From Tropicibacter oceani (GTDB taxonomy: Bacteria > Pseudomonadota > Alphaproteobacteria > Rhodobacterales > Rhodobacteraceae), in contig NZ_CP124616.1 of assembly GCF_029958925.1 (NCBI RefSeq), forward strand, positions 1,054,001-1,118,000: a stretch of 64,000 nucleotides of DNA, written 5' to 3'. Within the stretch, counting starts at the first letter, position 1. Every line of letters begins with the position of its first letter. Below are positions 1-64,000 of this stretch, piece after piece. Below the pieces are notes generated by a model. It saw only the letters and a list, made by a program, of their open reading frames with translations, had not been told where the DNA came from and made no database searches. Position numbers and translations under genes: made by a program.

Positions 1-258
1 GGCGCGGTCAATCGCGCTGACGGTCACGCCGGTCATCAGATCGATGTTCTGGTCGGCGTAATAGCTTTGCGGGCGCAGGTACAACCGTTCCAGATCCATG
101 TCGCCCAGCAGATAGGCCTTGGACAGCGGCGGGCGCTGATAGGGCACCACCGGTTCGTCGCCGATCACGGTGATCGCCCCTTCGTATCCCTTGCTGCGCA
201 GACGGGCCACCACTGTGGCTGAGGCCTGTCCTGCCCCTATCACGACGACACCTGCCAT
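1..258 (-). CDS. FAD-dependent oxidoreductase (ferredoxin reductase type), C-terminus outside window
   Basis: Only the first 86 codons lie in the window; the gene continues off the left edge. The protein begins with a dinucleotide-binding fold: MAGVVVIGAGQASA gives the GxGxxG-type FAD loop at residues 7-12, and an acidic residue follows at the end of strand 2 (VIGDEPVVPYQRP). The stretch PYQRPPLSKAYL at 40-51 is typical of the putidaredoxin/rhodocoxin reductase family, which passes electrons from NAD(P)H to a [2Fe-2S] ferredoxin for a P450 or dioxygenase. No ferredoxin or oxygenase partner is visible here. The start ATG is at 256-258, and the peroxiredoxin gene starts divergently 82 bases away. 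The family call is firm; the physiological partner is unknown. Confidence 0.85.
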   Translation of the reverse strand, partial: MAGVVVIGAGQASATVVARLRSKGYEGAITVIGDEPVVPYQRPPLSKAYLLGDMDLERLYLRPQSYYADQNIDLMTGVTVSAIDRA

Positions 259-340
259 TTTGCACTCTCCCGCTTTCCCTTTGTCCCGCAAAGCCTATAG
301 TCGCTACTCAGGGAAACGCAATTACAGGGATGTACGACCC

Positions 341-829
341 ATGACGATCAAAGCAGGCGATACACTGCCCGGGGCCACCTTGGCCCGGATGGGCGAAAAC
401 GGGCCCGAGCAAGTAGCGCTCGATACCATTACCAAGGGACGCAAAGTGGTGATCTTTGCCCTTCCCGGGGCCTATACCGGCACCTGCACCACCGCGCATG
501 TCCCCAGCTTCATGCGCACCCGCGACGCGTTTGCCGACAAGGGCGTGGACGAGGTGATCTGCCTGTCCGTCAACGATCCCTTCGTCATGGGCGCCTGGGG
601 CGAATCGACCGGCGCGACCGCTGCCGGCATCACCATGCTGGGTGACCCCGAGGCCGAATTCACCAAGGCCGTCGGCATGGAATTCTCGGCGCCGCCCGCC
701 GGCCTGATCGATCGGTCCAAGCGTTATGCGATGCTGGTCGATGACGGCAAGGTGGTGGTGCTGCACGCCGAGGAAAACCCCGGCGTCTGCGAAACCTCGG
801 GCGGCGAAGCGCTGCTGGCCGCGATCTGA
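341..829 (+). CDS. Peroxiredoxin, Prx5/hybrid type
   Basis: A 162-residue thiol peroxidase of the Prx5 family, which reduces H2O2 and alkyl hydroperoxides in the cytoplasm using glutathione, glutaredoxin or thioredoxin. The peroxidatic Cys is C49 in PGAYTGTCTTAHVPSF, matching the family pattern PGAFTPTCSxxHxPxF. Other cysteines sit at about 73 (VICLSVND) and 150 (NPGVCETSG); either could act as a resolving Cys, which I infer rather than know. The ATG at 341 was chosen over an in-frame upstream ATG at 170 because the family begins with the segment TIKAGDTLPGATL and the upstream part overlaps the divergent reductase gene. The length is normal for the family. A hairpin terminator follows directly. 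Confidence 0.93.
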   Translation: MTIKAGDTLPGATLARMGENGPEQVALDTITKGRKVVIFALPGAYTGTCTTAHVPSFMRTRDAFADKGVDEVICLSVNDPFVMGAWGESTGATAAGITMLGDPEAEFTKAVGMEFSAPPAGLIDRSKRYAMLVDDGKVVVLHAEENPGVCETSGGEALLAAI

Positions 830-839
830 ATACACCAGG

Positions 840-864
840 GGGGCGGCCGTTGTGCCGCCCCTTT
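840..864 (+). terminator. Rho-independent terminator after peroxiredoxin gene
   Basis: An 8 bp perfect GC stem (GGGGCGGC / GCCGCCCC) with a 6-base loop is followed by TTT. It lies between the peroxiredoxin stop and the convergent PCD stop, so it may serve both strands, although only the plus strand has a short T run. Confidence 0.7.
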
Positions 865-872
865 CGTTTGCG

Positions 873-1163
873 TCACAGGCTGTCCATCTTGCGCGCCAGC
901 TTGGCGTCCAGCGCCGACAGCCCACCGACGTCATGGGTGGTCAGCGTCACCTCGACCGTCTTGTAGACATTCGACCATTCCGGGTGATGGTCCCATTTTT
1001 CCGCCCATAGCGCCGCGCGGGTCATCCAGGCAAAGGCCTCGGTGAAATCGGCAAAGACATAGGTCTTGGAAATCGCATCGCGCCCCGGCGTCACAGTCCA
1101 GCCATTGTCCAGCAGCGGCTGCAGCACGGTCTTGCGGGCGGTGTCCGACAGTTTTTCGGTCAT
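873..1163 (-). CDS. phhB: 4a-hydroxytetrahydrobiopterin dehydratase (pterin-4a-carbinolamine dehydratase)
   Basis: A 96-residue PCD/DCoH-family enzyme that dehydrates 4a-hydroxytetrahydropterin, recycling the cofactor of aromatic amino acid hydroxylases. The signature [13 protein letters not shown] is present, with catalytic His59 and His60; a third family histidine is H77 in TTHDVGG. Length is standard. It is the last gene of a minus-strand run ridA-GDPD-acyltransferase-PCD, and its ATG overlaps the preceding stop by 4 bases (ATGA), indicating translational coupling. No phenylalanine hydroxylase is visible nearby, so its substrate source is not shown here; some PCD proteins also act in molybdopterin metabolism or as regulators. 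Confidence 0.95.
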
Positions 1164-2359
1164 GGCTGTTCCTCCTGGGCGGATTTTCGAAATGGCCCGT
1201 AGGCCGTGAGAATCTCGATGTCTTCGTCAACCGCCGCGCGTTCGCCTTCCAGATAGCGGGCCACGGCGTCGGAAAACCCCTTGTCCGAAATCCAGTGCAG
1301 CGAATGCGTCGGCGCGGGCAGATAGCCGCGCGCCAGCTTGTGTTCGCCCTGAGCGCCAGCCTCGACCCGGGCCAGGCCCTGCGCGATGGCATAGTCGATG
1401 GCCTGATAATAGCACGTTTCAAAGTGCAGGCAGGGATGATCCTCGATACAGCCCCAATAGCGCCCGAACAGCACATCGCGCCCGATGAAATTCAAGGCCC
1501 CTGCCACGGGCAAACCATCGCGTTCACACAGCACCAGGGCGATGTCGCCCCGCAGGGTATCATGCGCGATCTCGAAAAACTTGCGCGTCAGGTAGGGCGT
1601 GCCCCATTTGCGCGCCCCGGTGTCCTGGTAGAACGTCCAGAAGGCATCCCAGTGTTCGGGCCGAATGGCATCCCCGGTCAGGGTGCGGATCGTCCCGCCA
1701 AAGCCCTGCGCCTGCGCGCGTTCCTTGCGAATGTTCTTGCGCTTGCGCGAGCTGAGCGAGGCAAGGAAATCGTCAAAGCTGGCGTAGCCGTCGTTCAGCC
1801 AGTGGAACTGCTGGGTGCGGCGCGGCAACAGGCCCATCTGTACCCCGGCCTTGACCTCGTCTTCGGTGCAAAAGGTGATGTGCAGCGACGACAGATCGTT
1901 CTGCACGGCGAATTCGATGGCACCTTGGGTCAGGGCGGAAATGCCTGTCGCCTCTTCTCCGGGGCGGGTCAGGAAACGCCGCCCGGTTGCGGGGGTAAAG
2001 GGCACCGCGATCTGCAGCTTAGGGTAGTAATGCCCGCCCGCGCGTTCCCAGGCATGCGCCCAGTTGTGATCAAAGATGTATTCGCCCTGGCTGTGACCCT
2101 TGGCATAAAGCGGCGCGCAGGCAATCGGCACCCCGTCGCGTTCGGCCACCAGATAGCGCGGCTCCCACCCTGTACGCGGCCCGACCGAACCGCTGTCCTC
2201 CAGTGCCTTGAGAAAGCGATACGTGGTAAAGGGATCGACCGGGCGGCCGCCGTCCGCGGCCTCGGGGCAGGCGCAGGCATCCCAGTCGCTGGCCGCGATC
2301 TGCGACAGCGAGGTCAGGACATTGACGGTGATCGTGGCGGGCTGGCTCTGGTCAGTCAT
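1160..2359 (-). CDS. FemAB-like/COG3146 GNAT-fold acyltransferase
   Basis: A 399-residue protein matching the COG3146 (DUF482, FemAB_like) family of predicted N-acyltransferases. Family-like segments include [19 protein letters not shown] near residues 113-131, [10 protein letters not shown] near 160, [15 protein letters not shown] near 203 and [14 protein letters not shown] near 322. The fold resembles two GNAT domains as in peptidoglycan-bridge aminoacyltransferases, but the substrate of this family is unknown, and the link to cell-wall or lipid modification is only inference. The gene follows the GDPD gene by 33 bases and overlaps the PCD start by 4 bases, so it belongs to the same operon. 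No signal peptide is apparent, suggesting a cytoplasmic enzyme. Confidence 0.85.
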
Positions 2360-2392
2360 CTTGACTTACATTTGGCCCTTTCGCCCGGGCGA

Positions 2393-3148
2393 TCAAGCGA
2401 CGTAACCCTCGAATGTCACATTGTCCGCGATCAGCCGCGCGGCGGCCTCTTCGGTGGGCGACCGGATGGTCCAGCACAGGATCGGCACGCCGCGCGCCCT
2501 CAGTTCCTGCACGCGCGGGGCGTTCAGGGCCTTGTGCTTGTGGCTGATGAAATCCGCCGGAACGCTGTCGAAATCGGGGATGGCGCGCAGGCGGTCGCGT
2601 GTCGCCTTGTTCAGCATCAGCCAGTCCTTGGCGCTATAGCTGCAGGTGGTGATGCCGCGCGGGCGGTCAGGGGCCAATTCCGCCATGCGCCGGGCCGAAT
2701 GCGGGTTGAAGGACATCAGCGCCACCTCGCCCTGATAGGGTTTCAGCGCGGCAGCGGTTGCCTCTTCCAGCGGGCCGACGTTCGGCCCCATGGCGCCGTC
2801 CTGGTCCTTCAGCTCGATCAGCAGCGGCACGCGGCCGGCCACAAGGTCCAGCACCTCGACCAGCGAGGGCACGGTTTCGTCGCTGTAGCGCAGGGTGATC
2901 GTGCCCAGTTCGGCCGCCGTGCGCTGGCGGATGGCGCCCTTGGCGACGGTCAGGCGTTTCAGGTCATAGTCGTGAAACACCATGGCCTGGCCATCGCTGG
3001 ACAGTTGCAGGTCCATCTCGATGCCATAGCCCGCCTCGATTGCGGCCACGATCGCGGCCCGGGAATTTTCGGGCCGCCCGGCGTGGGCATCATGATAGGC
3101 GCGGTGCGCGATGGGGCGGTCCAGAAGGGACTGGGGCAGGGTCGGCAT
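2393..3148 (-). CDS. Glycerophosphodiester phosphodiesterase (GDPD family)
   Basis: A 251-residue cytoplasmic GDPD-family TIM-barrel enzyme that hydrolyses glycerophosphodiesters to glycerol 3-phosphate and an alcohol. Visible catalytic and metal-binding residues are H15-R16 (IAHRAYHD), E28-N29 (PENSR), E44 and D46 (GIEMDLQLS) and H59-D60 (VFHD). There is no leader peptide, so the UgpQ-like cytoplasmic type is more likely than the periplasmic GlpQ type. Its ATG overlaps the ridA stop by one base (TGATG), implying coupled translation. It could recycle head groups released from membrane phospholipids. Confidence 0.92.
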   Translation of the reverse strand: MPTLPQSLLDRPIAHRAYHDAHAGRPENSRAAIVAAIEAGYGIEMDLQLSSDGQAMVFHDYDLKRLTVAKGAIRQRTAAELGTITLRYSDETVPSLVEVLDLVAGRVPLLIELKDQDGAMGPNVGPLEEATAAALKPYQGEVALMSFNPHSARRMAELAPDRPRGITTCSYSAKDWLMLNKATRDRLRAIPDFDSVPADFISHKHKALNAPRVQELRARGVPILCWTIRSPTEEAAARLIADNVTFEGYVA

Positions 3149-3612
3149 CAGGCGATCTCGAAGATGCCTTCGATCTCGACCGCGACGCCCAGCGGCAGGG
3201 ATGCCGCCGACACCGCAGACCGCGAATGCCGCCCGGCCTCGCCCAGCACCTCGACCATGGTGTCCGAGGCGCCGTTGATCACCTTGGGCTGGTCGGTGAA
3301 ATCGCCGGTCGAATTGACAAAGCCGGTCAGCTTGATCACCCGTTTCAGCCGGGACAGATCGCCGCCACAGGCCGCCCGGACCTGCGCCAACAGGCTGAGC
3401 GCACAGCTTTTCGCCGCTGCGGCGCCGGCCGCCACGTCCATGTCATCGCCCAGCTTGCCGCAGATCAGCGCGCCATTGGCCATGCTGATCTGCCCCGACA
3501 CGTACAGCGTGTTGCCCACCTGGACATAGGGCACATAGTTGGCCGCCGGGGCCGGGGCCTCGGGCAGGGTCAGGCCCAGTTCGGCAAGCCGCGTTTCGAT
3601 GGCATTGGTCAT
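3148..3612 (-). CDS. RidA/YjgF/UK114 family protein
   Basis: A 154-residue member of the RidA superfamily of small trimeric enamine/imine deaminases that hydrolyse reactive 2-aminoacrylate-type intermediates from PLP enzymes. The C-terminal signature RSAVSAASLPLGVAVEIE at about 131-148 contains the conserved Arg and Glu-bearing segments. The N-terminal part VQVGNTLYVSGQISM is also typical. It is slightly longer than E. coli RidA (128 aa) and resembles the Rid subgroup common in Alphaproteobacteria, so the precise subclass is uncertain. It is the first gene of the ridA-GDPD-acyltransferase-PCD operon; the upstream 116-base gap to the HlyD stop must hold its promoter, but I could not identify one. 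Confidence 0.9.
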   Translation of the reverse strand: MTNAIETRLAELGLTLPEAPAPAANYVPYVQVGNTLYVSGQISMANGALICGKLGDDMDVAAGAAAAKSCALSLLAQVRAACGGDLSRLKRVIKLTGFVNSTGDFTDQPKVINGASDTMVEVLGEAGRHSRSAVSAASLPLGVAVEIEGIFEIA

Positions 3613-3728
3613 GGCATTTCCTTTCGCATTTGCCGCGACGCTAGAGCGACGGGAGGCATTTGGAAATACCCCCCGCCGCCTGGTGTCGGCGAAAATCCGG
3701 CGAATGGCGCAGACCGCCCCGCCTGCGA

Positions 3729-5033
3729 TCAGCTTTCGCGAAAGGCCTTGGCGAAATAATCGGTGAAGGGTTTCACCAGATAGGCCAGCGGCGTGCGGTC
3801 GGCGGTGCGGATATAAGCCTCGACCGGCATGCCGGGGATCAGCGCCGCGCCTTCGGGCAGGCGCTCCATCTCGCCTTCGTTCAGCTTGATCTCGGCGCGG
3901 TAATAGCTGATCTGCGTGGCCTCGTCCTGAAAGGCATCCGCCGAAATCTGCACGACCCGCCCGAACAGTTCCGGCGTGCTGCGCTGATCCAGCGAGGAAA
4001 AGCGCAAGGACACGTCCTGCTGCACGAACAACTGGTCGATGTGGATCGGTTCGACCCGGGCGGAAATCACCAGTGGCCGGTCCTGCGGGACAAGATACAG
4101 CAGCGCATCGGCGGGCCGGATGACCGAGCGCGGCGTAAAGACCGTCATGCCATAGACCACGCCGCCGACAGGGGCGGTGATTTCCATGCGGCTCAGCTGT
4201 TCGATCAGCGCGCGGCGCTGTTCGGCCAGTTCGCGTTCGCTCGATTGCAGATCGCGCAGGGTGGTGATCGCCTCTTCGCGGCGCTGGGTTTCCAGCGACA
4301 GGATCTGGATGTCGATCTCGGTGATCCGCCCCTGCGCCTGCGCCTTTTGCGCGGTCAATTCGCCGGCGCTGCCCAACAGGCGCGATTCCTCGCGTTGCAG
4401 GGCCAGCACGCGGCTGGCCTGGGTCAGCCCGTCGGCCAGCAGTTTCTGCTGGCTGGTCAGTTCCTCTTCGATCAGGGCAAGCTGCTCGGCCAGCGCCTCT
4501 TGCTGGGCCTCGATACCCTTGACCTGATCCTGGATCTGGTCGGCGCGTTTGCCCAGCTGCTCGATCTCGCGGGCGATGGAATCGCGGCGCGCGTTGAACA
4601 GGTTGCGCTGACCGCCCACCAGTTCGGCGACCTCGGGGTCGGTTTCGGCGCGTTCCAGGACCTCGTCGGCAAAGTGGATTTCGGCGGCGTCGTCGCGTTC
4701 GGCCTGCAGCCGTCCGCGCCGGGCCATCAGTTCGAAATACTGGCCTTCGATGATGGTCAGCTTTGATTGCAGAACGCTTGGGTCCAGCCGCAGCAGGGTG
4801 TCCCCGGCGGCGACGGTATCGCCCTCTTGCACCAGGATCGCCGACACGACCCCGCCATCGGGGTGCTGGACGACCTGACGGTTCTGATCCACCGTGATCT
4901 GCCCCGAGGCAACGATGGCCCCGGAAATCTGCGTCGTGGCCGCCCAGGTGCCGAAACCGCCGACCAGCACCAGAAGGGCCAAAAGCCCCAGCACCATCGG
5001 CCCGCGCATCGGAAATGTCTTTTCGGCGCTCAT
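3729..5033 (-). CDS. HlyD-family periplasmic adaptor of a type I secretion system
   Basis: A 434-residue membrane-fusion protein linking an inner-membrane ABC exporter to an outer-membrane channel. It shows a short cytoplasmic N-terminus, one membrane segment at about 11-30, a barrel/lipoyl start ([20 protein letters not shown]), a long Gln/Glu/Ala-rich coiled coil at roughly 100-290, and a C-terminal beta-barrel ([19 protein letters not shown]). The start at 5033 was chosen because the ATG overlaps the exporter stop by 4 bases and leads directly into the membrane segment; a longer in-frame reading to 5159 runs through the ABC gene. It pairs with the upstream PrtD-like ATPase. No TolC-like partner or obvious RTX substrate lies in the window. 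Confidence 0.93.
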
Positions 5034-6763
5034 CGCACGCCCCCCTGTCCGGTGCTTTGCTGGATCTGCTGGTGGTTCTGCACCATCTTCTTCAGCACCT
5101 CCTCCTTGGGGCCAAAGGCCACGCGGTTGCCGCCTTCGAGCATCAGCAAAAGGTCGCATTCCTTGATGGCGGCGGGGCGGTGGGCCATGATCATCACCGA
5201 CTTGCCTTCGGCCTTGAAGGCCTTGATCGCCTTGTTCACGGCCTCTGATCCTTCGTTGTCGAGGTTCGAGTTCGGTTCATCCAGGACCAGCAGGACGGGG
5301 TCGCCATACATCGCCCGGGCAAGGCCGATGCGCTGCATCTGGCCGCCCGACAGCCGGCCGCCGGTGGCGGTGACCTGCGTGTCATAGCCCTGCGGCAGTT
5401 TTAGGATCATCTCGTGGGCATCGGCCTTTTGCGCGGCTTCGACGACCTTCTGGGAATCGGGCTGCTGCGACATCCGCGCGATGTTTTCGGCGATCGTGCC
5501 GTCGAACAGCGTGACGCGCTGCGGCAGGTAACCGATGTGCTGGCCCAGAACGTCGGCGCCATATTGGTCCAGCGTCGCGCCATCCAGCCGCATCTTGCCG
5601 CCGGCGGGTTTCCAGACACCGGTCACCACACGCGCCAGGGTCGATTTCCCCGACCCCGAGGGGCCGATGACCCCCAGCGCCTGGCCGGGGCTGAGCGCGA
5701 AACTGACCATGCGCAGCGCCGCCTGCTGTTCGCCGGGGGGCACGACGGTGACCTGCTGCGCCTCAAGTTTGGCGGCGGGGCGGGGCAACTGGGTGCGCGC
5801 AGGTTCGATCGGGACTTCGGTCAGCAGCTGGGCCAGGTTGTTCCAGCCCTTGCGCGCCTGCTGCACCATCGGCCATTGCCCGATGGCCAGTTCGATCGGC
5901 GCCAGCGCGCGGCCCATCAGGATCGACCCGGCGATCATCGCGCCCGGGGTCAGTTCGCCCTGCAGCACCAGGTAGGCGCCAAGACCCAGCATCGCCGATT
6001 GCAGCAGCATCCGGAACGTCTTGGTCGTGGTGGAAAAGGTGCCGGTCAGGTCGGTTGCGCTGATATGCGCGCGTAGCGCCTCTCCGCGCGCGGTCAGCCA
6101 GCGCAGAAAGGCATCGTTGCGCATGCCAAGGGCGGTGACCAACTCGGCCTCGGACCGGATCTGTTCGGCGGTGCGTTCGGCGGTCAAAGAGGTCATGCCC
6201 GATTTCAGCGAAGGCGCGCGAGTCATGATCTGGTTGATCAGCGTGACAAAGATCAAAACCGCGCCACCGAACAGCGCCAGGTAGCCCAGCCAGGGGTGAA
6301 AGACCATGATCGCCAGGATGAAGACCGGCGTCCAGGGCATGTCGAAAAAGGACATCAGCACCGGCGAGGACATGAACCGCTGCACCGATTCCAGATCGCG
6401 CACCCCGGTGCGGGCCAGCGCATCGTTCTGCACCGTCGACCGGCGCAATACCGCGTCGAAAACCCGCAGATCCAGGGCGGCCTGGAACCGCGCCGCCACC
6501 CGCCCCATGACGCGCCCGCGCACATAGTCGAGGATGCCCATCATGGAATACAGAAACACCACCAGCACCGACAGCGCGATCAGCGTCGCCTCGGAGCGCG
6601 ACCCAAGCACGCGGTCATAGACCTGCAGCATGTACAGCGGCCCCGTCAGCATCAACATGTTGACGAAAAAGCTGAAAATACCGGCAAACCAGAAATAGGG
6701 GCGGTTCTTGCGCCGGGCTGCGCGCAATTCTTCCAGCCCTTTTTCGAAACTATCGTTTTGCAT
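5030..6763 (-). CDS. Type I secretion ABC transporter (PrtD-type permease/ATPase)
   Basis: A 577-residue half-transporter with an N-terminal membrane domain (hydrophobic segments around 25-45, 60-78, 145-180 and 255-285) and a C-terminal ATPase. Walker A is GPSGSGKST at 367-375, the ABC signature LSGGQMQR at 471-478, and Walker B LLVLDEP at 491-497. There is no N-terminal C39 peptidase domain, which fits the PrtD/AprD branch that exports RTX proteases, lipases and other C-terminal-signal proteins. It is translated just ahead of the HlyD-like adaptor with a 4-base overlap. The substrate is unknown because no glycine-rich nonapeptide-repeat protein is encoded within the window. Confidence 0.95.
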
Positions 6764-6911
6764 CAGCGGATGTCTGCCTTGTATTTTTGTAGCCCGCTTT
6801 AATCTGTGGCAAGGTCAGGGGCATTGATCCATGTCGCCATTGTGTCACAAGATGCCTGAAACACGGTGCCTGCATTGGGTGTCCGGGCAAAAGAAATTAG
6901 ATAGGCTTTTA

Positions 6912-6931
6912 GGAAACCTTGTCAGGTTTCC
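6912..6931 (+). promoter_or_regulatory. Perfect hairpin in the presumed 5' leader of mlaA
   Basis: The inverted repeat GGAAACCT-TGTC-AGGTTTCC (8 bp stem, 4-base loop) lies 28 bases before the mlaA ATG, in the 196-base gap between the divergent exporter and mlaA genes. It could be an operator or an RNA stem near the ribosome-binding region. There is no T run, so it is not a terminator. Function is unproven. Confidence 0.4.
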
Positions 6932-6959
6932 CAAGGGATTTGAAGAAAGCGGTCCGAAG

Positions 6960-7712
6960 ATGCGTCATGTTCGTGTGATTATTGCTGGGGTTGGCCTGTT
7001 GCTGGCGGCGGGCTGTTCTGTGCCCGGGCCCGGCGAGGCCCCCGATGGCATCCACGACCCGAACGAGGCCGAGAACCGCCAGGTCCACGGTTTCAACCAG
7101 CGCCTGGACAAGGTGCTGGTGCGCGGCGCCGGGGCAGGGATCGCCGGCGGTGTGCCCGAGGGCGTGCAGGACAGCATCTCGAACTTTGCCGATACGGTGG
7201 CGACGCCGCGCTACGTGGTGAACCAGATCCTGCAGGGGCGACCGGGGCGCGCGACGCAGAACGCCCTGCGCTTTACCATCAACGCGACGCTGGGCTTTGC
7301 CGGGCTGGCCGATGTGGCCACCGATCTGGGCCTGCCCGAGGATGGCACCGACTTTGGCGAAACTCTGCATGTCTGGGGCGCCCCCGAGGGCGGCTATGTC
7401 GAACTGCCGGTTCTTGGTCCGTCGACAGAGCGCGACGCCATCGGCCAGTTCGTCGATTATTTCACCAATCCGCTGGATTACATCGTGCCGCGCCCCGAAC
7501 GCTATCTGGGCACGGTGGCGACCTATTTTGACAAGCTGGGCAGCCGCGGGCGCCATGCGGATACCTATGACAGCGTGCTGCACGACAGCGCCGATTCCTA
7601 TGCGCAACTGCGCCTGATATACTTGCAGAATCGTCGGTTCGAACTGGATGGCACCGCCGGCACGGATGCCAGCTTTGTCGACCCCGAAGCCATTGATACG
7701 GAGGGTTTCTGA
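6960..7712 (+). CDS. mlaA: MlaA (VacJ) outer-membrane lipid-asymmetry lipoprotein
   Basis: A 250-residue lipoprotein that removes mislocalised phospholipids from the outer leaflet of the outer membrane. The start at 6960 gives a clean lipoprotein signal peptide MRHVRVIIAGVGLLLAAGC with lipobox LAAGC and lipidated C19; the longer reading from 6831 lacks a signal peptide. MlaA-family features include DPNEAENRQVHGFNQ at about 35-49, NALRFTINATLGFAGL near 104 and GPSTERDAIGQFVDYF near 152. The stop overlaps the mlaC ATG by one base (TGATG). The mlaFEDB inner-membrane ATPase genes are not present here, so the rest of the pathway is encoded elsewhere. Confidence 0.95.
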   Translation: MRHVRVIIAGVGLLLAAGCSVPGPGEAPDGIHDPNEAENRQVHGFNQRLDKVLVRGAGAGIAGGVPEGVQDSISNFADTVATPRYVVNQILQGRPGRATQNALRFTINATLGFAGLADVATDLGLPEDGTDFGETLHVWGAPEGGYVELPVLGPSTERDAIGQFVDYFTNPLDYIVPRPERYLGTVATYFDKLGSRGRHADTYDSVLHDSADSYAQLRLIYLQNRRFELDGTAGTDASFVDPEAIDTEGF

Positions 7713-8320
7713 TGAAACCGATCAACGCAACACGCCGCAGTTTCATCCTGGGGGGGCTGGCCACCCTGACCGCCACCGTGGCCCCCTGGCCGCGCGCCGC
7801 GCAGGCCGCCACCGCCGCCCAGGCCGAGGCGCTGGTCGACAAGCTGGTGGCCGACATCAACCGGGTCATCAGCTCGGGCAAATCCGAAGCCTCGATGATC
7901 CGCGACTTTGAAGGCATCTTCAAACGCTACGCCGACCTGCCGACCATCGCGGCCACGGCGCTGGGCGTCGATGGCCGCCGGGCCACCTCGGCGCAGAAAA
8001 AGGCCTTTACCGATGCCTTCACCGGCTACATCTCGCGCAAGTATGGCAAGCGGTTCCGCGAATTCATCGGCGGCAAGATCGAGGTGAACAGCTCGAAGTC
8101 GGTCAAGAACGCCTACCAGGTGACCGGAACGATGATCCTGCGCAATCAGGCGCCGTTCGAGGTGGTGTTCTTTGTCGGACAAAACAGCGGCAAGTTCTAC
8201 AACCTCTATCTGGAAGGGGTGAACATGCTGCTGACCGAACGGACCGAGATCGGTGCCATGCTGGACAAGCGCCGCGGCGATATCGACGCGATGATCGCGG
8301 ACCTGCGCAAGGCCGGCTAG
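7712..8320 (+). CDS. mlaC: MlaC/Ttg2D family periplasmic phospholipid-binding protein
   Basis: A 202-residue ABC-auxiliary protein that ferries phospholipid between MlaA and the inner-membrane MlaFEDB complex. The N-terminus carries a twin-arginine motif, TRRSFILGG, followed by a hydrophobic stretch and an AQA cleavage region, so Tat export is likely. The body matches the Tol_Tol_Ttg2 family (FKRYADLPTIAATALG, FTGYISRKYGKRFREF, GTMILRNQAPFEVVFFVG). It is translationally coupled to mlaA. Together the two genes form a short retrograde lipid-transport operon closed by a strong terminator. Confidence 0.94.
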   Translation: MKPINATRRSFILGGLATLTATVAPWPRAAQAATAAQAEALVDKLVADINRVISSGKSEASMIRDFEGIFKRYADLPTIAATALGVDGRRATSAQKKAFTDAFTGYISRKYGKRFREFIGGKIEVNSSKSVKNAYQVTGTMILRNQAPFEVVFFVGQNSGKFYNLYLEGVNMLLTERTEIGAMLDKRRGDIDAMIADLRKAG

Positions 8321-8397
8321 GGTCCGGTTTCCGGCCCCAAAGCGGGGCGCAGCCCCGCCCCAGGGCCGGGTGCAAAAGCAGGATAAAAGGCACGATA

Positions 8398-8423
8398 GGG
8401 CGGGGGTGTACCCCGCCCTTTTT
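8398..8423 (+). terminator. Rho-independent terminator of mlaA-mlaC
   Basis: A perfect 8 bp stem GGGCGGGG / CCCCGCCC with 5-base loop GTGTA is followed by TTTTT on the plus strand. It lies immediately before the convergent penicillin-binding protein stop codon. Confidence 0.88.
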
Positions 8424-8425
8424 CG

Positions 8426-10615
8426 TCAGTTGCCGCCGCCAAGGATGTCGCGCAGCAGTTGTTGCAGCACGGTTTCGGCCACCCCGTCGCGCACCCGGTC
8501 GCGGCCGCCTTGCGGCACGGTCTGCACGCTGTCCGGTGCCGGTTGCGGCGCGGGCTGCGGCGCGACCTGCGGGGCTTCCGGGGCCTGCATCGGCAGCGGG
8601 TTGACCGGCAGCCCGTCGTTCACCCGCACCATGACCTCGTGCCAGATTTCCGCCGGCAGTCCGCCCCCGGTCACGCCGGTCAGCGGCGTGTTGTCGTCAT
8701 AGCCCATCCACACGCCGGTCACATAGTCGGCGGTGAAGCCGATGAACCAGGCATCGCGGGCCTCCTGGCTGGTGCCGGTCTTGCCTGCTGCCTCGCGGTC
8801 GGGCAGCCTGGCCCGCGTGCCGGATCCTTCGGTCACGACCTTTTCCATCATCCAGATCAGTTGCCGCGCGGCCGAGGGTTGGATCACCCTTTCGCCCATG
8901 CCGCCCCCGGTGCCCATCAGCGGTTCGGACTCGCCCTTCAGGCGCAGTTCCACCAGCCCGTAGGGCGTGACCGACGACCCGCCGTTCAGGATGCCCGCAT
9001 AGGCGCCCGACATTTCAAGCAATGTCGCCTCGGAGGTGCCAAGCGCCATCGCAGGGGTGTCATGCAGATCGCGCACGATGCCGAAATCGCGGGCGACCTT
9101 CATCACCAGATCGCGGCCAACGGATTCCGAAACCTTGATTGCCGGGATGTTCAGCGACCGTTTCAACGCTTCGGTCAGGGTGACGCGGCCCTGGTAGTTC
9201 TTGGTGTAGTTCTCGGGGCACCACTGGCCCGAACCGGGGATGTTCATGCAAAAGGGTTCGTCGACCACCGTGTCCAGCGGCGAATAGCCCAGCTCCAGCG
9301 CGGTGGCATAGACAAAGGGCTTGAAGGCCGATCCGGTTTGACGCACCGCCTGGCTGGCCCGGTTGAACACCCCGCTGGCATCGGTGTCGCGCCCGCCGAT
9401 CATCGCGCGCACCGCGCCGTCGGCAGACATGACCACCACGGCGACCTCGGCCTTCGACCCTTCTCGCAGTTTCGACATGACCTGGTTCACCGCCTCGGCG
9501 GTGGCCTTCTGGATGCGCTGGTCCAGCGTGGTCTGGATCAGCACGTCCTCGGTGGTGTCGCGGGTAAAGAATTCGGGGCCCGACTGCATGACCCAATCGG
9601 CGAAATAGCCGCCGCGCAGGTTGCCGGCCTGGTCCGACAGCACCGCCGGGTTGGCCTGGTAATAGGCGGCGTCCTTGTCGCTCAGATAGCCCTGTTCGTT
9701 CATCAGGCGCAGCACGGTGGCGGCGCGGGCCTGACTGCGGGCCAGGTTCGCGGTGGGGGCCAGCGACGACGGCGCGGTCAGAAGACCGGCCAGCATCGCC
9801 GCCTCGGCGGGGTTCAGCGCCGCGGCGGGTTTGCCGAAATAGCCCTGCGCGGCCGCCTCGGCGCCATAGGCGCCACCGCCCATGTAGGCGCGGTTCAGGT
9901 AGATCGACAGGATTTCGTCCTTGGAGTATTTCCACTCCATCGCCATGGCAAAGATCGCCTCTTCGGCCTTGCGGCGCAGCGACGACCGGCGGCAGTCGTT
10001 GACGTATTCGGCTTCGTTCTTCCACTGGGTCGGGTCGAATTCGACGCCAAGGCACAGCAGTTTCGCGGTTTGCTGGGTGATGGTCGACCCGCCGTGCCCG
10101 GACAGGGCAGAACGGCCTTCGGACATGTTGATCCGCATCGCCCCGGCAATGCCGCGCGGCGACAGGCCGAAATGCTGGTAAAAGCGTTTGTCCTCGGTGG
10201 CGACGACCGCGTTCTTCAGGTGGGGCGACACGCTTTGCGCGGTGACGACCCCGCCGAACTGGTCGCCGCGCAGGGCAAAGATCGCGCCGCGATTGTCCAG
10301 CAGCGTGACCGAGCCCTTGGCCCGTCCGTCCAGCATGGCCGAGGCTTCGGGCAGGCCGGATTGCACGTTGAAGATCATCGCCGCCAGCACCAGCCCGGCG
10401 ATCACCCCGACCGACAGCGTGATTTTCCAGATCAGCCCGAAGATCCAGCCAAACAGCCCCAGCACCAGCGCGACGACCGGATTGCGCCGTTTGCGCGGCG
10501 TGGCTGTCTTGCGGCGCTTGGGCGCGGGTTTCTTGGCCGGGGCCTCGGTGGCCGCCTTTTTGGGATAGCGCCTGTCGGCGACAAGCCGTTTCGGCCTACG
10601 ACGTGAATCACTCAT
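8426..10615 (-). CDS. Class A penicillin-binding protein 1A (glycosyltransferase/transpeptidase)
   Basis: A 729-residue bifunctional peptidoglycan synthase. The cytoplasmic N-terminus (1-46) is very rich in Lys/Arg/Pro, followed by a membrane anchor at about 47-82. The GT51 domain shows ATEDKRFYQHFGL with E141 as catalytic base and GGSTITQQTAK at 175-185. The transpeptidase domain has the SxxK motif S429-AF-K432, the SxN motif S487-L-N489 and KTGTS at 612-616. The C-terminus is a Pro/Gln/Ala-rich tail, probably disordered. It polymerises and cross-links glycan strands in the periplasm. It is a single-gene unit, divergent from glnK and convergent with mlaC. Confidence 0.95.
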   Translation of the reverse strand: MSDSRRRPKRLVADRRYPKKAATEAPAKKPAPKRRKTATPRKRRNPVVALVLGLFGWIFGLIWKITLSVGVIAGLVLAAMIFNVQSGLPEASAMLDGRAKGSVTLLDNRGAIFALRGDQFGGVVTAQSVSPHLKNAVVATEDKRFYQHFGLSPRGIAGAMRINMSEGRSALSGHGGSTITQQTAKLLCLGVEFDPTQWKNEAEYVNDCRRSSLRRKAEEAIFAMAMEWKYSKDEILSIYLNRAYMGGGAYGAEAAAQGYFGKPAAALNPAEAAMLAGLLTAPSSLAPTANLARSQARAATVLRLMNEQGYLSDKDAAYYQANPAVLSDQAGNLRGGYFADWVMQSGPEFFTRDTTEDVLIQTTLDQRIQKATAEAVNQVMSKLREGSKAEVAVVVMSADGAVRAMIGGRDTDASGVFNRASQAVRQTGSAFKPFVYATALELGYSPLDTVVDEPFCMNIPGSGQWCPENYTKNYQGRVTLTEALKRSLNIPAIKVSESVGRDLVMKVARDFGIVRDLHDTPAMALGTSEATLLEMSGAYAGILNGGSSVTPYGLVELRLKGESEPLMGTGGGMGERVIQPSAARQLIWMMEKVVTEGSGTRARLPDREAAGKTGTSQEARDAWFIGFTADYVTGVWMGYDDNTPLTGVTGGGLPAEIWHEVMVRVNDGLPVNPLPMQAPEAPQVAPQPAPQPAPDSVQTVPQGGRDRVRDGVAETVLQQLLRDILGGGN

Positions 10616-10812
10616 GAATACTGCCCGGGTTCTTTGTCCTCGTTATGCGCAGACTATCGCGAATGCGCAGCAATGTTGACTGCCTATGAGCGGAATAATG
10701 CTTTGCGAACAGATTAAAATTTAGGCGATTTTGGTGTGGCGCACAAAAAATAGGCTTAACAATTGGAAAATGCCCCCTCACAGGGCCGCGACTCCTTTCC
10801 CTGAAGGGCTCT

Positions 10813-10826
10813 GGTGGTCTTTCTGC
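10813..10826 (+). promoter_or_regulatory. Possible sigma-54-type -24/-12 element upstream of glnK
   Basis: The 258-base gap between the penicillin-binding protein gene and glnK contains TGGTGGTCTTTCTGCA, with GG and GC spaced by exactly 10 bases as in RpoN promoters, 48 bases before the glnK start. The match to the full TGGCAC-N5-TTGC consensus is only partial, and no clear NtrC palindrome was found. The rest of the gap is relatively AT-rich (10680-10770) and contains no ORF I trust. Nitrogen control is inferred mainly from the genes downstream. Confidence 0.3.
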
Positions 10827-10873
10827 ATGTGCATAACGCAGGCAACTGCTCTGCCACAGCGAAAGGGACCAAG

Positions 10874-11212
10874 GTGAAACTGATCATTGCAACGATCAAG
10901 CCGTTCAAGCTCGAAGAGGTGCGCGAGGCGCTCACCGGGATCGGCGTACGCGGCATGATGGTAACGGAAATCAAGGGCTTCGGCTCTCAGTCCGGCCATA
11001 CCGAAATCTATCGTGGCGCGGAATACGCCGTGAACTTTGTACCGAAGATCAAACTGGAAATCGTCGTGGGCGCCGCAATGGCCGACCAGGTGGTCGAGAC
11101 CATCAAGACCACAGCCCAGACCGGCAAGATCGGCGATGGCAAGATTTTCGTGCTCGACGTGCAGCAGGCCGTGCGGGTGCGCACCGGCGAAACCGACGCA
11201 GACGCGCTGTAA
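10874..11212 (+). CDS. glnK: P-II nitrogen regulatory protein GlnK
   Basis: A 112-residue P-II signal protein, exactly the canonical length when started at the GTG codon at 10874; an in-frame upstream ATG at 10814 would add 20 non-family residues. The T-loop tyrosine that is uridylylated is Y51 (TEIYRGAEYAVNF), and the B- and C-loop signatures TGKIGDGKIFV and AVRVRTGETD are intact. P-II trimers sense 2-oxoglutarate, ATP/ADP and glutamine status, and GlnK blocks AmtB when nitrogen is plentiful. The Shine-Dalgarno AAAGGGACC lies just upstream. amtB follows after 34 bases, the usual glnK-amtB operon. Confidence 0.97.
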   Translation: MKLIIATIKPFKLEEVREALTGIGVRGMMVTEIKGFGSQSGHTEIYRGAEYAVNFVPKIKLEIVVGAAMADQVVETIKTTAQTGKIGDGKIFVLDVQQAVRVRTGETDADAL

Positions 11213-11246
11213 CGCGTCGCCGATACGAACAGAGGACATCCGAAAA

Positions 11247-12563
11247 ATGAAGTTTCTGAAAACACTCGCGCCCGCCGCCCTGCTTGTGGCCCTGCCCACG
11301 CTGGGTTCGGCGCAAGATGCCGCCGCGGCGCCCGACATCAACCCCTATATCTTTACCACGCTGCTGTTCCTGATCGGGGGCTTTCTGGTCTTCTGGATGG
11401 CCGCTGGCTTTGCCATGCTCGAAGCAGGCCTTGTCCGTTCCAAGAACGTGACCATGCAGCTGACCAAGAACATCGCGCTGTTTTCGATCGCCGCGATCAT
11501 GTACTGGCTGGTCGGTTTCGGCATCATGTACCCCGCCGAATGGCTGGTCGAAGGCTGGCTTGGCCCGTTCTTTGCCATCACCTCGCTTGAGCCCGTTGGC
11601 CTTGGCGCTGACGCCGCCGCGCTGGACTATGCCTCGGCTGGTTCCGACTTCTTCTTTCAGCTGATGTTCTGCGCCACCACCGCGTCGATCGTCTCCGGCA
11701 CCCTGGCCGAGCGCATCAAGCTGTGGCCCTTCCTTGCCTTTGTCGTCGTGCTGACCGGCTTCATCTACCCGATCGAAGCGTCCTGGCAGTGGGGCGGTGG
11801 CTGGTTGTCCGAGGCAGGCTTCTCTGACTTCGCAGGCTCGACCCTGGTGCACGCGGCTGGTGGCTTTGCAGCCCTCGCAGGTGCCCTGATCCTTGGCCCG
11901 CGTATCGGCAAGTACAAGGATGGCCGCACCATCCCGATGCCCGGTTCCAACCTTGCGCTGGCAACCCTGGGTACGTTCATCCTGTGGCTGGGTTGGTTCG
12001 GCTTCAACGGTGGCTCGCAGCTGGCGATGGGCACCGTGGGTGATGTGACCGACGTGTCGCGCATCTTTGCCAACACCAACATGGCCGCCGCTGCCGGTGC
12101 CATCGCGGCCCTGCTGCTGACCCAGTTCATGTACAAGAAGCCCGACCTGACGATGACCCTGAACGGCGCGCTTGCCGGTCTGGTGTCGATCACCGCAGGC
12201 CCGCTTGATCCGTCGCTGTTTGGTGCGCTCTGGATCGGTGCAATCGGTGGTGCCATCGTGGTCTTTGCAGTGCCGATGCTGGACAAGCTCAAGATCGACG
12301 ACGTCGTCGGCGCCATCCCGGTTCACCTGCTGGCCGGCATCTGGGGCACCCTGGCGGTTCCGTTCTACACCGCGGACACCTCGTTCGGCACGCAGATCAT
12401 GGGCATCGTTGCCATCGGCGCCTTTGTCTTCATCACCTCGGGCATCTTCTGGTTCATCCTCAAGGCAACCGTGGGTATCCGGGTTTCCGAAGAAGACGAG
12501 ATCAACGGCCTCGACATGTCGGAACTGGGCATGGAAGCCTATCCCGAATTCTCCAAGGGCTAA
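11247..12563 (+). CDS. amtB: Ammonium transporter AmtB
   Basis: A 438-residue Amt/MEP/Rh channel for ammonium uptake in the inner membrane. The start at 11247 gives a cleavable signal peptide (MKFLKTLAPAALLVALPTLG, cleavage near SAQD), as in E. coli AmtB, and is preceded by AGAGGA. The pore twin histidines are H202 (STLVHAAGG) and H360 (AIPVHLLAG), with about 11 membrane helices. The C-terminal tail EEDEINGLDMSELGMEAYPEF is the conserved cytoplasmic region that binds GlnK. It is co-transcribed with glnK and followed by a strong terminator. Confidence 0.97.
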   Translation: MKFLKTLAPAALLVALPTLGSAQDAAAAPDINPYIFTTLLFLIGGFLVFWMAAGFAMLEAGLVRSKNVTMQLTKNIALFSIAAIMYWLVGFGIMYPAEWLVEGWLGPFFAITSLEPVGLGADAAALDYASAGSDFFFQLMFCATTASIVSGTLAERIKLWPFLAFVVVLTGFIYPIEASWQWGGGWLSEAGFSDFAGSTLVHAAGGFAALAGALILGPRIGKYKDGRTIPMPGSNLALATLGTFILWLGWFGFNGGSQLAMGTVGDVTDVSRIFANTNMAAAAGAIAALLLTQFMYKKPDLTMTLNGALAGLVSITAGPLDPSLFGALWIGAIGGAIVVFAVPMLDKLKIDDVVGAIPVHLLAGIWGTLAVPFYTADTSFGTQIMGIVAIGAFVFITSGIFWFILKATVGIRVSEEDEINGLDMSELGMEAYPEFSKG

Positions 12564-12594
12564 GTCTCCTTCCTGTTAGCCAATGGAAAAACTG

Positions 12595-12621
12595 CCCGGG
12601 CGTTCGCGCCCGGGTTTTTTT
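12595..12621 (+). terminator. Rho-independent terminator of glnK-amtB
   Basis: A perfect 8 bp stem CCCGGGCG / CGCCCGGG closed by a stable TTCG tetraloop is followed by seven T residues. This is the clearest terminator in the window. Confidence 0.93.
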
Positions 12622-12650
12622 GCGTCTTGGCTCATGGATTTCTGCTGCCG

Positions 12651-12678
12651 CTGTCCCGGGCTTGACCCGGGACCTCTG
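12651..12678 (+). repeat. REP-like palindrome CTGTCCCGGGCTTG... (copy 1)
   Basis: An imperfect palindrome with arms GTCCCGGG and CCCGGGAC around TTGA lies in the gap between amtB and idnD. A second copy, inverted and 3 positions different, lies at 36370-36397. A second hairpin, GCCCCGGA / TCCGGGGC around TCACG, follows at about 12694-12717 and could end transcription of idnD on the minus strand. Confidence 0.65.
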
Positions 12679-12725
12679 GGCTTGGATGGCGCAAGGCCCC
12701 GGATCACGTCCGGGGCGCGCGGGGC

Positions 12726-13769
12726 TCAGGCGGCAAAGGTCAGGTGCACCTTGACGGCCCGGGCGCGATCCCCGGCGGTGTCAAAGGCCTTGACCGCATC
12801 CTCCAGCGCAAATTGGCCCGTGACCATCGGGGTCACGTCCAGCCCGCCGGTGCGGATCAGGCGCACCGCCTCGTGGAACTCGACGTGGCGAAAGCGCTGC
12901 GTGCCCTGATAGGTGATTTCCTTGCCGACGATGGCGTTCAGCGGCACCGGAGTTTCGCCGCCGATCCCGACCTGCACCAGCCGCCCCTGCGGCCGCAGCG
13001 CCGCGATGGCGCCCGCGATGGCCGGCGCCGCGCCCGAGCATTCCAGCACTACGTCAAAGTACCCCTTGCCCTCGGCATAGGCGGCCATGGCCTCGCCTTC
13101 GGTGATCATGTTGATGGTCCGCGTCGCGCCCATCCGTTTGGCCACCGACAGCGGCATGTCCTGCAAATCGGTCGTGACGATCTCGGCCGCGCCCGCCTGC
13201 GCCGCGACGGCGGTGCACAGCGCGCCAATCGGCCCGGCGCCTGTCACCAGCACCCGTTTGCCCAGCAGATCGCCCGCCATGTGGCGCGCGTGCAGGCAGA
13301 CCGCCAGCGGTTCCGAACAAGCCGCCGCGCTCATGTCCGCATCACCGACCGGAACGCATTGCTGCGCCTCGACGATGATGCGATCGCGGAACAGCCCCTG
13401 TTCATGCGGAAATCGCATGGCCGAGCCGCGAAACCGCATGCTCAGGCAGTGCGTGGTCATGCCCTTCAGGCAGTATTCGCACTCCATGCAGGGGCGCGAC
13501 GGGTTGATGGCGACCCGGTCGCCCTCCTTCACCTCGGTCACGCCTGCGCCCACGGCAACGACGGTGCCTGCCGCCTCGTGGCCCAGGATGATCGGTTCCT
13601 TGACCCGGATCGGGCCAAAGCCGCCGTCGTGATAGTAATGCAGGTCCGACCCACAGATCCCGCCCGCGCCGATGGCGACCAGCGCCTCGCCCGCCTTGGC
13701 GGGCTCGACGGGCATGGTTTCGATGCGGATGTCGTGTTTGTCATGCAGGCGGCAGATGCGGGTTTCCAT
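12726..13769 (-). CDS. idnD: Zinc-dependent alcohol dehydrogenase, L-idonate 5-dehydrogenase-like
   Basis: A 347-residue medium-chain dehydrogenase. Catalytic zinc ligands are C39 (GGICGSDLHYY) and H64-E65 (GHEAAG), and the structural-zinc cysteines C94, C97, C100 and C108 are all present. The Rossmann segment is VLVTGAGPIGALC. The family comprises L-idonate 5-dehydrogenase, which oxidises L-idonate to 5-keto-D-gluconate; sorbitol/xylitol dehydrogenase activity is an alternative. It sits 9 bases after the TRAP dctM stop in a hexonate/hexuronate locus, which supports a sugar-acid or polyol substrate. The exact substrate cannot be read from sequence. Confidence 0.85.
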   Translation of the reverse strand: METRICRLHDKHDIRIETMPVEPAKAGEALVAIGAGGICGSDLHYYHDGGFGPIRVKEPIILGHEAAGTVVAVGAGVTEVKEGDRVAINPSRPCMECEYCLKGMTTHCLSMRFRGSAMRFPHEQGLFRDRIIVEAQQCVPVGDADMSAAACSEPLAVCLHARHMAGDLLGKRVLVTGAGPIGALCTAVAAQAGAAEIVTTDLQDMPLSVAKRMGATRTINMITEGEAMAAYAEGKGYFDVVLECSGAAPAIAGAIAALRPQGRLVQVGIGGETPVPLNAIVGKEITYQGTQRFRHVEFHEAVRLIRTGGLDVTPMVTGQFALEDAVKAFDTAGDRARAVKVHLTFAA

Positions 13770-13778
13770 GGGACTTCC

Positions 13779-15056
13779 TCAGTCGATCAAAAGGGACGGC
13801 AGCCAGGTGGCCAGCGCCGGGATATAGGACACGGCCAAAAGCACCAAGATATTCGTCAGAAGAAACGGCAAAATCGCCCGCACCACCGGCGCCAGCGGCA
13901 GCCGCGCGATCCCGGCGCAGACAAACAGGCAGACGCCGACCGGCGGCGTGGTCAGCCCGATCATCAGGTTCAGCACGGCAAAGGTGGCAAAGTGCAGCGG
14001 TTCGATCCCGACAGCGGTGGCCAGCGACAAAAGCGGCACGAACAGGATGATCAACGCGGCGATCGTTTCCATGAACATGCCGACGAACAGCAGCAGGATG
14101 TTGATGATCAGGATCACCAGGTACTTGTTTTCGGTCAGGCTCAGCACACCTGCCGCGATGGCCTGGGGGATGCGTTCAGATACCAGGATCCAGCCAAAGA
14201 CATTGGCGAAACCGACCAGCGCCAAGATGCCCGAGGCTGAAATGGCGCTGTCGATGACGATGCCCGGCACCGCCCGCAGCGGCAGTTCGCGATAGATGAA
14301 GGCGCCGACGAAAAAGGCATAGACCGATGCGACCACGGCGGTTTCCGTGGGGGTCGCAAGGCCGGACAGCAGCCCGTAGATGATCAGGAAGGTCATCGCC
14401 AGCGCCCAGATCGCCCCGGCAAAGGACCGCCCGACCTCGGAAAAGCCCTGCCAGTCCTGACGGGGGAAATTGCGGCGGCGCGAGATGATGTAGCAGGTCA
14501 CCATCATCGCCAGCCCCATCAGGATGCCGGGAATGGCCCCGGCCAGGAACATCTGTCCGACCGAAATGCCCGACAGCGCCCCGACGATGATCATTGGCAC
14601 CGATGGCGGGATGATCGGCCCCACGGTCGAACTTGCGGCGGTGACGGCGGCGCTGAAATCGGCCGGATAGCCCGCCTTTTTCATGCCGGGGATCATCACG
14701 CCGCCAATGCTGGCGGCATCGGCCACGGCGGTGCCGGTGATCCCGCCGAACAGCATCGAGGCGGCGATATTGGTCAGGCCCAGCCCGCCGCGCACCCAAC
14801 CAACCAGCGAATTGGCAAAGCGGATGATGCGTTCGGTGATGCCGCCGCGGTTCATCAGGTTCCCGGCCAGGATAAAGCCGGGGATCGACAGCAGCACAAA
14901 GACGTCCATGCCCGCATAGATCTTTTGCGGCATGACCACCGGGGGCAGGCCGGCGGCGATGATATAGGCCAGCGACGACAGGCCCAGCGTCACGGCGACG
15001 GGAATGCCCAGCACAAGGCCCAGAATGAAGACGGTGAAAAGGATGGTGACGTCCAT
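13779..15056 (-). CDS. dctM: TRAP transporter large permease (DctM family)
   Basis: A 425-residue, highly hydrophobic protein with about 12 membrane helices, carrying DctM signatures such as FTVFILGLVLGIPVAVTLGL at the N-terminus, SIPGFILAGNLMNRGGITERI at about 57-77 (also containing the substrate-path Asn/Arg) and IIPPSVPMIIVG near 148. It forms the sodium-driven transport channel of a tripartite ATP-independent periplasmic importer with DctQ and DctP. It follows dctQ by 4 bases and precedes idnD by 9, so the unit reads gntR-dctP-dctQ-dctM-idnD on the minus strand. Confidence 0.95.
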   Translation of the reverse strand: MDVTILFTVFILGLVLGIPVAVTLGLSSLAYIIAAGLPPVVMPQKIYAGMDVFVLLSIPGFILAGNLMNRGGITERIIRFANSLVGWVRGGLGLTNIAASMLFGGITGTAVADAASIGGVMIPGMKKAGYPADFSAAVTAASSTVGPIIPPSVPMIIVGALSGISVGQMFLAGAIPGILMGLAMMVTCYIISRRRNFPRQDWQGFSEVGRSFAGAIWALAMTFLIIYGLLSGLATPTETAVVASVYAFFVGAFIYRELPLRAVPGIVIDSAISASGILALVGFANVFGWILVSERIPQAIAAGVLSLTENKYLVILIINILLLFVGMFMETIAALIILFVPLLSLATAVGIEPLHFATFAVLNLMIGLTTPPVGVCLFVCAGIARLPLAPVVRAILPFLLTNILVLLAVSYIPALATWLPSLLID

Positions 15057-15060
15057 GGCC

Positions 15061-15564
15061 CTAGTCCTCTTCGGATTTCACGGGCTTGCCGTCTTCGGCG
15101 CCCGTCAGGATGCCGATCACCCGCAGCAGTCCAAAGACCGCCAGCAGCGCCAGCATCAGGTAAACGGTGAAATGCACGCCATCCATGCGAAGCCCCAGCG
15201 CGGGCGAGGTCTGCATCTTGCCGATGGACACGTATTTCCAGGCATGCGGCAGCAGGTACAGCGCCAGCCCGGCGGTCACCACGGCGGCCAGCAGGCGCAG
15301 CATCAGGGGCGCCCTGCCGGGCAGCGATTCGCAGATCACGTCCACGTTGACCAGGTCGCCCGTGCGGAACGACAGCCCGGCGCCAAAGGCAACGGTGAAC
15401 AGCAGGGCAAAGCGGGTCAGCTCTTCGGTCCAGACGGGCGAATTGCCGACAAAGCGGCCCACCACCTGGATCAGCACGGCGGCAATCAGCACCGCAAAGG
15501 ACAGCCCTGTGCCAAGGCGGGCCGCAAAGGTCAGGCCCCTGATCAGTTTTTCCGAGCGCGTCAC
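15061..15564 (-). CDS. dctQ: TRAP transporter small permease (DctQ family)
   Basis: A 167-residue four-helix membrane protein (segments at about 13-33, 48-66, 88-108 and 129-150) with the DctQ motif VWTEELTRFALLFTVAFGAG. The GTG at 15564 was chosen because ACGGAGGCGCC gives a strong ribosome-binding site six bases away; the alternative TTG at 15603 has none and adds 13 atypical residues. DctQ scaffolds the large permease DctM. The 96-base gap to dctP may contain an internal regulatory signal, but no hairpin with a T run was found. Confidence 0.9.
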   Translation of the reverse strand: MTRSEKLIRGLTFAARLGTGLSFAVLIAAVLIQVVGRFVGNSPVWTEELTRFALLFTVAFGAGLSFRTGDLVNVDVICESLPGRAPLMLRLLAAVVTAGLALYLLPHAWKYVSIGKMQTSPALGLRMDGVHFTVYLMLALLAVFGLLRVIGILTGAEDGKPVKSEED

Positions 15565-15660
15565 CGGCGCCTCCGTTGATGATGTGCAGAATGGGCAAAG
15601 CAAAACCGGCGCCGCGGGAGCGTTGCGGCGCCGGGTATCGTCAGGCCGGCATGGCGCGCA

Positions 15661-16629
15661 TCACTGCGCGAACAGGCCTTCGACGATGGGCTTGATCTCG
15701 TCGCTGACATTGGCAAGGACGGCGTCCTTGGCCTTGGCCTGGAAGGCGGCGCCATCGACCTCGACAAAGGTCATGCCCTTCTCTTCCAGATAGGCGCGGT
15801 CATCGGCGATCGAGGCGGTGAACAGCTCGCGCTCATGGGCCTGGGCGCGGGCGGCGGCCTCCATCACGGCGGCCTGATCGGGCTCGGACAGCTTGGCCCA
15901 GGTGCTTTCCGCGATGGTCAGATAGATCCACGACCGCACGTGTTCGGTCATGTTCACATGGCTTTGCACTTCGTTGAACGAGGCCGAGCGGATCAGCGCC
16001 AGCGGGTTTTCCTGGGCTTCGATGGTGCCGTTCTGCAGCGAGGTGAAGACCTCGGAAAACGCCATCGGACCGGGGTTCGCGCCAAGCGCCTTCCAGACGT
16101 CGATGAACAGCGGCACGTTCGGCACGCGCATCTTCAACCCGGCCAGATCATCCGGCGAGGTGATCGGCCGGTTCGAGGTCAGGTTGCGAGGGCCACGGGC
16201 AAAGTGGGCGATGGGGCGGATCTGGACCTTTTCGATGATCTGCGCCTTGATCTGGTCGCCGATCTCGCCGCTGGCGACTGCGTCCATATGCTCAAGCGAT
16301 TTGTAGGCATAGGGCACGGCCAGCAGGGCGGCCATGGGGGCCCAGTTCTGCAGGCTTTCGCCGGTGATGGTCATGTCGACCGTGCCCAGCTGCATGCCGT
16401 TGATCAGGTCGATTTCCTTGCCCAGGCTTTCGTTGGGGAAAACCTCGACGGCGATGCGGCCTTCGGTCAGCGCCGACAGTTCCTCGGCGAACTTGACGCT
16501 GGCCTTGTGCCAGGGGTTATCCTCGTTTGCCAGGTGTCCCAGCTTCAGCGTCATGTCCTGCGCGGCCAGCGGCGCGGCCAGCAGGGTCGCGACGGTTGCG
16601 GCGATTGCGGGCAGTTTCCAGTTGATCAT
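15661..16629 (-). CDS. dctP: TRAP transporter substrate-binding protein (DctP family)
   Basis: A 322-residue periplasmic binding protein with a Sec signal peptide (MINWKLPAIAATVATLLAAP, cleavage near LAAQD). DctP-family marks include KLGHLANEDNPWHKASVKFA at about 30-49, FPNESLGKEIDLINGMQLGT and the substrate-anchoring Arg in LKMRVPNVPLF near 164-174. The start at 16629 follows AAGGAGGAGAGG, and its ATG overlaps the gntR stop by 4 bases. Given uxuAB and idnD beside it, the ligand is probably a hexuronate, hexonate or related sugar acid; this is inference from context. Confidence 0.94.
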   Translation of the reverse strand: MINWKLPAIAATVATLLAAPLAAQDMTLKLGHLANEDNPWHKASVKFAEELSALTEGRIAVEVFPNESLGKEIDLINGMQLGTVDMTITGESLQNWAPMAALLAVPYAYKSLEHMDAVASGEIGDQIKAQIIEKVQIRPIAHFARGPRNLTSNRPITSPDDLAGLKMRVPNVPLFIDVWKALGANPGPMAFSEVFTSLQNGTIEAQENPLALIRSASFNEVQSHVNMTEHVRSWIYLTIAESTWAKLSEPDQAAVMEAAARAQAHERELFTASIADDRAYLEEKGMTFVEVDGAAFQAKAKDAVLANVSDEIKPIVEGLFAQ

Positions 16630-17366
16630 CTGTCCTCTCCTCCTTGGATGGGTGCATTGACCGGCGTGGGGATTTCCCCGTCCGGCAGGTCGAAAAACGT
16701 TGGATGGGCCCCGACGACCGTGGGCAGGTCGCCCAGAATTTCGCGCAGGTGGGTGCGGATCGCCGCATCGGCGGGCTGCGGGGCGCCCTCTTCGATGCGG
16801 TCGACCAGGGCCCGGTGCTGGTCGATCAGCTTGTCGACGGGGAACTGGCCCAGCGACAGGAACCGCACGCGGTCCATCTGGGATTTCAGCCCTTCGATCA
16901 GCCGCCAGGCCCCGCCTTTGCCCGCGCCCTCGGCCAGGGTCCGGTGGAACCTTTCGTCCAGGGCGATGAATTCGGTCGGTTCCTTGGCGGCGCGCTGCAG
17001 GGACAGCTGGTGGCGCAGATCGGCGATCAGGGCGGGGTCGGGGCTGCGGCACAGGATGGCGACGATATCGGCCTCGATCGCCTCGCGCAGAAAACGCGCG
17101 TCCAGCACCGCGCGATAGTCGATCCGCGACACGATGGTGCCGCGCTGGGGCAGAACCGCCAGCAGGCCCTGGCCGGCCAGCTTGATGAAGGCCTCGCGCA
17201 CGGGTTGGCGGCTGACGTCACAGCTGCGCGCGATTTCCGATTCGGAAATGCGGTTGCCCGGTTGCAGACGCCCCTGGATGATCGCCTCGCGTAGGATGCG
17301 GTAAACCTGCGGCGTGATCGGTTGGCTGACGTCCAGCGCGCAGTTGCCTGCCTGTTCAAAACCCAT
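16626..17366 (-). CDS. GntR-family transcriptional regulator (FCD type), first of two
   Basis: A 246-residue regulator with an N-terminal winged helix at about 15-80 (YRILREAIIQGRLQPGNRIS, SEIARSCDVSRQPVREAF) and a C-terminal helical FCD ligand-binding domain (RFLREAIEADIVAIL, FHRTLAEGAG, DQHRALVDRIEEG). The start at 17366 has GGGGAG upstream. It is the first gene of the dctPQM-idnD unit and is divergent from uxuA, a usual arrangement for an autoregulated sugar-acid repressor relieved by an intermediate such as a uronate or mannonate. The ligand is unproven. Confidence 0.92.
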   Translation of the reverse strand: MGFEQAGNCALDVSQPITPQVYRILREAIIQGRLQPGNRISESEIARSCDVSRQPVREAFIKLAGQGLLAVLPQRGTIVSRIDYRAVLDARFLREAIEADIVAILCRSPDPALIADLRHQLSLQRAAKEPTEFIALDERFHRTLAEGAGKGGAWRLIEGLKSQMDRVRFLSLGQFPVDKLIDQHRALVDRIEEGAPQPADAAIRTHLREILGDLPTVVGAHPTFFDLPDGEIPTPVNAPIQGGEDR

Positions 17367-17468
17367 GATTCGATCTCCCCTTGTCACGCTGTACCATACT
17401 TCCATACTAGTCAACTGAATTGCCGGATGATAAGGTGTCAGGTAACGGCAAGGCCAAGGAGGACCGCG
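17367..17468. promoter_or_regulatory. Divergent gntR / uxuA control region with direct repeats
   Basis: This 102-base gap must hold promoters for both the gntR-TRAP unit and uxuAB. It contains the exact direct repeat CCATACT at 17394-17400 and 17402-17408 (8-base period), flanked by GTAC and ACTAGT. These are candidate operator half-sites for the adjacent GntR protein. No convincing -35/-10 pair was identified. The uxuA ribosome-binding site AAGGAGG is at 17456-17462. Confidence 0.45.
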
Positions 17469-18677
17469 ATGCATCAGACCTGGAGATGGTTTGGCCCCAA
17501 GGACAGGGTGTCCATAGACGACGTGGCGCAGGCTGGCGCGCGCGGGGTGGTGTCGGCCCTGCATCATGTGCCCACCGGGGCGGTCTGGACCGCCGACGCC
17601 ATCGCCCAACGGCAGGCCGAGGTTGCGCGCATGACCGATGGCCGCCCCTCTGGTCTGGGCTGGGACGTGGTCGAAAGCCTGCCGGTGTCCGAGGACATCA
17701 AAAAGCAGAAAGGCGCGTGGCGCGACCACATCGCCGCCTACAAGGTCAGCCTTGAAAACCTGGCCCGCGCCGGGATCGAGGTGATCTGCTACAACTTCAT
17801 GCCGGTGCTGGACTGGACGCGCACCGATCTTGGCTTTGCCATGCCGAACGGCGCCACCTGCATGCGTTTTGACCTGGTGGATTTCGCCGCCTTCGACATG
17901 CACATCCTGAACCGGCCGCAGGCCGCCGCCGACTATGACGCCGCCCTGCAGGATCAGGCCACCCGCCGCTTTGCCGCGATGGATGACGCACGCCGCCAGC
18001 AACTGGCGCGCAACGTCGTCTTTGGCCTGCCCGGCGCCGCCGAGAGCTTTTCACTCGAACAGGTGCGCGACCACCTGGCCGAATACGACAACATCACCGA
18101 AAACCGGCTGCGCCAGCACCTGATCGACTTTCTGAGCGAGGTCGCCCCGGTGGCCCAGCGGTTGGGCCTGCGCCTGTGCTGCCATCCCGACGATCCGCCC
18201 GTGCCGCTGCTGGGCCTGCCGCGCGTCATGTCCACCGAAGCGCATTACCGCGCGGTGATCCAGGCGGTCGACACCCCTGCCAATGGCATCACCCTGTGCA
18301 CCGGGTCGCTGGGCGCGCGGCCCGACAACGATCTGCCGGGCATGATGCAGCGGCTGGGCGACCGGGTGCATTTCCTGCACCTGCGCAACGTGCACCGCGA
18401 AAGCGACGATATTCGCGGCTCCTTTTACGAGGCCGAGCATCTGGGCGGGCATACCGACATGGTCGCCGTGGTCGAGGCCGCCCTGCAAGAAGAGGCCCGC
18501 CGCCGCGCTGCGGGGCGCGCGGATTGCAACATCCCCTTCCGCCCCGATCATGGTCAGGACATCCTGGACGACCTTGGGCGGCAGGCGCAGCCGGGTTATC
18601 CGGCGATCGGGCGGCTCAAGGGGCTGGCCGAACTGCGCGGCGTGATCGCGGCGCTTGAACCGCGCATCGGCGCATGA
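17469..18677 (+). CDS. uxuA: Mannonate dehydratase UxuA
   Basis: A 402-residue TIM-barrel enzyme that dehydrates D-mannonate to 2-keto-3-deoxygluconate in hexuronate breakdown. Family segments include MHQTWRWFGPKDRVSIDD at the start, GIEVICYNFMPVLDWTRTDL at about 97-116, LRLCCHPDDPP near 235, HFLHLRNVHRE near 300 and FRPDHGQDILDDL near 357, which carry the metal- and substrate-binding His/Cys/Asp residues. The length is close to E. coli UxuA (394). The ATG at 17469 follows AAGGAGG; the longer reading from 17322 overlaps gntR. uxuB follows with a 4-base overlap. Confidence 0.95.
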   Translation: MHQTWRWFGPKDRVSIDDVAQAGARGVVSALHHVPTGAVWTADAIAQRQAEVARMTDGRPSGLGWDVVESLPVSEDIKKQKGAWRDHIAAYKVSLENLARAGIEVICYNFMPVLDWTRTDLGFAMPNGATCMRFDLVDFAAFDMHILNRPQAAADYDAALQDQATRRFAAMDDARRQQLARNVVFGLPGAAESFSLEQVRDHLAEYDNITENRLRQHLIDFLSEVAPVAQRLGLRLCCHPDDPPVPLLGLPRVMSTEAHYRAVIQAVDTPANGITLCTGSLGARPDNDLPGMMQRLGDRVHFLHLRNVHRESDDIRGSFYEAEHLGGHTDMVAVVEAALQEEARRRAAGRADCNIPFRPDHGQDILDDLGRQAQPGYPAIGRLKGLAELRGVIAALEPRIGA

Positions 18678-20122
18678 CCGGCGGGGCCGGGGGCGCGGCG
18701 CTGCCGGGCTATGATCCAAAGGCCCATGGCGCGGGGATCGTGCACCTGGGTCTGGGCGCCTTTCACAAGGCGCATCAGGCGGTCTATACCGACGATGCGC
18801 TGGCCGCTGCGGGCGGCGACTGGCGGATCATCGGCGTCAGCCTGCGCAGCACCGAGGTGGCGCAGGTCTTGCAGGCGCAGGGCAACCGCTTTGCCGTCAT
18901 AGAACGCGATTCCACCGGCACCTCGACGCGGGTGATCGGCGCGCTGGCGGGGGCGCTGTCACTGCAGGATGACCGCGCGGCGGTGCTGGCGGCGCTTTGT
19001 GCCCCCACGACCCGAATCGTCAGCCTGACGGTGACAGAAAAGGGCTATGGTTTTGACCGCGCCACGGGCGGCATCGACCGCAGCCATCCGGCCATCGCCC
19101 ACGACCTTGCCACCCCCTGCCAGCCGATCGGTGCGGCCGGCCTGCTGGTCTGGGCACTGGCGCAGCGGCGCGCGGCGGGGATCGCGCCCTTTACCGTCTT
19201 GTGCTGTGACAACCTGCCGGACAATGGCCGGATGCTGCGCGCCCTGCTGCAAGGCTTTGCCGCCGAAACCGCCCCCGACTTGCTGCCGCTTCTGCGTACG
19301 CAGGTTGCCTTTCCTGCCACCATGGTTGACCGGATCACCCCCGCCAGCGGGCCCGGGACACGGGCGCTGGCCCTTGCGTTGACCGGCCAGGACGATGCCG
19401 CAGCGGTCGAAACCGAACGGTTCCGGCAATGGGTGATCGAAGACGATTTTCCCACCGGGCGCCCGGCATGGGACGCGGGCGGTGCGCTGTTTGTCGCGGA
19501 CGTGACACCCTACGAAGAGATGAAGCTGAGGATGCTGAACGGGGCGCATTCGATGCTGGCCTATGCCGGCTTTCTTGCCGGGCACCGCCATGTGCGCGAC
19601 GTGATGCAGGATGCAGCGCTGGCGCGGCTGGTGCGGCGGCATATGCACGCTGCGGCGCAGACCCTGGCGCCGGTGCCGGGGGTCGATCTGACGGGCTATG
19701 CCGAACAGCTGTGCCGCCGTTTCGAAAACCCCCACCTGGCGCATGAAACCCGGCAGATCGCCATGGACGGCACGCAAAAACTGCCGCAGAGGATCTTTGC
19801 CCCGGCGCTGGAGGCGATGGCGCGCGGCCAGTCGCCTGAACCCTTCGCCTTTGCCTGCGCCGCTTGGATGCGCTTTGCGCTGGGGGTGCAGGACGGCGGC
19901 GCGGATTTTGACCTGCGCGACCCGCGCGCCGAGGAAATCAGACAGGCGCTGGACGGGGCCCGCGACACCGACGCGGTGATCCGGGCGCTGGCCGCGCTGC
20001 CGGGTTTCATGCCCGCAACGCTGCAGGGCAGTGATACATGGCTGGGTCTGGTCCGGGGGCACCTGGAGGTGATGCGGGCGCAGGGCATGCGCGCCGCGAT
20101 CGAGGCGGCGGCCGCCGCCTAG
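18674..20122 (+). CDS. uxuB: Mannitol dehydrogenase-family oxidoreductase, probably fructuronate reductase
   Basis: A 482-residue polyol/hexonate dehydrogenase. The NAD-binding loop is GIVHLGLGAFHKAHQA at 21-36, and the catalytic motif KLRMLNGAHSM (family K-x4-N-x2-H) is present around residue 284. UxuB reduces fructuronate to mannonate, the substrate of UxuA; mannitol 2-dehydrogenase and tagaturonate reductase are related alternatives. Translational coupling to uxuA by a 4-base overlap argues for the uxuB role. Its stop codon shares the palindrome CTAG with the stop of the convergent second gntR gene. Confidence 0.88.
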   Translation: MTGGAGGAALPGYDPKAHGAGIVHLGLGAFHKAHQAVYTDDALAAAGGDWRIIGVSLRSTEVAQVLQAQGNRFAVIERDSTGTSTRVIGALAGALSLQDDRAAVLAALCAPTTRIVSLTVTEKGYGFDRATGGIDRSHPAIAHDLATPCQPIGAAGLLVWALAQRRAAGIAPFTVLCCDNLPDNGRMLRALLQGFAAETAPDLLPLLRTQVAFPATMVDRITPASGPGTRALALALTGQDDAAAVETERFRQWVIEDDFPTGRPAWDAGGALFVADVTPYEEMKLRMLNGAHSMLAYAGFLAGHRHVRDVMQDAALARLVRRHMHAAAQTLAPVPGVDLTGYAEQLCRRFENPHLAHETRQIAMDGTQKLPQRIFAPALEAMARGQSPEPFAFACAAWMRFALGVQDGGADFDLRDPRAEEIRQALDGARDTDAVIRALAALPGFMPATLQGSDTWLGLVRGHLEVMRAQGMRAAIEAAAAA

Positions 20123-20889
20123 CCGCGCGCCTTTTCGCGTTCATAGCGCTGGCGGGCGATGTGTTCGTTCGCGCTGGCCTTGCGGTCGGCGAAAAGCGCG
20201 GCTTCGACATAGGTCAGGTGATCCTCGACCGCCTTGCGCGCCGCAGCAGCATCACGCGCCTGCAGCGCGTCGTTGATGGCGCGGTGCTGGTCCAGCAAGG
20301 CCTCTCGCGTGGTGCGCTGGCGGAACATGACCTTGCGATTGTAAAACACGCCTTCGCGCAGCAGCTGGTACATCGAGCGCATCATGTGCAGCATGATGAC
20401 GTTGTGGCTGGCTTCGATGATGGCCAGATGGAATTCGGCGTCGAGGCTGGCCTCGTCATCGGGATTGCGCTTGCCGTGGGCGGCGAGCATCTTGTCGAAC
20501 AGTTGCTGGATCACCGCGAGATCGGTGTCGGTGCCGTGGGTTGCGGCGCGCTCGGCGGCCAGCCCCTCCATGTCGCGCCGGAACGACAGGTAGTCAAAGA
20601 CCGCTTCGTCGTGACCGGCGAAAAGCTGGATCAGCGCCTCGGAAAAGGCGCTGCCGAGGACCTCGGTGACATAGATGCCGGCCCCGGCGCGGCTGGTCAG
20701 CAGCCCACGGTCCTGCAATTCGGCCACGGCCTCGCGCAGGCTGGGGCGCGACACCGCCAGCTGTTCGGCCAGCGCGCGTTCCGCCGGCAGGCGTTCGCCC
20801 GGGCGCAGGATGCCGCGCAGGATCAGCTGTTCGATCTGGCGGACAACGGCGGTCGAGAGTTTCTCGGACTGGACGGGGCGGAAGGGCAT
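20119..20889 (-). CDS. GntR-family regulator (FadR/FCD subfamily), second
   Basis: A 256-residue regulator with a winged helix at about 8-75 (LSTAVVRQIEQLILRGILRP, ERALAEQLAVSRPSLREAV) and an FCD domain whose metal/ligand histidines are visible in DAEFHLAIIEASHN near 150 and DQHRAINDAL near 216. It is transcribed toward uxuB and ends in a shared CTAG with the uxuB stop. The length and motifs resemble UxuR/ExuR/PdhR-type repressors, so it may control uxuAB or an adjacent transport gene. Two GntR proteins in one locus suggest two separate signals. Confidence 0.92.
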   Translation of the reverse strand: MPFRPVQSEKLSTAVVRQIEQLILRGILRPGERLPAERALAEQLAVSRPSLREAVAELQDRGLLTSRAGAGIYVTEVLGSAFSEALIQLFAGHDEAVFDYLSFRRDMEGLAAERAATHGTDTDLAVIQQLFDKMLAAHGKRNPDDEASLDAEFHLAIIEASHNVIMLHMMRSMYQLLREGVFYNRKVMFRQRTTREALLDQHRAINDALQARDAAAARKAVEDHLTYVEAALFADRKASANEHIARQRYEREKARG

Positions 20890-20906
20890 GGATCACCTTG
20901 TCAATT

Positions 20907-20923
20907 GGTCAAAGAATATGACC
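20907..20923. promoter_or_regulatory. Candidate operator GGTCA-N7-TGACC upstream of second gntR
   Basis: A perfect inverted repeat of five bases per arm with a 7-base AT-rich spacer lies 18 bases before the start codon of the second gntR gene. Position and symmetry fit an autoregulatory operator for a FadR-type dimer, but it has not been matched to a known consensus. Confidence 0.35.
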
Positions 20924-20940
20924 GCGTGCCGCCTGTGGCA

Positions 20941-21002
20941 AGGGCAGAGGGGGCGCTGCCCCCGCGCTGCGCGCCCCCCGGGATATTTGCGGCACAAAGA
21001 AA
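20941..21002 (-). repeat. Dispersed intergenic hairpin repeat, copy A
   Basis: Read on the minus strand this has the layout AAATATCCCGGGGGG, a GC-rich spacer containing CGCGCAGCGCG, then the hairpin GGGGGC-AGC-GCCCCC. It shares order and core words with copies B to F (27725, 36171, 37371, 39856, 42714). It lies between the moaE stop and the second gntR start. Confidence 0.7.
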
Positions 21003-21013
21003 CGGGACGCTGA

Positions 21014-21457
21014 TTACCAGCGAGTCAGGGCGGCTTCGTCTTCGTCCCTGGCGGCGACCCAGTCGGCGTTCTGGCCGCTGTGTTCCTTTTTCCAGAAGGG
21101 GGCGCGGGATTTGAGGTAGTCCATCAGGAATTCGGCCGCCTCGAAGGCATCCTTGCGGTGCGGGGCGGCGGTGGCGACCATCATGATCTTGTCGCCGGGG
21201 GTCATGCGGCCATAGCGGTGGATCACCAGGACGTCGCCCAGCGACCAGCGCTGCATGGCCTCGGCGGCGATCTTTTCCAGCGCCTTCTGGGTCATGCCGG
21301 GGTAGTGTTCGATTTCCATGGCATCGAGGTCGCCGCTGGCCAGGTCGCGCACGATGCCGGTGAAGGTGACGATGGCGCCCATGTCGTGGCGTCCGGAGGC
21401 GAAGGTTTCGGCCTCGGCTCCGAAGTCGAAGGGCGGTTCCTGGACGAGAATGCGCAT
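21014..21457 (-). CDS. moaE: Molybdopterin synthase catalytic subunit MoaE
   Basis: A 147-residue MoaE protein that, with MoaD-thiocarboxylate, converts cyclic pyranopterin monophosphate to molybdopterin. Visible family motifs are GAIVTFTGIVRDL at about 27-39, EIEHYPGMTQKAL, VIHRYGRMTPGD and the catalytic lysine region SRAPFWKKE near 117-125. It follows moaD with a single intervening base, and moaD follows pgsA with a single base, so the order pgsA-moaD-moaE is one transcription unit on the minus strand. Confidence 0.96.
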   Translation of the reverse strand: MRILVQEPPFDFGAEAETFASGRHDMGAIVTFTGIVRDLASGDLDAMEIEHYPGMTQKALEKIAAEAMQRWSLGDVLVIHRYGRMTPGDKIMMVATAAPHRKDAFEAAEFLMDYLKSRAPFWKKEHSGQNADWVAARDEDEAALTRW

Positions 21458-21458
21458 G

Positions 21459-21704
21459 TCAGCCCCCGGTCATCGGCGGGAAGAAGGCCACTTCGCGGGC
21501 GCCTTCGATCGAGGCGTCGAAGTCGGTCAGGTCCTGGTCGATGGCGACGCGCAGCGCCGAGAGGTCGGCGAAGGCGGCGTCGTAGCGCGGGTCGCGGCTG
21601 CGCAGTTCGGCCACCAGGTCGTTGACGGTTTTCGCGCTTGTCTCGATCCGTTCGCGGGGAATGCCGATGCGTTCGCGGACCCAGGCAAAATAGAGAACGT
21701 CCAT
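21459..21704 (-). CDS. moaD: Molybdopterin synthase sulfur-carrier subunit MoaD
   Basis: An 81-residue ubiquitin-like protein ending in the required Gly-Gly (FFPPMTGG), the site of thiocarboxylation by MoeB. The N-terminus MDVLYFAWVRERIG and the middle LRVAIDQDL fit the family. It supplies sulfur to MoaE for molybdopterin dithiolene formation. It is packed between pgsA and moaE with one-base gaps. Confidence 0.95.
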   Translation of the reverse strand: MDVLYFAWVRERIGIPRERIETSAKTVNDLVAELRSRDPRYDAAFADLSALRVAIDQDLTDFDASIEGAREVAFFPPMTGG

Positions 21705-21705
21705 C

Positions 21706-22371
21706 TCAGCGTTCCTCTTTCAGGAAGGGCAGGGCCTTTTGGAAGTAGTCCCAGCCGGTGATCAGGGTCAGGGCCGCCGCCAGCCAGAGCAGCGCCAGCC
21801 CGAGGTTGCCGGCCCAGATCATGCCGGCGTATTTCCAGCGCAGGGCCAGCGTGTCTTCGATCTGGCCGGCGAGGATACCGTCGATCATCGGGCTGTCCAT
21901 GCCATAGACCGACATGCCAAAGTAGTGTTCGAAGACGCCCTGGGCAAAGAGCACGGCGATGGCGACCATTTGCAGGGTGGTCTTCCATTTGGCCAGCTTG
22001 GTCACCTTGAGCGTGCCGGCGGTGTCGCCGAGGTATTCGCGCAGGCCCGATACAAAGACCTCTCGGAACAGGATGAAGGTGGCGGGCAGCACCAGCCAGG
22101 GCGACATCGAGGAATAGCCGACGATGACCATCAGGGCGATCACCACCATGGCCTTGTCGGCGATGGGGTCAAGCATGGTGCCGATCTTGGTTTCCTGTTT
22201 CCAGGCGCGCGCCAGGTGGCCGTCGAACCAATCGGTGATCGAGGCGGTCAGGAACAGGATCAGTGCCGCCCAATCCGCGTAGGGGCGGTGGAAATACAGG
22301 AACATGACCGCGACGCCGGGGGCAGCGAGCAGGCGCAGGACGGTCAGGATATTTGGCAAGGTCCATATCAT
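21706..22371 (-). CDS. pgsA: CDP-diacylglycerol-glycerol-3-phosphate 3-phosphatidyltransferase
   Basis: A 221-residue integral membrane enzyme making phosphatidylglycerol phosphate, the committed step to phosphatidylglycerol and cardiolipin. The CDP-alcohol phosphatidyltransferase signature DG-x2-AR-x8-G-x3-D-x3-D is complete: D50, G51, R55, G64, D68, D72. Several hydrophobic helices follow. It starts 71 bases after the recO stop and leads into moaD-moaE. Confidence 0.95.
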   Translation of the reverse strand: MIWTLPNILTVLRLLAAPGVAVMFLYFHRPYADWAALILFLTASITDWFDGHLARAWKQETKIGTMLDPIADKAMVVIALMVIVGYSSMSPWLVLPATFILFREVFVSGLREYLGDTAGTLKVTKLAKWKTTLQMVAIAVLFAQGVFEHYFGMSVYGMDSPMIDGILAGQIEDTLALRWKYAGMIWAGNLGLALLWLAAALTLITGWDYFQKALPFLKEER

Positions 22372-22442
22372 CCTTGACTACCTAGCCGTTTAATCCGGGT
22401 GGGGAAAGGGTGCACGCGGTCGGCCGGGGTTGGCATTTGGTC

Positions 22443-23180
22443 TCAGCCTTCCGCGGCGGCGAGGCGCGCCAGCAGGTCGACCAGCGCGCCGCGGGCGGCG
22501 GGCAGCGGGCGTTCACCCAGTTGCGGCGCCAGCCGGTGCTCGAGGAAAAAGCCGGTGGTGCCGAGGGCGGTGAGGATTTCGGCATCCGCGGCATCGCCCT
22601 GGCCGCGCAGGACCGGGGGCAGCGGCAGCAGCCGGTCCGCCCAGGCGCCGGCCCCCGCCCGTGACACGGCGCGCCCGGATTTGGGCGAGACATAGGCCAG
22701 ATCGTCGGTCGATCCGGTGGCAGCGCAGCGTGTCAGGTCCAGGCCAAAGCCCAGGTCTTCGAGCAGGGCCAGTTCCCAGCGCAGGTAGGCCAGGGGCCAG
22801 AGGGCCTGCTGATCCAGCAGGTCCAGCAGCGCTTCGCTGCGTTGGTAGAGCGGCGGGTGCGGTTCGCGTTCGGGCAGGCAGAAGGACAGCAGGGCAAGGG
22901 TCGCGTTCAGCCCGGCCAGGGCGATCCGGCTGCCCATGGCCTGCGCCGCGCGTGAGCGTTCGGGTTCGGCGGTGAAGGCGCCCATGTGGTCCTGAAGCCG
23001 GGCCTTCCAGGTCAGGTCAAGCTGTGCCCCCGGTTGCAGGTGCGGCGCCATCTTGCGCGATGTGCCGCCCTTGAGCACGCCCATGTGCCTGCCATGCCGC
23101 GGGGTGAACACCTCGAGGATCAGAGAGCTTTCGCCGTGTTTGCGGCTGCTCAGAAGGATACCGGTATCGCGCCATTCCAT
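22443..23180 (-). CDS. recO: DNA repair protein RecO
   Basis: A 245-residue RecO protein, which helps RecR load RecA onto SSB-coated DNA in gap repair. The N-terminal OB-fold start [20 protein letters not shown] and the segment [14 protein letters not shown] are characteristic, followed by the helical domain ([20 protein letters not shown]). It sits downstream of era and DUF1491, as in many Rhodobacteraceae. The 130-base gap upstream contains stacked hairpins. Confidence 0.94.
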
Positions 23181-23230
23181 GCCCGCAAGGTGGCGTCGTG
23201 GCGTCCGGCTGGCAAGCGGTTGTTACGCGG

Positions 23231-23298
23231 AGCGCGCTTTCGCGCGCGCAGGCCTGTCGCCCCCGCCTTTGGCCGGGGGCTCCTGCGGGCGCGCGGGG
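23231..23298. repeat. Nested GC-rich hairpins between DUF1491 gene and recO
   Basis: GCGCGC-TTTC-GCGCGC at 23232-23247 is followed by GCCCCCG / CGGGGGC at 23259-23280, and the flanks CGCAGG and CCTGCG can extend the second stem into a longer nested structure. There is no T run on either strand. It may attenuate transcription from DUF1491 into recO or may be a REP-like element. Confidence 0.5.
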
Positions 23299-23310
23299 CG
23301 GATGTCGGGA

Positions 23311-23643
23311 TCAGGTGGCCAGGCCGTCCTGGTCCAGCAGGTGGCGGCCTTGCCTGTCTTCGACTTCGATCACCCAGAGGTCGGGGTCAAAGCCGCGCTG
23401 GCGGGCGATTGAGCCGTCAACCTCGGGCTCTGGCCCCTTGGCCAGTTCGACCCAGCCCTGTTCGCCGGTCATCAGGTTGAATTGCCGGGTAAAGGCGGTG
23501 GCCTTGCCGTCCAGCGTCGCCAGTTTCACCAGCACCGCGCCGGCGGTGTCGTCGCCATGGGCGGTGACAAAGGCCGGTATGTCATACAGGCGCAGGCGCG
23601 TCAGGTAGGCATCGACCCAGAACCGGGCGGTCAGGCGGGGCAT
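23311..23643 (-). CDS. DUF1491 family protein
   Basis: A 110-residue protein of the alphaproteobacterial DUF1491 family with the usual start MPRLTARFWVDAYLTRLRL, a central region GAVLVKLATLDGKATAF and the tail RQRGFDPDLWVIEVEDRQGR. The family has no established function; its recurrent position between era and recO suggests a housekeeping role, which is inference. There are no membrane segments or signal peptide. It begins 6 bases after the era stop. Confidence 0.9.
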   Translation of the reverse strand: MPRLTARFWVDAYLTRLRLYDIPAFVTAHGDDTAGAVLVKLATLDGKATAFTRQFNLMTGEQGWVELAKGPEPEVDGSIARQRGFDPDLWVIEVEDRQGRHLLDQDGLAT

Positions 23644-23649
23644 GACGGA

Positions 23650-24567
23650 TCAGGTGTTGCCATCGCGGAAATCGAGACCCATTTCCGAATAGCGTTCCTT
23701 TTCCTCAAGCCAGTTGGCGCGGACCTTGACCTGCAGGAACAGGTGGATCTTGCGGCCCAGAAACTCTTCGAGTTCCTCGCGCGCGGCCTTTGAGATTGCC
23801 TTGATCGTTTCGCCCTTGTTGCCAAGGATGATTCCCTTGTGACCATCGCGGGCGACATAGACGATCTGGTCGATCCGGGCCGAGCCGTCCTTGCGCTCTT
23901 CCCAGCTTTCGGTTTCGACCGTCAGTTGGTAGGGCAGTTCCTGATGCAGCCGCAGGGTCAGCTTTTCGCGGGTGATTTCAGCGGCGATCATCCGCAGGGG
24001 CAGATCGGCGATCTGGTCCTCGGGGTAGAGCCAGGGGCTTTCGGGCAATTCCTGCGCCAGCCATTTGCGCAGGTCGTCGACACCGCGCCCCTTTTCCGCC
24101 GAGATCATGAAGGTTTTCACAAAGGGAAAGGCTTCGTTCATCTGCTGGGTCAGGGCCAGCAGGGTATCGGGCTGAACGCGGTCGATCTTGTTGATTGCAA
24201 GGGCAATCTTGCGCCCCTTGGGCAGTTCGCGCAGGCCCGCGAGGATGGTCTTGACCCCCTCGGAAATGCCGCGATGCGCCTCGATCAGCAGGACGATGAT
24301 ATCGGCATCGGCGGCCCCGCCCCAGGCGGCGGCGACCATGGCACGGTCGAGCCGGCGTTTGGGTTTGAACAGGCCGGGGGTGTCTACGAAAACCAGCTGG
24401 CTTTCGCCCTCCATCGCCACGCCGCGAATGCGGGCGCGGGTGGTCTGGACCTTGTGGGTCACGATCGAAACCTTGGCCCCGACCATGCGGTTGGTCAGGG
24501 TGGATTTGCCTGCGTTGGGCTCTCCGATCAGGGCGATGAAACCGGCGCGTGTGGTCATATGGGTCAA
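23650..24567 (-). CDS. era: GTPase Era
   Basis: A 305-residue GTPase needed for 16S rRNA processing and 30S assembly. Motifs seen: G1 GEPNAGKS at 15-22, G3 DTPG in FVDTPGLFKP, G4 NKID in LAINKIDRV, and a C-terminal KH RNA-binding domain with GHKGIILGNKGETIK. A second in-frame ATG three codons later (24558) is an equally possible start. A DMT transporter gene lies just upstream with a 10-base gap, separating era from rnc. Confidence 0.97.
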   Translation of the reverse strand: MTHMTTRAGFIALIGEPNAGKSTLTNRMVGAKVSIVTHKVQTTRARIRGVAMEGESQLVFVDTPGLFKPKRRLDRAMVAAAWGGAADADIIVLLIEAHRGISEGVKTILAGLRELPKGRKIALAINKIDRVQPDTLLALTQQMNEAFPFVKTFMISAEKGRGVDDLRKWLAQELPESPWLYPEDQIADLPLRMIAAEITREKLTLRLHQELPYQLTVETESWEERKDGSARIDQIVYVARDGHKGIILGNKGETIKAISKAAREELEEFLGRKIHLFLQVKVRANWLEEKERYSEMGLDFRDGNT

Positions 24568-24577
24568 GTCCTAAAGA

Positions 24578-25480
24578 TCAAGGTTCTGCCTTTACCCCGG
24601 AACGCCGTCTCGCGCCAGCCCTGCCATCACGCCAGAGCGAATAGGTCCCCGATCCGACGATCAACGCTGCCCCGGCCAGGGTCATCGCATCCGGGCGTTC
24701 ACCAAAGACGGCATAGGCGATGACAAGCGCGATGATCAGCCGCGAATAGCGAAAGGGCGCCACGACCGACACTTCTCCGGTGCGCATCGCGGCGGTCAGG
24801 GCAGTATAGCCGACCACTCCCGCCAGCGCCGTGCCGCAGATCATCAACGCGGCGGGGCCATCGGGCAGGCGGGGCGCACCGGGTTCAAAGGCCAGGATCA
24901 CGCAGCCGGCAAAGGTCACCACGCCAAAGCCCAGCACCCCCAGCTGCGCCGAGCGTACATGCGGCGGGCTGGTGCGGGTCGCCAGATCGCGCCCGGCAAA
25001 GCCGATCATGCCCAGCAGCGCAAAGATGGCGTTCGCCTCGATCCCCGAGGGCGATGGCCGAATGATCAGCAGCACCCCTAGGAACCCCACCGCCATGGCC
25101 GCCCAGCGGCGCGGCCCGATCTTTTCACCCAGGATCAGACCGGCCCCCAGCATCACCACCAGCGGCGCCGCCTGCAAAATGGCCGATGTGGTCGACAGCG
25201 GCGTATAGGCCAGCGCCAGCGCGAAAAACAGCCGCCCGCAGATTTCAAAGGCGGTGCGGATCAGCAGACCCCTTTGCAGATAGGCCGCATCCCACAGCGG
25301 CACGCCCTTGTGACGGGCATAAAGGGCATAGGTCAGCATCGCCATCAGGCCGAATTGCACGGTGCCCATGCCCGCCGTCACCCCGCCCGACCCGGTGGCC
25401 GCCTTGAAAAATGCGTCCTCGATGCCAAAGCCAAGCATGGCCAGCATCATGAAAAGACTGCCTTTGAGATTGTCGCTCAT
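24578..25480 (-). CDS. EamA/DMT-family permease
   Basis: A 300-residue inner-membrane protein with about ten hydrophobic helices in two EamA repeats (the second beginning near residue 150, ANAIFALLGMIGFAGRDLATR). Such drug/metabolite transporters usually export amino acids, nucleosides or other small metabolites; the substrate here is unknown. The ATG at 25480, preceded by GAAGGACC, was chosen over an in-frame start 20 codons upstream because MSDNLKGSLFMMLAMLGFG is the usual family start. It interrupts the commonly adjacent rnc and era genes. Confidence 0.88.
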   Translation of the reverse strand: MSDNLKGSLFMMLAMLGFGIEDAFFKAATGSGGVTAGMGTVQFGLMAMLTYALYARHKGVPLWDAAYLQRGLLIRTAFEICGRLFFALALAYTPLSTTSAILQAAPLVVMLGAGLILGEKIGPRRWAAMAVGFLGVLLIIRPSPSGIEANAIFALLGMIGFAGRDLATRTSPPHVRSAQLGVLGFGVVTFAGCVILAFEPGAPRLPDGPAALMICGTALAGVVGYTALTAAMRTGEVSVVAPFRYSRLIIALVIAYAVFGERPDAMTLAGAALIVGSGTYSLWRDGRAGARRRSGVKAEP

Positions 25481-25691
25481 CCCCGGTCCTTCGCGGTTAT
25501 GCACCCTTGCTACAGGGGAAAGTTCGGGTCGAACAGCCATGCGATGGCGCTCCGATTGGGGCGGGCGCGCGTTAACTTTATGGCAAGAATGTGGCTTTCC
25601 TAAAATTCATGCCAAAGTTATGCCTTATTCCATCCTTGGACCGTCGCGGGGGCAGCGGGCCAGGGCGGAGACCGATGCACAGCCTTGATGG

Positions 25692-26135
25692 ATGACAGCC
25701 ATGCCCCGCCGCACTGAACAGACCTGCCCCTACACGCTTTTGGGTGTCTCGCCCAAGGATGAGTTCAGCACGATCCGCGCGGCCTGGCGGCGACTGGTCA
25801 AGACCTATCACCCGGATGTCTGGTACGGATCACCACAAGAGGCGACGCGCCGCCTGATGGCGGTCAACGACGCCTATGACAGGCTGTCGGTGCTGCACCG
25901 GCGCGTGCAAAGCGCCCTGAACGCCCAAGACAAGGCTGAAACCGCCAAGCGCGCCGCCCGGCCCGCTGGCAATACGCGCCCCACCCCCAGCCCGCGCCCC
26001 GCGCCACAACCGGCTGAGCCTGTGTCCCAGCCGTCGGTGCGCAATGCGCGGCCCAGCCCCTTTGCCGGGCAGTTCGACGATGCGCGCCGGATCTTTGGAG
26101 AACAGCAAGTAGGGGCGGTTCAGGCCTTTGCCTGA
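25692..26135 (+). CDS. Small J-domain (DnaJ-like) protein
   Basis: A 147-residue protein with an N-terminal J domain: helix [15 protein letters not shown] carries the His40-Pro41-Asp42 motif needed to stimulate DnaK ATPase. After residue about 75 it becomes a Pro/Ala-rich linker ([13 protein letters not shown]) and a short tail. There is no Gly/Phe region or zinc finger, so it is a type III J protein that probably directs DnaK to a particular client. It is the only plus-strand gene in this block. Its last 16 bases overlap the 3' end of convergent rnc. An alternative ATG lies at 25701. Confidence 0.85.
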
Positions 26136-26809
26136 CGGACCCGCGCCAGCAGTGCCTTGGCGGCGGCCTGTTCGGCCTGGCGCTTGTTGCTGGCCGTGGC
26201 CTCGGCTTGGTCGCCTGTGCTCAGGCGGGCCTCGATGGTGAAAACGGGCGCGTGGTCGGGGCCGGAACGGGCGGTTTCCAGGTACAGGGGCGGTTCCAGG
26301 CCGCGGGCCTGCGCCCATTCCTGAAGCGCGGTCTTGGCGTCCTTGGCGTCGTCCTCGACATTGGCGATGCGCTTGCCCCAAAGCCGAAGGGTCAGCGCCT
26401 GCGCCGCATCAAAGCCGCCATCCAGGTAGACGGCGGCAATCACCGCCTCCATCGCGTCGCCCAGCAGCGCCATCTTGCGCCGCCCGCCGGTCTTTTGCTC
26501 CGAGCGGCCCAGCTTGAGCGCCGCGCCGATATCCACCTCGCGCGCGACATCGGCGCAGGTTTCCTTGCGCACCAGGGCGTTGAACCGCGGGGCCAGCTGG
26601 CCCTCGGTCGCGGTCTTGTCATGCTCCAAAAGCGCCTGCGCCATGACCAGGCCCAGCACCCGGTCGCCCAGGAATTCCAGCCGCTGGTTGTCCTCGCGCC
26701 CGGGGCCGGACATCGACCCATGCGTGACCGCCTGCCGCAACAGGTCGGGCCGGGCAAAGCGATAGCCCAGCCGCTGCTCCAGCTCTTTCAGGTCCGCCGA
26801 AAGCTTCAT
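26120..26809 (-). CDS. rnc: Ribonuclease III
   Basis: A 229-residue double-strand-specific RNase. The signature [14 protein letters not shown] at 41-54 contains E45 and D49; a second acidic metal site appears at [14 protein letters not shown] around residues 115-128. The double-stranded RNA-binding domain occupies about 155-226 ([27 protein letters not shown]). It processes rRNA precursors and structured mRNAs. Its ATG overlaps the lepB stop by 4 bases. Its tail overlaps the convergent J-domain gene. Confidence 0.97.
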
Positions 26810-27642
26810 TGGATCGCTTTGAAGAACCTGTCGCTGCGCCAGGTCCAGAAGAACAGCATGCTGCGCCCGGCGGACGAGAACATCACACGATCCGCGCGCC
26901 CGACCAGGTTCTCATAGGGCACAAAGCCGACACCACCCGCGATATTGGGCACACGGCTGTCCGAGGAATTGTCCCGGTTGTCACCCATAAAGAAATAATG
27001 CCCCTCGGGAACGGTATAGACCGAGGTGTTGTCCGACCCCTGCGTGGTGATGTTCAGGATGCTGTGCGACACGCCGCCGGGCAGGGTTTCGGTCATCCGG
27101 GTCTTGGTGCAGACGCCGCCCTCGCCAACCGGGCCGTTTTCGCAACGCGGGCGCAGCCGCTGCGGCCCCTGCGCGGTGGCGATCTCCTCGAAGACGCCGG
27201 CAGGCTCCAGCTGCACCGGGGTGCCGTTGATCTGCAGCACGCCGCCGCGCATCTGCACCTTGTCGCCGGGCAGACCGACCAGCCGCTTGATGAAATCGCG
27301 TCCGGTCACCGGATGGCGGAACACCACGACGTCGCCGCGCTGCGGCTCTCCGCCGAACAGTCGCTTGTTGTCGCCGTCAAAGATCCCGCAAATGTCCTGC
27401 GCGTCGATATTGATCCCGAACCGCGGGGCGATGATCGACGGGCAAGAGGCATAGGAATAGCCATAGGCCATCTTGTTCACGAACAGGAAATCGCCGATCA
27501 GCAGCGTGTCCTTCATCGACCCGGAGGGAATCCAGAAAGGCTGAAACAGAAAGGTCCGAAAGACGCCCGCGATCAACAGCGCATAGACGACAGTCTTGAT
27601 CGTCTCGACGATGCCGCCGCTCTTCTTGTCTTCACTGGCCAT
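26806..27642 (-). CDS. lepB: Signal peptidase I
   Basis: A 278-residue membrane-bound leader peptidase. It has an N-terminal membrane helix at about 14-32, the nucleophile S42 in PSGSMK and the general-base K119 in [10 protein letters not shown], followed by the family box [11 protein letters not shown] near 230. It removes Sec and Tat signal peptides at the periplasmic face. The ATG at 27642 is preferred to a TTG two codons upstream. It is coupled to rnc and preceded by a 135-base gap containing repeat copy B. Confidence 0.96.
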
Positions 27643-27724
27643 GCGCAAACCCTTTGCCTCAATACTCCCGCGCTACATGAGCGCCCCCGCGTCAGGTGTC
27701 AAGCGATCCACCCCGGTGTTTCCA

Positions 27725-27779
27725 TTTGCCCCAAATATCCCGGGGGAGCGCCAAAGGCGCGGGGGCAGAGCCCCCTGTC
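27725..27779 (+). repeat. Dispersed intergenic hairpin repeat, copy B
   Basis: CCAAATATCCCGGGGGAGCGC is followed by a spacer and the hairpin GGGGGC-AGA-GCCCCC. It is the best match to copy A in word order and orientation (inverted relative to it). It lies between lepB and acpS, directly before the acpS stop codon. Confidence 0.75.
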
Positions 27780-28182
27780 AACCGCCGATCGGGCGCGCCT
27801 CGATCACCACAAAGGCCTGCGCCCAGGGGTGATCGTCGGTCAGGGTGACATGGATGATCGCCTCGTGACCCGGCGGGGTCATTTGCGCCAGCCGATCCGC
27901 CGCCCAGCCTGTGACCGTCATCACCGGCTGCCCGCTGCGCAGGTTTGACACCGCCATGTCGCGCCAGGAAATCCCCATGCGCAAACCGGTGCCCAAAGCC
28001 TTGGAGCAGGCCTCCTTTGCGGCCCAACGCTTGGCATAGGTGCCGGCCACATCGCGCCGGCGTTCCGCCTTGGCCTGTTCGACCTCGGTAAACACCCGGT
28101 TGCGAAAGCGGTCGCCATAACGGTCCAGAACGCGCGCAATGCGCTCGATGTTCGCCAGGTCGGTGCCAATGCCAAGGATCAT
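27778..28182 (-). CDS. acpS: Holo-[acyl-carrier-protein] synthase
   Basis: A 134-residue phosphopantetheinyl transferase that activates ACP for fatty-acid synthesis. Magnesium ligands D8 ([12 protein letters not shown]) and E57 ([13 protein letters not shown]) are present with the conserved Lys. Length is normal for AcpS. It lies in the pdxJ-acpS-lepB-rnc order common in alphaproteobacteria. Confidence 0.95.
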
Positions 28183-28213
28183 GCGCAGGCCTCCTTTGCC
28201 TTGGCCGCCACAT

Positions 28214-28250
28214 GCCGCGAAACGGCCCGTCCGGGATCATGTTTCGCGGC
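28214..28250. repeat. Inverted repeat GCCGCGAAAC-N17-GTTTCGCGGC
   Basis: Perfect 10-base arms lie in the 112-base gap between pdxJ and acpS. With a 17-base loop it could form an RNA stem in the pdxJ-acpS transcript. There is no T run and no recognised regulator motif. Confidence 0.5.
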
Positions 28251-28294
28251 GCACGCAGGGTGAATGAAGGTTTCGGCGCAAATGCTCGTCACCG

Positions 28295-29047
28295 TCAGGC
28301 GCGCGCTTCGTCCATCAGGCGGCGCATTTCGTGGATCGCCGGGGCCAGTCCCATGAATATTGCCTCGCCGATGATGAAATGTCCGATGTTCAGCTCCATC
28401 ACCTCGGGCAGGGCGGCCACCGGTTGCACCGTCTCATAGGTCAGTCCGTGGCCTGCGTGCACCTCAAGGCCCAGCCCATGCGCATAACTGGCCATCTCGC
28501 GCAGCCGCTCCAGCTCGGCGTCGCGTTGGGCAAACTTGCCCTCGGCGTGGAAATCGCAATAGGCGCCGGTGTGCAATTCGATCACCTGCGCCCCGATGCG
28601 ATGCGCCGCGGTGATCTGCTGCGCGTCGGCCGCGATGAAGATCGACACCCGGCAGCCCGCCTCGCGCAGGGGGGCGATGAAATGTGCCAGCCGGTTTTCG
28701 TCCTTGGCCACCTCCAGCCCGCCTTCGGTGGTCCGTTCCTCGCGCTTTTCGGGCACGATGCAGACCGCGTGGGGTTTGTGCCGAAGGGCGATGCTTTGCA
28801 TTTCCGCGGTCGCGGCCATTTCAAAGTTCAACGGCACCTTGAGCGCCGCCATAAGCCCGTCGATGTCCGCGTCCGAGATATGCCGGCGGTCTTCGCGCAG
28901 GTGCGCGGTGATGCCGTCGGCACCCGCCTCTTCGGCGATCTTCGCGGCGCGGATCGGGTCGGGATAGGCGCTGCCGCGGGCGTTGCGCACGGTGGCGACG
29001 TGGTCGATGTTGACGCCAAGGCGCAGGCGTCCGGCATAGGTGGTCAT
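28295..29047 (-). CDS. pdxJ: Pyridoxine 5'-phosphate synthase
   Basis: A 250-residue TIM-barrel enzyme that condenses 1-deoxyxylulose 5-phosphate with 3-amino-1-hydroxyacetone 1-phosphate to form vitamin B6 phosphate. Typical segments: [18 protein letters not shown] near the N-terminus, [40 protein letters not shown] and [16 protein letters not shown]. The second of two adjacent in-frame ATGs (29047) was chosen because GAGGG is seven bases upstream of it but only one base from the first. Confidence 0.96.
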
Positions 29048-29165
29048 GGGCATTCCCTCGTGGGCATCGACTGAGATTTGATCAAATCATAGGTGCTGGG
29101 CCGCTGAAGGAAAGCCGAGAATTGTAGCGATACAGGGCCCTTGCGCGGCATTTGCGTGTCCGGTC

Positions 29166-29840
29166 TCAGTCGGCTTTGCCCTTGGCGCGGCTTTTGCCTT
29201 CGGCCTCTTTCTTTTTCTTCAGCGCGGACAGCTTGGCCTTGATCACACCCTTGCGGCGGTTCTTGTAGGCGGTGATCAGCGGAAGCGAGATGTAATAGGC
29301 GATGGTGCCGCACAGGATGCCGGGAAGAATGCCGCCGATCATGTAGGGAAAGAAGACCTGGTCGTAAAAGATCGACAGGTCGGTCCAGTCGACCTCGGCG
29401 CCGGTGAAGGTGGCCAGCAGGTTGTTCCACAGGTCCAGCCCGGCCTTGACGAATTTCTCGGCCAGCCCGGTGTGGTGCCCTTCCAGACGCGGCGGGCGGC
29501 CCTGAATGCCCAGCAGCCAATGCCCGGTGGTCATGGCCGCGACGCCGATGGGCACATAGGTCAGCGGGTTGCCGAAAAAGGTCGACAGCAGGGCGGCCAG
29601 GATATTGCCACGCATCACCCAGGCGATCAGCGCCGCAATGACGAAATGCAGGCCGTAGAACGGGGTAAAGGTGGTGAAGACCCCGGCAAAGATGCCGCGG
29701 GCAATGCGGTGCGGCGGGTCGGGCAGGCGGTGCAACCGATGCTGGACATATTGCGCCGCGCGCTTCCAGCCGCCACGCGGCCAGAGAAATTCCCGCACGG
29801 CTTTCAGAACCGGGCGTCTATCGCGTCGCTTGAAGACCAA
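29166..29840 (-). CDS. DUF2062 family membrane protein
   Basis: A 224-residue protein with several hydrophobic helices (about 48-80, 88-105, 165-195) and a strongly basic Lys-rich C-terminus (LSALKKKKEAEGKSRAKGK). A TTG start at 29840 gives MVFKRRDRRPVLKAVREF, the usual family N-terminus, 16 bases after the rsh stop; the longer ATG reading would overlap rsh. The DUF2062 core is seen in GIFAGVFTTFTPFYGLHFVI and FFGNPLTYVPIG. Function is unknown. It sits in the folK-rpoZ-rsh-DUF2062-pdxJ run. Confidence 0.85.
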   Translation of the reverse strand: MVFKRRDRRPVLKAVREFLWPRGGWKRAAQYVQHRLHRLPDPPHRIARGIFAGVFTTFTPFYGLHFVIAALIAWVMRGNILAALLSTFFGNPLTYVPIGVAAMTTGHWLLGIQGRPPRLEGHHTGLAEKFVKAGLDLWNNLLATFTGAEVDWTDLSIFYDQVFFPYMIGGILPGILCGTIAYYISLPLITAYKNRRKGVIKAKLSALKKKKEAEGKSRAKGKAD

Positions 29841-29856
29841 TACCTTGCCTTTCCTG

Positions 29857-31995
29857 TCACTCCGCCGCTGCCGGAGCCGCCGCAAGACCCGGATCGCGCC
29901 GCCGTTCGACCGAAGCAACGTTGCTTTCGGCCTCGAGCGCGGTCATCACCGAATGCAGATGCTCTGCGTCACGCAGGTCGACATCTATCATCAGGCGATA
30001 AAAATCCGGTTTCCGGTCAATGAATTTCAGGTCAGAGATATTGGCCCTTTGCTCTCCGATCAATGTGCAAATCCGTCCCAGCACACCCGCGTCGTTGGTA
30101 ATGGTGAGTTCAAGTGACACCGTGTAGACCGGCGGGTGGACACCATCGGCCCAATGCAGGTCCATCCAGCGGGCGGGCTGATCTTCGAAATCGGCCAGGG
30201 TGGCGCAGTCGATGGCGTGAACGGACACGCCTTTGCCGCGATGCGTCAGCCCGACAATCCGTTCCCCCGGCAGCGGCTGGCAACAGTCGGCGCGGGCAAA
30301 GCCCTGCCCGTGTTCCAGCCCGATGACGGCGCGCCGGGCCTCGATCACGGTATCATCCTTGATCGCCAGGTTGGGATAGACCGATTCGACAACCTCGCGG
30401 GCGGTCAGCTCGGCGCTGCCGATGCGGGCCAGCAGGGTTTCCGCATCCTCGAGCCGCAGCGTCCGGGCGGCGGTTTCCAGCGCCTTTTCGGTGACCCGTT
30501 TGCCGGCGTTCTCAAAGGCGGCGCGCACCAGTTCGTGCCCCAGCTTGGCAAAGCGTTCCTTGTTCGCCTCGCGCAGGGCGCGGCGAATCGCGGTCTTGGC
30601 CTTGCCGGTCTGGGCGATCTCCAGCCAGGTCGCCTGCGGCGCCTGGCCTTCGGCGGTGATGATGTCGACCGATTGGCCGTTCTTGAGCCGGGTCCACAGC
30701 GGCACGCGGATGCCGTCGACCTTGGCGCCGACGCAGCCCGACCCGATCCGCGTGTGGATGGCATAGGCGAAATCCAGCGGCGTCGCGCCCTTGGGCAGTT
30801 TGACCACGTCGCCCTTGGGGGTAAAGCAGAAGACCTGGTCAGAATACATCTCGAGCTTGACCGCCTCGAGAAAGGCATCGTGGTCTTCCTCGGCGTCGAA
30901 CTGTTCGGACAGGCCGGCGATCCACTTGGCCGGATCGACGGCAAAGGGGTTCTGGGCGCGCACGCCGTCGCGGTACGACCAATGCGCGGCAACGCCGGTT
31001 TCGGCGACCTCGTGCATCTGGCGGGTCCTGATCTGCACCTCGACCCGCTTGCCGTCGCGGCCCGAAACGGTGGTGTGGATCGACCGATAGCCGTTGGTCT
31101 TGGGCTGGCTGATGTAATCCTTGAACCGTCCCGGCACTGCGCGCCAACGCTGATGGATGGCCCCAAGCGCGGTATAGGCATCGCTTTCGGTGCGGGTGAT
31201 CACGCGAAAGCCGTAGATGTCGGACAGGCGGGAAAAGCCGATCTTCTTTTCCTGCATCTTGCGCCAGATCGAATAGGGTTTCTTGGCGCGGCCAAAGACC
31301 TCGGCCTCGACCCCGGCGCGTTCCAGTTCGGCGCGCATGTCAGAGGTGATCCGGTGAATGACGTCACCGGTTTCCTTTTGCAGCGTCACGAAACGGCGGA
31401 TGATGCTGGCGCGGCCTTCGGGGTTGAGCACGCGAAAGGCCAGGTCTTCCAGCTCTTCGCGCATCCACTGCATCCCCATGCGCCCGGCCAGCGGGGCATA
31501 GATATCCATCGTCTCGCGCGCCTTTTGCACCTGCTTTTCGGCGCGCATCGCCTTGATGGTGCGCATGTTGTGCAGGCGGTCGGCCAGTTTGACCAGGATC
31601 ACCCGCAGGTCCTTGGACATGGCCATGAACAGCTTGCGGAAATTCTCGGCCTGTTTGGATTCGCTGGACGACAGTTGCAGGTTGGTCAGCTTGGTCACGC
31701 CATCGACCAGTTCGGCGACCTCGGTCCCGAACTTTTCCGCAACCTCGGAATAGGACGCGCGCGTGTCCTCGATCGTGTCGTGCAGCAGGGCGGTGATGAT
31801 GGTGGCGTCATCCAGCTGTTGCTCGGTCAGGATGGCGGCAACGGCGACGGGATGGGTAAAGTAAGGCTCGCCCGACTTGCGGGTCTGGCCTTCGTGCATC
31901 TCGCGGCCATAGTCATAGGCCGCGAGGATCAGCTTTTCGTTGGTCTTCGGGTTGTAGTTGCGGACGAGGGCAACAAGATCTTCGGCAGCGATCAT
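29857..31995 (-). CDS. rsh: Bifunctional (p)ppGpp synthetase/hydrolase (RelA/SpoT homologue)
   Basis: A 712-residue long RSH enzyme controlling the stringent response. Domains in order: HD hydrolase with H72-D73 (LLHDTIED), synthetase at about 230-350 (DIYGFRVITRTESDAY, KTNGYRSIHTTV), TGS at about 390-450 (PKGDVVKLPKGATPLDFAYA), a helical/conserved-Cys region, and a C-terminal ACT domain (RICTLIGEQRANISDLKF). The loop GRFKDY has the basic RxKD pattern associated with enzymes that both make and degrade the alarmone, and the HD site is intact. It follows rpoZ by 20 bases. Confidence 0.96.
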   Translation of the reverse strand: MIAAEDLVALVRNYNPKTNEKLILAAYDYGREMHEGQTRKSGEPYFTHPVAVAAILTEQQLDDATIITALLHDTIEDTRASYSEVAEKFGTEVAELVDGVTKLTNLQLSSSESKQAENFRKLFMAMSKDLRVILVKLADRLHNMRTIKAMRAEKQVQKARETMDIYAPLAGRMGMQWMREELEDLAFRVLNPEGRASIIRRFVTLQKETGDVIHRITSDMRAELERAGVEAEVFGRAKKPYSIWRKMQEKKIGFSRLSDIYGFRVITRTESDAYTALGAIHQRWRAVPGRFKDYISQPKTNGYRSIHTTVSGRDGKRVEVQIRTRQMHEVAETGVAAHWSYRDGVRAQNPFAVDPAKWIAGLSEQFDAEEDHDAFLEAVKLEMYSDQVFCFTPKGDVVKLPKGATPLDFAYAIHTRIGSGCVGAKVDGIRVPLWTRLKNGQSVDIITAEGQAPQATWLEIAQTGKAKTAIRRALREANKERFAKLGHELVRAAFENAGKRVTEKALETAARTLRLEDAETLLARIGSAELTAREVVESVYPNLAIKDDTVIEARRAVIGLEHGQGFARADCCQPLPGERIVGLTHRGKGVSVHAIDCATLADFEDQPARWMDLHWADGVHPPVYTVSLELTITNDAGVLGRICTLIGEQRANISDLKFIDRKPDFYRLMIDVDLRDAEHLHSVMTALEAESNVASVERRRDPGLAAAPAAAE

Positions 31996-32015
31996 TCCGC
32001 TACAACCTTTCGGCG

Positions 32016-32369
32016 TTAGCCCTGGCCCTGCGCCTCCATGAGCGCGCGCAGCAGCTTCTCTTCGGACATGTCGTCCTCCTGAGGCTTGTCCTGCTCGGCA
32101 CCCATGAGCAATGCCATGGCGTCGTCTTCGGGCTCGTCCACCTCGATCTGGGTCTGGTTCGACTCGATCAGGCGTTCGCGCAGTTCCTCGGCGGACTGGG
32201 TTTCCTCGGCGATTTCGCGCAGGGCGACGACGGGGTTCTTGTCGTTGTCACGGTCCACGGTGATCGCGGCACCAGCCGAGATTTCGCGGGCGCGATGGGC
32301 GGCAAGCATCACCAGATCAAACCGGTTGGGAACCTTGTCGACGCAATCTTCTACTGTAACGCGGGCCAT
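32016..32369 (-). CDS. rpoZ: RNA polymerase omega subunit
   Basis: A 117-residue omega subunit with the typical start [20 protein letters not shown] and the conserved segment [19 protein letters not shown] that wraps the beta-prime C-terminus. The acidic C-terminal half is longer than in E. coli (91 aa) but usual for alphaproteobacteria. Omega helps ppGpp bind RNA polymerase in many proteobacteria, consistent with adjacency to rsh. Confidence 0.95.
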
Positions 32370-32448
32370 TGGGCGCTCCTATATCCTGCGGGGCCGTCAG
32401 AAGATGGTCGTGTAACCCGTCGCAATTCTCTTGACAAGGTCGAATTGA

Positions 32449-33021
32449 TCATAGGGGCACAACGCCGCTGGTCAGGGCACCGGGCAGTCGCGCGGTCATC
32501 TGCGCCGTGGTCAGCCCCAGCACGGGATGGCGCCAGTCCGGCGCGACATCGCACATCGGCACCAGCACAAAGGCGCGTTCGTGCAGGCGGGGATGCGGCA
32601 GGATCAGCTGATCGGGCGCGACGCGGCGCTGGTCGGCGGCGGGCAGGTCGTGCCAATGCGCAAAGCCTTGCCGATCCGGCAGCACGATATCGCCGATGGC
32701 CAGCAGGTCCAGGTCCAGCGTCCGGCTGCCCCAGCGCGCGATGCGCTGGCGGTCGAAATCCGATTCGATCTGGTGCAGCAGGTCCAGGGCCTGTGCAGGG
32801 CTGCCAAGGCCCGTCAGAACAGCGCAGGCATTGACGTAATCCGGCCCGGCGCCTTCGGGAAAGCAGGGGGTTGCATAAAACCGGCTGACGCGGCGCAAGC
32901 GTGCCCCGGCGCTGTTCAGCGCGAGCAGGGCGGCCGCGATCGTTGCCGTCGGGGAACCTGCTGTCGACCCCAGGTTGGAGCCCAGCGCAATGACGATTTC
33001 TTGTTCTAAAGATGGGGTCAT
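32449..33021 (-). CDS. folK: 6-hydroxymethyl-7,8-dihydropterin pyrophosphokinase
   Basis: A 190-residue HPPK of folate synthesis. It has IALGSNLGS near 11-19, the loop VSRFYATPCFPEGAGPDYVN with substrate-binding aromatic residues, and the ATP/Mg motif GSRTLDLDLLAIGD near 97-110, followed by LPHPRLHERAFVLVPM. It is the first gene of the rpoZ-rsh minus-strand run and is divergent from the NYN-domain gene. Confidence 0.95.
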   Translation of the reverse strand: MTPSLEQEIVIALGSNLGSTAGSPTATIAAALLALNSAGARLRRVSRFYATPCFPEGAGPDYVNACAVLTGLGSPAQALDLLHQIESDFDRQRIARWGSRTLDLDLLAIGDIVLPDRQGFAHWHDLPAADQRRVAPDQLILPHPRLHERAFVLVPMCDVAPDWRHPVLGLTTAQMTARLPGALTSGVVPL

Positions 33022-33146
33022 ACTATCCCTTAGGGGGTGTTATTGGGCTTGAACGCAAGGTGAAATTCTCTACCTTGGATGCAGGTTTGCCCCGTATTTC
33101 TCACTCACGCTTTGTGGGCAGCCTGTTTTGTACGGAAGGACATTTT

Positions 33147-33719
33147 ATGTTTTACAAAGACGAACGGCTTGCGCTGTTCATCGACGGCTCGAATCTGTAC
33201 GCAGCCGCCAAAGCACTCGGGTTCGACATAGACTACAAACTGCTTCGGCAGGAGTTCGCGCGACGCGGCAAGATGGTAAGGGCCTTCTACTACACGGCTT
33301 TGCTGGAAAATGACGAGTATTCGCCGATCCGGCCGCTGGTGGATTGGCTGCATTACAACGGCTTCACCATGGTGACGAAACCGGCCAAGGAATACACCGA
33401 CAGCCAGGGTCGTCGCAAGGTCAAGGGCAACATGGACATCGAACTTACGGTCGATGCGATGGAGCTTGCGCCGCGTGTGGACCACATCGTGCTGTTCTCG
33501 GGCGATGGCGATTTTCGGCCGTTGGTTGAATCGCTTCAGCGTCAGGGTGTTCGCGTTTCGGTTGTATCAACCATCCGCAGCCAGCCGCCGATGATCGCCG
33601 ACGAACTTCGCCGCCAGGCCGACAACTTCATCGAGTTGGACGAGCTGCGCGACGTCATCGGCCGCCCGCCGCGGGAAACCCCGGTGGAGCGCCCCTTTGA
33701 GGTCGCCTCCGGCAAATAA
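33147..33719 (+). CDS. NYN-domain (LabA/DUF88) protein, putative PIN-like RNase
   Basis: A 190-residue protein of the LabA/DUF88 family with a PIN-like NYN fold. Putative metal-binding acids are D13 (FIDGSNLY), D97 (KGNMDIELTVD) and D120/D122 (FSGDGDFRPLV), the pattern of active NYN nucleases. The C-terminus after about 165 is short and polar. Family members are linked to RNA turnover, but the target here is unknown. The ATG at 33147 follows GGAAGGA; an upstream in-frame reading to 33012 runs into folK. A YqaA-like gene follows after 41 bases and is likely co-transcribed. Confidence 0.88.
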   Translation: MFYKDERLALFIDGSNLYAAAKALGFDIDYKLLRQEFARRGKMVRAFYYTALLENDEYSPIRPLVDWLHYNGFTMVTKPAKEYTDSQGRRKVKGNMDIELTVDAMELAPRVDHIVLFSGDGDFRPLVESLQRQGVRVSVVSTIRSQPPMIADELRRQADNFIELDELRDVIGRPPRETPVERPFEVASGK

Positions 33720-33760
33720 TCGAGGGAGTCGAGGATTTTCGTGGGGACGAGAGATCTGAC

Positions 33761-34219
33761 ATGACCCTGGATATTCTGGAGGGGGCCGCCGCACTTGGCG
33801 GCCTTTTTCTTGCCGCCTTCGGGGCTGCGACGCTGTTGCCGTTCCAGTCCGAATTCGTCTTTGTCGCCTTGCAGCTTTCGGGCAAAGTGCCGCTGGGCGC
33901 GATCCTGGTCGCGGCCAGCATCGGCAACACCCTGGGATCGGTGGTTAACTACGTTCTGGGGCGCGGCATCGAACGGTTCCGCCACCGCCGCTGGTTCCCG
34001 GTGACCCAGGCGCAACTGGCCCGGGCGCAGCGCTGGTACGCGCGCTGGGGAGTCTGGACGCTGCTGCTCAGCTGGGCGCCGCTTGGCGATGCGGTGACGG
34101 TGATCGCGGGGATCATGCGCACCAGGTGGTGGGTTTTCCTTGGCCTCGTGGCCCTGGCCAAGACCGGGCGCTATGCCGTTTTGGCCTGGATCACCGCCGC
34201 CGCGCAGGGCGCCGTGTGA
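33761..34219 (+). CDS. YqaA/DedA-like membrane protein
   Basis: A 152-residue inner-membrane protein with the SNARE-associated/VTT-like core of the YqaA group: LPFQSEFVFVALQLSGKVPL near 25-44, GNTLGSVVNYVLGRGIERF near 54-72 and WTLLLSWAPLGDAVTVIAG near 98-116. Hydrophobic helices flank these. DedA-like proteins are linked to lipid flipping and membrane homeostasis; the role of the short YqaA type is unsettled. It is probably in one unit with the NYN gene and ends facing the cytochrome c gene. Confidence 0.88.
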   Translation: MTLDILEGAAALGGLFLAAFGAATLLPFQSEFVFVALQLSGKVPLGAILVAASIGNTLGSVVNYVLGRGIERFRHRRWFPVTQAQLARAQRWYARWGVWTLLLSWAPLGDAVTVIAGIMRTRWWVFLGLVALAKTGRYAVLAWITAAAQGAV

Positions 34220-34223
34220 CGCC

Positions 34224-34676
34224 CTAGTTGCCGCCCATGGCCCGCGCGTTCATCCCGTTGTGCATGTCGATCACCTCTTGGGGCCAGGTGCTTTTGATAT
34301 AGGCCAGCACGTTCAGGATCTCGTCTTCGCTCAGGGTTTCGGCAAAGCCCATCATGTTTGATTTGTAGGTCCCGCCGGCCAGCGCCTCGGTGCCGTGGGT
34401 GACGATTTGCACCAGCAAGGTGTCGGGGTGGTGCCAGGTGTGGCCGGTTTCATCGTGCGGCGGGGCGGGCAGATAGCCGTCGGCATCGGCGACGCGCCAA
34501 TCGGGCTGCCCTTCCAGCTCTGCGCCATGGCAACTGGCGCAGAAATCGGCATAGACCTGCTGGCCGGCGGCGACCCGGGCCGCATCGTCATAGGGCAACA
34601 GACCCGCCGTCTCCGCCTGGGCCCAGATCGGCGCGGTGCATGCCGCGAATAGTCCTGTCCATGTCCTGTGTCGCAT
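34224..34676 (-). CDS. Periplasmic c-type cytochrome
   Basis: A 150-residue mono-haem cytochrome c with a signal peptide (MRHRTWTGLFAACTAPIWAQ, cleavage near AQAET). Haem attachment is C46-x-x-C49-H50 (FCASCHGAEL), and M108 or M109 (KSNMMGFAETLS) is the likely distal ligand. The haem-binding helix LSEDEILNVLAYIKSTWP is near the C-terminus. The electron partner is unknown; the gene stands alone, divergent from ispH. The start at 34676 follows GGGAGA; the longer antisense reading through ispH is artefactual. Confidence 0.93.
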   Translation of the reverse strand: MRHRTWTGLFAACTAPIWAQAETAGLLPYDDAARVAAGQQVYADFCASCHGAELEGQPDWRVADADGYLPAPPHDETGHTWHHPDTLLVQIVTHGTEALAGGTYKSNMMGFAETLSEDEILNVLAYIKSTWPQEVIDMHNGMNARAMGGN

Positions 34677-34808
34677 GTTCTCTCCCTGTTTTGCGCGCTG
34701 CGGTCCTTGCCTGCGTTCCAGCGCTGGAAGGCAAGTCACAGGCTGGTGATCCGGGGCTGGACCTGAGCGCGGCTTGGCATTACCTGCCAAAGGGCAAGGA
34801 GACGCGCC

Positions 34809-35759
34809 ATGACCCAACAGCCCCTGACCCTGTACCTTGCCGCCCCGCGCGGCTTTTGCGCCGGTGTCGACCGCGCCATCAAGATCGTCGAGATGGCTCT
34901 GCAGAAATGGGGCGCGCCTGTCTATGTGCGCCACGAGATCGTGCACAACAAATACGTGGTGGATGATCTGCGCGCCAAGGGCGCCGTCTTTGTCGAGGAA
35001 CTGGACGATTGCCCCGATGACCGCCCGGTGATCTTTTCTGCCCATGGCGTGCCGAAATCGGTGCCCGCGGCGGCGGCGCGGCGTGAAATGATCTATGTCG
35101 ATGCCACCTGTCCGCTGGTGTCCAAGGTCCATATCGAGGCGGCGCGCCATTCCGAAAACGGGCTTCAGATGATCATGATCGGCCATGCGGGCCACCCCGA
35201 AACCATCGGCACCATGGGCCAGCTGCCCGAGGGCGAGGTCCTGCTTGTCGAAACCCCCGATGACGTGGCCCATGTGCAGGTGCGTGACCCCGAAAGGCTG
35301 GCTTTCGTCACGCAGACCACCCTGTCGGTGGATGACACGGCCGATATCGTCGCGGCGCTAAAGGCGCGCTTTCCGGCCATCGTCGGCCCGCACAAGGAAG
35401 ACATCTGCTACGCCACCACCAACCGGCAAGAGGCGGTCAAGGCCATCGCGCCGGATTGCGACGCGCTGCTGGTGGTGGGGGCGCCCAATTCGTCCAATTC
35501 GCGCCGTCTGGTCGAAGTCGCCAGCAAGGCGGGCTGTTCCTATGCGCAACTGGTGCAGCGCGCGACGGACATCGACTGGCGCGCCCTCGACGGCATCAAG
35601 TCCATCGGCATCACCGCCGGCGCCAGCGCCCCCGAGGTGCTGATCGACGAGGTCATCGAGGCCTTTCGCGCCCGCTACGACGTGACAGTCGAACTGGTTG
35701 AAACGGCGCAGGAAAACGTCGAATTCAAGGTGCCGCGGGTCCTGCGTCAACCGGGATGA
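34809..35759 (+). CDS. ispH: 4-hydroxy-3-methylbut-2-enyl diphosphate reductase
   Basis: A 316-residue iron-sulfur enzyme, the last step of the MEP isoprenoid pathway, making IPP and DMAPP. The three [4Fe-4S] cysteines are C17 ([10 protein letters not shown]), C101 ([11 protein letters not shown]) and C200 ([11 protein letters not shown]). The catalytic Glu/His segments ([23 protein letters not shown]) and the substrate serine loop [11 protein letters not shown] are present. Its stop overlaps the start of a small membrane-protein gene by 4 bases. Confidence 0.97.
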
Positions 35760-36169
35760 CAAGGCAGGCACTCTCTTTCGTCTATGCTCAGGCGCTGCTG
35801 GTCGCGGCTGGGCTGGGAACGGGCTACGACGCACTCTCGCCCGGGTTCGCCGCGCGATCCGCTGACGGCCCGTTCTACTGCTGCGACTTGATGAGTTCCG
35901 GCGGCTATGATGATGCCTTCATGATGCTTTTCTTCTTTCTGGCCCTGCCGGCGCTCCTGCGCCTCGCACGGTTTTCGCGTGCCATCACCCGGCTGGAAAC
36001 GGTCCTGTTCATCGCCACGATCGGCGCGGCGCTGGCGGCGCTTGGTCTTGCCAGCATGGACTGCGCAAATCCGCTTTACACCGCCTTCGGCATTCCCGAT
36101 CTGGTTCTGGCCACGGCACTCGTCGCTGCGGCGTTTTCAGTGCCTCTGCACTTGACCTTGCGCCGCTAG
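35756..36169 (+). CDS. Uncharacterised four-helix membrane protein coupled to ispH
   Basis: A 137-residue protein I do not recognise. Hydrophobic segments lie at about 7-23, 52-68, 79-100 and 108-133, so four membrane helices are likely. A soluble loop between helices 1 and 2 contains a vicinal Cys pair ([12 protein letters not shown]42-C43), and another Cys lies in SMDCANPLY between helices 3 and 4; both loops would be on the same side. The ATG overlaps the ispH stop (ATGA), so it is translated with ispH. No function is assigned. Confidence 0.75.
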
Positions 36170-36170
36170 C

Positions 36171-36212
36171 TATCTTGGGGAGCGCGAGGGGCTGGCCCCT
36201 CTTTCCTGCCTT
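36171..36212 (+). repeat. Dispersed intergenic hairpin repeat, copy C
   Basis: CTTGGGGAGCGCGAGGGGC is followed by TG and GCCCCTC, forming the core hairpin, then CTTTCCTGCC. It lacks the AAATATCCC word of copies A, B and D. It starts immediately after the stop of the ispH-linked gene. Confidence 0.65.
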
Positions 36213-36287
36213 CGCCACAGGCGAAAGCGGACAGGGAACCAAGCGCCATATCCCCGGACTGCTCATTGACCTTGGCGGAGACCTGGC

Positions 36288-36329
36288 ATGCCCGATCCCG
36301 TCAAGATCGGTGTCTACAGCCGCCGCGCC
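36288..36329 (+). pseudogene. Possible remnant of a methyltransferase gene start
   Basis: The first 14 codons read MPDPVKIGVYSRRA and align without gaps to the start of the methyltransferase at 37902 ([14 protein letters not shown]); I count 35 identical bases of 42. After that all similarity ends and the reading frame runs into palindromic repeat DNA. This could be the 5' stub of a broken paralogue or a small duplication. The similarity is short, so chance or shared N-terminal coding constraint cannot be excluded. Confidence 0.4.
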
Positions 36330-36369
36330 ATCCCGCCTGAAAACTTTCGTCCAGCGGCAGGCCCGGGGG

Positions 36370-36397
36370 CAGAGGTTCCGGGGCAAGCCCGGGACAG
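36370..36397 (-). repeat. REP-like palindrome CTGTCCCGGGCTTG... (copy 2)
   Basis: On the minus strand this reads CTGTCCCGGGCTTGCCCCGG followed by AACCTCTG, matching copy 1 at 12651-12678 with two or three differences. Related palindromic text surrounds it. Confidence 0.65.
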
Positions 36398-36731
36398 GGC
36401 GCAGCAACGGATCCCGCCCCGCGCAGCAACAAGGCTGGCGGGGTCGGGGTTCGGGCCGTTGCCCACTTGGTCCCTGATGGACCCTCTTGAACCTGGCGAA
36501 GATCGGCGCCGCGCCCCGACGGGGCAGACATGGCCCGGTGGGCGTAAATCCCCGGGCACCCGGCGGGGCGGCGCGATGGGCCGTCCCTGCGATCGTCTTG
36601 GGCGGATGGCACAGGGCCATCCCTGAAAGTCATCTTCGGCGCTGCAGCACGGATGACTATGCGGTTTCAGGGTTGGCAAATCCTTGCGGCACCGTACGCT
36701 GCCCTTGCGCCGCAGCAACCCCGGGGCCCCG

Positions 36732-37346
36732 ATGATCTCTCTCCAATTCCTTCTGACCGCGTTTGTCGTGGTCATCGCCCCCGGCACCGGTGTTCTCTAC
36801 ACGCTGGCCATTGGTCTGGGGCAGGGTCGCCGCGCCGCCATCGCTGCCGCGCTGGGCTGCACCATCGGCATCGTGCCGCACCTTTTGGCGGCCACCCTTG
36901 GCCTTGCCGCGCTGCTGCACACCTCGGCGCTGCTCTTCACGCTGGTCAAGCTGGCGGGCGTCGCCTACCTGCTCTGGCTCGCCTGGCAGTCACTGAAGGA
37001 AGGCGGCGCGCTTTCGGTCTCGGCCGAGGCCCGGCCCGACCCCGCCTTTCGCATCGCAAGGCGCGGCGCGCTGATCAACATCCTGAACCCCAAGCTGTCG
37101 ATCTTCTTCCTCGCACTCCTGCCGCCCTTCCTTTCGGGCACCCCGCAAACCGCCACCGCCGAAATGGCCCTGCTGGGGGCGATCTTCATGGCGCTGACCT
37201 TTGCGGTCTTTGTGATCAACGGCCTTTTTGCCGCGCAGGCCCGCGACTGGCTGCTGGGCAGCGCCCGCGTGATGCGCTGGCTGAACCGGTCCTTTGCGGC
37301 GATCTTCGCAGGGCTCGCTGGCCGCCTTGCCCTTGAAAGGATCTGA
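36732..37346 (+). CDS. LysE-family exporter
   Basis: A 204-residue inner-membrane protein with about six helices and the LysE/RhtB signature near the N-terminus (FVVVIAPGTGVLYTLAIGLG at 10-29; GCTIGIVPHLLAATLGLAAL at about 39-58) and INILNPKLSIFFLALLPPF at about 117-135. LysE/RhtB proteins export amino acids or homoserine lactones; the substrate is not evident. The start at 36732 was chosen for the conserved hydrophobic N-terminus. Repeat copy D follows the gene. Confidence 0.92.
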   Translation: MISLQFLLTAFVVVIAPGTGVLYTLAIGLGQGRRAAIAAALGCTIGIVPHLLAATLGLAALLHTSALLFTLVKLAGVAYLLWLAWQSLKEGGALSVSAEARPDPAFRIARRGALINILNPKLSIFFLALLPPFLSGTPQTATAEMALLGAIFMALTFAVFVINGLFAAQARDWLLGSARVMRWLNRSFAAIFAGLAGRLALERI

Positions 37347-37370
37347 CCCCGGCTGGCCCGCTGCTTCCAA

Positions 37371-37417
37371 TTGCCCTAAATATCCCGGGGAGCGCGAGGG
37401 GCAGAGCCCCTCGTTCC
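37371..37417 (+). repeat. Dispersed intergenic hairpin repeat, copy D
   Basis: TTGCCCTAAATATCCCGGGG is followed by AGCG and the perfect hairpin CGAGGGGC-AGA-GCCCCTCG. It combines the AAATATCCC word of copies A and B with the GAGGGGC stem of copies C and E, linking the two subtypes. Confidence 0.75.
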
Positions 37418-37452
37418 CATCCTCACCGCAGGCACTGCCGGAAACCCAAACC

Positions 37453-37905
37453 ATGACCCAAATTCCCAGATCCGCCCTGATCCTCGGCCTTGCAGGCGTC
37501 ATCCCCTTCGTCTGGGGCGCGCTGACCGTCCTGTCGCCACCGCTGGCCGACTGGGGCCAGCGCAGCCTTGGCGCACGCTTTGTCGGGCCTTACATCCAGT
37601 TGTTCTATGGCGCGGTGATCCTCAGCTTCATGTCCGGGGTGCTTTGGGGCTTTGCCACCAAGGAAACCGGGGCACGCGCCGCCACCGGCTATGCCCTGTC
37701 GACCCTCCCGGCGCTCTGGGCGTTCTTCTTCACCGGCGGCGGCCCGACCTCGGCCGGCACCTCCCTGATCATGGGCTTTCTCGGACTGCTCCTGCTGGAC
37801 TGGCAGTTCTGGCGCTGGGGCCTTGCGCCCGCGTGGTGGATGCAGCTGCGCGTGCTGCTGACGGCGCTGTTGGTGGCCTGCCTTGCGGTCGGGGTCCTGA
37901 CATGA
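37453..37905 (+). CDS. DUF3429 family membrane protein
   Basis: A 150-residue protein with about five hydrophobic helices (12-30, 46-66, 76-92, 98-112, 124-145) and the family segments RSALILGLAGVIPFVWGAL and FYGAVILSFMSGVLWGFA. DUF3429 proteins are common in Rhodobacterales and have no known function. The ATG at 37453 begins the family-like N-terminus; the longer reading covers repeat D. Its TGA overlaps the methyltransferase ATG by 4 bases. Confidence 0.85.
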   Translation: MTQIPRSALILGLAGVIPFVWGALTVLSPPLADWGQRSLGARFVGPYIQLFYGAVILSFMSGVLWGFATKETGARAATGYALSTLPALWAFFFTGGGPTSAGTSLIMGFLGLLLLDWQFWRWGLAPAWWMQLRVLLTALLVACLAVGVLT

Positions 37906-38498
37906 CCGACCCCGTCACGATCGAGGTCTACAATCGCCGCGCCGAGGAATACGCGCAGGTGACCGCCTCGGACGGCCCCGATGCCACCCTCGCCGCCTTT
38001 ATCGAAGGGCTGCCCAAGGGCGCGCGGGTGCTGGATCTTGGCTGCGGTCCCGGCGCGGCGGCGGCCCATATGGCCAGGGCGGGCTTGTCGGTCGAGGCAT
38101 GGGATGCTTCCGCCAGCATGGTGGCCCTCGCCGCCGCCCAGCCCGGCGTTGACGCCCGTCAAGCCAGCTTTGACGATCTGGCCAAGGCGGAAGCCGACAG
38201 TTTCGATGCCATCTGGGCCAATTTCTCGCTTTTGCATGCGCCGCGCGCCGCCATGCCCCGCCACCTTGCCCAGATCGCCCGCATCCTGCGCCCCGGTGGC
38301 CGGTTCCACATCGCGGTCAAGGAAGGGCAGGGCAGCAAACGCGACCGGCTGGGCCGGCTTTACGCCTTTTACACCCAAGAGGATCTGACCGGGCTCTTGA
38401 AGGATGCGGGCCTTTCGCCCGGGCCTTTTCAAACCGGCAGGGATAGGGGCCTTGACGGCGCCCTCTCGCCTTGGATATCCGTCACCGCCTATGGCTGA
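37902..38498 (+). CDS. Class I SAM-dependent methyltransferase
   Basis: A 198-residue Rossmann methyltransferase. Motif I is [16 protein letters not shown] at about 43-58, an acidic motif II residue follows in VEAWDAS, and the post-motif region [19 protein letters not shown] and [15 protein letters not shown] fit the UbiE/Methyltransf_11 type. The substrate is unknown. It is translationally coupled to DUF3429 upstream (4 bases) and overlaps rnhA by 8 bases downstream. Its first 14 codons are echoed at 36288-36329. Confidence 0.92.
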
Positions 38499-38940
38499 TC
38501 TTTTTGCATATACCGACGGGGCCTGCTCCGGAAATCCCGGCCCCGGCGGCTGGGGCGCCCTGCTGCGCGCGGTCGAGGGCGAAACCGTCCTCAAGGAACG
38601 CGAACTCAGCGGCGGCGAGGCACAGACCACCAACAACCGGATGGAGCTTCTGGCGGCGATCCACGCGCTTGAATCCCTCGCCCGCCCTTCCCGCATCACC
38701 GTGGTCACCGACAGTGCCTATGTGAAAAACGGCGTGACCAGCTGGATTCACGGCTGGAAGCGCAACGGCTGGAAGACCTCGAACAAGAAACCGGTCAAGA
38801 ATGTCGAGCTGTGGCAGCGGCTGGACGAGGCCCAGGCGCGCCACGACGTGACATGGGAATGGGTCAAGGGCCACGCCGGTCACCCGGAAAACGAGCGCGC
38901 CGACGAACTCGCCCGCACCGGCATGGCCCCGTTCAAGTAG
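38491..38940 (+). CDS. rnhA: Ribonuclease HI
   Basis: A 149-residue RNase H1 that degrades RNA in RNA-DNA hybrids. The full catalytic set is present: D9 ([14 protein letters not shown]), E52 (NRMELLAAI), D74 (VTDSAYV), H128 ([13 protein letters not shown]) and D138. The basic protrusion [20 protein letters not shown] at 85-104 is intact. It overlaps the methyltransferase gene by 8 bases. A tandem repeat with hairpins follows its stop codon directly. Confidence 0.97.
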
Positions 38941-38942
38941 GC

Positions 38943-39169
38943 CGCGAAAGCCCCGTCTTTCGCGGCCGGTGGCAAGGGTGTCTTTTTGCAAGGCAAAAAG
39001 ATCGCCAGCCACCCCCCTCACCATTCCAGACGCCCGGTCCCCGCGCGAAAGCCCCGTCTTTCGCGGCCGGTGGCAAGGGTGTCTTTTTGCAAGGCAAAAA
39101 GATCACCAGCCACCCCCTCACCATTCCAGACACCCGGTCCCCGCGCGAAAGCCCCGTCTTTCGCGGCCG
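38943..39169 (+). repeat. Tandem ~100 bp repeat (2.26 units) with two hairpins per unit
   Basis: Unit 1 spans 38943-39043 (101 bases), unit 2 39044-39143 (100 bases) and a 26-base partial unit 3 39144-39169. Units 1 and 2 differ at only a few positions. Each unit contains hairpin H1, CCGCGAAAG-CCCCGT-CTTTCGCGG, and hairpin H2, CTTTTTGC-AAG-GCAAAAAG, then a spacer ending in CCCGGTCCC. The partial unit contains only H1. The array fills nearly the whole gap between rnhA and the TRIC-like gene. Confidence 0.9.
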
Positions 39170-39228
39170 ACCCAACATCGCTGAACTTTCCGGATGCCTC
39201 ACCCGGAAATCCAAGCTACACCGCCGCC

Positions 39229-39849
39229 ATGACCCTGCTTGCCCTTCTCGATTACACCGCCGTCCTTGTCTTTGCCCTGACCGGCGCACTTGTCGCCAGC
39301 CGCGCACAGCTGGACATCGTCGGCTTTGCCTTCCTCGCCAGCCTCACGGGGCTTGGCGGTGGCACGCTGCGCGATCTGCTGCTGGACCGAACGCCGATCT
39401 GGATCACAGACCCGGCCTACCTGGCAATCACTTGCGGCGCCGCCGTGCTGGTCTTCTTCACCGCCCACCTGCTCGAAAGCCGCTACCAGGCGATCGTCTG
39501 GCTGGACGCCGCCGCGCTGGCGGTTGCGGTGCCAGCCGGGGCGGGCATCGCGCTCAGCCTTGGCCAACCTGCACCGATCATCCTGGTCATGGGGATCACC
39601 ACCGGCTGCGCTGGCGGATTGATGCGCGACGTGGTCGCCAACGAAGTCCCCCTCGTCCTGAAACAGGGGGAACTCTATGTCACCTGCGCGCTTGCTGGCT
39701 CGGCCGCTCTGGCCATCGCTCACGCAGCGGGACTGACCCCCAGCATTGCCGCGCTGACCTGCGCGCTTGCCACGCTTGCCCTGCGTGCGGGCTCCATCGC
39801 TTTTGGATGGCGCCTGCCGGTCTACAAACCCCGGCCGCCCAAGGTCTGA
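39229..39849 (+). CDS. TRIC/UPF0126 (YicG-like) membrane protein
   Basis: A 206-residue protein with about seven helices and two inverted Gly-rich repeats typical of the family: TGLGGGTLRDLLLDRTPIWI at about 40-59 and GCAGGLMRDVVANEVPLVL at about 126-144. Prokaryotic TRIC homologues form trimeric cation channels; the YicG branch is also proposed to transport glycine, so substrate is uncertain. The start at 39229 follows the tandem repeat; an in-frame upstream reading runs through the repeat and is rejected. Confidence 0.9.
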   Translation: MTLLALLDYTAVLVFALTGALVASRAQLDIVGFAFLASLTGLGGGTLRDLLLDRTPIWITDPAYLAITCGAAVLVFFTAHLLESRYQAIVWLDAAALAVAVPAGAGIALSLGQPAPIILVMGITTGCAGGLMRDVVANEVPLVLKQGELYVTCALAGSAALAIAHAAGLTPSIAALTCALATLALRAGSIAFGWRLPVYKPRPPKV

Positions 39850-39855
39850 TCCTGC

Positions 39856-39914
39856 ATCTTCTTCTTGGTGAAAATACTCCGGGGAGCGCGAGGGGCAGCG
39901 CCCCTCGCTCCTGC
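39856..39914 (+). repeat. Dispersed intergenic hairpin repeat, copy E
   Basis: CATCTTCTTCTTGGTGAAAA is followed by TACTCCGGGGAGCG and the perfect hairpin CGAGGGGC-AGC-GCCCCTCG, then CTCCTGCC. The CTTCTTCTTGG and ACTCCGGGG words are shared with copy F. It lies between the TRIC-like gene and the aminotransferase stop. Confidence 0.75.
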
Positions 39915-39923
39915 CGTTGAAAC

Positions 39924-41099
39924 TTACTGAAGGTCGCCAAAGGCGCGCTGCAACCGCTCGGCGGCGTCGGCCACCCTTGCGCGCGGCGTGGCAAAGTTGA
40001 AACGCAGATAGCTTTCGCCGCCGCAACCAAAGGTCGGCCCGTGGTTGGCGGCGATATGCGCGTCCTTTTCGACCCGGTGGGTGAATTCCTCGCGGGTCAT
40101 GCCGGTGCCTTCGAAATCGACCCAAGCCAGATAGGTTGCCTCCATCGGCATGGATTTCAGACCTGGAATTGCGTTGACAGCCTCGTCAAAAAGCCTGCGG
40201 TTGCCATCCAGATACTGCACCAGATCATCGACCCAGGCGGCGCCATCGGGGGAATAGGCGGCGGTGGCCATGATCAGGCCAAAGGAGTTGGGCGAAATCC
40301 CCAGCCCCGCCATGCGCGCGGCAAAGCGCGCGCGCAGGTCGTCGTCGGGGATGATCACGTTGCCGATATGACTGCCCGCGATGTTGAAGGTCTTGGTGGT
40401 CGCCGTCATCATCACCAGCCGTTCCGACACGTCGCCGTCGATCAGCGGCATCGGGATGTGCTTGTGACCGGGCATGACCAGATCATGGTGGATTTCATCC
40501 GAGACAAGGATCAGGTCGTGACGCTTGGCAAAGGCGGCCACGCCCTTCAGCTCGGCGCGGGTCCAGACCCGGCCACCGGGGTTGTGCGGCGAGCACAGGA
40601 TCAAAAGCCGCTCGTTTCCGGTCATCAGCGCGTCATAGGCGTCGAAATCCATTTCATAGCGGCCATCGCGAACCGCCAGCGGGCATTCCACAACCTCGCG
40701 CCCGGCGGCTTTGATGACGCGGGCAAAGGCGTGGTAGACCGGGGTGAACAGGACGACGCCGTCACCGGGGTTGGTAAAGGCATCGACACACATGCCGGTG
40801 CCGTTCACCAGCCCATGGGTCGAAAAGATCCACTTGGGGTCGACCTTCCAGCCATGGCGGGTCTGCATCCACCAGCAGATCGACTCCAGATAGGCGCGGT
40901 CATCGCCGAAATAGCCATAGATGCCGTGATCGGCCATGCCCTGCACGGCCTTTTGCACGCACTCCGGGGGGCGGAAATCCATGTCCGCCACCCACATCGA
41001 CAACCCGTCCGAGGCCGGAACGCCATAGATCGCCTCCATCATGTCCCATTTCACGGAATGGGTCCCAAAGCGGTCGATTTCTTCGTCAAAGCGGCTCAT
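39924..41099 (-). CDS. patB: PatB/MalY-type PLP-dependent aminotransferase (cystathionine beta-lyase-like)
   Basis: A 391-residue fold-type I PLP enzyme. The PLP-binding lysine is K236 (MTATTKTFNIAGSH), with the Asn/Asp/Tyr pocket in CSPHNPGGRVWT (about 169-180) and VSDEIHHDLV (about 199-208). The PatB start MSRFDEEIDRFGTHSVKWD is characteristic. PatB/MalY enzymes cleave C-S bonds of cystathionine or cysteine conjugates and may also transaminate. It stands alone, divergent from def; the long upstream extension of the frame through def is not real. Confidence 0.92.
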   Translation of the reverse strand: MSRFDEEIDRFGTHSVKWDMMEAIYGVPASDGLSMWVADMDFRPPECVQKAVQGMADHGIYGYFGDDRAYLESICWWMQTRHGWKVDPKWIFSTHGLVNGTGMCVDAFTNPGDGVVLFTPVYHAFARVIKAAGREVVECPLAVRDGRYEMDFDAYDALMTGNERLLILCSPHNPGGRVWTRAELKGVAAFAKRHDLILVSDEIHHDLVMPGHKHIPMPLIDGDVSERLVMMTATTKTFNIAGSHIGNVIIPDDDLRARFAARMAGLGISPNSFGLIMATAAYSPDGAAWVDDLVQYLDGNRRLFDEAVNAIPGLKSMPMEATYLAWVDFEGTGMTREEFTHRVEKDAHIAANHGPTFGCGGESYLRFNFATPRARVADAAERLQRAFGDLQ

Positions 41100-41198
41100 C
41101 TGGTGTCCTCGTATCATTTTTTCCGACGCTAGCGGCTTTTGCCCCATGTGCAAGGCCATGACTTGCGCAAAAGGCGGGTATTGCCTAAGTGAAGCGCC

Positions 41199-41717
41199 AT
41201 GAAACGCCCTATTCTCATCCACCCCGATCCGCGCCTGAAAAAGGTCTGCGCGCCGGTGTCCGACCTGTCGGACGACCTGCGCGTGCTGGCCGAGGACATG
41301 TTGGAAACCATGTATGACGCGCCGGGCATTGGTCTGGCCGCGCCGCAGATCGGTGTGCTGGATCGCCTGATCGTGCTGGATTGCGTCAAGGCCGAGGGCG
41401 AGGCGCCGCGCCCGTTGGTGATGTTCAACCCGCGGATTCTGGCCTCGTCCGACGAAAAGAACGTCTATGAAGAGGGCTGTCTGTCGATCCCGGACCAATA
41501 CGCCGATGTCGAACGCCCCAAGGTGGTGGATGTCGAATGGATCGACCGCGACGGCAACCTGCAGACCGAAACATTCGACGGGCTTTGGGCGACCTGCGTG
41601 CAGCACGAAATCGATCACCTCGATGGCAAGCTGTTCATTGACTATCTCAAGCCGCTCAAGCGTCAGATGATCACGCGCAAGATGCAAAAGCTCAAGCGCG
41701 AGATGGCCCGCGCGTGA
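41199..41717 (+). CDS. def: Peptide deformylase (first of three, canonical)
   Basis: A 172-residue metalloprotease that removes the N-formyl group from nascent proteins. All motifs are intact: GIGLAAPQIGV (motif 1), EEGCLSIP with metal ligand C94 (motif 2) and QHEIDHLDG with H136, E137 and H140 (motif 3). It leads the cluster def-def2-def3-fmt with 4-base overlap to the second copy. This copy is the most likely housekeeping deformylase. Confidence 0.97.
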   Translation: MKRPILIHPDPRLKKVCAPVSDLSDDLRVLAEDMLETMYDAPGIGLAAPQIGVLDRLIVLDCVKAEGEAPRPLVMFNPRILASSDEKNVYEEGCLSIPDQYADVERPKVVDVEWIDRDGNLQTETFDGLWATCVQHEIDHLDGKLFIDYLKPLKRQMITRKMQKLKREMARA

Positions 41718-42208
41718 GCGTGCTGCCGATCCTGACATGGCCCGATCCGCGCCTGTCCCGGGTCTGCGATCCGGTTTCGGATGTGGCCGCAGTTGCGCCG
41801 CTGATCGTGGATATGTTCGAAACCATGTATGCCGCGCCCGGTCGCGGTCTGGCCGCGCCGCAGGTGGGCGTTCTGGCACGGGTTTTCGTCATGGATGCAG
41901 GCTGGAAAAGCGGTGACAAGACCCCGCTGGCCTGCATCAACCCGGCGATTGTCGAGACCTCGGAGGCGCGGGTGAGCGGCGGCGAAGGCTGCCTGTCGAT
42001 GCCGGGGATCGAGGTTCAGGTACCGCGCTTTGCCGAGGTGACACTGGCCTATACCGACCCCGAGGGGCGCGATTGTCGGCGACGATTGACGGGGTTCGAG
42101 GCGATCTGCGCGCAGCACGAGCTGGATCATCTGGATGGCACACTGCATGTCGACCGTCTGGACGCGGATGCACGGGCTTTGGCCCTGTCTGAATACGAGG
42201 CGCTGTGA
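41714..42208 (+). CDS. Peptide deformylase (second paralogue)
   Basis: A 164-residue deformylase starting at GTG 41714 that overlaps the first def stop (GTGA). The catalytic set is complete: GRGLAAPQVGV, EGCLSMPG with C93, and QHELDHLDG with H135, E136 and H139. Compared with the first copy, motif 1 has Arg for Ile and the C-terminus is shorter and acidic rather than Lys-rich. It is probably active, with a different substrate preference or level of expression. Confidence 0.94.
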   Translation: MSVLPILTWPDPRLSRVCDPVSDVAAVAPLIVDMFETMYAAPGRGLAAPQVGVLARVFVMDAGWKSGDKTPLACINPAIVETSEARVSGGEGCLSMPGIEVQVPRFAEVTLAYTDPEGRDCRRRLTGFEAICAQHELDHLDGTLHVDRLDADARALALSEYEAL

Positions 42209-42705
42209 TGGTGGTACGACCCTGCATTCCCTATGGTGACAAGCGCCTGCACCGGGCGGCCGCCCCGGTCGACGGGATCACCGACGAGATCCGCGCCATC
42301 TGGACCGACATGATCGACACGATGGAGGCGATGCCGGGTGTCGGCCTTGGCGCGCCGCAGATCGGGGTGGGGTTGCGTCTGGCGGTGGTCGATGCCTCGG
42401 AAGAGCGGGGCCGCGCGGTGCGGATGGCGAACCCCGAGGTGCTGCACGCCAGCGTGCAGTTGCGCGAACACGAAGAGGCGAGCCCGAACCTGCCCGGTGT
42501 GTCGGCGGTGATCAAACGGCCGCGCGCGGTGACGGTGCGGTTCATGGATGCCAGCGGCGCGGTGGTCGAGCGCGACTTTGTCGGGCTGTGGGCGACCTCG
42601 GTGCAGCATCAGATCGATCATCTGGACGGCAAGCTGTATGTCGATCACCTGAGCAAGATGAAGCGGGACATGCTGGTGAAGAAGTCGCGCAAGTTCGCGC
42701 GGTAA
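42208..42705 (+). CDS. Degenerate peptide deformylase paralogue (probably not a deformylase)
   Basis: A 165-residue deformylase-fold protein whose active site is altered. Motif 1 is GVGLGAPQIGV, motif 2 reads EEASPNLPG so the Cys metal ligand is S92, and motif 3 reads QHQIDHLDG so the catalytic Glu is Q135 while H134 and H138 remain. The rest of the frame is open and well conserved in style, with a normal Lys-rich tail, so it does not look like a decaying pseudogene. It starts at ATG 42208 (or GTG 42205), overlapping the second def stop. It may be a regulatory or binding paralogue. Confidence 0.85.
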   Translation: MVVRPCIPYGDKRLHRAAAPVDGITDEIRAIWTDMIDTMEAMPGVGLGAPQIGVGLRLAVVDASEERGRAVRMANPEVLHASVQLREHEEASPNLPGVSAVIKRPRAVTVRFMDASGAVVERDFVGLWATSVQHQIDHLDGKLYVDHLSKMKRDMLVKKSRKFAR

Positions 42706-42713
42706 CGGATTTG

Positions 42714-42771
42714 GCGAAGGGCGGAGCGGGGGCCAGCCCCCGCACCCCCGGAGTGTATGGACCAAGAAGAA
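42714..42771 (-). repeat. Dispersed intergenic hairpin repeat, copy F
   Basis: On the minus strand this reads CTTCTTCTTGGTCCATACAC then TCCGGGGG and the hairpin GCGGGGGC-TG-GCCCCCGC. It is in the opposite orientation to copies B to E and lies between def3 and fmt, so it is transcribed within the def-fmt operon unless fmt has its own promoter. Confidence 0.7.
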
Positions 42772-42786
42772 GACAGGGGTGGCGCG

Positions 42787-43698
42787 ATGCGTGTGGTCTT
42801 TATGGGAAGTCCCGAGTTTTCGGTTCCGGTGCTCGAAGCGCTGATCGGGGCCGGGCACGACGTGGTCTGCGTCTATTGCCAGCCGCCGCGCCCCGCCGGG
42901 CGTGGCAAGAAGGATCGTCCGACGCCGGTGCAGGCGCGGGCCGAGGCGCTGGGATTGCCGGTGCGCCATCCGGTGTCTTTGAAGGCGGCGGCCGAGCAGG
43001 CGGAATTCGCGGCGCTGGGCGCCGATGTGGCGGTGGTCGTGGCCTATGGGTTGATCCTGCCGCAGGCGGTTCTGGATGCGCCGGCGCAGGGCTGTCTGAA
43101 CATCCACGCCAGCCTGCTGCCGCGCTGGCGCGGGGCGGCGCCGATACACCGGGCGATCATGGCCGGGGACGCGCAGACCGGCGTCTGCATCATGCAGATG
43201 GAGGCCGGGCTGGACACCGGGCCGGTTCTGCTGCGCGAGGCGATCGCGATTGGCGAGGAGGAAACCACCGGCGGTTTGCACGACCGGCTGAGCGCCCTTG
43301 GGGCGGATCTGATCGTGCGGGCGCTGGCGCAACTGGATGGGTTGGAACCGCAGGCGCAACCCGCAGAGGGCGTGACCTATGCCGCCAAGATCGACAAGGC
43401 CGAGGCGGCCATCGACTGGACGCGTCCGGCAGAGGAGGTCAGCCGCCAGATCCGCGGGCTGTCGCCCTTTCCCGGGGCCTGGACGCTGCATGGGGATGAA
43501 CGGGTCAAGCTGCTGGGCGCGCGGGTCGTCGCGTCCGAGGGCAAGGCCGGCGAGGCGCTGGATGATGCATTCACCATTGCCTGCGGCGCGGGTGCGGTGC
43601 AGGTTACGCGGGCGCAACGTGCCGGGAAGGGTGTGCAGGACGCAGAGGTTTTCCTGCGCGGCCACCCCATTCCAAAGGGCGCAAGACTGGGAGGTTGA
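42787..43698 (+). CDS. fmt: Methionyl-tRNA formyltransferase
   Basis: A 303-residue enzyme that formylates initiator Met-tRNA using 10-formyl-THF. N-terminus [19 protein letters not shown], formyl-folate site with N105 and H107 in [20 protein letters not shown], and GLDTGPVLL carrying the catalytic Asp are all present; a C-terminal OB-like tRNA-binding domain follows ([20 protein letters not shown]). The start at 42787 was chosen because the upstream ORF extension covers repeat F. It is clustered with deformylases, which reverse the modification after translation. Confidence 0.97.
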
Positions 43699-43701
43699 GC
43701 C

Positions 43702-43938
43702 ATGTTTCCGACCCTGATCGGTACGGTCGTGATTGCCGGGATCGTGGGCTATGCCTCGGAGCGGTCCGGGTTTACCCACAACGGCATTTTGCAAAGCATC
43801 ATCATCTGCATTGGCGGGGCCTTCCTGGCCTATTTCGTTCGGCTCATGTTCGGGATCGGGTTCGGATCACCGGGGTTGAATGCGATTGCGTCCTCGGTCG
43901 GGGCGTTGATCATCGTGCCGACGCATTGGCGCAAGTGA
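43702..43938 (+). CDS. Small membrane protein, three helices (GlsB/YeaQ-like)
   Basis: A 78-residue hydrophobic protein with helices at about 4-18, 28-46 and 56-72 and Gly-rich packing (IICIGGAFLAYFVRLMFGIG). The size and Gly pattern suggest the transglycosylase-associated GlsB/YeaQ/YmgE group, but the match is by pattern only. It starts 3 bases after the fmt stop and may be in the same unit. Function unknown. Confidence 0.7.
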   Translation: MFPTLIGTVVIAGIVGYASERSGFTHNGILQSIIICIGGAFLAYFVRLMFGIGFGSPGLNAIASSVGALIIVPTHWRK

Positions 43939-43948
43939 GGAAACGGAA

Positions 43949-44185
43949 ATGGGTATTGTCTGGTTGATCATCGTGGGGGCGGCTGCCGGGTTTCTGGCGA
44001 CACGCTTCATGAACCTGCGGCTTGGCACGCTGCAGACGATCGGGGTCGGGATCGGGGGTGCGCTGATCGGCGCGCTGGTCCTGCGGTTCCTGCTGGCGCT
44101 GACTGGCATGTTGGCCGGTCTTGTGGGCGCGGTTCTGGGCGCCATGCTGTTGCTGTGGATCATCAAGGCGGTGATGGACCGCTGA
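43949..44185 (+). CDS. Small membrane protein, GlsB/YeaQ/YmgE-like
   Basis: A 78-residue hydrophobic protein beginning MGIVWLIIVGAAAGFLATRF, close in style to the GlsB/YeaQ/YmgE family (IGAILGFIAGWLAG pattern), with GVGIGGALIGALVLRFLL in the middle and a third helix at the end. It follows the previous 78-residue gene by 10 bases, and both have the same length and topology, so they may be distant duplicates. Function unknown; stress-related envelope roles are suspected for the family. Confidence 0.75.
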   Translation: MGIVWLIIVGAAAGFLATRFMNLRLGTLQTIGVGIGGALIGALVLRFLLALTGMLAGLVGAVLGAMLLLWIIKAVMDR

Positions 44186-44290
44186 TCGCGGGTTCTGTGC
44201 GCTCATGCGCCAAGGGCTGCGCGCGGGTCTGGCTTTGTGCGCCCGCTCTGGTGCCCTAGGTTTCCTTTCAAGCGCGAAAGGAGACATTTC

Positions 44291-45271
44291 ATGGGCCATC
44301 TGATTGACGGCAAGTGGCACAGGCAATCCCTGAAGGACCTGGCCAAGGACGGGGCGTTCAAACGCGCCCAATCGACCTTTCGGAACTGGGTGACCAGGGA
44401 TGGCTCTGCCGGGCCGACCGGGGTTGGCGGTTTTCGGGCCGAGGCGGGGCGGTATCATCTGTATGTCAGTTATGCCTGCCCCTGGGCGCATCGCGCGCTG
44501 ATCTTTCGCAGCCTGAAAGGGTTGGAGGATGTGATCTCGGTCAGTGTGGTACATCCCGACATGCTGGACGAAGGTTGGACCTTTGAAACCGATCAGGACG
44601 GGGCCACCGGCGATGACCTGTATGGGCTGCCCTACCTTAGGGACATCTACATCAAGTCCGATGCCGGGGTGACGGGGCGGGCGACGGTGCCGGTGCTGTG
44701 GGACAAGCAGGGCCAGACCATCGTGTCGAACGAAAGTTCGGAAATCATCCGCATGTTCAACTCGGCCTTTGATGCGATCACCGGCAATACCGACGATTAT
44801 TGGCCCGCGCCGCTGCGCGAGGCGATCGAACCGGTGAACGCGCGGATCTATGACACGCTGAACAACGGGGTCTACAAAAGCGGCTTTGCCACCTCGCAAG
44901 AGGCCTATGACGCCGCCGTTCACCCGTTGTTCGAAACGCTGGACTGGCTGGACCAGCGGCTGTCGACGCACCGTTACCTGATGGGCGACACCCTGACCGA
45001 GGCCGACTGGCGCCTGTTCACGACGCTGATCCGATTCGACAAGGTCTATCACGGGCATTTCAAGTGCAACCGTGCGCGGATCATCGACTATCCGAACCTT
45101 TGGGGGTATCTGCGCGAGCTCTATCAATGGCCCGGCGTGGCCGAAACGATCAATTTTGCGCATATCGTGCGGCACTACCACTATAGCCATGACAGCATCA
45201 ATCCGCACCGGATCGTGCCGATCGGCCCGCAACCCGATTTCGCCGGGCCGCATGGCCGCGACAGGGTTTGA
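44291..45271 (+). CDS. yqjG: Glutathionyl-hydroquinone reductase (Xi-class GST, YqjG-like)
   Basis: A 326-residue Xi-class glutathione transferase that reduces glutathionyl-hydroquinones. The catalytic cysteine is C63 in YVSYACPWAHRALIF, and family segments ATVPVLWDKQGQTIVSNESS and YLMGDTLTEADWRLFTTLIR are present, followed by the long C-terminus typical of this class (HYHYSHDSINPHRIVPIGP). The start at 44291 follows GAAAGGAGA. It may protect against quinones or recycle glutathione adducts. It is a single-gene unit. Confidence 0.95.
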   Translation: MGHLIDGKWHRQSLKDLAKDGAFKRAQSTFRNWVTRDGSAGPTGVGGFRAEAGRYHLYVSYACPWAHRALIFRSLKGLEDVISVSVVHPDMLDEGWTFETDQDGATGDDLYGLPYLRDIYIKSDAGVTGRATVPVLWDKQGQTIVSNESSEIIRMFNSAFDAITGNTDDYWPAPLREAIEPVNARIYDTLNNGVYKSGFATSQEAYDAAVHPLFETLDWLDQRLSTHRYLMGDTLTEADWRLFTTLIRFDKVYHGHFKCNRARIIDYPNLWGYLRELYQWPGVAETINFAHIVRHYHYSHDSINPHRIVPIGPQPDFAGPHGRDRV

Positions 45272-45286
45272 CGCCGAAAGGGGCTG

Positions 45287-45649
45287 TCAGGCGCGCATGG
45301 CGGAATAATGCTCGACCATCGCGGCCAGATCGTCGGGCGCGGTCGCGGTGGTCATGAAGGCGCAGGCATTTGCGCAATGGCGAAAGATCGACCCGTCCGA
45401 AAAGAACGACGAGTTGGTGACAAAGATCACCCGCGCTTCGGGTTGGCGATAGTTGGCAAAGTCCGAAATGCTTAGCGCGCTGCCGTTTTCCAGGACCAGA
45501 TCCAGGATGATGATGTCGAATTCGACCTCGCGCAGCAGACCCAGCGCATGGTCTTCGTCATCGGCAATGCGGACCACGTGCCCCAGACGTTCAAGATGGC
45601 GTTGCCAGAGCAGCGCGAGAGCTGAATTGCTTTCGACAATCAGAACCAT
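45287..45649 (-). CDS. Stand-alone response-regulator receiver domain, partly degenerate
   Basis: A 120-residue CheY-like domain without an output domain. The phosphoacceptor D50 (IIILDLVLENG) and switch T78 (IFVTNSS) are present, but the usual acidic pair is reduced to E6 (LIVESNSA), and the invariant Lys after strand 5 is missing (AFMTTATAP in place of the KP motif). This suggests weak or no phosphorylation, or a binding-only role. No kinase gene is nearby. It is convergent with yqjG and divergent from the transglycosylase gene. Confidence 0.85.
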   Translation of the reverse strand: MVLIVESNSALALLWQRHLERLGHVVRIADDEDHALGLLREVEFDIIILDLVLENGSALSISDFANYRQPEARVIFVTNSSFFSDGSIFRHCANACAFMTTATAPDDLAAMVEHYSAMRA

Positions 45650-45855
45650 CTCAATCTCCTCTGCACAATAGACCAGCCAAAACCCGGGGTGGGCGCTTGG
45701 GACAAGATGTGATCAAATTTCTGAATAAAGCATTAACGCGATGGTAATGTATTTGAACAAAAAGTGAACATGGGCGGAGGGCCGCGTATTGCGCGGCTTG
45801 CCCTGCGCTGCGCTGCTGATACTGTGCATTCAATAACAAGATGATAGGAGGCATC

Positions 45856-47031
45856 ATGCGGGTCGTCAGCTGGATTTGTGCACTTTTCGTGGCAGGCGCT
45901 GCCCAGGCGCAGGACACGCCCTGTGGTGGCAATTTTTCGGCCTTTGTCGATGGATTGGTCGCGGAAGCCGCCAGTTTGGGGCATGACGCGGACACGGCGC
46001 GGCGATTCCTTGCCTCGGCGCAGCAAGATCAAGGCGTCTTGAGGGCAGATGGCCGGCAGGGCATCTTTCAGGACCCGTTCATCACATTCTCGCGCAAGCT
46101 GATCAGCCAGAACCGGTTGGACAAGGGCCGCCAGATGTCCGAGCGTTATGACGCGGTGTTCGACCGGATCGAGCGGGACTATGGCATTGCGCGCGGCGTG
46201 CTGCTGGCGTTCTGGGCGTTTGAAACCGATTACGGCGCGTTTCAGGGCGATTTCAACACCTTGAACGCACTTGTCACGCTGGCCCATGACTGCCGCCGCC
46301 CCGAGATTTTCCGCCCGCAGATCTTTGCCGCGCTGTCGCTGTACGAAAAGGGCGATTTTGATCCGGCGACCACAACAGGCGCCTGGGCCGGGGAAATCGG
46401 CATGGTGCAGATGCTGCCCAAGGACATCCTTGAAAACGGCGTCGATGGCGATGGCGACGGCCATGTGACGCTGAAAACCAGCGCGCCCGATGCGCTTATG
46501 TCCGGGGCCAAGATGCTGTCGCACCTGGGCTGGCGGCACGGCGAACCGTGGTTGCAGGAAATCCGCCTGCCTGCCAATTTCGACTGGTCGCTCAGTGGTT
46601 TGCAGACCGGTAAATCGGTTGCTGAATGGGAACAGCTGGGCGTCACCGCCCGGCAGGGGCAGTTGGATGACGGGCGGCTGATCGCCTCGATCATCCTGCC
46701 GCAGGGGCACAAGGGCCCGGCCTTTATCGCCTACCCGAATTTTCGGGTCTATTTCGAGTGGAATCAAAGCTTTACCTACGTGCTGACCGCCGCCTATTTC
46801 GGCACGCGGCTGCAGGGCGCGCCGGTTTATGATCCGGGCAACCCCGAACCGGGGCTGGAGGGCGAGCAGATGAAGCAATTGCAGGCCAAGCTGGCCGCGC
46901 GCGGCTTTGATGTGGGCGAGATCGACGGCATTCTGGGGGCGGGCACGCGTGAAGCGGTGCGGGCGGTGCAACAGGAGCTGGGCCTGCCGGTCGATGGCTG
47001 GCCAACCCCGGGCCTGCTGGCGCGGCTTTGA
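45856..47031 (+). CDS. Lytic murein transglycosylase (MltB family) with peptidoglycan-binding domain
   Basis: A 391-residue periplasmic enzyme with a Sec signal peptide (MRVVSWICALFVAGAAQAQ). The SLT_2/MltB catalytic domain spans about 25-320 with the catalytic Glu at E123 (FWAFETDYGAFQGDF) and GEIGMVQMLPKDIL. A C-terminal peptidoglycan-binding domain (QLQAKLAARGFDVGEIDGIL at about 339-358) follows. There is no lipobox, so it is soluble. It cleaves glycan strands to 1,6-anhydromuropeptides. The ATG follows AGGAGG; the 206-base gap upstream is AT-rich (45715-45770) and likely carries promoters for both this gene and the receiver-domain gene. Confidence 0.94.
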   Translation: MRVVSWICALFVAGAAQAQDTPCGGNFSAFVDGLVAEAASLGHDADTARRFLASAQQDQGVLRADGRQGIFQDPFITFSRKLISQNRLDKGRQMSERYDAVFDRIERDYGIARGVLLAFWAFETDYGAFQGDFNTLNALVTLAHDCRRPEIFRPQIFAALSLYEKGDFDPATTTGAWAGEIGMVQMLPKDILENGVDGDGDGHVTLKTSAPDALMSGAKMLSHLGWRHGEPWLQEIRLPANFDWSLSGLQTGKSVAEWEQLGVTARQGQLDDGRLIASIILPQGHKGPAFIAYPNFRVYFEWNQSFTYVLTAAYFGTRLQGAPVYDPGNPEPGLEGEQMKQLQAKLAARGFDVGEIDGILGAGTREAVRAVQQELGLPVDGWPTPGLLARL

Positions 47032-47176
47032 ACGGGTGAAATCACAACGCCTCGGGGGGAGCGTATGCTGCCCCCGGGATCGTTCAGCCAGCGTGCGTCA
47101 ACAGTAGCGCAGCGTACAGGCAACCGGCGTGCCCGCGTATGGTACGAAATCCGGGGGCGGTTTGGTACAGATTGAT

Positions 47177-47194
47177 CGCCTTGGTGCCAAGGCG
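47177..47194. repeat. Perfect palindrome abutting the adenine deaminase stop
   Basis: CGCCTTGG-TG-CCAAGGCG, flanked by GATC on each side at slightly greater distance, lies 6 bases beyond the stop codon of the convergently read adenine deaminase gene. It could be a T-less terminator stem. A second, imperfect GC hairpin follows the transglycosylase gene near 47060-47082. Confidence 0.5.
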
Positions 47195-47200
47195 GCGCGA

Positions 47201-48895
47201 TCAGCCGATGATCTCGAATTTCACCACGTCGACCATGCCCCGGTCGGTGATTTTCAGCGCGGGGATGACGGGCAGGGCAAGAAAGGCGAGTTGCAAGAAC
47301 GGTTCTTCCAATGTCACGCCCAGCGATTTGGCGGCGTCGCGCAGGTGGACAAGGCGGTCGCGCACCACCTCGAACGGGTCCAGCGACATCAGGCCCGCCA
47401 CGGGCAGCGCCAGTTCGGCCAGCACCTTGCCGCCCTGGGTCACGACAAAGCCGCCCTCGATTTCGCCCAGCCGGTTGGCGGCCAGCGCCATGTCATCGTA
47501 ATCCATGCCGACGCAGGCGATGTTGTGGTGGTCGTGGCAGACGGTCGAGGCGATGGCCCCGGCCCTGAGTCCGAACCCGCGCACGAAACCGCAGGCGATA
47601 TTGCCGTTCTTGCCATGGCGTTCGACCACGGCGATGCGCACCAGATCGCGGGCCGCGTCGGGGCGTTTGTCACCGTCGACGATGGCAATGTCTTCGTGCA
47701 GGTGGTCGGTCAGGATCTGGCCGGGGCGGATGCCGATCACGTCGGTCTGGGTCTTGTTGCCGGTGGCGCGGAAATCGCTGGCGCTGACTTTGGGCGCCTT
47801 GACCGAATGGCGCCCGACCGGGGCAATGGTGTCGCGCGCGGCAAAAGCGGCGTCGGTCAGGCGGACACCGCCCGCCAGCACCAGTTGCGCATGGCAGCCC
47901 TCAAGGCTGTCGAGCGCGACGATATCAGCGCGTTTGCCGGGGGCCAGAATGCCGCGATCTTTCAGGCCAAAGGCCTCGGCGGCGGACAGGGTTGCGGCGC
48001 GGTAGGCGGCCAGCGGCGGCGTGCCAAGGCGGATCATTTCGCGGATCATGTAATCGAGGTGGCCGTATTCGCCGATATCCAGCGGGTTGCGATCATCGGT
48101 GCACAGGCACATGTAGGGCGCGGTTCGTTCGGTCAGCAGCGGGCGCAGGGCGTGCATGTCCTTGGATACCGACCCTTCGCGGATCAGCACGCGCATGCCC
48201 TTGCGCAGCTTTTCAAGCGCCTCCTGCGGGGTCGTTGCCTCGTGTTCCGTGCGGATGCCGGCGGCGATATAGGCGTTCAGGTCGCGCCCCGACAGCAGCG
48301 GACAGTGGCCGTCGATATGGCCGCCCTCGAACAGCGCCAGTTTCGCCATGGCCTGCGGGTCGCGAAAGATCACGCCGGGGTAGTTCATGAATTCCGCAAG
48401 GCCAAGGCCCGAGGGGGGGTGCATAAGCTCGGCAAGGTCGCTTGCACCCAGCTCGGCCCCGGCGGTTTCCATATGGGTCGAGGGCACGCAGGAGCTGAGC
48501 TGGACCTTGATGTCGATCAGCGTGTGCTGACTGGCCTGTTGGAAATAGCGGATGCCGGGCGCGCCGATGACATTGGCGATTTCATGTGGGTCGCAGATCG
48601 CGGTGGTGATGCCGCGCGGGCCGACGCAACGGTCGAATTCGAAAGGCGTGACCAGCGAGGATTCGATATGCAGGTGGGTGTCGATGAAGCCGGGGACAAG
48701 GATCAGGCCGGTGACGTCAAGGGTTTCGCGGCCCTCGTAGCTGTCCAGCGTGCCGACGATGGTATCGCCGCAGATGGCAATGTCGCCGTGCAGCAGATCG
48801 CCGGTGATCAGGTCAAGCATCTGACCGCCCTTCAGGACCAGATCGGCGGGGGTGTCGCCGCGCCCCTGCGCGATGCGTGTTTCGAGATCGGCCAT
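47201..48895 (-). CDS. ade: Adenine deaminase
   Basis: A 564-residue amidohydrolase-superfamily enzyme that converts adenine to hypoxanthine. N-terminal metal site [20 protein letters not shown], the family segment [35 protein letters not shown] and the C-terminal [16 protein letters not shown] are all characteristic of the AdeC type. The start at 48895 begins [13 protein letters not shown]; the longer reading overlaps choX. It is divergent from choX with a 130-base gap, and no other purine-salvage gene is near. Confidence 0.95.
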
Positions 48896-49025
48896 GGTGG
48901 TTCCCCTTGTCGCTTTGGTGCGAATGATGGCACAGGCGCGCGCCATGGGCGAGGGCGGTCTTTTGGTTGCAAAATGGGCGGTTTGGGCGTTCACTGCGTG
49001 CAAATTCAAAACAGGGAGTTCCACC

Positions 49026-49946
49026 ATGATCCGCACAACCACTTCGGCGCTGGCGCTGACGATTGCGGCCTCGTCCGCCTATGCCAATTGCGACAGCGTG
49101 ACCTTTTCCGACGTCGGCTGGACCGACATCACGGCGACCACGGCGGCGACGACGCTGGTGCTGGACGCGCTGGGCTATGAGACCGACATCAAGGTGCTGT
49201 CGGTGCCGGTGACCTATACCTCGATGGCGGCGGGGGACATTGACGTGTTCCTGGGCAACTGGATGCCGACGATGGAGGCCGATATCGCGCCCTACCGCGA
49301 GGCAGGCACCGTCGACACCGTGCGCGCCAACCTTGAGGGCGCCAAATACACGCTGGCCACCAATGCGGCCGGCGCAGCGCTGGGCATCACCGATTTCGCC
49401 AAGATCGCCGAACATGCCGAGGCGCTGGACGAGACGATCTATGGCATCGAGCCGGGCAATGACGGCAACCGCCTGATCATCGACATGATCGAGGCGGATG
49501 CCTTTGGGCTGAAGGGGTTCGAGGTCAAGGAATCGTCCGAGCAGGGGATGCTGGCGCAGGTTGGCCGCGCCGATGGCCGCGATGAGCCTGTGGTTTTCCT
49601 TGCATGGGAGCCGCACCCGATGAACGCCAACTATGACCTGACCTACCTGACCGGGGGCGACGATTATTTCGGCCCCGATCTGGGCGGCGCGACGGTTTAT
49701 ACCAACACCCGTGCGGGCTATGTCGCGGAATGCCCGAACGTGGGCGCGCTGCTGAGCAACCTTGAATTCACCCTGGCCATGGAGAACGAGATCATGGGCG
49801 CGATCCTGGATGGCGGCGAAGACCCGCAGGATGCGGCCAAGGCCTGGCTCAAGGGCAATGCCGGCGTGCTGGACGGCTGGCTGACCGGTGTGACCACCAA
49901 GGATGGCGGCGACGCCATGGCCGCCGTGAAGGCCGCGCTGGAGTAA
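49026..49946 (+). CDS. choX: Choline/betaine ABC transporter substrate-binding protein ChoX
   Basis: A 306-residue periplasmic binding protein of the OpuAC/ProX type with signal peptide [20 protein letters not shown]. The quaternary-ammonium aromatic box described for Sinorhizobium ChoX (W43, W90, Y119, W205) is matched exactly with an offset of 11: W32 (GWTDITATT), W79 (LGNWMPTME), Y108 ([10 protein letters not shown]) and W194 (LAWEPHPM). This makes choline or a close relative the likely ligand. It has its own terminator; the matching permease and ATPase genes lie 4.3 kb downstream. Confidence 0.94.
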
Positions 49947-49987
49947 ACCCGCGCCAGGGCGGTTGCCCGAGCCGATCCGAAAACCCG

Positions 49988-50015
49988 AAAGGCCCCGCCG
50001 GTGGTGGGGCCTTTT
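49988..50015 (+). terminator. Rho-independent terminator of choX
   Basis: A 9 bp stem GGCCCCGCC / GGTGGGGCC (one G-T wobble, loop GGT) is preceded by AAA and followed by TTTT. It separates choX from the distant choWV. Confidence 0.85.
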
Positions 50016-50055
50016 GCGTGGGGCGCTTGCGCGGACCGGGGCAGCGGCAGGCATG

Positions 50056-50083
50056 AAAAAGGGGAGCGGATTGCTCCGCCCCC
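50056..50083 (-). terminator. Rho-independent terminator of the DUF481 gene
   Basis: On the minus strand GGGGGCGGA-GCAA-TCCGCTCCCC forms a 9 bp stem with one wobble and is followed by TTTTT. It lies 26 bases beyond the stop codon and faces the choX terminator. Confidence 0.85.
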
Positions 50084-50108
50084 AAGGATCACGAGGGGTC
50101 TGCGCGGT

Positions 50109-50945
50109 TTAGTTGAACGAGTAGACCAGCGAGACGCCGAACGTGTTGTCGGTGTTCTTGGTGCCCTTGGCCACTTCGGAGTGGTACTCGGTCAGGACGC
50201 TGGTGCGCAGTGCCAGCGATTTGCTGACGGCCACGCTGAGCGCGAGATCGTTGTACAGCGCGGTGTCGGATTCCGACCAGATCACGTCCGTGTCATTGGT
50301 CAGGAACACCGTTTCGGACAGCTTGTGCGCATAGTCCGAGCTGACGCCAAAGGCGCCTTCGCTGATGTCGGCGCGGGTGATGTCTTCGAGCTCGGCAAAG
50401 CGATAGCCCGGGCCGGCCTGCAGCGACCACTGTTTGGTCTGGTCGTTATAGACACGGTAGCCCACACCAAAGCTGGCGAAGGTGTCGGTCTGGAAGTCCG
50501 AGAAGGCATCGACCGAGCCCTGAACCTTGCCAAAACCAAAGACGGTCGGGGTAAAGTCACGGGTGTATTCCAGCCCGTAGAACAGGCTTTCTTCGGTTTT
50601 CTTGCCGTCGTCTTCGCCATAGGCGTAGTTCAGCTGCAGTTCGATCCCGTTCTGGCCCCAGACATAGTTCAGGTCCGTGCCGATGCCGACGTCGACGCTG
50701 TCGGTGTTGCCCGACGATCCGATGGCGCGCAGGGCGGCCGAACCGGTAAAGCCCTGCGGGCGGTTTTCGTTGCCAAAACGATCAAGCTCGCGCTCGGCAT
50801 CGTCTTCGATGTCTTCGATCAGCTGTTCGTTGCGGTCTGCCGCGACGCTGTCGCCGCCGACCAGGCCTTGTGCCGAGGCTGCGGACGCAGACAGGACAAC
50901 GAAAAGTGCCAGCGCGCTTGCGCCGTATTTGTGTGCTTCTGTCAT
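50109..50945 (-). CDS. DUF481 family outer-membrane beta-barrel protein
   Basis: A 278-residue protein with a signal peptide (cleavage near ASAQGLVGG) and a short charged N-terminal segment (LIEDIEDDAERELDRFG), then alternating beta strands such as IELQLNYAYGEDDGK, TFASFGVGYRVY, QWSLQAGPGYRFAE and GVSLVYSFN at the C-terminus. This is the DUF481 pattern of a putative salt-induced outer-membrane barrel. Function is unknown. It lies between choX and the chemoreceptor gene on the opposite strand. Confidence 0.9.
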   Translation of the reverse strand: MTEAHKYGASALALFVVLSASAASAQGLVGGDSVAADRNEQLIEDIEDDAERELDRFGNENRPQGFTGSAALRAIGSSGNTDSVDVGIGTDLNYVWGQNGIELQLNYAYGEDDGKKTEESLFYGLEYTRDFTPTVFGFGKVQGSVDAFSDFQTDTFASFGVGYRVYNDQTKQWSLQAGPGYRFAELEDITRADISEGAFGVSSDYAHKLSETVFLTNDTDVIWSESDTALYNDLALSVAVSKSLALRTSVLTEYHSEVAKGTKNTDNTFGVSLVYSFN

Positions 50946-51357
50946 GGGTCTATCCTTTCCCCATCAAGAGTGTCCCGACCCGTAGGATCAGGAGCATTTC
51001 TGCTGATCCGAGAGATAGGTAGTGGCTTTGGGTAAGTGAAATTTAAAATAATCGGTCTTAAAGAGAGTATTTCTCATGTATTTAGGTTGTTCGGCGATTT
51101 CAGGGGCTTCTGTGGCCATCGGGTTGAGGTGCCGCCTGTCGCTGTTTTCAACGCCGCTTTGATGCGGGTGAAGATGTGACTTATTTGCCGCGGTCCGGGT
51201 TCGCGCGGGTGTTGGACAGACCTTAAACCCGGCAGGCGGTCAGGCCGCGGGGTTCGTGGAAACAGTGCAAAATTGGTGACAAATCAGCGCTTTAATATCC
51301 GCTTCAGGAATCGCGCCTAAAGTCCCCTTGGTACAAGTGCGGCGCGGAGCGGGTGTA
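50946..51357. other. 412-base divergent intergenic region (DUF481 gene / chemoreceptor)
   Basis: No gene is visible. Near the DUF481 side there is a perfect inverted repeat GGATCAG-N11-CTGATCC (50985-51009), probably in the mRNA leader. The segment 51018-51095 is markedly AT-rich for this genome and is the most likely promoter area. The rest, 51100-51340, is ordinary GC content with no recognised motif. The chemoreceptor ribosome-binding site GGAGCGGG lies just before 51358. Confidence 0.6.
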
Positions 51358-53469
51358 ATGAGTCTGAGAATGGTGATGTTGGGCGCCCTGCTGCCCCTGA
51401 TCTGCCTGGTCGGTTTTCTGGCGACACAGGGACTGCGTGGCCATCTGGCCGAAACGCGGGCGCAAGGCGCCTTGATGCAGATTGCCGAGGATTCGGATCG
51501 CATCGGCGACCTGATCCACGAGTTGCAAAAGGAACGCGGCTATTCCGCGGGGTTCATCGCCTCGGCCGGGGCGAATTTCGCCGATGCGCTAAGCGCGCAG
51601 CGGGCGGAAACCGACGGGGTGCGGCAGGCGTTCCAGACCATCGTTCCGGCGGTACAGGACATCGAGCCGCAGCAGGTGCAGGCGGCGCTGGACGGGCTTG
51701 CCGTGCTGGACGCGCAGCGCGCGGCGATCGACGGCCTGGCGATGACCGTGCCGGAGCTGGCCGGGTACTACACCGGCATCATCAACGCGCTGATCGAGGT
51801 ATCGACCAGGGTCCGCACCGGCCGGGCGATGGACCGGACCGCGATCCTGATGGAGGCGCAGCAATACCTGTCGCTTGCCAAGGAGGCGGCCGGGCTGGAA
51901 CGCGCCATGGGCGCCACGGGCCTTGGCAGTGACAGCTTTGCACCGCAGGTCCACCAGCGCTTTGTCGCGCTGTCGGCGCGCCAGGGGGCCTATCTGGCGC
52001 GGGCGCAGGCGGTGCTGGGTCAGCCCGGCTTTGCCGAGGATATCCGCGCCACCCGGGCCGCGCAGACCGCGCAGGCCATGCGCGACACGATCCATGCCCT
52101 GCCTTATGGCGGTGCGCTGGGCGATCTTACCGCGCCGCAATGGTTCGCCGCCTCGACCGCCTGGATCGACCAGCTGCGCGCGGTCGAAAGCGGGCTGGGC
52201 GCGCAGTTGATTGCCGTGACCGATGCCGCACGGGCCGAAGCGCAGGGCACGATGCTGCGGCAATCCGTGATCGTGCTGGTCGGCTGCCTGTTCGGGTTGG
52301 GGCTGGCGGTGGTTCTGGTGGAACGGCTGACCACCCGTCTGCGCAAGCTGATCGGCATCATGAACGAATTCATCAACGGCAATTTCGAAGCCTGGGTGCC
52401 TTTCAAGGACCAGAAAGGCGAGATTGGCCGCATGGCCGAGGCGGTCTATCGCTTCAAGCAGCTGAGCAAGGAAGCCATACAAAAGAAAGAGGCGGATGAG
52501 GCGTCGTTGAACGCCCGGCACCAGAAGGTTGTCGATCTGGTGACCGAAGGGCTTGCCGCGCTGTCACACGCCGATCTGAGCCTGCGTTTCGACGATCCGC
52601 TGTCGCCCGAATACGATGCGATCCGCGAGGATTTCAACCAGAGCGTGGACAACCTGCGCGCCGTTATGGGCGAGATCACCAAGACCGTGCAGGATCTTGA
52701 GCTGCGGTCAGAGAACATGATGGCCAGCGCCTCGGACCTGGCGCAGCGCACCAACGAACAGGTGGCGCAGATCGAGGCGACGGTCGAAGCGACGGGGCGT
52801 TTGGCGAAGGGTGTGCAATCGACCAACGAAGCCATCGTCGGAGCCAAGGAAATGGCCGGTCAGGCCAGGGATCGCGCGGTGCAGTCGGGCGAAACCGTGG
52901 CCAATGCGGTGGCGGCGATGGACCGGATATCGGTGTCCTCGGACAAGATCGGCCAGATCACCACGATGATCGAAGAGCTGTCCTTTCAGACCAACCTGCT
53001 GGCCCTGAACGCCGGGGTCGAGGCGGCGCGCGCCGGGGCCAGCGGCAAGGGCTTTGCCGTGGTCGCGACCGAAGTGCGCGCGCTGGCCGGCCGGTCATCG
53101 GACGCGGCGATGGAGATCAAGACGCTGATCGGCGAAAACGTCGACCAGATCAAGAACGGGGTTCAGCTGGTCGATCGCTCCGGCGCGGAATTGCAGGCCA
53201 TCATCGACCAGATCCTGCGGATCGACGGTGCGCTGAGCGACGTCAACGCCGCCGCCAAGGACCAGTCCCGCGACCTGGTCGCGCTGGAAGGTACGATGCA
53301 GGAGTTGCGTGAGTTGACCGGGCAGAACCTGTCGCTGGCCGATAGCAGTCAAACGTCTTCGGACGAACTGGCCGGAGTGGCGCAGGCGCTGATGAAGATC
53401 GTATCGGACTTCAACCTTGAAGGTGACAGCCCAGAGGGGGCGGGCGATCCGCTGCGTGACGCGGCCTGA
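51358..53469 (+). CDS. Methyl-accepting chemotaxis protein with NIT sensor domain
   Basis: A 703-residue transmembrane chemoreceptor. Layout: membrane helix 1 at about 4-24, a periplasmic all-helical NIT-type (nitrate/nitrite-sensing-like) domain at about 40-290 with the hallmark LIHELQKERGYSAGFIAS, membrane helix 2 at about 300-318, HAMP region at about 319-375, and the signalling domain with the hairpin tip NLLALNAGVEAARAGASGKG. There is no CheR/CheB-binding pentapeptide at the C-terminus. It should signal to CheA; no che genes are nearby. The ligand is unknown. The start at 51358 gives a proper membrane helix. Confidence 0.93.
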   Translation: MSLRMVMLGALLPLICLVGFLATQGLRGHLAETRAQGALMQIAEDSDRIGDLIHELQKERGYSAGFIASAGANFADALSAQRAETDGVRQAFQTIVPAVQDIEPQQVQAALDGLAVLDAQRAAIDGLAMTVPELAGYYTGIINALIEVSTRVRTGRAMDRTAILMEAQQYLSLAKEAAGLERAMGATGLGSDSFAPQVHQRFVALSARQGAYLARAQAVLGQPGFAEDIRATRAAQTAQAMRDTIHALPYGGALGDLTAPQWFAASTAWIDQLRAVESGLGAQLIAVTDAARAEAQGTMLRQSVIVLVGCLFGLGLAVVLVERLTTRLRKLIGIMNEFINGNFEAWVPFKDQKGEIGRMAEAVYRFKQLSKEAIQKKEADEASLNARHQKVVDLVTEGLAALSHADLSLRFDDPLSPEYDAIREDFNQSVDNLRAVMGEITKTVQDLELRSENMMASASDLAQRTNEQVAQIEATVEATGRLAKGVQSTNEAIVGAKEMAGQARDRAVQSGETVANAVAAMDRISVSSDKIGQITTMIEELSFQTNLLALNAGVEAARAGASGKGFAVVATEVRALAGRSSDAAMEIKTLIGENVDQIKNGVQLVDRSGAELQAIIDQILRIDGALSDVNAAAKDQSRDLVALEGTMQELRELTGQNLSLADSSQTSSDELAGVAQALMKIVSDFNLEGDSPEGAGDPLRDAA

Positions 53470-53493
53470 CCGCCCGTGCCGGGGCGGCGCGGG

Positions 53494-54117
53494 TCATTTG
53501 CCGGCGGCGTCGTCCAGTTCCTGCGCGCGCCGGGCCGCCGGTCGCGACATGATCCGCCCGATGTATCCGTCAAATCCTTTTCGGTCAGGCACCGTGCCGA
53601 ACTGGCGGCCCCATGCGATCTGCGACCCCAGAAAGACGTCGAGGGCCGAAAAATCCGGCCCCAGCAGCCAGTCGCGCCCGTCTGACAGCAGATCGGCCAG
53701 CATATCGGCCATGGCGTCCAGCTCGATCCAACCTGCGCGGGCGCGGCTTTGGGGATCGTCCGGCACTTCGAAGCCGAAGGACCGGTTGACCACCGCCGTT
53801 TCAAGTGGCCCCGCTGCCATGAACATCCAGCGATAATATGGGCCGCGTTCGGGCGATGTGACGGCGGGGGCCAGCCCGGCCTTGGGAAAGGCGTCGGCCA
53901 GATAGGCGCAAATCGCCGCGCATTCCGTCACCACCTGCCCCTTGTGCACGATGGCCGGAACCTTGCCCATAGGATTGATCGCCAGGTATTCGGGCGACTT
54001 CATCGGCGGGCCGTAGTCCAGAACCACGGTATTATAGGGCGCGCCGACCTCTTCCAGCATCCAGCGGACGATACGGCCGCGCGACATGGGATTGGTGTAG
54101 AAAACGATATCGGACAT
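53494..54117 (-). CDS. Glutathione S-transferase
   Basis: A 207-residue GST with an N-terminal thioredoxin fold (MSDIVFYTNPMSRGRIVRWM; S12 is the likely catalytic Ser in the NPMSRGR motif), the cis-Pro/Ser-Glu glutathione site GKVPAIVHKGQVVTECAAI, and a helical C-terminal domain. The substrate is unknown. It is convergent with the chemoreceptor gene (24-base gap) and divergent from choW. Confidence 0.93.
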   Translation of the reverse strand: MSDIVFYTNPMSRGRIVRWMLEEVGAPYNTVVLDYGPPMKSPEYLAINPMGKVPAIVHKGQVVTECAAICAYLADAFPKAGLAPAVTSPERGPYYRWMFMAAGPLETAVVNRSFGFEVPDDPQSRARAGWIELDAMADMLADLLSDGRDWLLGPDFSALDVFLGSQIAWGRQFGTVPDRKGFDGYIGRIMSRPAARRAQELDDAAGK

Positions 54118-54249
54118 CGGGGTGCTCCTGCGCTATGGCGGAAGGATGGCACCGTTTGGCAGGTTTCGCAAACCGGATCGGTGTCGGAAAGCCGCTTCAC
54201 AATTGCCGTCAAAGCCCGCATGTTCGGGGAAACCGAAAAGGGGTGCGCG

Positions 54250-55083
54250 GTGGACTGGCTGACACAGCACAAGATACCGGTCGGCGACGCCGCCGAGGCG
54301 ATGTTCGACTGGCTGCAAACGCACGGGGCCTTTGTGTTCGACGGCATGGCCGTCGCGATGGAGGCGCTGATCGACGCGATCCTGTGGGTGTTGCAAACGC
54401 CGCACCCGCTGGTTGTCGTGGCGGTTCTGGCCGGGGCGGCATGGCTGTTGCACCGGCGCTGGCAGGTTCCGGCGCTGATCGCGCTGGGGTTCCTGTTCAT
54501 CCTGAACCAGGGCTATTGGGAGGAAACCACCGAAAGCCTGACGCTGGTCCTGTCGGCCTGTGTGGTTTGCATGGGGGTGGGGGTGCCCATCGGGATCGCG
54601 GTTGCGCATCGTCCGCGCCTGTACGGCTGGATGCGCCCGGTGCTGGACCTGATGCAGACGCTGCCGACCTTTGTCTACCTGATCCCGGCGATCGTGTTTT
54701 TCGGCATCGGCATGGTGCCGGGGCTGATCGCGACGGTGATCTTTGTCGTCCCCGCGCCGATCCGGCTGACGCATCTGGGGATATCCTCGACGCCGACGGC
54801 GCTGATCGAGGCGGCGGATGCCTTTGGCGCGACCCCCAGCCAGAAGCTGTGGAAGGTCGAGCTGCCAAGCGCGCTGCCGCAGATCATGGCGGGGCTGAAC
54901 CAGACCATCATGCTGTCGCTGTCGATGGTGGTGATCGCGGCGCTGGTCGGGGCAGACGGGTTGGGCGTGCCGGTGGTGCGGGCGCTGAACCGGGTCGACA
55001 CCGGGCTGGGGTTCGAGGCCGGGCTGATCATCGTCGTCGTCGCCATCATGCTGGACCGCGCGTTGCGCTGGGGGGACAAATGA
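54250..55083 (+). CDS. choW: Choline ABC transporter permease ChoW
   Basis: A 277-residue ProW/OpuAB-type permease with about six helices and the EAA loop EAADAFGATPSQKLWKVELP at about 196-215. A GTG start at 54250 gives MDWLTQHKIPVGDAAEAMFD, the usual ChoW N-terminus, preceded by AAAAGGGG; an upstream ATG at 54220 is possible. It forms the channel of a choline/betaine importer with ChoV, coupled by a 4-base overlap. The binding protein choX is encoded 4.3 kb away. Confidence 0.93.
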   Translation: MDWLTQHKIPVGDAAEAMFDWLQTHGAFVFDGMAVAMEALIDAILWVLQTPHPLVVVAVLAGAAWLLHRRWQVPALIALGFLFILNQGYWEETTESLTLVLSACVVCMGVGVPIGIAVAHRPRLYGWMRPVLDLMQTLPTFVYLIPAIVFFGIGMVPGLIATVIFVVPAPIRLTHLGISSTPTALIEAADAFGATPSQKLWKVELPSALPQIMAGLNQTIMLSLSMVVIAALVGADGLGVPVVRALNRVDTGLGFEAGLIIVVVAIMLDRALRWGDK

Positions 55084-56090
55084 GCGCCGTCATTTTCGAT
55101 AACGTTTCGATCATCTTTGGCGATGAGCCGCAAAAGGCGCTGCCGCTGGCTGACAAGGGGATGGAGCGCCCGGAAATCCAGGAACAGACCGGGCAGGTGC
55201 TGGGGGTGCATGACTGTTCCCTGACAGTGCACGAGGGCGAGATCCTGGTGCTGATGGGCCTGTCGGGGTCGGGCAAATCCACGCTGCTGCGTGCGGTCAA
55301 CGGGCTGAACCCGGTGGTGCGCGGAAAGGTGATGGTCAACGATGGTGACGGCATGGTTGATGTGACCAGTTGCGGCGCGGCGCAGTTGCGCAGGCTGCGC
55401 CAGTCGCGCATCGCCATGGTGTTCCAGCAGTTCGGGTTGTTGCCTTGGCGCACGGTGCACGAAAACGTGCGCTTTCCGCTGGAGCTGGGCAAAGGCAACA
55501 TGGCCGAGGGCAAGGATCTGGACAAGGCCCCGGACGAGGCGATCCGCCTTGTCGGGCTGGCCGGTTGGGAGGATCGCAAGGTTGGCGATTTGTCGGGTGG
55601 CATGCAGCAGCGCGTCGGGCTGGCCCGCGCCTTTGTCACCGATGCGCCGATCCTGCTGATGGACGAACCGTTTTCGGCGCTTGATCCGCTGATCCGCAGC
55701 CGGCTTCAGGATGAATTGCTGGACCTGCAACGTGATCTGAAGCGCACGATCATTTTCGTGTCGCACGATCTGGACGAGGCTTTCAAGATCGGCAACCGCA
55801 TCGCCATCATGGAGGGCGGGCGCATCGTGCAGCTGGGCACGCCGCGCGATATCTTTTCCAACCCCGCGTCTGACTATGTCGCGGATTTCGTCGCCAACAT
55901 GAACCCGCTGGGCGTGCTGTGCGCGCGCGACGTGATGGAGCCGGGCGAGGGCGGCCAGCAGGTCGAGGCGGAAACGCCGATCCGCGAATTGATCCCGCAT
56001 CTGGGCAAGGGACCGTTGACCGTGGTCGAGGACGGCAAGGCGCTGGGCCGGGTCACGCCCGAAACCGTGCTGGCGCGATTGTCTGCGTGA
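55080..56090 (+). CDS. choV: Choline ABC transporter ATP-binding protein ChoV
   Basis: A 336-residue ATPase of the OpuAA/ProV class. Walker [13 protein letters not shown], the Q-loop MVFQQFGLLPWRTV, signature LSGGMQQRVG, Walker B ILLMDEPFSALD and H-loop FVSHDLDEAF are intact. The N-terminal insertion GDEPQKALPLADKGMERPEI is characteristic of ChoV rather than ProV. The C-terminus lacks a clear tandem CBS pair, ending with a short CBS-like segment (GPLTVVEDGKALGRVTPETV). It powers choline uptake, probably for betaine synthesis or catabolism. Confidence 0.95.
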   Translation: MSAVIFDNVSIIFGDEPQKALPLADKGMERPEIQEQTGQVLGVHDCSLTVHEGEILVLMGLSGSGKSTLLRAVNGLNPVVRGKVMVNDGDGMVDVTSCGAAQLRRLRQSRIAMVFQQFGLLPWRTVHENVRFPLELGKGNMAEGKDLDKAPDEAIRLVGLAGWEDRKVGDLSGGMQQRVGLARAFVTDAPILLMDEPFSALDPLIRSRLQDELLDLQRDLKRTIIFVSHDLDEAFKIGNRIAIMEGGRIVQLGTPRDIFSNPASDYVADFVANMNPLGVLCARDVMEPGEGGQQVEAETPIRELIPHLGKGPLTVVEDGKALGRVTPETVLARLSA

Positions 56091-56117
56091 TCGCTGAGCA
56101 CAGCCGCGCGCCCCGGG

Positions 56118-56726
56118 TTACCCGATCAGGCGCTTGATCGCGGCGGCGTGGTCCGGGCTGGCCGCCAGCGTGTCGGCCGCCAGCGCGCGCGCGGTGTCCA
56201 GAATGTCGCCGTCGTCGATGCGGTCGATCAGGCCCCATGTCCGCGCCTCGTCCACGGTGATCTTTTCCCCTGCCATCAGGATGCGTTTGGCCCGCGCCGG
56301 GCCGACAAGCGCGCGCAGGCGTGCCGGATCAGACGGCTGCGGCAGAAAGCCCAGCTTCATCACCGGGTAGAACAGCTTGGCCCCCGGCACGGAAATCCGC
56401 AGATCGCAGGCCAGAAACATGCCCATGGCGCCGCCCGCGACGGTGCCGTTCAGCGCGCAGATGGTAATGCCGGGCAGGCGGGCAATCGCGCCTGACAGCT
56501 GTTCCCACAGCGGCGAGGTCGCCAGCCCGGCGCGTGCCGCGTCCAGATCGGCCCCGGCGGAAAACACCTTGCCCGTGCCGGTCAGCACCAGACCGCGCGC
56601 GTTGCGCGCGTCCTCGGCAATCACGCAAAGCTGTTCCAGCATCTCGGGCGTCAGGGAATTGGCCTTGTCGGGGCGGTTGATCGTGGCGATCCACAGCCCG
56701 CTGTCTTCCTTGCTCAGCTCGATCAC
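56118..56726 (-). CDS. Enoyl-CoA hydratase/isomerase-family protein lacking the catalytic glutamates
   Basis: A 202-residue crotonase-fold protein, about 55 residues shorter than usual hydratases. The oxyanion-hole segments are present (FSAGADLDA and GTVAGGAMGMFLACDLR), but aligning FYPVMKLGFLP to the hydratase PEILLGTIP region places Val where the first catalytic Glu should be, and RAKRILMAGEKI shows Arg at the second. It is therefore unlikely to hydrate enoyl-CoA by the standard mechanism; isomerase, hydrolase or other crotonase chemistry is possible. It overlaps the upstream SDR gene by 4 bases. Confidence 0.87.
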   Translation of the reverse strand: MIELSKEDSGLWIATINRPDKANSLTPEMLEQLCVIAEDARNARGLVLTGTGKVFSAGADLDAARAGLATSPLWEQLSGAIARLPGITICALNGTVAGGAMGMFLACDLRISVPGAKLFYPVMKLGFLPQPSDPARLRALVGPARAKRILMAGEKITVDEARTWGLIDRIDDGDILDTARALAADTLAASPDHAAAIKRLIG

Positions 56727-57472
56727 GCCAGACCGACCTTGGCCCGGATGGCCTGATCGCGCAGCGAAACCTCGTCGCCCATGAAGCCGTCAGCCTCGGC
56801 CCCGCACATCCACAGCAGGGTGCGGGCGGGCCAGTCTGGCGGGACGTGGTCGGACCAGTCGAGTTTGGACACCGGGTTGATCCCCGAAGCCTTGATTTCG
56901 CGCTGCATCTGGGTGGCGACGGTGCCGGGCGACAGGGAAAGCGCGCGGATGCCCTGATCGCGGTATTCCTTGTCGGCCATTTTGGTCAACATCAGCGCGC
57001 CGGCCTTGGACGAACAGTAGTGCGACCAGCCTTCGACCGGGCCATGCGCCGCGCCCGATCCGATGGTCAGGATGGTGCCGCCGCCCTGTTCCAGCATCAC
57101 CGGCAGCGCCGCGCGCATGCCGTGAAAGACTCCCTTGAGGTTGATGTCGATGACGTCGCCCCAGGCGTCGGGGTCGGCCTCGGCCATGTGGGCGATGGGT
57201 TCGATGACACCGGCGTTGTTGACAAGGATATCGAGCGAGCCATGGGCGCTGAGGCAGTTCGCCACTGCCTGTTCCATTTCCCAGTAACGGGCGATGTCGC
57301 AGGGGATGGCCACGGCATTCGGGCCGATCTCTCCGGCCAGTTCGGCGATGGCATCGGCCCCGCGCGCGACCAGCGCCACCTTGGCCCCGGCCTTGGCGAA
57401 TATTTTGGCGGCTTCGGCGCCAATGCCGCGGCTTGCCCCGGTGATCAGTGCGGTTTTTCCTGTCAAATCCAT
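56723..57472 (-). CDS. Short-chain dehydrogenase/reductase
   Basis: A 249-residue classical SDR with the NAD(P) loop TGASRGIG at 11-18, NNAGV near 85, and catalytic Ser-Tyr-Lys in TIGSGAAHG and HYCSSKAGAL. The C-terminus contains WMCGAEADGFMGDEVSLRD. It is translated just before the crotonase-like gene with a 4-base overlap, so the two probably act on the same acyl or ketone intermediate. The substrate is unknown. It is divergent from the DUF2125 gene. Confidence 0.93.
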   Translation of the reverse strand: MDLTGKTALITGASRGIGAEAAKIFAKAGAKVALVARGADAIAELAGEIGPNAVAIPCDIARYWEMEQAVANCLSAHGSLDILVNNAGVIEPIAHMAEADPDAWGDVIDINLKGVFHGMRAALPVMLEQGGGTILTIGSGAAHGPVEGWSHYCSSKAGALMLTKMADKEYRDQGIRALSLSPGTVATQMQREIKASGINPVSKLDWSDHVPPDWPARTLLWMCGAEADGFMGDEVSLRDQAIRAKVGLA

Positions 57473-57609
57473 GGTTTGGCCCTTTCCGGTCCGACACTCT
57501 CTTACAATCTAGGTAAAGCGTACATAGTATGGAATCCAGTCCCTTGACCGGCTTGTCGTCCGGGCAGACACTGAGGACAGTCATTTAATCGCTACCGATG
57601 AGGATATTC

Positions 57610-59124
57610 ATGAAACGGCTTACATCAGTCTCTGCCCTGGCCTTTTGCGCCATGGCGGGCCCGGCGCTTGCGGATGTCACCCCCCAGCAGGTCTGGGACG
57701 ATCTGGAAACCTACATGGAAAGCTATGGCTATTCGGTCGAGGGATCCGAGGCGCTGTCCGGGGATGCGCTGACGGTTTCGGATGTGGTGATCACCATGCC
57801 GATCCCCGAGGGCGAAGGCAGCGCCAGTTTCGCGATGGACCAGGTGGTTCTGACGGATCGCGGCGATGGCACCGTTGCCCTGAGCTTTCCCGAAAGCATG
57901 CCCATCGCGATGAAGATGGACATCGAAGGCGACGTTGTGGACATGGTCCTGGACTATACCCATTCGGGGCTGCAGATGGTGGTTTCGGGCGCGCCCGAAG
58001 ACATGACCTATGATTATACCGCCGATGCCTTGGGGATTTCCCTGGCCAAGCTGATGATCGATGGCGAGGAAATCACCCGCGACATGGCGCGCGTGATGAT
58101 GACCCTGACGGGGCTGACCGGCAATTCGCGGACGGTCATGATGTCGGGCGTTCGCAATGTGTCGCAGACCATGGCGGCCAGTGACATGGTTGTCGACGCG
58201 GCCTTCAACGATCCGGGCAGCGATGATGGCGGCGTGTTCAACGTCAAGCTCGGGGGGGTTGCGATGAGCGGCGAGACCCTGATTCCGGACGGGCTTGATT
58301 TTTCGGACCCGATGACGCTGTTCCAGAGCGGTTTTGCCGCCGCCGCCGAGATCACGCATTCCGGCAGCGCCGTGGAATTCGCGGTGACCGACAATGGCAC
58401 GACCAACGGCACGATGACCACCGGGTCGGGTCTGCTCAAATTCGCGATGTCGGATGACCAGATCACCTATGAGGTCGGCAATACTGACATGGTGCTGGCC
58501 ATGGCGGGGCCAGAGCTGCCGCTGCCGATCAACGCCGAAATGGCGGAAACGAAGTTCAGCTTCTCGATGCCGCTTCAGGCCTCGGAAGAGCCGCAGGATG
58601 CCGCCATCGCCCTGACGCTGGCCGGGTTCAAGACCTCGGAAATGATCTGGAACATCTTTGATCCGGCGGCTGTACTGCCGCGCGATCCGGCTACGGTGTC
58701 GGCGGATCTGACCGCCAAGGTCACCCCCTTCATCAGCCTGATGGACGAAGAGGCGATGTCCAAACTCGAAACCGGAGAGGTCGTGCCGGGTGAATTGAAC
58801 GCGGTGACGCTGAACAGTCTGCTGGTCGAAGCGGCCGGCGGCAAGATCACCGGCGACGGGGCCTTTACCTTTGACAACTCCGACACGCAAAGCTTTGACG
58901 GCCTGCCGCGCCCCGAGGGTACGCTGAACCTGTCGGTCAGCGGCGCGCAGGGGCTGATCGACAAGATCATCGCCATGGGGCTGATGTCCGAAAATGATGC
59001 CATGGGTGCGCGCATGATGCTGTCGATGTTCACCGTGCCTGGCCAGGCGCCGGATACGGCCACGTCGACCATCGAGATCAATGACCAGGGCCACGTTCTG
59101 GCCAATGGCCAGCGCATCAAGTGA
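57610..59124 (+). CDS. DUF2125 family exported protein
   Basis: A 504-residue protein with a signal peptide (MKRLTSVSALAFCAMAGPAL, cleavage near ALADV) and a long beta-rich body with repeated sheet-forming segments (VVITMPIPEGEGSASFAMDQ, MDIEGDVVDMVLDYTHSGLQ, GTLNLSVSGAQGLIDKIIAM). It matches the alphaproteobacterial DUF2125 family, probably periplasmic, of unknown function. The ATG at 57610 is chosen over 57598 because GAGGATATTC provides a ribosome-binding site. A strong terminator follows. Confidence 0.85.
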   Translation: MKRLTSVSALAFCAMAGPALADVTPQQVWDDLETYMESYGYSVEGSEALSGDALTVSDVVITMPIPEGEGSASFAMDQVVLTDRGDGTVALSFPESMPIAMKMDIEGDVVDMVLDYTHSGLQMVVSGAPEDMTYDYTADALGISLAKLMIDGEEITRDMARVMMTLTGLTGNSRTVMMSGVRNVSQTMAASDMVVDAAFNDPGSDDGGVFNVKLGGVAMSGETLIPDGLDFSDPMTLFQSGFAAAAEITHSGSAVEFAVTDNGTTNGTMTTGSGLLKFAMSDDQITYEVGNTDMVLAMAGPELPLPINAEMAETKFSFSMPLQASEEPQDAAIALTLAGFKTSEMIWNIFDPAAVLPRDPATVSADLTAKVTPFISLMDEEAMSKLETGEVVPGELNAVTLNSLLVEAAGGKITGDGAFTFDNSDTQSFDGLPRPEGTLNLSVSGAQGLIDKIIAMGLMSENDAMGARMMLSMFTVPGQAPDTATSTIEINDQGHVLANGQRIK

Positions 59125-59166
59125 GACATCGCAGGGCGGGATCGACCCCGCCCTGCCGCAAGGGTC

Positions 59167-59201
59167 AGCGCCTCGCCCGGACGTCGGGCGGGGCGCTTTT
59201 T
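59167..59201 (+). terminator. Rho-independent terminator of the DUF2125 gene
   Basis: A 13 bp stem from AGCGCCTCGCCCG and CGGGCGGGGCGCT (one T-G wobble, loop GACGT) runs into TTTTT. An additional hairpin (CAGGGCGGG / CCCGCCCTG) lies just upstream at about 59131-59157. Confidence 0.9.
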
Positions 59202-59203
59202 CG

Positions 59204-59971
59204 TTACGCTCGCTCTGCCGGGCGGCGCAGCGCCGGAAGCCCCACGCCGGTCGAATCGAAGCCGCCGTCCGCGGCGACCACCTGGCCGGTGACATAGGAT
59301 GCCTGTTCCGAGGCCAGAAAGCAGATCACCTCGGCCAGTTCGCGTTCCGAGCCATAGCGGTTCAGCGGGATGGCATCGTGATAGGCGTCGATGATTTCCT
59401 GCGTATGCACCGCCATCGCCAGTTTCGTGCGCACCGGGCCGGGCGCGACACAGTTCACCCGTATCCCGAATTCGCCCAGTTCCGCCGCGTACTGTTTGGT
59501 CAACTGGATCACCGCCGCCTTTGAGGTGCCATAGGCCACCCGCAGCGTCGAGGCGCGCAGCCCGCTGATCGAGGCGATGTTGACGATCGAGCCCTGCGTC
59601 TGTTTCAGCGCCTCGGTGCAGGCTTGCGAGCACAGGAACACACCGTCGAGGTTGACCGACATGACCCGGCGCCACATGTCATAGGTGCATTCGGTGATAG
59701 AGCCGAATTCGGCGATGCCCGCGTTGTTGATCAGGCTGTCGATCCGGCCCGCCCAGTCCAGCGTGCCTTGCACCATCTGCGCGATCTCGTCGGGTTTTGA
59801 GATGTCCGTGGTGATGGCGTGGACGTTGGACCGGGTCGCGGCGGCCTGTGTCAGTTCCTCGTGGTCCCAGTCGACCATGGCCACCTGCCAGCCCCTGTCC
59901 AGAAACAGGTCTGTCGTGGCCAGACCGATGCCGCGCGCCGCGCCGGTGACGATTGCACATTTCCGGGTCAT
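59204..59971 (-). CDS. Short-chain dehydrogenase/reductase
   Basis: A 255-residue SDR with TGAARGIG at 9-16, an Asp at the end of strand 2 (AMVDWD), suggesting NAD rather than NADP preference, NNAGIAEFG near 83, Ser in NIASISG and the YxxxK pair in VAYGTSKAAVIQL. The C-terminal Gly box SYVTGQVVAADGGFDSTGVG is typical. The substrate is unknown. The start at 59971 follows GGGGGGCAAG. It is convergent with DUF2125, and the UbiH-type gene lies upstream. Confidence 0.93.
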   Translation of the reverse strand: MTRKCAIVTGAARGIGLATTDLFLDRGWQVAMVDWDHEELTQAAATRSNVHAITTDISKPDEIAQMVQGTLDWAGRIDSLINNAGIAEFGSITECTYDMWRRVMSVNLDGVFLCSQACTEALKQTQGSIVNIASISGLRASTLRVAYGTSKAAVIQLTKQYAAELGEFGIRVNCVAPGPVRTKLAMAVHTQEIIDAYHDAIPLNRYGSERELAEVICFLASEQASYVTGQVVAADGGFDSTGVGLPALRRPAERA

Positions 59972-60034
59972 CTTGCCCCCCTTTTCGTTCGCTTTGTGCC
60001 CTTGTGCCATGCGGCGGGAAAGGGGGGAAGGGGG

Positions 60035-61246
60035 TCAGCCGCGCATCAGGTCGGGCAGCTCGCCGGTCAGGCCTGCGGCTTCGCGGATGAAGTTGCGGCG
60101 CAGGCCCGGGGCGGCATTGACCAGCGCCATGCCGATATCCCGCCCGATGCGCAGCAGGGGGTTGTCGTTGGAAAACAGCCGGTTGAACAGGTCCGTCGCC
60201 GCCGCAAGCGATGCGGTGTCCCAGCGTCGCCAGCTTTGGTAGCGGGCAAGGACCTGCGGGCTGGCGAAGTCTTCGCCCCGGCGCTGGGCGTGGGCGATGA
60301 CATGGGCCAGCGCCGCCACGTCGCGCAGCCCGGCGTTCAGGCCCTGACCGGCAATCGGGTGCATGCCGTGCGCTGCATCCCCGACCAGCGCCATGCGGTC
60401 CGACACAAAGGCATTGGCCAGCGTCAGGTTCAGCGGATAGGTATAGCGCCCCCCGGCAAGGCTGATGTCGCCAAGGAAATCGCCGAACCGCGGGCGCAGG
60501 ATTTCGAGGTATTGTGCCTCGGGCAGGGCGTTGATGGCGCGGGCCTGGGCGTCACGCTCGCTCCAGACGATCGAACTGCGGTTGCCTTTCAGCGGCAGGA
60601 TGGCCAGCGGTCCGGGCGGCAGGAACAGCTGGTGAGCGACCCCGCCGTGGGGCTTTTCATGGGCAATGGCGCAGACCAGCGCGGTCTGGCCATAGGTCCA
60701 GCCCGTGCGCCTGATCCCGGCGCGCGCGCAGGTGCCGCTTTGGCGCCCATCGGCGCCGACCAAAAGCCGCGCCGACAGATCGCGCCCCGAGGCCAGCGTC
60801 ACGGTGACGGAAGACGGGTCAACCTGTTGCGAAACAACGGTTTCGCCGGAAAGGTGGGTGATGTGGTCGCTGGCCTCCATCGCGTCCAGCAGCGCGCGGC
60901 GCAGATACCGGTCCTCGACCATATAGCCCATCGGGGCCTCTTCGATCTCGGCGCTGTCGAAATGCAGACCAAGGAACACGCTGGCATCGCCGACGCGGCC
61001 GTCCGAGACCTTGATTTCGTTTATCGGCTGGGCCAGGTCGGCCAGTCCATCCCACAGCCCCAGCGCCGCCAGCATTCGCTGCGACGACAACGCCAACGCG
61101 TAGGAACGGCCATCGAATTCTGCGGCTTCGCGGGTGGCGACAGGCAGGGCGTCGATGACGGTGGAGCTCAGGCCCGCCTGAGCGGCGGCCAGGGCAAGGG
61201 CAGGGCCGTTCAGACCGCCGCCGACAATGATCAGATCGCTATCCAT
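60035..61246 (-). CDS. ubiH: UbiH/UbiF/COQ6-type FAD monooxygenase
   Basis: A 403-residue flavoprotein hydroxylase for ubiquinone ring modification. The FAD loop is DLIIVGGGLNGPALALAAA at 4-22, the second motif LLVGADGRQSGTCARAG is at about 157-173, and the third VGDAAHGMHPIAGQGLNAGL is near 290. Which ring position it hydroxylates cannot be read from sequence. The start at 61246 gives the standard N-terminus MDSDLIIVGGG; an upstream ATG at 61282 is possible. It is divergent from the amidase gene, 84 bases apart. Confidence 0.92.
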   Translation of the reverse strand: MDSDLIIVGGGLNGPALALAAAQAGLSSTVIDALPVATREAAEFDGRSYALALSSQRMLAALGLWDGLADLAQPINEIKVSDGRVGDASVFLGLHFDSAEIEEAPMGYMVEDRYLRRALLDAMEASDHITHLSGETVVSQQVDPSSVTVTLASGRDLSARLLVGADGRQSGTCARAGIRRTGWTYGQTALVCAIAHEKPHGGVAHQLFLPPGPLAILPLKGNRSSIVWSERDAQARAINALPEAQYLEILRPRFGDFLGDISLAGGRYTYPLNLTLANAFVSDRMALVGDAAHGMHPIAGQGLNAGLRDVAALAHVIAHAQRRGEDFASPQVLARYQSWRRWDTASLAAATDLFNRLFSNDNPLLRIGRDIGMALVNAAPGLRRNFIREAAGLTGELPDLMRG

Positions 61247-61330
61247 GCGGTTGAATATGCGCCCCTTATCGGGATTGTCCATGCGCCGCGCTGCCGCTAC
61301 CTTTCGGGTGACACGGCAGGGGGCCACAGG

Positions 61331-62659
61331 ATGGACTATTCAAAGATGAGCGCGTCGGAACTGGGCCGGGGGATCGGCGCAGGCGAGATTGATCCGGTTG
61401 CGCTGACCAGACATTTTCTGGACGCGATCCAGGCCCATCCGATGGGGCCGCGCATCTATGCCCGCCTGACACCGCAGCGCGCCATGGCCGAGGCCGAAGC
61501 CGCCAAAGTCCGCGCCGCCAATGGCCAGCGCCTTTCGCCGCTGGACGGGATTCCGGTCAGCTGGAAGGACCTGTTCGACACGGCAGGCACGGTGACCGAG
61601 GCGGGATCGCACCTGTTGCGCGGGCGGATTCCGGACCGTGACTCCGAGGTGTTGCGCAGCGCCACCGCGCTGGGGCTGGTCTGTCTTGGCAAGACGCATA
61701 TGTCGGAACTTGCCTTTTCCGGGCTGGGCCTGAACCCGGTGACGCAAAGCCCGCCTTGCGTGAACGACCATGACGCGGTTGCGGGGGGGTCTTCGTCTGG
61801 GGCGGCGGCTTCGGTTGCCTTTGGGCTGGCGGCGGCGGCGGTCGGGTCGGACACCGGCGGATCGGTGCGCATTCCGTCGGTCTGGAACGATCTGGTGGGG
61901 CTCAAGACCACGTCCGGACGGATCAGCCTGAAAGGCGTCGTGCCCTTGGCGGCGCGGTTCGACACGGTGGGGCCGCTGTGCCGCACGGTCGAGGATGCCG
62001 CGCTGATGCTGGCCGCGCTTGAGGGGCGCACGCCCATCGACCTGCGCGGGCAGGGCAGTCTGAAGGGCCGCCGCTTTGCCGTGCTTCAGACCATCGTGAT
62101 GGAGGATCTGCGCGACGCCCCGGCGCGCGCCCATGCCGAGACGCTTGACCGCCTGCGGGCGGCGGGGGCCGAGATTGTCCCGTTTGATTTCCCCGCGATC
62201 GAAGGCCCGATGAAGGACGCCGCCATCCTTTATACGACCGAGGCCTGGGGTACCTGGGGCAAGGCCATCGAGGCCCAGCCGCAGCTGATGTTCGGGCCGA
62301 TCCGCGACCGGTTTGCCGCCGGGGCGCAGTTCACTGGCGCCGATTACGTTGCGGCATGGCAAAGGCTTGAGGCGGCGCGCGCAGACTGGGCCAGGCAGAC
62401 CGCGGGCTTTGACGCGGTGCTTTGTCCGACGGCGCCCAACCTGCCGCCCAAGCTGGACAAGCTGATGCAGCAGGGTGACTACTATGTCACTGAAAACCTG
62501 ATTACTTTGCGTAACACGCGGGTCGGCAACCTGATGGGCGGATGCGCCATCACCCTGCCCACCGGCACCAAAAGCTGTGGTCTTAGCCTGATGGCGCCGC
62601 CGATGGCCGAAGAGCGTCTGCTGCATCTGGCCAAGGCGGTGGAAACCGCGCTGGCCTAA
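61331..62659 (+). CDS. Amidase (amidase signature family, GatA-like)
   Basis: A 442-residue amidase-signature enzyme with the Ser-cisSer-Lys triad: K79 (IPVSWKDLFD), the cis-Ser in AGGSSSGAAAS (S154/S155) and nucleophile S178 (GSDTGGSVRIPS). It hydrolyses small amides; the GatA role in tRNA amidation is unlikely because gatB/gatC are absent and the C-terminus differs. The start at 61331 is a clean ATG; the very long upstream frame is a shadow of ubiH. The 212 bases after the stop contain GC hairpins but no T run or gene. Confidence 0.92.
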   Translation: MDYSKMSASELGRGIGAGEIDPVALTRHFLDAIQAHPMGPRIYARLTPQRAMAEAEAAKVRAANGQRLSPLDGIPVSWKDLFDTAGTVTEAGSHLLRGRIPDRDSEVLRSATALGLVCLGKTHMSELAFSGLGLNPVTQSPPCVNDHDAVAGGSSSGAAASVAFGLAAAAVGSDTGGSVRIPSVWNDLVGLKTTSGRISLKGVVPLAARFDTVGPLCRTVEDAALMLAALEGRTPIDLRGQGSLKGRRFAVLQTIVMEDLRDAPARAHAETLDRLRAAGAEIVPFDFPAIEGPMKDAAILYTTEAWGTWGKAIEAQPQLMFGPIRDRFAAGAQFTGADYVAAWQRLEAARADWARQTAGFDAVLCPTAPNLPPKLDKLMQQGDYYVTENLITLRNTRVGNLMGGCAITLPTGTKSCGLSLMAPPMAEERLLHLAKAVETALA

Positions 62660-62871
62660 TCCGGCAGCGGCCTCTGCGCCGCGCGGCGGCGCGCAGTGCC
62701 CCTGTCCCGGCGGGGCAGGGGGGCAGTCGCCGAAGCCGTTATGCGACATTCCCGCCACAAGCCCGGGGCATGGCCGCAAGATTCTGGACAGAACCCCCTC
62801 AAATTCCGTATCCTGCCAGAAAGCGGGGCGACAACGATCCCGCCGTCCGAGGCAGTAAAAAGCGAAATCCT

Positions 62872-64000
62872 ATGTTCCCCGAGCGGTTCTCGAACCTACC
62901 GGCCTATGCGTTCCCGCGTTTGCGCGCCCTTTTGGACGTGCATGAACCGGGTGGGCCGGTGCGGCACATGTCGATTGGTGAACCCAAGCACCCGTTTCCT
63001 GCGTGGATCAGCCAGATCATCGCGGACAATGCCGCCGATTTCGGCCGCTATCCGCCGAACGAAGGCACGCCGGAACTGCGCGCCGCCATCGCGGGCTGGG
63101 TGCAGCGGCGCTTTGACGTCGCCCTTGACCCCGACACGCAGATCATGGCCGCGAACGGCACCCGAGAGGCCCTGTACAACGCCGGCATGGCGCTGTGCCC
63201 GGAAACCAAGGACGGCCAGCGTCCGGCGGTGCTGATGCCCAATCCGTTCTACCAGGTTTACATGATCTCGGCGATTTCGGTCGGGGCGCAGCCGGTCTTT
63301 GTGCCGGCGACGGGCGATACCGGGCATCTGCCCGATTATGCCGCCCTGCCCGAGGAAACGCTGAAGCGCGCCGCGCTGTGCTATATCTGTTCGCCCGCAA
63401 ACCCGCAGGGCGTGATGGCCGACGATGCCTATTGGGAAACCTTGATCGACCTGGCCGAACGGTACGATTTCCAGATCCTGGCCGATGAATGCTATTCCGA
63501 GATCTACCGCGATGCGCCGCCGACCGGCGTGCTGACCGTGGCGCGCCGCATGGGCGCCGATCCTGAGCGGGTGGTGAGCTTTCATTCGCTGTCGAAACGA
63601 TCCAGCGTGCCGGGGCTGCGATCCGGCTTTGTCGCGGGCGGGCCGGGCAGCATTGCGCGGATGAAGCAACTGCGCGCCTATTCCGGGGCGCCGATCCCGC
63701 TGCCGCTGCAGGCAGCCAGCGCCGCCCTTTGGCAGGACGAGGCGCATGTGGTGCAAAACCGCGCGCTGTACGTTGCGAAATACGAACTGGCTGACCGGAT
63801 TTTCGGGAATGTCCCGGGCTACATGGCGCCGCGGGCGGGCATGTTCCTGTGGCTGCCTGTCGAAGATGGCGAAGCGGCCACCCTGAAGCTGTGGCAGCAA
63901 ACCGGTGTTCGGGTCCTGCCCGGCGAATACCTGTCCAAGGACACGGCGCAGGGCAATCCCGGCAAGGGCTTTGTCAGGGTGGCGATCGTCGCCCCCCATG
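62872..64000 (+). CDS. Aminotransferase, DapC-like (succinyldiaminopimelate type), C-terminus outside window
   Basis: The first 376 codons of a fold-type I PLP aminotransferase; the gene runs off the right edge. The PLP lysine is K242 (FHSLSKRSSVPGLRSG), with NGTREALYNAGMA (94-106), CSPANPQGVM (173-182) and ADECYSEIY (204-212) forming the cofactor pocket. The N-terminus MFPERFSNLPAYAFPRLRAL and the segment SIGEPKHPFP fit the DapC branch of lysine/diaminopimelate synthesis, but a general aminotransferase cannot be excluded. A dapD gene beyond the edge would support the assignment. Confidence 0.88.
   Translation, partial: MFPERFSNLPAYAFPRLRALLDVHEPGGPVRHMSIGEPKHPFPAWISQIIADNAADFGRYPPNEGTPELRAAIAGWVQRRFDVALDPDTQIMAANGTREALYNAGMALCPETKDGQRPAVLMPNPFYQVYMISAISVGAQPVFVPATGDTGHLPDYAALPEETLKRAALCYICSPANPQGVMADDAYWETLIDLAERYDFQILADECYSEIYRDAPPTGVLTVARRMGADPERVVSFHSLSKRSSVPGLRSGFVAGGPGSIARMKQLRAYSGAPIPLPLQAASAALWQDEAHVVQNRALYVAKYELADRIFGNVPGYMAPRAGMFLWLPVEDGEAATLKLWQQTGVRVLPGEYLSKDTAQGNPGKGFVRVAIVAPH

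Follow-up and report, generated by a model that had tools for sequence, protein, structure and literature searches.

The window analysed here, a 64,000-nucleotide stretch of the Tropicibacter oceani genome (contig NZ_CP124616.1), contains three peptide deformylase genes in tandem, def1, def2 and def3, followed by fmt. The features of the locus are as follows.

41199..41717, + strand: def1, canonical peptide deformylase with EGCLS and QHEIDH motifs and a basic C-terminal helix; family score above the cut-off
41714..42208, + strand: def2, with a GTG start; motifs II and III intact (EGCLS, QHELDH), basic C-terminal ribosome helix lost
42208..42705, + strand: def3, putative pseudo-deformylase of 165 aa, whose ATG has one base in common with the def2 stop (TGATG)
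42475..42489, + strand: rewritten motif II of def3 as placed by alignment, EASPN (E90 A91 S92 P93 N94) replacing EGCLS
42604..42621, + strand: rewritten motif III of def3, QHQIDH (Q133 to H138), with Gln135 replacing the catalytic Glu
42655..42702, + strand: basic C-terminal helix of def3, residues 150-165, at positions matching the E. coli ribosome contacts K150, K157 and K160
42787..43698, + strand: fmt, methionyl-tRNA formyltransferase, with an alternative ATG at 42757

The end of def1 and the start of def2 share 4 nt (GTGA), the end of def2 and the start of def3 share 1 nt, and the gap between def3 and fmt measures 81 nt, or 51 nt if the ATG at 42757 is the fmt start. The preliminary description of this DNA had proposed three translationally coupled deformylase genes ahead of fmt; the overlaps bear this out for the three def genes, whereas fmt is adjacent without overlapping. 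The inferred def3 start also overlaps the stop of the upstream deformylase in 97 of the 147 loci scored for this feature. These three genes are the only PF01327 matches of the T. oceani genome, all above the Pfam cut-off and free of internal stops. Scans for promoters and terminators, and for tandem repeats, returned nothing useful. By eye, the gap between def3 and fmt contains a perfect GC-rich inverted repeat with a 7-bp stem, a 4-nt loop and no T run (42727-42744). Two neighbouring hydrophobic ORFs of 78 aa each (43702-43938 and 43949-44185), likely encoding small membrane proteins, lie directly 3' of fmt.

Alignment of def3 with def1 (44% identity), def2 (33% identity) and E. coli Def (MG1655 reference sequence, residue numbering verified) placed Ser92 (codon AGC, 42481-42483) at the position of the metal-ligand Cys and Gln135 (codon CAG, 42610-42612) at that of the catalytic Glu, as had been described. 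Relative to E. coli Def, the changes are Cys90 to Ser92, Leu91 to Pro93, Gly89 to Ala91 and Glu133 to Gln135; His132, His136, Gln50, Glu88 and Arg97 are all retained, and the two motif III histidines reported earlier are present as His134 and His138. The 165-aa frame is open from end to end, in agreement with the intact frame and normal length first noted. The rewrite of motif II proved larger than the single Ser92 exchange initially recognized, since EGCLS has become EASPN and the replacement of Leu by Pro93 had been missed. Motif I, which was said to be kept, is nearly intact (GVGLGAPQ), but the window copy has Gly48 where 132 of the 152 def3 genes examined below have Ala. Similarly, def1 and def2 had been credited with all motifs; both possess EGCLS and QHE[IL]DH, but motif I of def2 reads GRGLAAPQ, and this Arg at the first hydrophobic position is found in 74 of 75 def2 genes. 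Compared with the motifs of active deformylases, def3 has motif I with the catalytic Gln (Gln51 in 152/152) and departs from motif II (EASPN; Cys in 0/152) and motif III (HQIDH). The replaced catalytic residues suggest that def3 has lost deformylase activity. Recurrence of the same residues in other genera ruled out an artefact of sequencing or assembly in the window copy.

Profile searches placed def3 within the deformylase family, with a PF01327 score of 133.8 bits against a curated cut-off of 22.8. Its scores for TIGR00079 (117.7, cut-off 103.95) and NF001159 (134.4, cut-off 125) also exceeded the thresholds, while the top-scoring model, NF009484 (141.2), remained below its cut-off of 190. 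The window copy exceeds NCBI's curated thresholds for two models named 'peptide deformylase' (NF001159 and TIGR00079), and automated pipelines may therefore label this apparently inactive protein as active, a misannotation risk. The other 29 sequences of the def3 profile alignment match both models too, cut-offs aside.

Structure prediction (pLDDT 95.7, pTM 0.90) gave def3 a full deformylase fold. The first-ranked structural match of the model was 1icj, which we take to be the same protein as 2w3t, E. coli Def; the latter ranked second, with a TM-score of 0.94 and an rmsd of 1.2 Å over 162 alignment columns. Since this alignment spans nearly the whole chain, the C-terminal helix is presumably placed as in E. 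coli. The best solved match by sequence was 5j46, a deformylase chain from Burkholderia multivorans. The C-terminal tail of the model forms an alpha-helix at residues 150-164, and an alpha-helical C-terminal tail is the feature by which the type 1B class is described (PMC12690207).

We inspected 160 loci (L004-L163) fetched by similarity to def3, which yielded 386 deformylase frames (159 def1, 75 def2 and 152 def3) after three fragments were dropped. Most loci contained def1 and def3 (79) or all three genes (72); the others had def1 only (5), def1 and def2 (3, one of which, L109, is cut by a contig end) or def3 only (1). Among these loci, def3 was retained more often than def2, the second intact copy. 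Residue-by-residue scoring of the 152 def3 genes, a set to be read against about 249 def3-positive genomes, revealed Ser92 in 151/152 (the exception being Pro in L088), Pro93 in 152/152 and Gln135 in 151/151; because def3 was assigned by residues 92 and 135, these frequencies are circular on their own, and a tree with masked columns (below) carries the claim. His134 and His138 were present in 151/151, and Gln51, Glu90 and Arg104 in 152/152. In the same loci, def1 had Cys and Leu in 159/159 and Glu in 158/159, with the only non-Glu copy (L095) lying in an apparently broken frame, and def2 had Cys in 74/75 and Glu in 73/75. The mean pairwise identity across the 72 three-copy loci (2556 pairs) was 72% for def1, 68% for def3 and 52% for def2. 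Outside the motifs, Trp32, Met42 and Ala74 are def3-specific and conserved, each in 150/152.

Judging from these alignments, def2 loses catalytic residues sporadically and independently, whereas def3 is uniform. One such def2, with EENALS and QQVMDH, lies at L013 970-1498 (+) and recurs at L237 1973-2501 (+), which by its length is the same contig, and another, with QHKLDH, at L081 1500-2034 (reverse-strand coordinates). A further deformylase fragment was seen in genome G222 at the border of the retrieved sequence, more than 1 kb upstream of def1 (L115 1-268, reverse-strand coordinates).

The invariance of both His ligands and of Gln51, Glu90 and Arg104 indicates that the old metal site of def3 is still constrained, and would fit an enzyme with altered chemistry, for instance a Cys-free deformylase adapted to oxidative stress or to a different metal, or a hydrolase acting on some other N-terminal group. 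Roles of this sort have been put forward for the type 3 class, in a paper that also cites active enzymes of this type from T. brucei (PMC12690207). Nevertheless, the general base, the metal-ligand thiol and the residue supplying the Leu91 NH have all been replaced together and nearly invariantly, and resistance to oxidation would need the Cys change alone. We consider this explanation rather unlikely, and favour a maintained copy that no longer catalyses deformylation.

Phylogenetic analysis argued for a single origin of that copy. In a 412-leaf tree, all 152 def3 sequences formed one clade without other members (support 1.0), and the clade retained a support of 0.998 after six active-site columns (91-94, 131 and 135) were masked. 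Because masking left the clade whole, the rewrite most likely arose in a single event and has been maintained since. The sister paralogue of this clade was poorly supported, with parent supports of 0.77 and 0.81. The conservation of the S92/Q135 changes in orthologues, which the preliminary description had proposed as a check, was thus found in 151/152 and 151/151 genes of one clade, and orthologues retaining Cys and Glu, which would have spoken against it, numbered none among the 152.

Selection was estimated from 33 within-genus pairs, from which comparisons with non-finite dS, dS of 0.1 or less, or a gene missing in one partner were dropped. The median dN/dS was 0.13 for def3 (29 pairs), 0.12 for def1 (32), 0.14 for fmt (33) and 0.21 for def2 (9); the largest def1 value, 0.59, came from L234, whose def1 lies in two separate frames. 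With loci paired irrespective of genus, the values were higher (def3 0.31, def1 0.21, def2 0.39), probably owing to synonymous saturation, and the within-genus pairs were used for this reason. The apparently dead def3 is held almost as tightly as def1 and more tightly than def2, and the expectation of a dN/dS well below 1 was borne out, with a def3 median close to those of def1 and fmt.

These values bear on the possibility that def3 is an eroding duplicate. One locus of the family, L111 (genome G157, contig 67), has an intact def1 followed by def2 and def3 frames with shifts and stops, reflecting either real decay or poor assembly of a genome that is 80% complete, and loci without def3 are scattered over 23 groups of a rough tree. 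Against this, the within-genus dN/dS equals that of def1 and fmt, identical substitutions recur across genera, and no internal stops occur among the def3 matches listed. Erosion, for which frame decay in close relatives had been named as the telling sign, was ruled out by the low within-genus dN/dS and the residue fixation, and we give it almost no credence. The nearly invariant Ser, Pro and Gln, the low dN/dS and the intact frame together lend good support to the earlier suggestion of a maintained, putatively non-catalytic protein.

To determine the spread of def3, we searched the def3 protein of the window against 295 family genomes, each from a different genus, of which 287 matched. The enzyme is essential, so the eight genomes without any deformylase suggest missing sequence and are uninformative. 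A def3 profile was applied first to 80 of the 287 matching genomes, then to 38 more and one further genome; it separated def3 (E of 7e-57 or better) from other deformylases (9e-52 or worse), with a value of 4e-54 for the def3 of G147, which is cut by a contig end. In total, def3 was present in 249/287 genomes, 72 by profile and 177 on the single-sequence E-value alone (about 3e-67 or better), and an overlapping draw of 149 genomes of the family contained it in 146. The other 38 genomes possess a deformylase without an intact def3, so def3 seems dispensable in places; they include G098, whose contig ends right where def3 would be (L109), and G157, which has the degraded copy at L111. The 23 groups of loci without def3 come from a single-locus def1+fmt tree whose supports were not checked, and which is too weak to tell whether basal lineages never had def3 or lost it later. 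In 285 genomes from other alphaproteobacterial families (four further genomes of the draw belonged to Rhodobacteraceae itself), with up to 12 candidates scored per genome, the profile found no match in the def3 range. Because the best E listed there was weaker (5.6e-50 vs 7e-57 or better for full-length def3) and all 26 of these matches that were inspected had Cys and Glu, def3 looks specific to the family.

We then compared the C-terminal tails with the ribosome contacts of E. coli PDF, which are listed as L149, K150, R153 and K157 with uL22 and K160 and R163 with 23S rRNA (PMC12690207). At the positions of K150, K157 and K160, Lys or Arg was found in 150/151, 151/151 and 150/151 def3 sequences and in 157, 157 and 158 of 159 def1 sequences, vs 2, 6 and 7 of 75 def2 sequences. 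All 72 three-copy loci had three basic contacts in def1, none or one in def2 and three in def3, and 74 of the 79 two-copy loci had three in each gene. The median net tail charge was +8 for def1, -1 for def2 and +6.5 for def3. In the window def3, Met155 occupies the R153 position, which was basic in 10/151 and Met in 134/151 def3 sequences; in def1 this position was basic in 0/159, with Met in 122 and Leu in 33 of 159. The R163 position, Arg165 in the window def3, was basic in 55/151 def3 vs 157/159 def1 sequences. The remaining tail positions of def3 were less uniformly basic (74%, 78%, 62% and 20%, for example). Ribosome binding, suggested earlier as an example of a non-catalytic role, therefore receives indirect backing from the three conserved basic positions but none from the R153 and R163 positions, which are mostly not basic. 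Arg153 of def3 (E. coli Gln151), which has no listed contact, was 99% basic in both def1 and def3, indicating that basic conservation is not confined to ribosome contacts; the basic tail could instead serve another partner or the fold. The tail conservation suggests that def3 may bind the ribosome; by their residues, def2 resembles a deformylase no longer tied to the ribosome and def3 a ribosome-docking shell without chemistry.

We propose, at about even chances, that def3 is a maintained pseudo-deformylase that docks at the ribosomal exit and tunes access to nascent chains; that it is a maintained non-enzyme at the ribosome, not a decaying duplicate, is probable. A deformylase fold in an ancestor within the family would have lost catalysis once and been kept under strong purifying selection since. 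The Leu-to-Pro change would remove a backbone NH which, at Leu91 of E. coli PDF, presumably helps to hold the reacting formyl group. In molecular docking, one compound forms hydrogen bonds with the backbone of Leu91 and with the side chain of Gln50 (PMC4964514). The basic helix of def3 resembles the E. coli deformylase helix that docks beside uL22 at the tunnel exit. Seated there without cleaving, def3 might tune the access of def1 to new formyl-methionine chains, or alternatively that of methionine aminopeptidase or trigger factor; in its simplest role it would occupy the exit site and so delay or time deformylation, or exclude other factors. Such gatekeeping seems to us a better reading than the binding or trapping of formyl peptides, the other role suggested initially, which is made somewhat less likely by the variability of pocket residue 45 (Tyr in 20/152) and by the backbone NH lost with Pro93. 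More tentatively, with the balance somewhat against it, the three genes may have divided their tasks, with def1 combining catalysis and docking, def2 retaining catalysis only and def3 docking only; bound to the ribosome, def3 would then read or gate nascent formyl-methionine chains.

The main rival to ribosome docking is that def3 acts as a non-catalytic subunit or stabilizer of def1 (or def2), forming a hetero-pair with raised stability or activity and a tail that is merely inherited. Def1 and def3 are tightly coupled and remain together at the 79 loci where def2 is missing, and the conserved Trp32, Met42 and Ala74 could mark a new contact surface; on the other hand, 38 of the 287 genomes with deformylases do without an intact def3, and type 1 deformylases are mostly monomers. 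We regard such a partnership as unlikely, though less so than altered chemistry, and retain docking at the ribosomal exit as the preferred role.

In comparison with known systems, def3 resembles type 1B E. coli Def in its fold, metal histidines, Gln51/Glu90/Arg104, basic alpha-helical C-terminus and place before fmt, but differs by the nearly invariant replacements of Cys90, Leu91 and Glu133 by Ser, Pro and Gln, so that activity would not be expected. As an accessory paralogue beside an active enzyme, it is comparable to the type 3 copies reported as inactive in S. aureus and in S. pneumoniae (PMC12690207) and to the accessory DefA of S. agalactiae, reported as non-functional (PMC5071857). For the type 3 class, motifs I and II are described as altered (PMC12690207), whereas in def3 motif I is nearly intact, motifs II and III are changed and the helix is type 1B-like; unlike the type 3 copies described, it also sits in a def-def-def-fmt operon. 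Vibrio Def2 is likewise an accessory PDF with changed ribosome contacts, including Met at R153 as in most def1 and def3, but V. cholerae Def2 is reported to be active with an altered tail, the reverse of def3, in which the active site is altered and the basic tail mostly conserved (PMC12690207).

B. subtilis DefA is also an accessory deformylase, and its non-deformylase role requires the C-terminal helix: it inhibits the tyrosine kinase PtkA through surface residues and that helix (PMC11194573). By analogy, def3 could be a protein-binding regulator outside translation. However, DefA is a minor deformylase whose helix is shorter than that of the E. coli type and runs along a different axis (PMC11194573); the def3 model, by contrast, aligns with E. 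coli Def over 162 columns, and the operon is translational. This makes a regulator of the DefA kind improbable, below the other maintained roles considered, and a role at the ribosome remains preferred.

The loci described here are of the same kind as the deformylase clusters published for Rhodobacterales, where clustered PDFs occur in 98.1% of reference species and three PDFs in 62.5%, and which account for 104 of the 145 species with clustered PDFs (PMC12690207, 2025). The rationale for these clusters was called elusive, and def3 bears directly on this published question of why Rhodobacterales cluster deformylases. The one main-text passage of that study that names Rhodobacterales refers neither to a fixed inactive copy nor to a split between tail and active site; the available open-access literature yielded no report of a Ser-Pro/Gln def3 copy or of such a split, and the main text of an R. 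sphaeroides essential-gene paper does not use the word deformylase. Within these sources, the clustering is thus known, and the fixed inactive copy and the tail/active-site split are apparently unreported. If the proposal is true, N-terminal formyl processing includes a pseudoenzyme fixed across most of Rhodobacteraceae, and the conservation of a seemingly dead paralogue of an essential enzyme implies an unrecognized step in the handling of formylated chains at the ribosome exit.

Named genera with def3 include Phaeobacter (L276) and Paracoccus (L218), whose possession of the gene would make its role testable. The named loci had Ser and Gln in 80/80, but the search patterns used to find them included SPNLPG, and they were excluded as evidence because of this bias. 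One further named record, titled Nocardioides marinus (L282), carries a def locus of this family; N. marinus is an actinobacterium, and the record is probably mislabelled.
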